Virus record (IMG/VR): IMGVR_UViG_3300035670_001343
Location: 1-22,216 of that record
Source of the DNA: a virus
DNA length: 22,216 nucleotides
Direction: 5' to 3' (one strand)
The notes under the pieces are model-generated. The model saw only the letters and a list, made by a program, of their open reading frames with translations. It was not told the origin of the DNA and made no database searches. How positions within the stretch are numbered: the stretch's first letter is position 1; every line of letters starts with the position of its first letter. Of the stretch, positions 1 to 22,216 are shown piece after piece. A program made the translations under genes and the position numbers.

Positions 1-37
1 TAAAGGTAATAAAGATTTCTGGGTTTTCCAAGTGGGT

Positions 38-469
38 TTAGACTAAGTCTTTACGGAAGAATTTACCTAGAATATTATCATTATAAGAATTATAACTTAA
101 TAAACATTCATTTGTGCACTGGTAATATAATTCGTAATATGTTAGTTCTTTTTTATCTTTACAAAGTTTTAGAATAATACATTCAAACATTTCAGCACCT
201 AATTCTTTAACATCTTGTTGTAATTCTTTAGATGAACCCCAATAAGATTTCCAGTCGCTTTCCTTAATTACTTGCTTTGTAGTCGATTTTCTTCCTCGAG
301 TCACGGGAAGTGCTGCTAATTCTTTTTTACCCAATTTAACATTGGAAGTATGGTAGAAATATTTCTTACCAATATAGAATTTACTGTTAGTAAGGTTTGT
401 AATTTTATATACAAATCCAAAGTAGTCTTGAGGATCAAATTCCTCCGAGTGTAACCATTTATTTTCCAT
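38..469 (-). CDS. GIY-YIG nuclease domain protein (Seg-like)
   Basis: A 143-aa protein with the signature of the GIY-YIG endonuclease superfamily. The first half-motif lies at residues 18-22 (GFVYK) and the second at 31-36 (FYIGKK). They are followed by a basic linker, the WKSYWGSS segment at 73-80 and a candidate metal-binding glutamate at E113 in the YYELYYQ helix. In phages such stand-alone domains are usually called Seg-like homing endonucleases and cleave DNA at or near intron-less target sites. Whether this copy mobilises itself or has another DNA-processing role cannot be told from sequence. No separate DNA-binding domain is visible beyond the basic middle region. It is the last gene on the left, 14 nt downstream of a tail gene, and is probably co-transcribed with it. 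The start is the only ATG before the motif; the leader is AT-rich with no Shine-Dalgarno sequence. Confidence 0.75.
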   Translation of the reverse strand: MENKWLHSEEFDPQDYFGFVYKITNLTNSKFYIGKKYFYHTSNVKLGKKELAALPVTRGRKSTTKQVIKESDWKSYWGSSKELQQDVKELGAEMFECIILKLCKDKKELTYYELYYQCTNECLLSYNSYNDNILGKFFRKDLV

Positions 470-483
470 AACGTTAATTTATT

Positions 484-834
484 TTATTTGTCGTATTTTA
501 TGACAAAAGTCATATCTGTGTTTTGTGATATAGGTATAGCTTGAGCTAATTTAGCAACTGCTAATAAGTCGTTTTGTTCATTATATAATCCTATAGTTGT
601 AACATAAGGTTCAAAATATGAAGATGTTGCAAAATATTTTAATTCAGGTAAAGGTGTATTTAATGATTGTGACATAAAATTACTTCCTGAAAATAAGTTA
701 TCTTGTAATAGTGTTGGATTATATGATGCATTAAATTCATTATCCTTAACATGACATATTACGTTTTGCTCATAGATTATCACTTCGTTTTGAAACGAAA
801 TATTAAAACTTGGTGGCGGTGGAGAATATCCCAT
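484..834 (-). CDS. Small virion protein, paralogue of the 340-aa protein's C-terminus
   Basis: A 116-aa protein of unknown family. It opens with a proline run (SPPPPS, residues 4-9). Its last ~45 residues (YVTTIGLYNEQNDLLAVAKL, then a Lys/Tyr-rich end) align closely with the last ~45 residues of the 340-aa protein at 4257-5279, which has YITTVGMYNDQNELLAVAKL. This looks like a reusable C-terminal module of phage structural proteins rather than an enzyme. No signal peptide, membrane segment or cysteine cluster is visible; there is one Cys. It sits between a repeat-rich adhesin candidate and the GIY-YIG gene, spaced 21 and 14 nt from them, so it is read as part of the tail/receptor-binding operon. 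I infer a minor virion or chaperone-like role, with low certainty. Confidence 0.6.
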   Translation of the reverse strand: MGYSPPPPSFNISFQNEVIIYEQNVICHVKDNEFNASYNPTLLQDNLFSGSNFMSQSLNTPLPELKYFATSSYFEPYVTTIGLYNEQNDLLAVAKLAQAIPISQNTDMTFVIKYDK

Positions 835-855
835 ATTATTATTTTATTATAATTA

Positions 856-1599
856 TTAACAAATAGTAGCAGTTAAAATCTCTCCGTCGTTTAATACTTG
901 AATAGCACTTGTTATAGGACCAATCCCATAATAAGATAATGCAATCCATCTATTATTACCTATAACAGGTATAGTACAATCAGGATCAGTATATATATAA
1001 TTACCAGTTGCTAAACTAGCCCCAGCTAAAATATAATAAGCTGTATTAGCAATTGTATCATAAGCAGAACAAGCTAAATAACCTGCTGTATAAATACCAG
1101 CTGGAGTACCTATATAAAGTAAATTAGGTGGGAGCGGTGGTGAAGTAGATGGTGTTCTAGTTATTGAAGGAGTTGGTGTTACTGATAGTGAAATAAGGGG
1201 TGTTGTACTTGGAGTAATACTTGGTGTTAAACTTGGAGTATTACTAGGTGGAGGAGTTACACTAGGTGTTACAGTAACAGTTGGGCTAGGTGTAACCGTT
1301 ACACTAGGTGTTACAGTAATAGATGGTGTTTTTGATGGTGTTATACTAATAGATGGTGTAATAGACACAGATGGTGTTGGAAATGGTACATCATCTTGTG
1401 TAGCACAACCATAGGCCATATCAAACACAACAACAGAAGATGATGTAAATCCACTTGGAAGAGAAATAATATACCCTGCTTCCATTTGAGCTTGAGTTAT
1501 TCCTGAACCATACAATGTTAACCCTGAGCTACCTGATAAGTAGACATCGTATGGTCCATTTGCTGTTCCTTCTTGATAATATATATAAAAGTCTGGCAT
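856..1599 (-). CDS. Thr-Pro-Ser repeat tail adhesin candidate, 247 aa
   Basis: Three parts are visible. Residues 1-71 form a small Gly/Ser/Tyr-rich N-terminal domain. Residues 72-157 are a low-complexity stalk built from TPSxT/TPSITVTPS-type units. Residues 158-247 form a C-terminal domain with Cys177, Cys208 and a terminal Cys247. That last domain resembles the C-terminus of the neighbouring 870-aa protein: both have an AC-x(n)-YTD-x-(D/G) pattern and end in Cys. A rigid proline-rich spacer between two small folded domains suits an extended fibre or decoration protein carrying a tip domain. Surface binding to the host is inferred from this layout and from its position downstream of the baseplate genes; no enzyme motif is seen. 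There is no signal peptide, as expected for a virion protein assembled in the cytoplasm. The Ser/Thr-rich stalk could be modified by the host. Confidence 0.65.
   Translation of the reverse strand: MPDFYIYYQEGTANGPYDVYLSGSSGLTLYGSGITQAQMEAGYIISLPSGFTSSSVVVFDMAYGCATQDDVPFPTPSVSITPSISITPSKTPSITVTPSVTVTPSPTVTVTPSVTPPPSNTPSLTPSITPSTTPLISLSVTPTPSITRTPSTSPPLPPNLLYIGTPAGIYTAGYLACSAYDTIANTAYYILAGASLATGNYIYTDPDCTIPVIGNNRWIALSYYGIGPITSAIQVLNDGEILTATIC
1129..1386 (-). repeat. Thr-Pro-Ser coding repeat (short stalk)
   Basis: Degenerate tandem repeat encoding TPS-x(1-3) units in the 247-aa protein. On the plus strand it reads as recurring GGTGTTAC/ATAGATGGTGTT blocks. The units vary in length and in third-codon positions, so it is an old and drifting array rather than a recent expansion. 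Confidence 0.8.
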
Positions 1600-1618
1600 T
1601 TTTAAATATTATTAATTA

Positions 1619-4231
1619 TTAACAAAATGTTGGGAATCCTGAAAAATCTAACCCATCCCAATATCTAACCACAGTTCCATCTGAATAATATCCTGCTGGA
1701 GCTAAAATTGTTCCTCCTGCATCTGTATACAATACTGACATGCTATTTAGGTTTGCAGTATCTGAATAGTAATTACTATAAGTTAAATCAGTACATGCAC
1801 GGAATTCATTAGTACCATAACCTAATGATACTAAAATTAAACCGGCTGGTTGTGATGTAGACGGTGTTATACTTGGTGTAGGTGTTATTGATGGTGTTGT
1901 CGATGTTGATGGGAACGGTGTTACACTAGGTGTCCCAGATGGTGTAATCGATATACTTGGAGTAACACTTGGTGTTTTACTAACACTCATACTTGGTGTT
2001 TTACTTACACTAATCGATGGTGTTACACTTGGTGTTTTACTTATGCTTGTACTAGGTGTTACTGATGGAGTAGCACTAATCGAAATTGATGGTGTTACTG
2101 ATGGTGTTTTACTTATACTTGTACTTGGAGTAACACTAATTGAAATCGAAGGTGTTACACTTGGTGTTTTACTTATGCTTGTACTTGGAGTAACACTTGG
2201 GGTAGGACATGGATTAGATGTCTGACATTCATTACAATCAACACCATATGTTGATGGTGTTTCATTTCCACTCCATGTTACAGTTGCTATTGATTCAAAA
2301 TTACTTGAAACGGTATAACATTCACCTGTTGTTGATGTTACTACTGATCCTATGAAAGCATTTGATATTATCATTCCTTCTTTTTTACCTGTGCAACAGC
2401 TTAATACTTGACGTAAATTAAGAGGTGAAGAAGTTGATGGTGTTATCGATGGTGTTACACTAATCGAAATTGAAGGTGTTACACTTGGTGTTTTACTTAT
2501 GCTTGTACTTGGAGTAACACTTGGAGTAGCACTTATACTAACACTAGGTGTAATACTTGTACTAGGTGTTACTGAGGGAGTAGTCGTTATACTAACACCA
2601 GGTGTTGTCGAAATTGATGGAGTAACACTTGGAGTAGCACTAATCGAAATTGATGGAGTAACACTTGGGGTAGCACTAATCGAAATTGATGGAGTAACAC
2701 TTGGAGTAGCACTAACACTCATACTTGGTGTTTTACTTACACTAATCGATGGTGTTACTGATGGTGTTTTACTTATGCTTGTACTAGGTGTTATCGAAAT
2801 TGATGGTGTTACACTTGGTGTAGCGCTAATTGATATACTAGGTGTTATACTAGGTGTTGTGCTTATTGATATACTTGGAGTAACAGATGGTGTTTTACTT
2901 ATACTTGTACTAGGTGTTACTGATGGAGTAGCACTAATACTAATACTTGGAGTAACAGATGGTGTTATTGATGGTGTTACTGATGGGGTAACACTAATCG
3001 AGATCGATGGTGTTATTGATGGAGTAACACTTGGGGTAGCACTAATTGAAATCGAAGGTGTTACTGATGGTGTTTTACTTACACTTGTACTAGGCGTTGC
3101 TGAAGGTGTAATACTAACTGAAGGAGTATTACTTGGTGTTATTGATGGGGTAACACTTGGGGTAGCACTAATTGAAATCGAAGGTGTAGCTGTTACACTT
3201 GGGGTAATAGATGGTGTTCTACTAACACTAATAGTAGGAGTAATACTTACAGTTATCGATGGTGTAGCCGTTATACTTGGAGTAACAGATGGTGTTGGTG
3301 GTGGTAATTCTACAATTCCTATTTCAAATTCACATTCAGGATCAGTTACATTAACAGTTATACTTCCTGTACCACTCATTAAAGGAGCACAATAAGAACC
3401 AGTAACTAAAAATGTATAAAATGTTTGATAGACTCCAGTTCCCAAACCAGAAAAAGACATAGATACTGTATTGTCTGAACCAGTAGTAAAGAATGATATA
3501 TCACCTCCAAACAAAGAAATAGATTGATCAACTAATGTATTACCTCTTAAATCATCATTTAATAAAGGATTAAATGAGAATGTTGCTGGATTAGGATAAT
3601 CACTTCTTATAAGTGTATAATTATCATTATAAGCAACTGGGGGTAATACAAATAAGGTTTGAAAGTTTTGATCTGTAATTACTATTGTACCTTGCTCATA
3701 AAAAATATTACCCACATGAGCTGGTGGGTTACTATTAAAGTTATCATAAACATTACCTTTACCATCATCGTAAAAATTATATGCAGATGATGACATTTGG
3801 AAAGTGTAAGGTAATAATCTACTCCCGTAAGCTTTAGGTGATATTTGTATTACTTTTATTGTTTCATTTGCACCCGTAGGAAAATTAGCAATAAAAGCAG
3901 GATCATTATTATAATTAAAGTATGAAGCAGTAGGGTGACTACTGCTAGCTGATTCATAATATAATGATGATGCTAAAGAAGATGTATTTAAACTACCTGA
4001 AAAATCATGGTAGAATAATTGGTTTATTTGTCGGTAAGTTAATCTATCGTATTGCCCATTAGTTATATAATCCCCATTAGGGTTAAATAAATCTACTGCA
4101 TTTATACCATTATAATACGAAACATAAGGGTCATTAGTTGGAATTGGACAATAGTTAAAGTTCCAACTTTTATTTGCTACAACAGGTACTGTTATAACAT
4201 CCGAAGATTTTAACTTTTTGAATGAACCCAT
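1619..4231 (-). CDS. Large repeat-rich tail fibre/adhesin candidate, 870 aa
   Basis: Domains in order. Residues 1-~195 form an N-terminal virion-type domain with no recognised enzyme motif. Residues ~198-296 form an Ig-fold of the bacterial cadherin-like kind, with PPVAYNDNYT at the front, LLNDDLRGNTL in the middle and GSITVNV at the end. Residues ~310-600 are a long TPS repeat stalk. Residues ~601-675 are a cysteine-rich insert (six Cys, including CC and a C-x2-C pair). Residues ~676-794 are a second repeat stalk. Residues ~795-870 are a small C-terminal domain ending in Cys that is related to the end of the 247-aa neighbour. The architecture of anchor, Ig domain, stalk, knob, stalk and tip fits a long fibre or adhesin. 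Host binding is inferred. Codon positions in the stalk are strongly repetitive, so length changes by recombination are likely. No Shine-Dalgarno sequence precedes the ATG. Confidence 0.7.
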   Translation of the reverse strand: MGSFKKLKSSDVITVPVVANKSWNFNYCPIPTNDPYVSYYNGINAVDLFNPNGDYITNGQYDRLTYRQINQLFYHDFSGSLNTSSLASSLYYESASSSHPTASYFNYNNDPAFIANFPTGANETIKVIQISPKAYGSRLLPYTFQMSSSAYNFYDDGKGNVYDNFNSNPPAHVGNIFYEQGTIVITDQNFQTLFVLPPVAYNDNYTLIRSDYPNPATFSFNPLLNDDLRGNTLVDQSISLFGGDISFFTTGSDNTVSMSFSGLGTGVYQTFYTFLVTGSYCAPLMSGTGSITVNVTDPECEFEIGIVELPPPTPSVTPSITATPSITVSITPTISVSRTPSITPSVTATPSISISATPSVTPSITPSNTPSVSITPSATPSTSVSKTPSVTPSISISATPSVTPSITPSISISVTPSVTPSITPSVTPSISISATPSVTPSTSISKTPSVTPSISISTTPSITPSISISATPSVTPSISITPSTSISKTPSVTPSISVSKTPSMSVSATPSVTPSISISATPSVTPSISISATPSVTPSISTTPGVSITTTPSVTPSTSITPSVSISATPSVTPSTSISKTPSVTPSISISVTPSITPSTSSPLNLRQVLSCCTGKKEGMIISNAFIGSVVTSTTGECYTVSSNFESIATVTWSGNETPSTYGVDCNECQTSNPCPTPSVTPSTSISKTPSVTPSISISVTPSTSISKTPSVTPSISISATPSVTPSTSISKTPSVTPSISVSKTPSMSVSKTPSVTPSISITPSGTPSVTPFPSTSTTPSITPTPSITPSTSQPAGLILVSLGYGTNEFRACTDLTYSNYYSDTANLNSMSVLYTDAGGTILAPAGYYSDGTVVRYWDGLDFSGFPTFC
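1850..2206 (-). repeat. Thr-Pro-Ser coding repeat, distal stalk
   Basis: Second stalk block of the 870-aa protein, encoding units such as TPSVTPSISISKTPS. Plus-strand unit words GGTGTTTTACTTATGCTTGT and GGAGTAACACTTGG recur many times. The same words occur in the proximal block, so the two blocks can recombine with one another. Confidence 0.85.
2434..3304 (-). repeat. Thr-Pro-Ser coding repeat, proximal stalk
   Basis: About 870 bp of imperfect tandem repeats encoding (S/T)xTPSxS units. The clearest higher-order unit is 36 bp and encodes VTPSISISATPS. Three nearly identical consecutive copies lie around 2595-2710 and differ by single bases (GGAGTAGC versus GGGGTAGC), which points to recent duplication there. 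The repeat also keeps a long plus-strand frame open by chance; I do not read that as a gene. Confidence 0.88.
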
Positions 4232-4256
4232 TTATTAACATTTGTTATTGATTAAA

Positions 4257-5279
4257 TTAGTAATCTAATTTTACTTGAATTAATGCTTCTTTTGTAAAAT
4301 CTTTTACTAATGGTCTACTTAACTTAGCAACAGCTAATAACTCATTTTGATCATTATACATACCAACAGTGGTGATGTATGTTTGAGGATTATTAATTAA
4401 TGTAGTATATATTAAGTTACCATTAGCATCAATAATAGATGGGTTAGTAGTGTAGTTAAAGTCCTGGTTTTTAACTCTAGTAAAGAATAAATGAGAAGAA
4501 ACATTTTCTTCAGATTGTAAAGCAAAATAAGCACTAGATGACATTATATCATATATTCCAGTTTGAATATCATTGTTTGTTCCTGGTGCATCTACTGTAG
4601 GATCATATGATATACCTCCATCAACAACAGATTTACTTAAAGCAGTAGGATTTAAAATAATAATATCACTATCAGGATATAAATAACCATATATAGAAGC
4701 ATTAGTAGCTGTTGTTGCTGCTGTACCCGTACTACCTGAAATTAAAGTATAATATAAAGTACCAGCTGTAGTATAATTTGTTGTACTAGATATTTGGCTA
4801 TTATCTGTTAATACAACCTCATTAACACCATTTTTCAATTTTAAAGTCATTGAACCTGGTTGGATATGTTCTTTATATCTGTTTCGAGCAACATTTAAAA
4901 TATAAATACCATTTGGGTTATCATTTCCAAACTCAAAACTACCACTTTCAGTTCCTAATAATAATGTTCTGTATTGTCCATATACAACTCTAGAAGTTGT
5001 AAGTGATGAACCATCTGGTAAGACAGTTGTAACAGCATTATTAATATAACTTGACCCACTACCATATTTGTTTCCATATTGAATAGCCATTTGGACTGAC
5101 TCTGTAGTAGCATTTAATGCTCCTGGGTATTGGCTATATACATTTATATAAAATGAGCTAGTAATTACACTAGAAGTAAAAAAGGTAGTTAATGTGTTAG
5201 CGTCACCACTCCACATCGGTCTCACAATGGCTTCAGTGCTTACTACAGAATCTTCAGGATTATATCTTACAAATGACAT
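4257..5279 (-). CDS. Structural protein, 340 aa
   Basis: A 340-aa protein rich in Ser, Thr, Asn and Tyr with beta-type composition, no membrane segment and no catalytic motif. Its N-terminus (MSFVRYNPEDSVVSTE) is followed by a large central domain. The last ~70 residues include YITTVGMYNDQNELLAVAKL, a module also found at the end of the 116-aa protein at 484-834. It lies 6 nt downstream of the 220-aa protein gene and 25 nt upstream of the 870-aa fibre gene. The context indicates a virion protein near the baseplate-fibre junction. I cannot equate it with a named T4 protein. A fibre adaptor or neck/whisker-like role is possible but only inferred. Confidence 0.6.
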   Translation of the reverse strand: MSFVRYNPEDSVVSTEAIVRPMWSGDANTLTTFFTSSVITSSFYINVYSQYPGALNATTESVQMAIQYGNKYGSGSSYINNAVTTVLPDGSSLTTSRVVYGQYRTLLLGTESGSFEFGNDNPNGIYILNVARNRYKEHIQPGSMTLKLKNGVNEVVLTDNSQISSTTNYTTAGTLYYTLISGSTGTAATTATNASIYGYLYPDSDIIILNPTALSKSVVDGGISYDPTVDAPGTNNDIQTGIYDIMSSSAYFALQSEENVSSHLFFTRVKNQDFNYTTNPSIIDANGNLIYTTLINNPQTYITTVGMYNDQNELLAVAKLSRPLVKDFTKEALIQVKLDY

Positions 5280-5285
5280 ATATTA

Positions 5286-5948
5286 TTAAGAATTTGATTT
5301 TGTTATTGTTAATGGTATTGTAATTCTAGCTCCACTATCTCTACCTAAAACAGTAATAGTAGTTGTAATTTGATTTAAATTAGAACCGAATAATGTATTA
5401 ATAGTAGTACCTGTTAATGTAAACGAAGTACCTATAATAGTTTGACTTAATTGTGAACCTACTGTTGATGTAATACCTGTTGGTGTAGTTTCAGAACCAG
5501 CGACCCCAGTAGCTGAGAATGTAGATAAGAATCTAACATCAGCAATTGTAACAGCGTATCCGTTTGCTTCAAATGTACTAGTAGCCCCTAAGTAATTCAA
5601 TGTTTGAGGAGTAATTGTTAAAGTAGCTCCTTGTGTCAATGATATACTGTTGTAACCAATGTTGATAACAGGTAATTTAGATGTACCTCTAGGCAATGTT
5701 GCCAATTTATAAATCATTATCTGTGTATCATCAGGAAATGCTTCCATTACAGGCATAGCTTCAATTGCTTGTCCGTAAAAAGCTGACCCTGAAGGGTGTT
5801 GTGGGTTATACAATGTATAATCTACTTCGTCGTCTGCCAAAGAGAATTGCGTAATTCTAAATGAACCATCATTTCTAGCTAATAGTTCTCTTCCTTTAGC
5901 TGTTAAAATAGCGTCTACTGTTACAGTATTGTTGTTTAATATAGCCAT
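5286..5948 (-). CDS. Structural protein, 220 aa
   Basis: A 220-aa protein. The first ~35 residues (TVTVDAILTAKGRELLARND, then FRITQFSLADDEVDY) form a compact, charged N-terminal domain of a kind I associate with tail genes of environmental T4-like phages. The rest, from about residue 80, is a Thr/Ser/Ile-rich beta region with repeated TLTIT, TITVLG and ITIPLTIT strands, suggesting an Ig-like or beta-sandwich fold. It has no Cys, no membrane segment and no enzyme motif. It follows the 1540-aa gene after a 41-nt gap, one of the three longest within the structural block. That gap carries the ATATTTATAA motif 15 nt upstream of the ATG, so this gene may begin its own late transcript together with the 340-aa gene. 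The role is inferred from context only. Confidence 0.6.
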   Translation of the reverse strand: MAILNNNTVTVDAILTAKGRELLARNDGSFRITQFSLADDEVDYTLYNPQHPSGSAFYGQAIEAMPVMEAFPDDTQIMIYKLATLPRGTSKLPVINIGYNSISLTQGATLTITPQTLNYLGATSTFEANGYAVTIADVRFLSTFSATGVAGSETTPTGITSTVGSQLSQTIIGTSFTLTGTTINTLFGSNLNQITTTITVLGRDSGARITIPLTITKSNS

Positions 5949-5963
5949 TACTAATTATTTTGT

Positions 5964-5973
5964 TTATAAATAT
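5964..5973 (-). promoter_or_regulatory. Candidate late promoter motif ATATTTATAA
   Basis: Coding-strand ATATTTATAA lies 15 nt before the ATG of the 220-aa gene and is followed by ACAAAA. The same 10-mer sits at almost the same distance in two other long gaps (12129-12138 and 17607-17616). The embedded TATAAACA is close to the T4 late -10 element TATAAATA. Promoter function is inferred. Confidence 0.5.
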
Positions 5974-5989
5974 TATATATTTTAATTTT

Positions 5990-8900
5990 TTATTGAGTTA
6001 AATTTATTCCTGCGTCAATTAATTGTTGTTTAGTATTAACTGTTATAACATCTATATTATCTAAAACACTTTGTGCTATGTTTTGGGGAATTGAAAACCC
6101 ATAAGATGTTTTTCCTTCTGGTTTGATTAGATTAACTATTATATTTGTTTCATCATTTATGCGTTTTAAAAACACAATTTTATAAAACTTATTACAATTA
6201 TCCCCAAAATATCCACTTATATCCTCCTTGGTCTGAATGTAAACCTGACCACTCCCATTATCATTCTCATTCCCAGCATATATGATAGTGTCAACTGTGT
6301 ACTCCAAAAATGGTCCATTTTCATCTATTACTTGAACTATAATTTTATCATTTTCTTGTAAAACAAATGGATATAAAATATCCCCATATTCCAAATATAA
6401 ATCAGCATACGATGAAGATACTAATGAATCTAAAGGATTAAATATATAATTAGTACTAAAGAAAGGTGATAATTGAGGTGATAAATAAAATGCATTAGCT
6501 GCTTGATTTACACATATAGAAGATGTTGTTACTAATAAAGAATCATTAGTAGGAATTACTTGTAATACACTATTTGTTCTATTATAATTACTAAGAAGAG
6601 AAGCAGTTACTTCACCTACATTAGATTCTACAAAAAATCTAAACCCAATTTTATCGCCTACTGAATAATCAAATTGGTTGATGTCTATTTGAAAATTTCT
6701 ATAAAAAGTTAATATTTGTGGTTGAGGTCCTGTAAATGCTTCTGATATTCTATCATATTTAGGGGAAGGTCTTGGTGCTAATCCACTTCTTACCCAAACT
6801 ATTCCCAAATCAATAATATCTACACTTCCAAAATTACCATTTGGATCGGCTAATTCTTCAGCACCTATCCCTGAGAAAAATCCAATTACTCTATAAGCGT
6901 TAAACACAGTATCACCATTTAATACTTCTATACTTATAGGATCTGGATTTATACTATTATATGTGTATAATCTATATCCGTTTAAAAGAGTTCTATCTAA
7001 AGAAGGCACAGCCTCATATGTAATAGTTCCAGCAAAATTAGGGAAAGAAGTTAAATAACCATCATAATAATCAGTTCTCATTAGAGCTGTTAAGGTTTGA
7101 GTACTGTTTGCTATTACATTTGTATCACCTATAGAATTTTCTTTCCATAATTGCATACTAGCTGTAAGTTGAGAATTTAGAGGACCCTCAGCAAAGACAC
7201 TAAAATTATATGTAAACATATAATCCCCTTCTGAAGATAATGTATAATAAGATGATGTTAACTCATTACCAGTACCAGGACCAGTTCCAGGAGTAAAATA
7301 TAATCCATTATTTGAATTTAAAAGAGGTAAATTAAATAAATTCCAAACCTCATACTTATTTCCTGTTCCTGTATAACTTGAAGAAACATATTCTGTTAAA
7401 GGATCAGTACCACCAGCTATTAAAAGCCCTCCAGATGGGTATATTGTAAAGAATCTGTCAACAACAGATGAATTACCTCCACCTAAAGTATTAAATATAG
7501 ATTGTGCTGTATAACTCGCAGATTCAGTACCAAAACCATAAAAAGTAGGAAAATAAGAATATCCACTTTCATAAATAATTTTATTACCATTAGTTTGTAC
7601 TTGATTTGAATACTGTTGTGTATTAAACAAAGATACATTTAATGTCTGTCCAGCTGTAAAAGTATTTTGGACTTCTTGCCAGTTTCTATTTCTTTGGTTT
7701 AATTCAGTAAACCCTCCTACATCATTAACTAAATATTTTAATTTAACATCTGACTTATAAGGGAGTATACTATTTACTACTTCTGTAAATAATCCAATTT
7801 TTTTAGTATTATGATATATTACAGGTGATTGACCATATGCTCTATCCCCTTCAGTCCATACATTATAAAAAGTACTATATAATTGAACTCCATTATATCT
7901 TGGATTTGTATATGCTTGTAAAGATAAATATGAGTCTTGTAAATCAACAGATTCTTCAATAGAATATGAAGTAAATACTCTACCTAAACTATCAGCAGAC
8001 ATAATAGGAGTTACTTTTTTTCTGTACTCTGATTTTAAACTTTTACTAACATTATTAAATAAAGCATTAAAACTTGAATTGTAGAAAAAGTTCTCATAAA
8101 ACGGAGCATCATAATTTAATATAAACTCAGTATTTCCACCAGTAAACCCAGGAGGTATTACCCCTGCTGTATTATTAACTAAATATGGGTTAATATTATT
8201 TTCTTCAAAATAAGCATAAGTGTCAATAAATGAACCTGTAATCTCACCATTATAGTAAGCCACTTTATCGCCTGACAAATATTCATAATATGGATCATAT
8301 ATAGGCACTATAACAGCACCTGTTACAGCACCATCCAAATCTATCTGTACATTTGATACAGGTCTAGCTTCAGGTACTTTAGGACGTTCTAATACTGGTG
8401 ATTTAATAGATACCCCTGTCCAAGTATTACCTCTAGCAGGAGTAAAATCTTTAACCATTTTAAATAATGAATTGTCAAAGAATTGAATTAATCTAATAAA
8501 ACCAGCATAATCAAATCCTTCATTTGGGTGTGTAAATGTTTGACCAAACCAATAATCTCGTTGGTATGATAAAGAAGGATATGTGTCTAAATATAAAGCT
8601 TGAGGATATGCTATATAATCATCTATAACCCATGATGGATTAGAAGCAGCTATAGAAGCAGATACAGCTTCATCTATTTGTGTTTGGGGTGAAAAAGATA
8701 CATCAATAAAATGTAAATCTTGACTCTTTATTTCTCTAGATGATGTAGTAGTTGTTTCTAAACGTTTTATAGGAGATAAAATACTTCCTGTAATGTTATT
8801 AGAACCAATTGATATTTTATCTGTTGTATATCCTTTTAAATCTTGATAATCATTTGTTCCTCCATATTCCTTAATAGGTAAAATAGAACCTGTAACGCCA

Positions 8901-10612
8901 AACAGTGTAATTAGCCCTTGTAAACCACCATGTGCGCCTTTTCCTTTAAATAGGTAAGGTAAATTATGATAAAGTCTTTTATAAGTATCTAGTACTAAAT
9001 CTTTTCTAGGAACATTATTTAAGAAACTACTTAATGGTGAATAATCATCATTAAAATCAACACTACCACTATAACCACCAACATTGTAATCTAATACACT
9101 CTGGTTTCCTTGGGAATTATATAATTTTACCCCAAATGACTGTAACCAATCATATACTAAATCTTGAGATATCCCTTCATTTAAGTTATTATTATTATCC
9201 CATACATCAGTCAATTTATCAATATAAATCCATATATTATCAAAATATTGACCAATCATTTCAACAAATACAATATATGGTAAATAATTATCTGGATCCT
9301 CTGTTATATATGAAGGTATAGTATTAACTAATATGTCTTTATTATTTAAATCAAATTCACTAGCTACTTCAATAGTATCATTATACCAAGATTGAACTAT
9401 AGTAGATGATGAAGTATATAAATTATATGGTTTAGTTGTGTTTGATTTTGGGTAAGGAGCAACGTTATAAACAAAATATGAACCTGTTTCTAGAGTATAA
9501 TCTACTATACTTGAAGTTAAAGAACTAGAAGTATAATATAAATAAGTTTCAAACCCATCAAAACTAGCTATAGTTGCATTTAAGCTAGAACTTGCTCTAT
9601 TTATTTGATTTATTAAAGAAGCATTACTAGATGTTAATGGTGAAAAAGTACTAATTTCATATTGGTATCCTTCAATTTCACCTATTTTATTTAAAAAATT
9701 ATTTACTCTACTAGTAGCTGAACTATAATGAATAAATTCGTTAAGTATACTATAATCTACATTTATATTTACATTCTGGTTCGTTAGTGAATTTAGTACT
9801 GCTTGGTAAGATGAACCTGTAAATGATGTAACTAATTGATTAAGATTACTATATTGTGTAGGTACTACCTCTTTAATTTCTAAATCAATATCAAAATTAG
9901 GACCTTTTAAAAATGGTTGAGGTGCTGGCGTTATTAGTTTATCTAAGTTAAGATCAAATACATAAGGAGAAACAATTTCTTCTACAATCCAAAATGTAGA
10001 TCTTAAAGAAACATTAGCAGGTAGTGGTTCGTATAATTTAAATAATATACTAACATTACCTGTTTGGTCTACTTCACTTACTATATTAACAGCTATTATT
10101 TGATTATTATCACCAAAATTTAAAACAACATAATAATAGTAAGGTAATTCTAATTGCTTATTAGCAAAATTCTCAGCTATATCAATTAAAGCTTCATCAG
10201 TCAATTCAGTAGAATCAACTCTTAACTCAGTTCTATCTGTTGATATTTGCTGAATGAATAATTGATTGCTGAATGGTTCGCCTGATACTTTTCTAAAAAA
10301 GTTATAACGAGCAATTACCTCCCCAGATTCATATCCTAAATCTTGTATATCCTTAATAGGATCTATTTCAATATCAGGTAATAAGCTTTGAGAATAAGCA
10401 GAATTAGATGGTAATTTATATGAATTATAGTTATAATCAGAATTTAAAACATTACCTCCCTGATCAAATATAAAATATTCAATGTAATCAGATGGTAAAC
10501 CAAATGTTTCTTGTTGTATTATAGGATTAAGAAGTTGCTCTTCTTGAGCAGTGTATCTATTTACACGCTCAGTATCTACAATTTGTCCTACTATTTTAAT
10601 ATTATCTGCCAT
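5990..10612 (-). CDS. Giant baseplate/tail protein with tail-protein-I-like region, 1540 aa
   Basis: The largest protein of the window, with composition typical of a phage structural protein (Tyr, Asn and Ser rich, few Cys). The most informative region is about residues 540-590: DTYKRLYHNLPYLFKGKGAH, followed by a Gly-Leu-rich helix and LFGVTGSILPIKEYGG. This resembles the core of P2-type tail protein I, in which a short helical domain precedes a K/R-G-T/A turn and an FG helix. The remainder looks like several beta domains, and the last ~120 residues form another small domain. Its position 10 nt after a 116-aa gene and downstream of gp25 and gp6/J matches the J-then-I order of P2-like phages and the gp6-gp7 neighbourhood of T4-like phages. 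I infer a large baseplate wedge or fibre-attachment protein. The family match is from memory and only moderate. Confidence 0.6.
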   Translation of the reverse strand: MADNIKIVGQIVDTERVNRYTAQEEQLLNPIIQQETFGLPSDYIEYFIFDQGGNVLNSDYNYNSYKLPSNSAYSQSLLPDIEIDPIKDIQDLGYESGEVIARYNFFRKVSGEPFSNQLFIQQISTDRTELRVDSTELTDEALIDIAENFANKQLELPYYYYVVLNFGDNNQIIAVNIVSEVDQTGNVSILFKLYEPLPANVSLRSTFWIVEEIVSPYVFDLNLDKLITPAPQPFLKGPNFDIDLEIKEVVPTQYSNLNQLVTSFTGSSYQAVLNSLTNQNVNINVDYSILNEFIHYSSATSRVNNFLNKIGEIEGYQYEISTFSPLTSSNASLINQINRASSSLNATIASFDGFETYLYYTSSSLTSSIVDYTLETGSYFVYNVAPYPKSNTTKPYNLYTSSSTIVQSWYNDTIEVASEFDLNNKDILVNTIPSYITEDPDNYLPYIVFVEMIGQYFDNIWIYIDKLTDVWDNNNNLNEGISQDLVYDWLQSFGVKLYNSQGNQSVLDYNVGGYSGSVDFNDDYSPLSSFLNNVPRKDLVLDTYKRLYHNLPYLFKGKGAHGGLQGLITLFGVTGSILPIKEYGGTNDYQDLKGYTTDKISIGSNNITGSILSPIKRLETTTTSSREIKSQDLHFIDVSFSPQTQIDEAVSASIAASNPSWVIDDYIAYPQALYLDTYPSLSYQRDYWFGQTFTHPNEGFDYAGFIRLIQFFDNSLFKMVKDFTPARGNTWTGVSIKSPVLERPKVPEARPVSNVQIDLDGAVTGAVIVPIYDPYYEYLSGDKVAYYNGEITGSFIDTYAYFEENNINPYLVNNTAGVIPPGFTGGNTEFILNYDAPFYENFFYNSSFNALFNNVSKSLKSEYRKKVTPIMSADSLGRVFTSYSIEESVDLQDSYLSLQAYTNPRYNGVQLYSTFYNVWTEGDRAYGQSPVIYHNTKKIGLFTEVVNSILPYKSDVKLKYLVNDVGGFTELNQRNRNWQEVQNTFTAGQTLNVSLFNTQQYSNQVQTNGNKIIYESGYSYFPTFYGFGTESASYTAQSIFNTLGGGNSSVVDRFFTIYPSGGLLIAGGTDPLTEYVSSSYTGTGNKYEVWNLFNLPLLNSNNGLYFTPGTGPGTGNELTSSYYTLSSEGDYMFTYNFSVFAEGPLNSQLTASMQLWKENSIGDTNVIANSTQTLTALMRTDYYDGYLTSFPNFAGTITYEAVPSLDRTLLNGYRLYTYNSINPDPISIEVLNGDTVFNAYRVIGFFSGIGAEELADPNGNFGSVDIIDLGIVWVRSGLAPRPSPKYDRISEAFTGPQPQILTFYRNFQIDINQFDYSVGDKIGFRFFVESNVGEVTASLLSNYNRTNSVLQVIPTNDSLLVTTSSICVNQAANAFYLSPQLSPFFSTNYIFNPLDSLVSSSYADLYLEYGDILYPFVLQENDKIIVQVIDENGPFLEYTVDTIIYAGNENDNGSGQVYIQTKEDISGYFGDNCNKFYKIVFLKRINDETNIIVNLIKPEGKTSYGFSIPQNIAQSVLDNIDVITVNTKQQLIDAGINLTQ

Positions 10613-10622
10613 TAACTATTAA

Positions 10623-10973
10623 TTATTGTATTCGACCTGTTTGGGCTTCTAATGTAGCATTAGTTGTTTCAGCCTCCAACAATTGTTGTCTTAGATCTGT
10701 TATTTCCTGTAGTAATGCTTGTACTTCACTATCGTCTGCTATTCTTACTCCTAAATACTCTGCTTCGCGTTCTAAAATAAATCTATGAGAAGCTATATCT
10801 CCTTCTCTAGGGATATCATTGAATAATTCGTCATATAATTCAAAAAAATTCTCTAAAGTAGTATCAGGAGTAGTAGGAGGAACAAAGTTAAGTTCACTAA
10901 ATTGAGTATTAATTACTTTAGCAAACGTATCTTTATCATAAACTAAATTCCTAATTGGGATTACTTCAGCCAT
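10623..10973 (-). CDS. Short tail protein with C-terminal coiled coil, 116 aa
   Basis: A 116-aa acidic protein. Residues 1-~80 are a small alpha/beta region (FELYDELFNDIP, HRFILEREAEYLGV). Residues ~81-110 form a strong heptad-like helix (VQALLQEITDLRQQLLEAET), which suggests oligomerisation. Its ATG overlaps the stop of the upstream 379-aa gene by one base (TAATG), implying translational coupling. It lies between a DNRLRE-like beta protein and the 1540-aa baseplate protein, so it is probably a minor tail component, connector or assembly chaperone. I recognise no named family. Confidence 0.6.
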   Translation of the reverse strand: MAEVIPIRNLVYDKDTFAKVINTQFSELNFVPPTTPDTTLENFFELYDELFNDIPREGDIASHRFILEREAEYLGVRIADDSEVQALLQEITDLRQQLLEAETTNATLEAQTGRIQ

Positions 10974-12112
10974 TATTTATTAAGTTTAAAAATATATGCG
11001 TTATCATAAACAACAGATGAACCATTTGCAAATGACGATTTAATCAAAATTTTATAATATCTATCAGGTTGCAAACCAGCCATATACATATCAAAATAAT
11101 TTCCTGATCCATCACAGCTTAATTTAGTACAGCTTAAATCAAAATCTATAACATATTCTCCTGTGTTTAAATCTTGTAAAGCCCAGTATGAGCTTGAAGG
11201 TAATGCTTTATTTAATGTATAAACAGATACAGTTGTAAATTGTCTAGCAGGGTATATATCTCGAGCATTTACTCTAAATCTATAAACGTCATCTCTATTA
11301 TATTTACCTATATTATTACCTAATGTAATAGCTATATTCTCGTTAGTTAAAACAGATAATGAACCCGTGTTATATACACTATCATCCCATTTAATTTCTA
11401 ATTGGGGTAAATATATTGTATGAGTATCTCTAGAGAAATATTTTAATGAAAATGATGATGAAGTATTAAACTCATTAGTACCTCCCATTTTTATTAAGAA
11501 ACCATCATTTTCTATAGTCCCATCATATACCTCTATAATATCAGTAACATCAATATTAGTATCTTTAGTTTGATTTATTCCAAATGTTTGAGAACCAGCG
11601 TATGTAAACCACCAGGTACCCCCACCAGGATTTGCAGATTGGAAAGATGCTGTTGTATTTGTATAAAAACTAGCAGTTAACCATTCATTAGTATTATCTC
11701 TATTTACCCAAGTAGCATTTGTTTTTTCATATGGGTCGTATAAAAAACGTCCTGTACCTTGTTCCCAAGACTGAGATACACTATAACATTCTAATGAATA
11801 TGTGTCCGGTAAATTTGAAGCATCAGCTAAATATAGTCTTAACGAAGCAGAATACAATCCACTTGGTGAAACTATAGGAGTTAAAGAAGGTATACCTGTT
11901 GTATTAGCCGTAGGTAATACTAGATTATTTAATACCTCATCTATAGTACTAGTAGGAAATTTTATTAATATACGAGAGGCATAAGGAGTTGAACCAGCTA
12001 ACAAAGAATTCTCATTAGAAATTTCTAAGATCTGATCCAACCCAGTATTCATGTCTGGGTATTTTGAGTAAATAGTTGTATCCTTTTCGGGGAATATCTT
12101 GTAGACTGCCAT
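10973..12112 (-). CDS. DNRLRE-like beta-jelly-roll tail protein, 379 aa
   Basis: Residues 1-~245 look like the DNRLRE/CBM96-type beta domain of extracellular and virion proteins. The opening is a DTTIYS strand near residue 11, then NTGLDQILEI, SRILIKF, SASLRLYLADA, a Trp-containing SVSQSWEQG-TNATW segment and a final LPQLEIKW strand. These follow the family order of a bound-Asp strand, an R-LLKF strand, an A-L-LY strand and a W-TW strand. Residues ~250-379 could be a fibronectin-like domain (ITLGNNIGKYNRDDVYRFRV through YYKILIKS). Such folds bind carbohydrate or act as structural decorations; which applies here is unknown. It begins 33 nt after gp6, with the ATATTTATAA motif in that gap, and is coupled by TAATG to the next gene. 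Confidence 0.6.
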   Translation of the reverse strand: MAVYKIFPEKDTTIYSKYPDMNTGLDQILEISNENSLLAGSTPYASRILIKFPTSTIDEVLNNLVLPTANTTGIPSLTPIVSPSGLYSASLRLYLADASNLPDTYSLECYSVSQSWEQGTGRFLYDPYEKTNATWVNRDNTNEWLTASFYTNTTASFQSANPGGGTWWFTYAGSQTFGINQTKDTNIDVTDIIEVYDGTIENDGFLIKMGGTNEFNTSSSFSLKYFSRDTHTIYLPQLEIKWDDSVYNTGSLSVLTNENIAITLGNNIGKYNRDDVYRFRVNARDIYPARQFTTVSVYTLNKALPSSSYWALQDLNTGEYVIDFDLSCTKLSCDGSGNYFDMYMAGLQPDRYYKILIKSSFANGSSVVYDNAYIFKLNK

Positions 12113-12128
12113 TTATGTTACTTGTTTA

Positions 12129-12138
12129 TTATAAATAT
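12129..12138 (-). promoter_or_regulatory. Candidate late promoter motif ATATTTATAA
   Basis: Second exact copy of the coding-strand 10-mer, preceded by TTT and followed by TAAACAAG, 16 nt upstream of the ATG of the DNRLRE-like gene. Flanks match the copy at 17607-17616 (TATATTTATAATAAA in both). Function is inferred from position and recurrence. Confidence 0.5.
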
Positions 12139-12145
12139 AAAGTTG

Positions 12146-13957
12146 TTAAAAAGTTACAACTCTACCTTGAATGTCTAACTCAGGATATCTTATTTCAAAT
12201 ATAGAAGGATCTAATGAAGGGTATAAAATTCCATTTTGAACAGCACCGGCTACATCATAGCTATATGGAGAATAATCCCCACCTGATTTATTTATAAATT
12301 CTATTTTAACTACGGATTGTACTCCTTTTACTTGGAGTAAAACAGCATTAACATTAGATATAATAATAGGTTGATTTACTTGCCATTTATCTATATCAAA
12401 ATAATTCGTAAGAGCAGCTATACAATCAGTTAATATTTGATTATTACTTAAACCAGGTATAACTGTTATATCAAAATTTAACCCTAAATTTATGTAAAAA
12501 GCATCTTTGATAGTAATAGCATCTGTAACCATTCTAAATGGCTCCATGTATTCTTTCAAATTTACTTTTAGATTTAAAGTAGCATTTTCTAATTTTTTAG
12601 TAGAATTATAAGCTAATACATACATAGAAAGTGCAAGTGGGTTATTGTCTATTAATGGGTCATTACCTGAATTAACAGATAAAGCAGATGCTTGTTCAAC
12701 ATATACTTTAGATATAGTCCCAAAATCAGAAGGCATACTTAAAGCACGACTCATATAATCGTCTTTAGTTACAGCTCTTAATTGAGCTGAGAATGCATTT
12801 AGCGTGTTTAAACGTATTTCTTCTACAGTATCACCACTTCTACCACCTGTAGCAGGTATTGGATTATTCGCGATTAAAGTCGCCAAAGACGCGTTAGTAT
12901 AAACCGGGTTTGAAGCCACTATACCAGCATTTGAGTTAATAACTGTGATGTCATTAGCCGGTACATTTGCTACTACACCACCACCTGAAAGATATTGAAC
13001 TGTTAGAGTTATATTTGAAGGTACAGTACCATATTGTTTAGTATAAAATACAGCAGCTTGGTTATAATTGTTAACTAAATCAGAAGTATCAACTGAAGGT
13101 ACTAAACCTAATTGAATATTATCTGGTGTTGGTATAATAACATCGTCGTTATCATTCACATACATACCTGATCCAAATTGTAATTCTACAACATCATCAG
13201 TTCTAATTCTAGATACATATCTGTTAGGAGTTTCTAAATAGCTTAAAAGATAAGGTACCTGATTAGCTGAAGGTCCTGTGTTTGTTGTTCTATCAATTAT
13301 ATTAGATTGAGCTAAATAAGGCACTTCATACCATTGACTACCATCACTTCCTGTGGCTTGTAAAATTTGTAAAAAGTTTGGATCGTTTATTTCAACTGAA
13401 GTAAATTTTACAGGTGCACCGAATGTAAAGGTTTGGGTTTGTAAAGTAGCTGATATGGCTCTAACAGATTTTTTAAATAAGTAATTATTTGAATCGTATA
13501 ATGTTATTTCTACTGATTCTGTTTTAGAGAAATCAACCGGATCTAGTGTTAAAAAGTCAGTACTATTAGATACTGAACGTAAAGATAAATTTTCTGGTAT
13601 TATTAAAGCATAATCTAAGTTAGGTTGTCCTGCTACTATTGGAATTCTTTGATAAAAATCAATTGTAGTAACAGCAGCATATGACGATTTAGGACGATAT
13701 CCTAATGAATACGCCATATTTAATAGATTTTCTTTTTCTCTAGCGGTTAATACAAAGTTTTCCTGTATCTGAGTATCAGTATAGAATGACAAAACATCTC
13801 CAACATATGAAGACATCTCAATAAACATCGTACCAGGTGAAGCTTCTGAGAAGTCAGTATATGTGTTAGGAAAATAATTTCTAGCAAACTCTATAAGAGA
13901 TGCTTTATATTGAAGGAAATTCTTATTTAAATAAGATATATTTTTTTGTTCGGTCAT
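12146..13957 (-). CDS. Baseplate wedge protein, gp6/J-like
   Basis: A 603-aa protein with the conserved N-terminal signature of the gp6/baseplate J family: FPNTYTDFSEASPGTMFIE at about residues 29-47, then SSYVGDVLSFYTDTQIQENF, and REKENLLNMAYSLGYRP at 73-89. In T4-like virions gp6 forms the inner ring of the baseplate together with gp25 and gp53 and carries the wedge. Later residues carry the expected alternation of beta and alpha segments, including GGRSGDTVEEIRLN and an RAVTKDDYMSRAL segment typical of this family. Length is close to T4 gp6 (about 660 aa). The ATG overlaps the gp25 stop by one base (TAATG), preserving the gp25-gp6 gene pair. I use J/gp6 as a family name and do not assert strict orthology. 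Confidence 0.88.
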   Translation of the reverse strand: MTEQKNISYLNKNFLQYKASLIEFARNYFPNTYTDFSEASPGTMFIEMSSYVGDVLSFYTDTQIQENFVLTAREKENLLNMAYSLGYRPKSSYAAVTTIDFYQRIPIVAGQPNLDYALIIPENLSLRSVSNSTDFLTLDPVDFSKTESVEITLYDSNNYLFKKSVRAISATLQTQTFTFGAPVKFTSVEINDPNFLQILQATGSDGSQWYEVPYLAQSNIIDRTTNTGPSANQVPYLLSYLETPNRYVSRIRTDDVVELQFGSGMYVNDNDDVIIPTPDNIQLGLVPSVDTSDLVNNYNQAAVFYTKQYGTVPSNITLTVQYLSGGGVVANVPANDITVINSNAGIVASNPVYTNASLATLIANNPIPATGGRSGDTVEEIRLNTLNAFSAQLRAVTKDDYMSRALSMPSDFGTISKVYVEQASALSVNSGNDPLIDNNPLALSMYVLAYNSTKKLENATLNLKVNLKEYMEPFRMVTDAITIKDAFYINLGLNFDITVIPGLSNNQILTDCIAALTNYFDIDKWQVNQPIIISNVNAVLLQVKGVQSVVKIEFINKSGGDYSPYSYDVAGAVQNGILYPSLDPSIFEIRYPELDIQGRVVTF

Positions 13958-14373
13958 TATACAAAGTTAACTGTTATATTATCGGTATCTCCTGAAATTA
14001 GTATTACGTATGCTATTTTTACAAGTAATGTATTAGATGACTCATTAGGTTCTATTAATAATTCAATATTTTGAATTGATACTTCGGGTACATATATACC
14101 AACACTATTAATTATGTCTTCTCTAACATTATTTAAAGTATCTTCTGTCATTTGTCCAAATAATTGACTTCTTAAAGTCGTACCAAAATTTGGATTTTCT
14201 ATTCTTTCTCCTTTAGAGGTTAATACTAAATTAATTAAATTAAATTTTATTTGCTCTCTTGTAGAATATATACTATTAAAAACCCCTGGAGCATTAAATG
14301 GCAAACCAACACCAATAGCGGTGTTGACTTGAAAATCTCTTGGGTCAACTCTAGTACTTCTAACGTAAGCCAT
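13957..14373 (-). CDS. Baseplate wedge protein, gp25-like
   Basis: A 138-aa protein of the GPW/gp25 family. Diagnostic segments are REQIKFNLINLVLTSKGERI at residues 39-58, the PNFGTTLRSQLFG turn at 61-73, and TLNNVREDIINSVGIYVPEV at 79-98. The family is the most conserved wedge component of contractile injection systems and bridges the sheath-initiating region and gp6. Family proteins in T4 and P2 are of similar size (about 110-140 aa). Start and stop are both coupled to neighbours by TAATG overlaps, upstream with the 120-aa gene and downstream with gp6. The N-terminal ~25 residues are an unremarkable extension. Confidence 0.9.
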   Translation of the reverse strand: MAYVRSTRVDPRDFQVNTAIGVGLPFNAPGVFNSIYSTREQIKFNLINLVLTSKGERIENPNFGTTLRSQLFGQMTEDTLNNVREDIINSVGIYVPEVSIQNIELLIEPNESSNTLLVKIAYVILISGDTDNITVNFV

Positions 14374-14735
14374 TATTGTGCACTTCTAAAATTATTTAAA
14401 TCAGCTGGATTGTTTCTCATTTCTGATGCTACTTGAGCTAACAAATCTGAGTATACATTTTGTTTTTCTGCAAATGTTTTAGGAGCTTCTGGTTTCATAG
14501 TATCGGCTATCCCCATTTTTTCCATTAAACTATGACGCAACGCTGGGTTTGTATTTCCTGTGTTGAAATTCATAGTAGGCCATGCTTCATTAGTATTAGA
14601 GGCAGGCGGTGGATTATAAGGTAAACCATGCGAAATAGATTCATTAATTTTCTGTTTACCTAATTCTGCTAATTCTTCTTTTAAAACCTCTCTTACGGCT
14701 TCTTTAATTAATTTTTTTAATTCTAATGTTTTCAT
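14373..14735 (-). CDS. Uncharacterised 120-aa protein with amphipathic N-terminal helix
   Basis: The first ~25 residues (MKTLELKKLIKEAVREVLKE) form a highly charged amphipathic helix. They are followed by a Pro/Asn-rich, probably disordered middle (GLPYNPPPASNTNEAWP) and a short helical C-terminus (YSDLLAQVASEMRNN). It is small and lacks Cys and catalytic motifs. It sits directly upstream of gp25 with a TAATG overlap, and its own start lies 11 nt after the coiled-coil/membrane gene. An assembly chaperone, scaffold or minor baseplate connector are all compatible with this. I do not recognise a family. Confidence 0.55.
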   Translation of the reverse strand: MKTLELKKLIKEAVREVLKEELAELGKQKINESISHGLPYNPPPASNTNEAWPTMNFNTGNTNPALRHSLMEKMGIADTMKPEAPKTFAEKQNVYSDLLAQVASEMRNNPADLNNFRSAQ

Positions 14736-14746
14736 ATCAATAAATA

Positions 14747-16033
14747 TTAAGCTTCAAGTCTTCGTTTGTCAATTTCTAATCTTAATTCGTCAATTAGAAC
14801 CTCAGGATCTAATGTAAATGATGGTTCTGATTGTAGTGCTATAAATCCACTTCGGTCTAAAGCAACAGCATATCTTCGTTTATTACCTGCTACTACAAAT
14901 CTAGGATCATTTTCTTCTAATATGGAGAAAGTAAATCCATTATATTCAACTCCAAGTACAGGACCTAACCCTCCATCTAACCCAACACCAGAAGTTTCTA
15001 ATAAATCTCTTGCTTCTTGTGGTGTCATATTTGGATCATCTAATATTTTACCTAATGGAAGTAACCTTGAACGTTCATATTGAATAGTTGATTTAAATCT
15101 ACTTAATGTACCTAATGCAATTTGTAATAATATATTTAAGGATATTACTACTGGAGCATATTTAGCTATTGTTCTTGTTGTTTTGATACCAATAGGTGAT
15201 ATCTGATACGGTGTATATGGAATAGCTGTCAATACTGATATTGTTAAAGATAGTATTGTTAAAGTAGTACTAATTGATTTAATAGTTCTATTAAATCTAT
15301 TAACCTGGTCTTCTGCTGATTTTAATTGTACTAATGCTGCATCTCTAGCTATTTTTGCTTTTTCTAAGTCTGTTTGAGTAGTTGCATTTCTAATAATGTT
15401 GTTAGTTTTATCTACTAATTCATTTAATTTAGAAACAGTTTGAGATAATTTATTAACTTGATTACTCAATATAAAACCAAAAACAAGTATAATAGCAGTT
15501 GGACCTTGTGATTTTATTATTTGTTTTAAAGCTTTTTTAATTTTAGCTTTATTTAGTTTTATTTTTATACTATCTTTTTTAACCTTTAATTTTTCTTTTA
15601 TTCGGTTAACATCTTTTTTTTCTTTTAAAGGACGTTCCGCTGTTAATATACTTAACTGCTCTTTAATCTTATCGATTTGCTTTTTAGCACCTTCAACAGC
15701 TTTCTTAGCTTTTTCTAATTCTTGCTCTGCTTTTCGTTCTATTTTTCTGATAGCTTCTTTTCTATCATTTATAGTTTTAGCTCGCTGCTCTGGTGTTATA
15801 TTGTTAGCAAGCGCAGCTATAGCTGCAGTTCCTAATGCGGCTGCCGCAGCTGGTGAGCTTATATTGGGAAGAGTAGGGGATAAAGCTTTAATAGCATTAG
15901 CTTGTACCTTAGCTTTATTATATAAGGCTTCCGCTTTACTATACTGAGCCTCAGCCTTTTGATAGAGTGATTTAGACTCATCAAGTGCTTTTTTAGCTGC
16001 TTTTATTCTATCTTGATTACTAGGACTAGCCAT
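14747..16033 (-). CDS. Coiled-coil and membrane-segment tail protein, 428 aa
   Basis: Residues 1-50 and 83-170 are long Lys/Glu/Ala-rich helices with coiled-coil character (ALDESKSLYQKAEAQYSKAE; EKAKKAVEGAKKQIDKIKEQ), separated by an Ala-rich hydrophobic stretch at 60-77. Hydrophobic segments follow at about 178-190, 253-271 and 291-309. Another helix lies between the first two, and a soluble C-terminal domain of ~115 residues contains VEYNGFTFSILEE and YAVALDRSGFIALQSEP. This is not a conventional tape measure by length. The mixture of coiled coil and membrane-like helices in a baseplate operon suggests a hub-associated protein that could contact or cross the host envelope during infection, which is inference. 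It starts with a TAATG overlap of the gp5-like gene. Family unknown. Confidence 0.55.
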   Translation of the reverse strand: MASPSNQDRIKAAKKALDESKSLYQKAEAQYSKAEALYNKAKVQANAIKALSPTLPNISSPAAAAALGTAAIAALANNITPEQRAKTINDRKEAIRKIERKAEQELEKAKKAVEGAKKQIDKIKEQLSILTAERPLKEKKDVNRIKEKLKVKKDSIKIKLNKAKIKKALKQIIKSQGPTAIILVFGFILSNQVNKLSQTVSKLNELVDKTNNIIRNATTQTDLEKAKIARDAALVQLKSAEDQVNRFNRTIKSISTTLTILSLTISVLTAIPYTPYQISPIGIKTTRTIAKYAPVVISLNILLQIALGTLSRFKSTIQYERSRLLPLGKILDDPNMTPQEARDLLETSGVGLDGGLGPVLGVEYNGFTFSILEENDPRFVVAGNKRRYAVALDRSGFIALQSEPSFTLDPEVLIDELRLEIDKRRLEA

Positions 16034-17232
16034 TATATTGTATTAGAAATTTTTGAAAGTAAATTTTCATTAAGTAATGTTTTATTTAATACCTCTAATT
16101 TATCTTGAAGCGCAATAGCAGCATCATTAATAGTATACAAAGGAGTACCTTCAGGTTGCGATATTGTGTTGGCTATATTAGATGAAAAATCACTTAACGT
16201 TAATATTAAATCAGATAACCACACATTTAATGTACATCCTAACACTAAGGGTTCAGGAGTAAGTGCATTATTGTTAGGACCTAAAAATATTTGATTGTCT
16301 TGTAATGCTAAACCAACTTTATCACTTTGTAAATAAATTGGTCCTTGTGAGTAAGCTTCAATTCCGGTTTTACCTAATATTAAAACTTCATCTGATTTTG
16401 AAGATATAATAGTTCTATCAGCATTTATTATAACTTGAGGATCTGTAAAATCTCTAACATTAATAGGGTTAGTAATATTACTAAACGCTATATTACCTGT
16501 ATCTAGAGGTATAGATTGATTTGATGTTAAATAGACAGATGATCCATCTTTATTAATATCTTCAACATATAAATCTGAACCTGGTAGTTTAAAATTATGT
16601 TGAGTTGTTATTAATGTGATGGGGTTATTGGTTAATTCATTAGGATTAGTAGACCAAGGAGTTAAATCTAAACCACCGGCTTTATTTGTACTACCAAAAC
16701 GAAGGGAATTTCCAAATCTACCTTCTAATAAATAGTCACCTTCAAATGTTTGTAATCCTCTAAAATCTGAGTCTTGGTTAAATGAATTATATAATACTTC
16801 TTTATCATCATTTAAGAATAAACCATTAAATTGGGTACTATTCCATGCATTAATTACACTAACATAATAAGTTTCATCTGTTTTGTTAGTAATAGGTGAT
16901 GGTGCTGATGGTAAGTCCATTAACATGACAATCTCACCAGGTAATGGGAAATATTTTTGATTAGGATATAAAGGTAAAGCTGTATCTAATTCTGATAATT
17001 GTTGATCATTTAGAGACTCTAGAGGTAACTCTGTGTCTTCTCTATATTCAGCATATAAAACAGTACCAATACCAGCCCATCCTCCATTATCGATCCAGAC
17101 TTGTTGAGGAACGCTCTGTTCATTTAATATAACAGCATATACTTTTCCTACTTTATATCCTTGAGGAGTAGTATAGTTGTTAAACCCAATATTGGCCGTA
17201 ATATTAGATAAACCGGCTCTAACTCTAGTCAT
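16033..17232 (-). CDS. gp5-like baseplate hub/spike protein (OB fold)
   Basis: A 399-aa protein. Residues 26-130 look like the N-terminal OB domain of gp5/VgrG-type spike proteins (YKVGKVYAVILN, GWAGIGTVLYAEYRE, PLPGEIVMLM, TYYVSVINAWNS). At 163-182 is the FEGDYLLEGRFGNSLRFGST segment, which I associate with hub/spike proteins of T4-like marine phages. The region after it (PITLITTQHNF, DGSSVYLTSNQSIPL) resembles the start of a beta-helical or beta-prism needle. No lysozyme domain, as inserted in T4 gp5, is visible. Residues ~270-320 continue the beta pattern (VIINADRTIISSKSDEVLIL) and the last ~80 residues are helical. The gene lies 3 nt after the 118-aa gene and opens the baseplate set. The assignment rests on motif memory and operon context. 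Confidence 0.65.
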   Translation of the reverse strand: MTRVRAGLSNITANIGFNNYTTPQGYKVGKVYAVILNEQSVPQQVWIDNGGWAGIGTVLYAEYREDTELPLESLNDQQLSELDTALPLYPNQKYFPLPGEIVMLMDLPSAPSPITNKTDETYYVSVINAWNSTQFNGLFLNDDKEVLYNSFNQDSDFRGLQTFEGDYLLEGRFGNSLRFGSTNKAGGLDLTPWSTNPNELTNNPITLITTQHNFKLPGSDLYVEDINKDGSSVYLTSNQSIPLDTGNIAFSNITNPINVRDFTDPQVIINADRTIISSKSDEVLILGKTGIEAYSQGPIYLQSDKVGLALQDNQIFLGPNNNALTPEPLVLGCTLNVWLSDLILTLSDFSSNIANTISQPEGTPLYTINDAAIALQDKLEVLNKTLLNENLLSKISNTI

Positions 17233-17235
17233 ATA

Positions 17236-17592
17236 TTATTCTTTAGTTGGTCCTTCTAAACCATTTCCTACTTCAGCAACAGCAGAAAATAATTGTTCTT
17301 TTTCAGCTTCACTTAATATAAAACCACCTACACTATCTCCTTCACCTAAAGAAGCAGCACGTTGAACTATACTAGCTAATTTAATTAATTGTTCATCATT
17401 TTTAACACTAATGTTAAGATAATTTGCAATTAATGGAACTATAGTAAGAGCTGAGTGATTATCTGTAATAAATGGTTTTAGAGTACTTATTAATTCTTTA
17501 ATTTGTTTTTCCTTTTCTTTAGAATTGGCATAAATATCTTTTAACAAATCGGAGAACTTTTTATTACCCCATATAGTTTTATCAAAATCCAT
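17236..17592 (-). CDS. Uncharacterised helical 118-aa protein
   Basis: A 118-aa predominantly helical protein (KFSDLLKDIYANSKEKEKQI; LTIVPLIANYLNIS; EAEKEQLFSAVAEVG). It has no Cys, no membrane segment and no catalytic motif. It is the first gene of the morphogenesis block: the ATATTTATAA motif lies 14 nt before its ATG, and the gp5-like gene begins 3 nt after its stop. By analogy with compact baseplate operons it could be a hub assembly factor or minor tail protein. No family is recognised. Confidence 0.6.
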   Translation of the reverse strand: MDFDKTIWGNKKFSDLLKDIYANSKEKEKQIKELISTLKPFITDNHSALTIVPLIANYLNISVKNDEQLIKLASIVQRAASLGEGDSVGGFILSEAEKEQLFSAVAEVGNGLEGPTKE

Positions 17593-17606
17593 ATAAATTT
17601 ATTTTA

Positions 17607-17616
17607 TTATAAATAT
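17607..17616 (-). promoter_or_regulatory. Candidate late promoter motif ATATTTATAA
   Basis: Exact 10-mer on the coding strand, 14 nt upstream of the 118-aa gene, in the 39-nt gap after the sigma-factor gene. It would start the structural block. The context TATATTTATAATAAAA is nearly the same as at 12129-12138. On the plus strand the core reads TATAAATA, the T4 late -10 consensus, but in the opposite orientation to the genes. On the coding strand the nearest match is TATAATAA. Confidence 0.5.
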
Positions 17617-17631
17617 AAAAATTAACAAAGA

Positions 17632-18387
17632 TTATACATTAATGTAGTTATCCTCATAATATTTATTATATAATTCAACATATATAGTTTTAAGCTTCTT
17701 AATAATTTTAGTTATCTGAGGAGTATCCACATCTATCATTTCACGAATGTAGATATATAAAGCTTTCTTATTAAATATATCTAATGACTCACATTTACGA
17801 AATAATTCAATTATAGCGTCGGCTGTTTTAGCATCTATTTCTTTAGGAAACAATTTATGAAGATTTTTATCAACATATTTAGTATATAAAGACATAAACT
17901 CACTTACACTATAATCTTGACCGTAGTGATCATTTATAATTTCTTCTCGTATTGTTTTATCTTCTTCAACCTCCATTAAATCTCCTTTGTCTTGGAGTTT
18001 TTGATAGTTTTTCTTATTTTTAAGGATCAAATAACGTTTAGCTATTGTTCCAAAATAAGAATATGCCTTACCTTTAGCAGGTTTATATAATTTAAGTTTT
18101 TCAAGTAAAAAAGCAATTACTTCTTGTTGCACATCCTCAACAGACTCACCATCAGTATAATAGAATTTAAACGTATGGATTATGTTTTGAGTTAGTTTAA
18201 AAAATCCATATTCAATACGTTCGCGATATACTCTATCTCTAAAATTCTGGTCTTGGGATCCAACATATTCTACAATAGCATTTTGTGTATCTTCTGTAAA
18301 ATATGTATGTGATGTTTTGGGTTTACGTTTACGGGGCTTACCTGATTTGGTAAGCTCAATCGTTACTACATTATCTTCTAACTCCAT
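17632..18387 (-). CDS. Late-transcription sigma factor, gp55-like
   Basis: A 251-aa sigma-70-superfamily protein. After a basic N-terminus (KSGKPRKRKPK, residues 14-24), residues 76-122 match sigma region 2 in the gp55 style: YYTDGESVEDVQQEVIAFLL, then KLYKPAKGKAYSYFGTIAKR. These carry the helix contacting the RNA polymerase clamp and the aromatic residues for -10 melting. A second helical segment at about 205-237 (NKKALYIYIREMIDVDTPQI, then KIIKKLK) could be a degenerate DNA- or flap-binding helix-turn-helix. T4 gp55 is shorter (185 aa) and directs host RNA polymerase to late promoters with the clamp loaded by gp33/gp45. The start lies inside the end of the upstream membrane-protein gene (17-nt overlap). 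The structural genes immediately downstream are its likely targets. Confidence 0.8.
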   Translation of the reverse strand: MELEDNVVTIELTKSGKPRKRKPKTSHTYFTEDTQNAIVEYVGSQDQNFRDRVYRERIEYGFFKLTQNIIHTFKFYYTDGESVEDVQQEVIAFLLEKLKLYKPAKGKAYSYFGTIAKRYLILKNKKNYQKLQDKGDLMEVEEDKTIREEIINDHYGQDYSVSEFMSLYTKYVDKNLHKLFPKEIDAKTADAIIELFRKCESLDIFNKKALYIYIREMIDVDTPQITKIIKKLKTIYVELYNKYYEDNYINV

Positions 18388-18652
18388 TTAAATTAAAATC
18401 ATCTAATTCGTTCTGTAATGTTTTTACACTCTCAAAAAACCATCCAATCTCATCATCAGATTTAAATGTTCCTTTTTCATCTATCTCATCTAATCTTCTA
18501 TTAGTAAAGTCTACTGTATTGGAAAATTTAGCTATATATTGTTCTTGAGAATCTACTATTCTTTCTAATTGTTCAACTTTTCTAAATAAATTATAAGAGA
18601 TATATCCTAATAAAAGGACAATTAATACTAATATAATTACAAATGTTATCAT
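18371..18652 (-). CDS. Small single-pass membrane protein with coiled coil
   Basis: A 93-aa protein. Residues 2-22 form a strong hydrophobic helix (ITFVIILVLIVLLLGYISYN) with little before it, so the N-terminus is probably outside or signal-anchor-like. A charged helix follows at 23-60 (FRKVEQLERIVDSQEQYIAK) with coiled-coil spacing, then an acidic tail. It overlaps the sigma-factor start by 17 nt and begins 2 nt after the 61-aa gene. Spanin- or holin-like roles are conceivable for a small phage membrane protein, but no lysis motif (lipobox, dual-start, endolysin neighbour) is present. Function unknown. Confidence 0.65.
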   Translation of the reverse strand: MITFVIILVLIVLLLGYISYNLFRKVEQLERIVDSQEQYIAKFSNTVDFTNRRLDEIDEKGTFKSDDEIGWFFESVKTLQNELDDFNLNGVRR

Positions 18653-18654
18653 AA

Positions 18655-18840
18655 TTAATAATTTATTTCGTCATTCTCGTTTGAAATGGTACCATATAGA
18701 TCAGATACTAATTCTTTTAAACCATCAATAAGTTGTTTAATTTCTTGGATTGAAGCGGCACGTCCGATGCTACTATCTAAAGAGTTTATTCTATTTTGAA
18801 TTTTCTCTACTTTGCTAAGGGCTTGTGTTTTGTATTTCAT
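18655..18840 (-). CDS. Uncharacterised helical 61-aa protein
   Basis: A small helical protein (MKYKTQALSKVEKIQNRINS; IQEIKQLIDGLKELVSDLYG) ending in an acidic tail, 2 nt upstream of the membrane-protein gene. A longer reading from a GTG at 18924 (89 aa) is possible. I choose the ATG at 18840 because a good sigma70-like promoter (18869-18897) lies inside that longer reading, with its start point predicted near 18862. The extra N-terminus would also be unlike the rest in composition. The 28-nt distance from the -10 box to the ATG matches the other promoter of this kind in the window. Function unknown. Confidence 0.6.
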   Translation of the reverse strand: MKYKTQALSKVEKIQNRINSLDSSIGRAASIQEIKQLIDGLKELVSDLYGTISNENDEINY

Positions 18841-18868
18841 CTTGTTTAAATTTTTATAGTTATAATGT

Positions 18869-18897
18869 ATTATACGAAAGGAGGAGGCGGTAGCCAA
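18869..18897 (-). promoter_or_regulatory. Sigma70-like promoter for the 61-aa/membrane/sigma operon
   Basis: On the coding strand, TTGGCT (18897-18892), a 17-nt spacer and a perfect TATAAT (18874-18869). The spacer ends in TTTCG directly before the -10 box. It lies between the terminator at 18964-18994 and the 61-aa gene, so it would restart transcription for the operon that ends in the late sigma gene. Confidence 0.65.
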
Positions 18898-18963
18898 GTT
18901 TTTTTTAAAAACAGTGTATCTCACGCCACTATCAATAGATACATATATATAAGATGGTGAAGG

Positions 18964-18994
18964 ACAAAAAAACCCGCCTTTTTAGGGGCGGGTT
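18964..18994 (-). terminator. Intrinsic terminator of the accessory operon
   Basis: On the coding strand, AACCCGCC (18994-18987), an 8-nt loop and GGCGGGTT (18978-18971) form a perfect 8-bp stem followed by T5 and TGTCC. It lies 24 nt after the stop of the 131-aa gene and separates the accessory operon from the next promoter. It is the clearest terminator in the window. Confidence 0.9.
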
Positions 18995-19000
18995 ATGTCT

Positions 19001-19020
19001 ATTGTTGTGTTTATTAATTA
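19001..19020 (-). repeat. Stop-plus-leader direct repeat, copy 1
   Basis: On the coding strand this reads TAATTAATAAACACAACAAT and begins with the stop codon of the 131-aa gene. It matches copy 2 (19412-19432) except for one missing A. In copy 2 the sequence leads straight into an ATG. Here it continues ATAGACAT, so the start codon and the following gene are gone. Confidence 0.8.
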
Positions 19021-19413
19021 CATTCCTCCGAAGTCTTCACCTTTTGATGAACGAGCAAAAAAGGCAACTGCTACTCTACCATCGGGAAGAGTGTAATATC
19101 CTGCCTTTGAACCGTAAGTTGGGTCTTTCATAGCTTTCTCTAGTTCTGCTTTTGTATCAAAGATTAAAAAATTTGTATATTCATCACCTCTATCATCGAT
19201 TAATGCAGTATACATAGGAAAATCAGGGCTTACTCTTTTCTTAACTATCTCAGCGTCAGCGTAATCTTCTTCTTCCTCTTCATAGTTACGTTCGTCATCA
19301 TAATCATTATAGGTATCTCGATGTGATGCATCTCTATCCCACATTTCATTTTCAGTAATAATACCTGCTAGTTTTTGAAGGCGAGCAGCCTCTGTTATGA
19401 ATTGTTTTTTCAT
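19018..19413 (-). CDS. N-terminal-tag protein A, 131 aa
   Basis: A 131-aa acidic protein that begins MKKQFITEAARLQKLAGI, almost the same as the first 18 residues of the adjacent 139-aa protein. The two diverge completely after that. A very acidic stretch (about residues 38-54, YDDERNYEEEEEDYADAE) precedes a compact alpha/beta region (MYTALIDDRGDEYTNFLIFD; GYYTLPDGRVAVAFFARSS). The common N-terminal helix followed by unrelated bodies suggests a sorting or targeting tag. T4 internal proteins share such a capsid-targeting leader of the MK-x-FI-x-EA kind. That comparison is from memory and the role is inferred. The leader AATAAACACAACA has no Shine-Dalgarno sequence. The gene ends the operon before a strong terminator. 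Confidence 0.6.
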   Translation of the reverse strand: MKKQFITEAARLQKLAGIITENEMWDRDASHRDTYNDYDDERNYEEEEEDYADAEIVKKRVSPDFPMYTALIDDRGDEYTNFLIFDTKAELEKAMKDPTYGSKAGYYTLPDGRVAVAFFARSSKGEDFGGM

Positions 19414-19432
19414 TGTTGTGTTTATTTAATTA
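19412..19432 (-). repeat. Stop-plus-leader direct repeat, copy 2
   Basis: On the coding strand this runs from the TAA stop of the 139-aa gene (19432-19430) through TTAAATAAACACAACAAT into the ATG of the 131-aa gene. The pairing with copy 1, including the stop codon, marks the edges of a tandem gene duplication. Confidence 0.8.
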
Positions 19433-19849
19433 TCCTCGTTCTAGGTTTCTTATTAGATCATTGTCTAAAATTTGACTTTTCAAATCATCAGACATTTCAT
19501 TCCCATTTAAAGCTTGTTGAATGTCTGAATATGTGAATACTCCGTCAAATGCAAGAGGATCATTAGAACCACCTCCTTCACCCATAGTATCGGCTAGGAT
19601 AGTTATTAATTCATCTGCATTATTATCTTGGGCAGCATAAAATATAGCGTCAATAACCATATCATCTTCTATATTACCTCCAAGGCTATTAACAAAATCG
19701 AATAATTGATAAGCATTAACTTGAGTATTTCTATCTAAATTATCTACTTTAGCATATAATCTTTCATACCCTGATGGGTCTTGATTCTCTTTTAAAATAC
19801 CTGCTAGTTTTTGAAGGCGAGATGCCTCTGTAATAAATTGTTTTTTCAT
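19430..19849 (-). CDS. N-terminal-tag protein B, 139 aa
   Basis: A 139-aa acidic protein with the N-terminal tag MKKQFITEASRLQKLAGI shared with the following gene; nucleotide identity over the tag is also high (both contain CTCGCCTTCAAAAACTAGCA). The body is different: it is helical (NAYQLFDFVNSLGGNIEDDM; ADELITILADTMGEGG) and ends with FTYSDIQQALNGNEMSDDLK. No catalytic motif or membrane segment is visible. Its ATG overlaps the stop of the upstream 88-aa gene (ATGA), implying coupling. A head-packaged internal protein or a product of modular tag swapping are the most interesting readings; both are inferred. Confidence 0.6.
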   Translation of the reverse strand: MKKQFITEASRLQKLAGILKENQDPSGYERLYAKVDNLDRNTQVNAYQLFDFVNSLGGNIEDDMVIDAIFYAAQDNNADELITILADTMGEGGGSNDPLAFDGVFTYSDIQQALNGNEMSDDLKSQILDNDLIRNLERG

Positions 19850-20112
19850 GATTTGATTGATTGTAATATTTCTTTTAAACTAATTTTCTTAACTCTAAAG
19901 TTAAAAGCTTTTTGATCAATAAGTTGATCTAATACTTTTTCCTCTATAGGATCACCTGTTACAAAAATAGATTTATCATCATCTTTATTTTCAGGTACAT
20001 CAACAAAACTAGTATTATCAACACCTAAACCAGGTTTTAATTGAGATAATACTTTATTCATTTTATTGATAAATGCTGCTTTGTCTTTGTCTTGTATTAC
20101 GTATTCAGCCAT
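19846..20112 (-). CDS. Uncharacterised 88-aa protein
   Basis: An 88-aa protein (MAEYVIQDKDKAAFINKMNK through SLKEILQSIKS) with mixed alpha/beta character and a Lys-rich C-terminus; no Cys or catalytic motif. Longer readings from 20166 or 20205 would add a hydrophobic N-terminus (LLVLFPIIMQVF) and the longest would run into the T5orf172 gene. I prefer the ATG at 20112, which leaves a 40-nt gap. A 9-base match to the late motif (ATATTTATA, plus-strand 20134-20142) sits 21 nt before it. Its stop overlaps the next start (ATGA). Function unknown. Confidence 0.5.
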   Translation of the reverse strand: MAEYVIQDKDKAAFINKMNKVLSQLKPGLGVDNTSFVDVPENKDDDKSIFVTGDPIEEKVLDQLIDQKAFNFRVKKISLKEILQSIKS

Positions 20113-20133
20113 ATATGGTTGTATTAATTTAGG

Positions 20134-20142
20134 TATAAATAT
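20134..20142 (-). promoter_or_regulatory. Partial match to the late motif (ATATTTATA)
   Basis: Nine of ten bases of the ATATTTATAA motif, 21 nt upstream of the 88-aa gene. It is weaker than the three copies in the structural block because the bases after it (CCTAA) diverge and the spacing is longer. It may be chance in AT-rich DNA. Confidence 0.25.
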
Positions 20143-20152
20143 ATTAGTATTA

Positions 20153-20626
20153 CTAAATACTTGCATTATTATCGGAAATAACACCAGCAATTGTCTCCTC
20201 AGCATAGGGTATAGTTACAGCAAATCCCTCTTTATTAACGTGAAATGGTTTAAGTTTTTTATGTATCAAAGACTCAATTTGTAAAGGCGCTCTACATGCA
20301 AAAGCATTAACAATGTACCAAGGTGTAATAACACCAGTAGCACCATTAATTTCCTTAACACGCTCTTGTGGTGTGCGGTCAGTGTAACCTATTTTCAAAA
20401 GGCCCGGTAGACTCTTATTCCCTAGAATATAGATATACCCCTCATTAAACGACAAAGCAGCATTAAACTTATTATTCTTAATCCAATAATGAACATAATC
20501 GTTAAATTCGTCATTAGGATCTTGCGTTAACGTGTATCCATCGGCATGATAACATGACACGCCATCAGGCTTAGGATAATAATCCAATTTAGCCTCTTCT
20601 AATGTTATGCGTTTAAATTCTCCCAT
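20153..20626 (-). CDS. T5orf172 / GIY-YIG superfamily protein, 157 aa
   Basis: Residues 62-135 carry the T5orf172-type variant of the GIY-YIG nuclease fold: a GYIYILGN strand at 63-70, LLKIGYTDRT at 76-85 with an arginine in the turn, an ERVKEIN helix at 88-94, and a glutamate-bearing helix IESLIHKKLKPF at 117-128 (E118). The ~60-residue N-terminus has no recognised domain. T5orf172 domains occur in phage and mobile-element proteins with presumed DNA-nicking activity; the substrate here is unknown. The start at 20626 is chosen over an earlier ATG at 20671 because the latter lies inside the upstream gene, and because GGAGAGG sits 5 nt before this ATG. That is the clearest Shine-Dalgarno sequence I saw in the window. 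It begins 1 nt after the 331-aa gene. Confidence 0.7.
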   Translation of the reverse strand: MGEFKRITLEEAKLDYYPKPDGVSCYHADGYTLTQDPNDEFNDYVHYWIKNNKFNAALSFNEGYIYILGNKSLPGLLKIGYTDRTPQERVKEINGATGVITPWYIVNAFACRAPLQIESLIHKKLKPFHVNKEGFAVTIPYAEETIAGVISDNNASI

Positions 20627-20627
20627 A

Positions 20628-21623
20628 TTAACCTCTCCAAGCCTGTTCAACCATACTATCCATATCTGCACTTAGAGCATTACAATCTATTACTCGTTCT
20701 TCCATTGGTATTTCAACGTGTTCTTCAACATCAAATACTTCATCATATGTAATAGCTCTACGAACAGCTAATCCTAAACCACCTACGTTTTCAGCTATGG
20801 TTGGTTCGCTTAGTTTTTCATGCGTAAGCTTTACTCCTTTAGCTTCATCTGACATTAACTCCCAGTTGGTGATAGTAACATTACTGAATTGGTATTTAAT
20901 AATATCTAATACATGGCTTGGAAGATTAGCTTCCATAGAATCTATACGGATATCCTTAACATCCCAGAATGATGTTTCATACTCATAATCAGTATTAAGA
21001 TTCTTAAACGCTGCTACTTTATTACCCGTAGAACGATTAATACAATAAATCAAAATACCACGACGAGAATAGCGAGCAAAATACTCAGGATCGTGCCTCA
21101 TAGCGGTACACCACTTAGTTGAAGCACCATATTTTAAAGAAGCATCATATGATAATGGTTTTAAAACCAACCATTCATCCGAATCATATAATACTTCGGT
21201 TTGTGCTTGTAATTCCTTACTAACTAATTTTAGTTCTGCTAATGAAACCTGACTTTCCATTTCATCAAAACTCTTGTAAGTAGTTACATCGCTTTGGTTG
21301 ATTAATTTCCGTTCGTTATAGTCAACAAAATTGGTTAAAAGTTCGGCGTGTTTACTTCCTACAAGTACGTTGTAGAAACAAAACATCATTTCCAAGTCAT
21401 TCGGATGTAGATTGTCTATTTTTTCTTGTGGGATACAATACGCGTCAACTAAATCATGTTTGACTGTTTTGATCCATTCTGGTGTAATGTCGGTTGTTTT
21501 GTTTTTAAACAATTTAATAGCCATCTCAACGTATTTAGGTTTTTCAAATACGTAACTTAAAACATCAATAAATGATTTGTCGTAATAAGGGTGCTGTTTT
21601 TTTAATTCATCAATTTTGGACAT
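20628..21623 (-). CDS. TKWCTA-motif protein, 331 aa
   Basis: A 331-aa protein of unknown function. Residues 1-100 are helical (SFIDVLSYVFEKPKYVEMAI; DLEMMFCFYNVLVG). The conserved-looking core is residues 151-200: WLVLKPLSYDASLKYGASTK, then WCTAMRHDPEYFARYSRRG and a strand ILIYCIN. The W-LKPLS-AS-YGA-TKWCTA pattern is one I associate with phage proteins and with the PcfJ-like group of mobile elements, which carry a similar His/Cys core. The catalytic state is unknown. After residue 260 the protein is acidic (EVFDVEEHVEIPMEERVIDC). It is preceded by a 39-aa gene (5-nt gap) and followed within 1 nt by the T5orf172 gene, suggesting one transcript and possibly one function. Confidence 0.65.
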   Translation of the reverse strand: MSKIDELKKQHPYYDKSFIDVLSYVFEKPKYVEMAIKLFKNKTTDITPEWIKTVKHDLVDAYCIPQEKIDNLHPNDLEMMFCFYNVLVGSKHAELLTNFVDYNERKLINQSDVTTYKSFDEMESQVSLAELKLVSKELQAQTEVLYDSDEWLVLKPLSYDASLKYGASTKWCTAMRHDPEYFARYSRRGILIYCINRSTGNKVAAFKNLNTDYEYETSFWDVKDIRIDSMEANLPSHVLDIIKYQFSNVTITNWELMSDEAKGVKLTHEKLSEPTIAENVGGLGLAVRRAITYDEVFDVEEHVEIPMEERVIDCNALSADMDSMVEQAWRG

Positions 21624-21628
21624 AACTT

Positions 21629-21748
21629 TTAATCTTTAATTACTAAATAAGCGGTTTTATCTTCTAAATATTTAACTTCACCTGAGTCAATTAAGGCTTG
21701 GGTGCCTTTAGGATCAAGTTTACCTAATATCTCAATTGTTTTTTCCAT
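21629..21748 (-). CDS. 39-aa small protein
   Basis: A short reading frame with ATG at 21748 and TAA at 21629: MEKTIEILGKLDPKGTQALI, then DSGEVKYLEDKTAYLVIKD. The helix-strand pattern and the charged composition look like a real compact protein. It sits 5 nt upstream of the 331-aa gene and 32 nt downstream of a good sigma70-like -10 box, as expected for the first gene of an operon. It is too short for most gene finders. Function unknown; antitoxin-like or regulatory roles are open but not shown. Confidence 0.6.
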   Translation of the reverse strand: MEKTIEILGKLDPKGTQALIDSGEVKYLEDKTAYLVIKD

Positions 21749-21780
21749 GTATATTATCATAACTTTTTAATTTAAGGCTA

Positions 21781-21809
21781 AATATACGAATGTCCTTTTT
21801 TGTCTCCAA
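21781..21809 (-). promoter_or_regulatory. Sigma70-like promoter for the accessory operon
   Basis: On the coding strand, TTGGAG (21809-21804), a 17-nt spacer and TATATT (21786-21781). As in the promoter at 18869-18897, the -35 begins TTGG and the spacer ends TTCG next to the -10. The spacer contains the ACAAAAAAGGACATTCG A6 motif. It would drive the 39-aa, 331-aa, T5orf172 and downstream genes. Confidence 0.6.
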
Positions 21810-22170
21810 CCTCTCGTATATACGTTTTGAAGTGGGAAAAAGATCGTTAAAAAGAGAGATTTCGGGGTCTTGGATTTTGCTCTAAAGGGGGTATAATGGA
21901 TTTTATGATATATTTGTATATACGGGGGGCGCGGGGCGAATTTTGTTGTCTTGTTGTAGATACGGGGCCTGCCGGCGCGTTTTTGTCGCATCGTCGATGG
22001 ACCGCAATTACCGTGGGCCCACTTCGCTGTCGCTCCGCGCGCGCAGCGCTAGCGGATCGATAGATCGAAGGAGGATGTTCTTTTTTGTCACACACGCCAG
22101 ACCCGCCTGAAGCCAGAACCCTGCCCGTCTTTTTTGTCACGCGCGCGCATACATGTATTTAGATCAATGA
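21810..22170. other. Non-coding GC-rich, palindrome- and repeat-rich block
   Basis: About 360 bp without a credible gene; the AT-rich genome changes abruptly to GC-rich runs (GGGGGGCGCGGGGCG, CGCGCGCGCAGCGCT). It holds several perfect 10-bp palindromes: CGTATATACG at 21815-21824, GTGGGCCCAC at 22013-22022 and ATACATGTAT near 22148-22157. GTATATACG recurs at 21916-21924, with GTAGATACG at 21956-21964. CTTTTTTGTCAC occurs twice, at 22080-22091 and 22129-22140. Related TTTTTGTC copies are at 21980-21987 and, just outside the block, 21795-21804. A regulatory region, a replication origin, a structured RNA or a foreign insertion are the alternatives. Confidence 0.5.
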
Positions 22171-22190
22171 AGGCGACCTTTTGGCCGCCT
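22171..22190 (-). terminator. Hairpin, possible terminator of an upstream gene
   Basis: On the coding strand, AGGCGGCC, an AAAA loop and GGTCGCCT form an 8-bp stem with one G-U pair. The same bases on the plus strand would give an A-C mismatch, so the minus-strand RNA folds better. No T-tract follows, so termination is less certain than at 18964-18994. Confidence 0.45.
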
Positions 22191-22216
22191 CATGTTAGTT
22201 GTTGTTGTTTGTTTAG

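Follow-up and report, generated by a model that had tools for sequence, protein, structure and literature searches.

A single-copy array of helically phased palindromes in T4-like phages related to Flavobacterium phages, a candidate replication origin

What is a GC-rich, palindrome-packed block doing at the edge of an AT-rich phage contig? The window analyzed here is a whole linear viral record of 22,216 bases (IMG/VR IMGVR_UViG_3300035670_001343), with almost all genes on the minus strand, including baseplate and tail genes, a protein with sigma-70 region 2, a T5orf172 protein, and small ORFs. Its closest cultured relatives are Flavobacterium phages vB_FspM_immuto (hereafter immuto; 43% identity in the baseplate wedge protein). 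The GC-rich element lies at the right edge of the window, transcriptionally upstream of the baseplate, tail, sigma-like, and T5orf172 genes. An initial annotation, made from the letters alone, had drawn attention to positions 21749-22170, and this interval is indeed the GC peak of the contig (0.46 versus 0.31 elsewhere), with 0.57 in its top 250 bp against a maximum of 0.42 anywhere else in the window. The extent of the block needs trimming, as 21910-22170 is GC rich (0.55), whereas 21749-21909 has ordinary GC (0.32). The palindrome excess that had been described is also real relative to dinucleotide shuffles, both for 8-bp palindromes (9 versus 2.2 ± 1.4; 0/300 shuffles reach 9) and for 6-bp palindromes (17 versus 8.4 ± 2.9; 2/300). 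All of the listed motifs occur where they had been placed: CTTTTTTGTC at 21795, 22080, and 22129 and TTTTTGTC at 21980, neither present elsewhere in the window, and CGTATATAC on the plus strand at 21815, with minus-strand readings at 21916 (GTATATACG) and 21956 (GTAGATACG). The two A6 tracts described as identical, the distal pair, do have TCTTTTTTGTCAC in common (22079 and 22128). Among these repeats, GTATATAC belongs to the conserved part of the element, and the A6 tracts are recurrent, movable accessories.

The suspicion that the block is an assembly artefact or foreign DNA is refuted by relatives, as dozens of independent contigs carry the element at a matching genomic position; the GC-rich stretch at the contig end is not an assembly error. 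The comparison with related phages that had been proposed as a check shows a conserved, noncoding element, present once per genome in ~40 further viral contigs belonging to a T4-like group related to Flavobacterium phages. A search with the neighboring baseplate protein gave 71 related loci, and in a tally of blastn and profile searches, the block was never missing from a locus that extends sufficiently upstream and whose baseplate protein is ~33% or more identical. Conservation is deep, with a core of 37 to 40 nt that is 85 to 89% identical between phages at 35% baseplate-protein identity, and the exact 22-base core pattern is present in 24 contigs. Copy number is 1 per record in whole-record searches and 1 in each fetched element-bearing locus. 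A scan of 84,980 genomes of bacteria and archaea (GTDB) gave no match to the exact core pattern, and on this basis host-derived DNA was rejected. There was no convincing blastn match to the element in 50,697 phage records, the sequence was not found in cultured phages, a profile search of the genome parts fetched for immuto and Mel-JY01 gave no homologue, and we found no description of the element in the literature.

How the element is built becomes apparent from 35 versions, a set extended by pattern scans over 2.9 million viral contigs (Table 1). Its main regularity is an 11-bp pitch, missed in the initial annotation because it is on the minus strand and clear only with relatives; the palindromes noticed there are the visible part of this 11-bp array. 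Across the 35 versions, the six-unit array (66 bp) has zero indels and 22/66 invariant positions, including the CG at the end of units 1 to 3, and its consensus reads anncGaTAGCG nnnCgataGCG ntncgataGCG aantGctCCCA cGgtAAttGCG GTCcATCGAcG. The 8-bp boxes are palindromic or nearly so (for example, CGCTAGCG, CGCGCGCG, and TGGGCCCA), shifting the array by 11 gives its highest self-identity (0.435 versus 0.267 ± 0.019 shuffled), and CG dinucleotides follow the same 11-bp period. Boxes may be reversed at unchanged pitch, as in unit 3 of L036 and of L032 and unit 1 of L092, which fits palindromic DNA sites and not RNA. The phasing reaches beyond the array, with TATATACnnATAT at +131 to +134 from unit 1 in 35/35 versions, or 12 x 11 bp ± 2. 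Past this first TATATAC box the spacing loosens, and the second GTATATAC box, 185 to 217 bp from the core, is thus not phase-locked. On the upstream side, an A tract of five or more lies within 33 bp of unit 1 in 26/35 versions (counted by eye), and hairpins differing from that of the window occur at the upstream edge in L020 and L023. The window copy of this hairpin has no T run, and a terminator role for it is putative.

Table 1. Features of the element and of its downstream neighbors in the window
Feature	Position	Strand	Basis or remark
GC hairpin AGGCGGCCAAAAGGTCGCCT, upstream edge	22171..22190	-	Kept in L008, L018, L076
Accessory A-tract (GTGACAAAAAAGA)	22079..22091	-	Repeated at 22128-22140
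Six-unit array, 11 bp per unit, with one palindromic or near-palindromic 8-bp box in each	21992..22057	-	35 versions
Unit sequences in order: ATCCGCTAGCG CTGCGCGCGCG GAGCGACAGCG AAGTGGGCCCA CGGTAATTGCG GTCCATCGACG	21992..22057	-	
Deepest core, near-invariant CCCACGGTAATTGCGGTCCATCGACG (units 4-6)	21992..22017	-	Cross-phage conservation
C/A-rich linker with conserved ACAACAAGAC; contains CGTATCTAC of the initial annotation	21924..21991	-	Alignments
First TATATAC box, GTATATACAAATAT	21910..21923	-	TATATACnnATAT in 35/35 versions
Conserved TATAnCCCnTTT motif	21882..21893	-	Most versions, variable distance
Second GTATATAC box	21816..21823	-	Invariant in 18 aligned sequences
Early-type phage promoter motif TTCGTATATTTAG, facing downstream genes	21778..21790	-	Motif match
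First downstream ORF, 43 aa	21629..21760	-	Not conserved across lineages
T5orf172 (GIY-YIG-like) protein	20153..20638	-	Pfam PF10544, E 3e-14
Sigma-70 region 2 protein	17632..18387	-	Pfam PF04542, E 1.8e-5

A coding function was rejected: the two ORFs that overlap the element (74 and 97 aa) match no family, and in relatives the ORFs lie on either strand or are absent. A noncoding RNA or structured leader, as had also been suggested, would account for strong conservation outside genes in a GC-rich element, and the L077 and L032 versions do fold well, one reversed box making a local hairpin. However, these two are the exceptions, as fold z-scores for most versions are near 0 to positive on both strands; when both strands of the window were folded, the energies equaled those of shuffles (z of -0.09 and 0.67). 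The consensus fold is worth -1.85 kcal/mol, with compensatory changes in 0/8 predicted pairs among 29 aligned sequences, and tRNA and Rfam searches gave no match in the element. We therefore rejected a conserved structured RNA and regard a function at the RNA level as very improbable.

Judged from sequence, the element is best explained as a single-copy, noncoding site where a nucleoprotein complex assembles and acts genome-wide, because it combines a rigid phased palindromic array, an invariant core, single-copy status, independence of its neighbors, and a place at a compositional step. Of such nucleoprotein sites, an iteron-type replication origin is the likeliest, a reading to which we give a probability of roughly one half. 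Protein binding, DNA opening, and origin activity are what we infer on this reading. A candidate phage-coded protein would assemble cooperatively on the double-stranded DNA site; the six palindromic boxes, one helical turn (11 bp) apart, would place the bound subunits on one face of the helix, from which they could reach the TATATAC box twelve turns on. Array and core would anchor the initiator, opening or priming would take place in the adjoining CA-rich, TATATAC-containing DNA, and a transcript may come from the early promoter at the far edge.

The genomic setting offers the main competing explanation. Seven long genomes were rotated to the element; in them, 97 to 99% of the coding sequence is on one strand, and the gene order runs from small early genes through the element and variable genes to a T5orf172 protein (in most) and then the sigma-like gene. 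G001, G002, G003, G015, G016, and G017 are whole genomes of 155 to 183 kb, with 98 to 99% of coding on one strand. Distances from the element across the seven are 2 to 3 kb for the sigma-like gene, 3 to 4 kb for the baseplate, 17 to 22 kb for primase, 33 to 49 kb for the large terminase, 42 to 60 kb for the capsid, and 65 to 107 kb for the polymerase and DnaB-like helicase. The site is where the early genes end and the late genes begin. Immediate neighbors on both sides vary by lineage while the element persists, and the commonest near neighbor is the T5orf172 family, with 28 flank proteins in 34 loci. Many early genes upstream of the element are preceded by the early promoter motif, TTCGTAnnTTTA. 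It is concentrated in the 20 to 25 kb before the element, most clearly in G001-G003 and G007, with hardly any copies downstream. Late intergenic regions are marked by a different motif, ATATTTATA. The 8-mer ATATTTAT, which extends to ATATTTATA, occurs in 63/123 late intergenic leaders of the seven genomes and is a candidate late promoter; its core, TATTTATA, is the reverse complement of T4's TATAAATA.

This layout would suit a master region for transcriptional control at the early/late border, where an activator or repressor on the phased boxes and TATATAC operators would steer read-through or promoters of the sigma-like-gene module. The pileup of early promoters upstream, the early-type promoter at the far edge of the element, and the sigma-like gene 2 to 3 kb downstream in 7/7 genomes are all consistent with such control, which is the chief rival of an origin. 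Yet the first genes past the element differ by lineage, boxes and array are single copy with no regulon, a rigid 160-bp block is atypical of phage operators, and the comparable repeats of immuto lie 12 kb before its sigma gene rather than adjoining it. As a genome-wide operator, GTATATAC was rejected, with 3 to 10 copies per genome, about the number expected by chance by our estimate, and sigma-70 and terminator consensus scans gave matches at chance level. Both a replication origin and a promoter/operator array had been offered as options initially, and both stand; we consider transcriptional control possible but clearly the less likely of the two. The origin is favored by single-copy status together with 11-bp phasing free of indels and TATATAC at 12 x 11 bp, by the turnover of neighboring genes around an element that stays, by coincidence with an A-T skew step, and by 12-bp repeat arrays in immuto at that phage's own skew step in 15-kb windows.

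Other genes of the window have features of their own. The baseplate neighbor at 16033-17232 has a poor predicted structure (pLDDT 50) and weak spike/hub matches, and may loosely be called hub-like. Adjoining minus-strand ORFs at 19018-19413 and 19430-19849 have the same MKKQFITEA.RLQKLAGI leader, which to our eyes recalls the capsid-targeting leaders of T4 internal proteins, and the first of these genes is the sole near-match at the DNA level to immuto within window positions 14000-22216. A protein of 870 aa that carries long TPS(I/V)T repeats (1619-4231, minus strand) is probably a tail fibre or adhesin, and a protein at 38-469 (minus strand) matches PHROG homing-endonuclease families and phrog_447.

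The ends of genomes and contigs bear on whether the element could instead be a pac-like site at which terminase cuts DNA for packaging. The element is single copy; exact end overlaps, as in circular assemblies, are present in G002 (127 bases) and G015 (114 bases), as expected for circularly permuted genomes; and contigs end preferentially on its upstream side, within a few kilobases (33/43, p 6e-4). This bias may reflect physical ends or the variable small-gene zone upstream, from which it is equally expected, and partly the method by which contigs were found. Moreover, long contigs continue through the element and the large terminase gene is 33 to 49 kb away, so a packaging site seems unlikely.

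Composition provides a further line of evidence for an origin. A-T skew at 4-fold degenerate sites drops at the element, and with 30-kb windows the positions that beat it in the seven genomes are 3/332, 24/343, 1/324, 6/366, 2/347, 7/311, and 0/265, the weak rank (24/343) being that of G002. The mean step over the 7 genomes peaks at 0 kb, and with six near-complete genomes combined the element ranks 2/1000 positions, although this random-position test overstates significance, the genomes being related and sharing gene order. The step is support and not proof, because of this relatedness and because the site doubles as the early/late border, so that the step may reflect gene class. GC skew, which the initial annotation had recommended computing, gave a step unlike that in A-T skew and inconsistent between genomes.

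The cultured phage immuto helps to separate origin from gene class. Its genome (NC_055915) has a noncoding region at 66312-66900 in which ACCCGTT-like repeats, recurring every 12 bp, form two arrays (66312-66430 and 66750-66900, ~320 bp apart; shift-12 z of 7.0 and 5.4), and of fifteen ACCCGTT-like heptamers between 50 and 100 kb, two are outside the arrays. In 15-kb windows, the skew step peaks at 62.5 to 68 kb, where this region lies, and is negative at the late border at 75 to 78 kb; in 30-kb windows, the peak is elsewhere. The skew step in Mel-JY01 has no clear match. Like the window element, the immuto region is noncoding, has the locally highest GC and a comparable neighborhood, and carries regular ~12-bp repeats, with GTATATAC in the spacer. 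It differs in its unrelated repeat sequence, its two arrays, and its distance from the sigma-like gene. The kind of locus, but not the repeat sequence, appears to be common to immuto and the element-bearing phages.

How does the element compare with known origins? Origins of the iteron type in plasmids and phages (R6K gamma and lambda ori, for example) have phased repeats at a single locus that is noncoding or near the initiator gene. The element resembles them in its phased repeats (six 11-bp units in 35 versions) and single noncoding locus, and its position is at a compositional switch, albeit one confounded with the early/late border. Unlike them, it has no known gene for a Rep- or O-like initiator next to it, its flanking genes vary, and its units are near-palindromic and about half the usual iteron length. 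Among described origins the nearest is T4 oriE, which is reported to carry 12-nt repeats at even spacing and to depend on an early-mode promoter; active T4 origins are reported to lie near compositional shifts (PMC3016281). The role of the oriE repeats was still ill defined according to that 2010 review (PMC3016281). As described, oriE (NC_000866, 79355) is like the element in its short, evenly spaced direct repeats and early promoter, its position by baseplate genes, and a nearby GIY-YIG gene. In contrast, oriE is inside gene 5, whereas the window element is noncoding, with 11-bp palindromic boxes and an invariant core. The regular repeats that we found beside oriE (L206:5403-5570, T4 79402-79569) are 24 nt long, lie within gene 5, and are apparently coding, probably for octapeptide repeats, which makes the oriE parallel weak and weakens the iteron case for the T4 repeats. 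We thus propose a functional likeness to oriE and not membership. The R-loop origins of the T4 oriF/oriG type combine a middle-mode (MotA) promoter with an unwinding element; at the edge of the window element there is an early-type promoter.

The weak point of the origin reading is the missing initiator. No known initiator was recovered among the neighboring and lineage-specific proteins scanned, and apart from T5orf172, the tested near or lineage-confined proteins include no known replication or DNA-binding family. Fourteen ORFs are absent from immuto and Mel-JY01 and present in at least five of six further genomes with the element; of the seven of these that were scanned, none belongs to a known replication or DNA-binding family. 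The placement of the helicase and polymerase genes, 65 to 107 kb from the element, also counts against an origin. A 78-aa basic protein with no Pfam match (L107:11391-11627, minus strand) is a candidate for binding the element; five of these six genomes have it, whereas immuto and Mel-JY01 do not. ParR-type proteins bind direct repeats of 10 to 12 bp, and the 11-bp pitch would fit a parC-like partition or segregation site bound by a ribbon-helix-helix (RHH) protein. However, ParR, ParM, and TubZ were not matched among the neighboring proteins scanned, and a lytic T4-like phage has no clear need of partition, making this explanation highly doubtful.

To our knowledge, the start of replication in T4-like phages of Bacteroidota is undescribed. 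Tentatively, and with less assurance than we attach to an origin as such, the element may represent a lineage-wide origin of new design, with a helically phased array of palindromic boxes, an invariant core, and an initiator of an undescribed family, the repeats having been replaced between genera while locus and architecture were kept. The element is a precise 160-bp target present in many genomes, and the analogous repeat region in the cultured phage immuto permits direct tests of origin activity. If it is an origin, it would offer a way to find a new family of initiators and to place fragmentary viral contigs in position and orientation.
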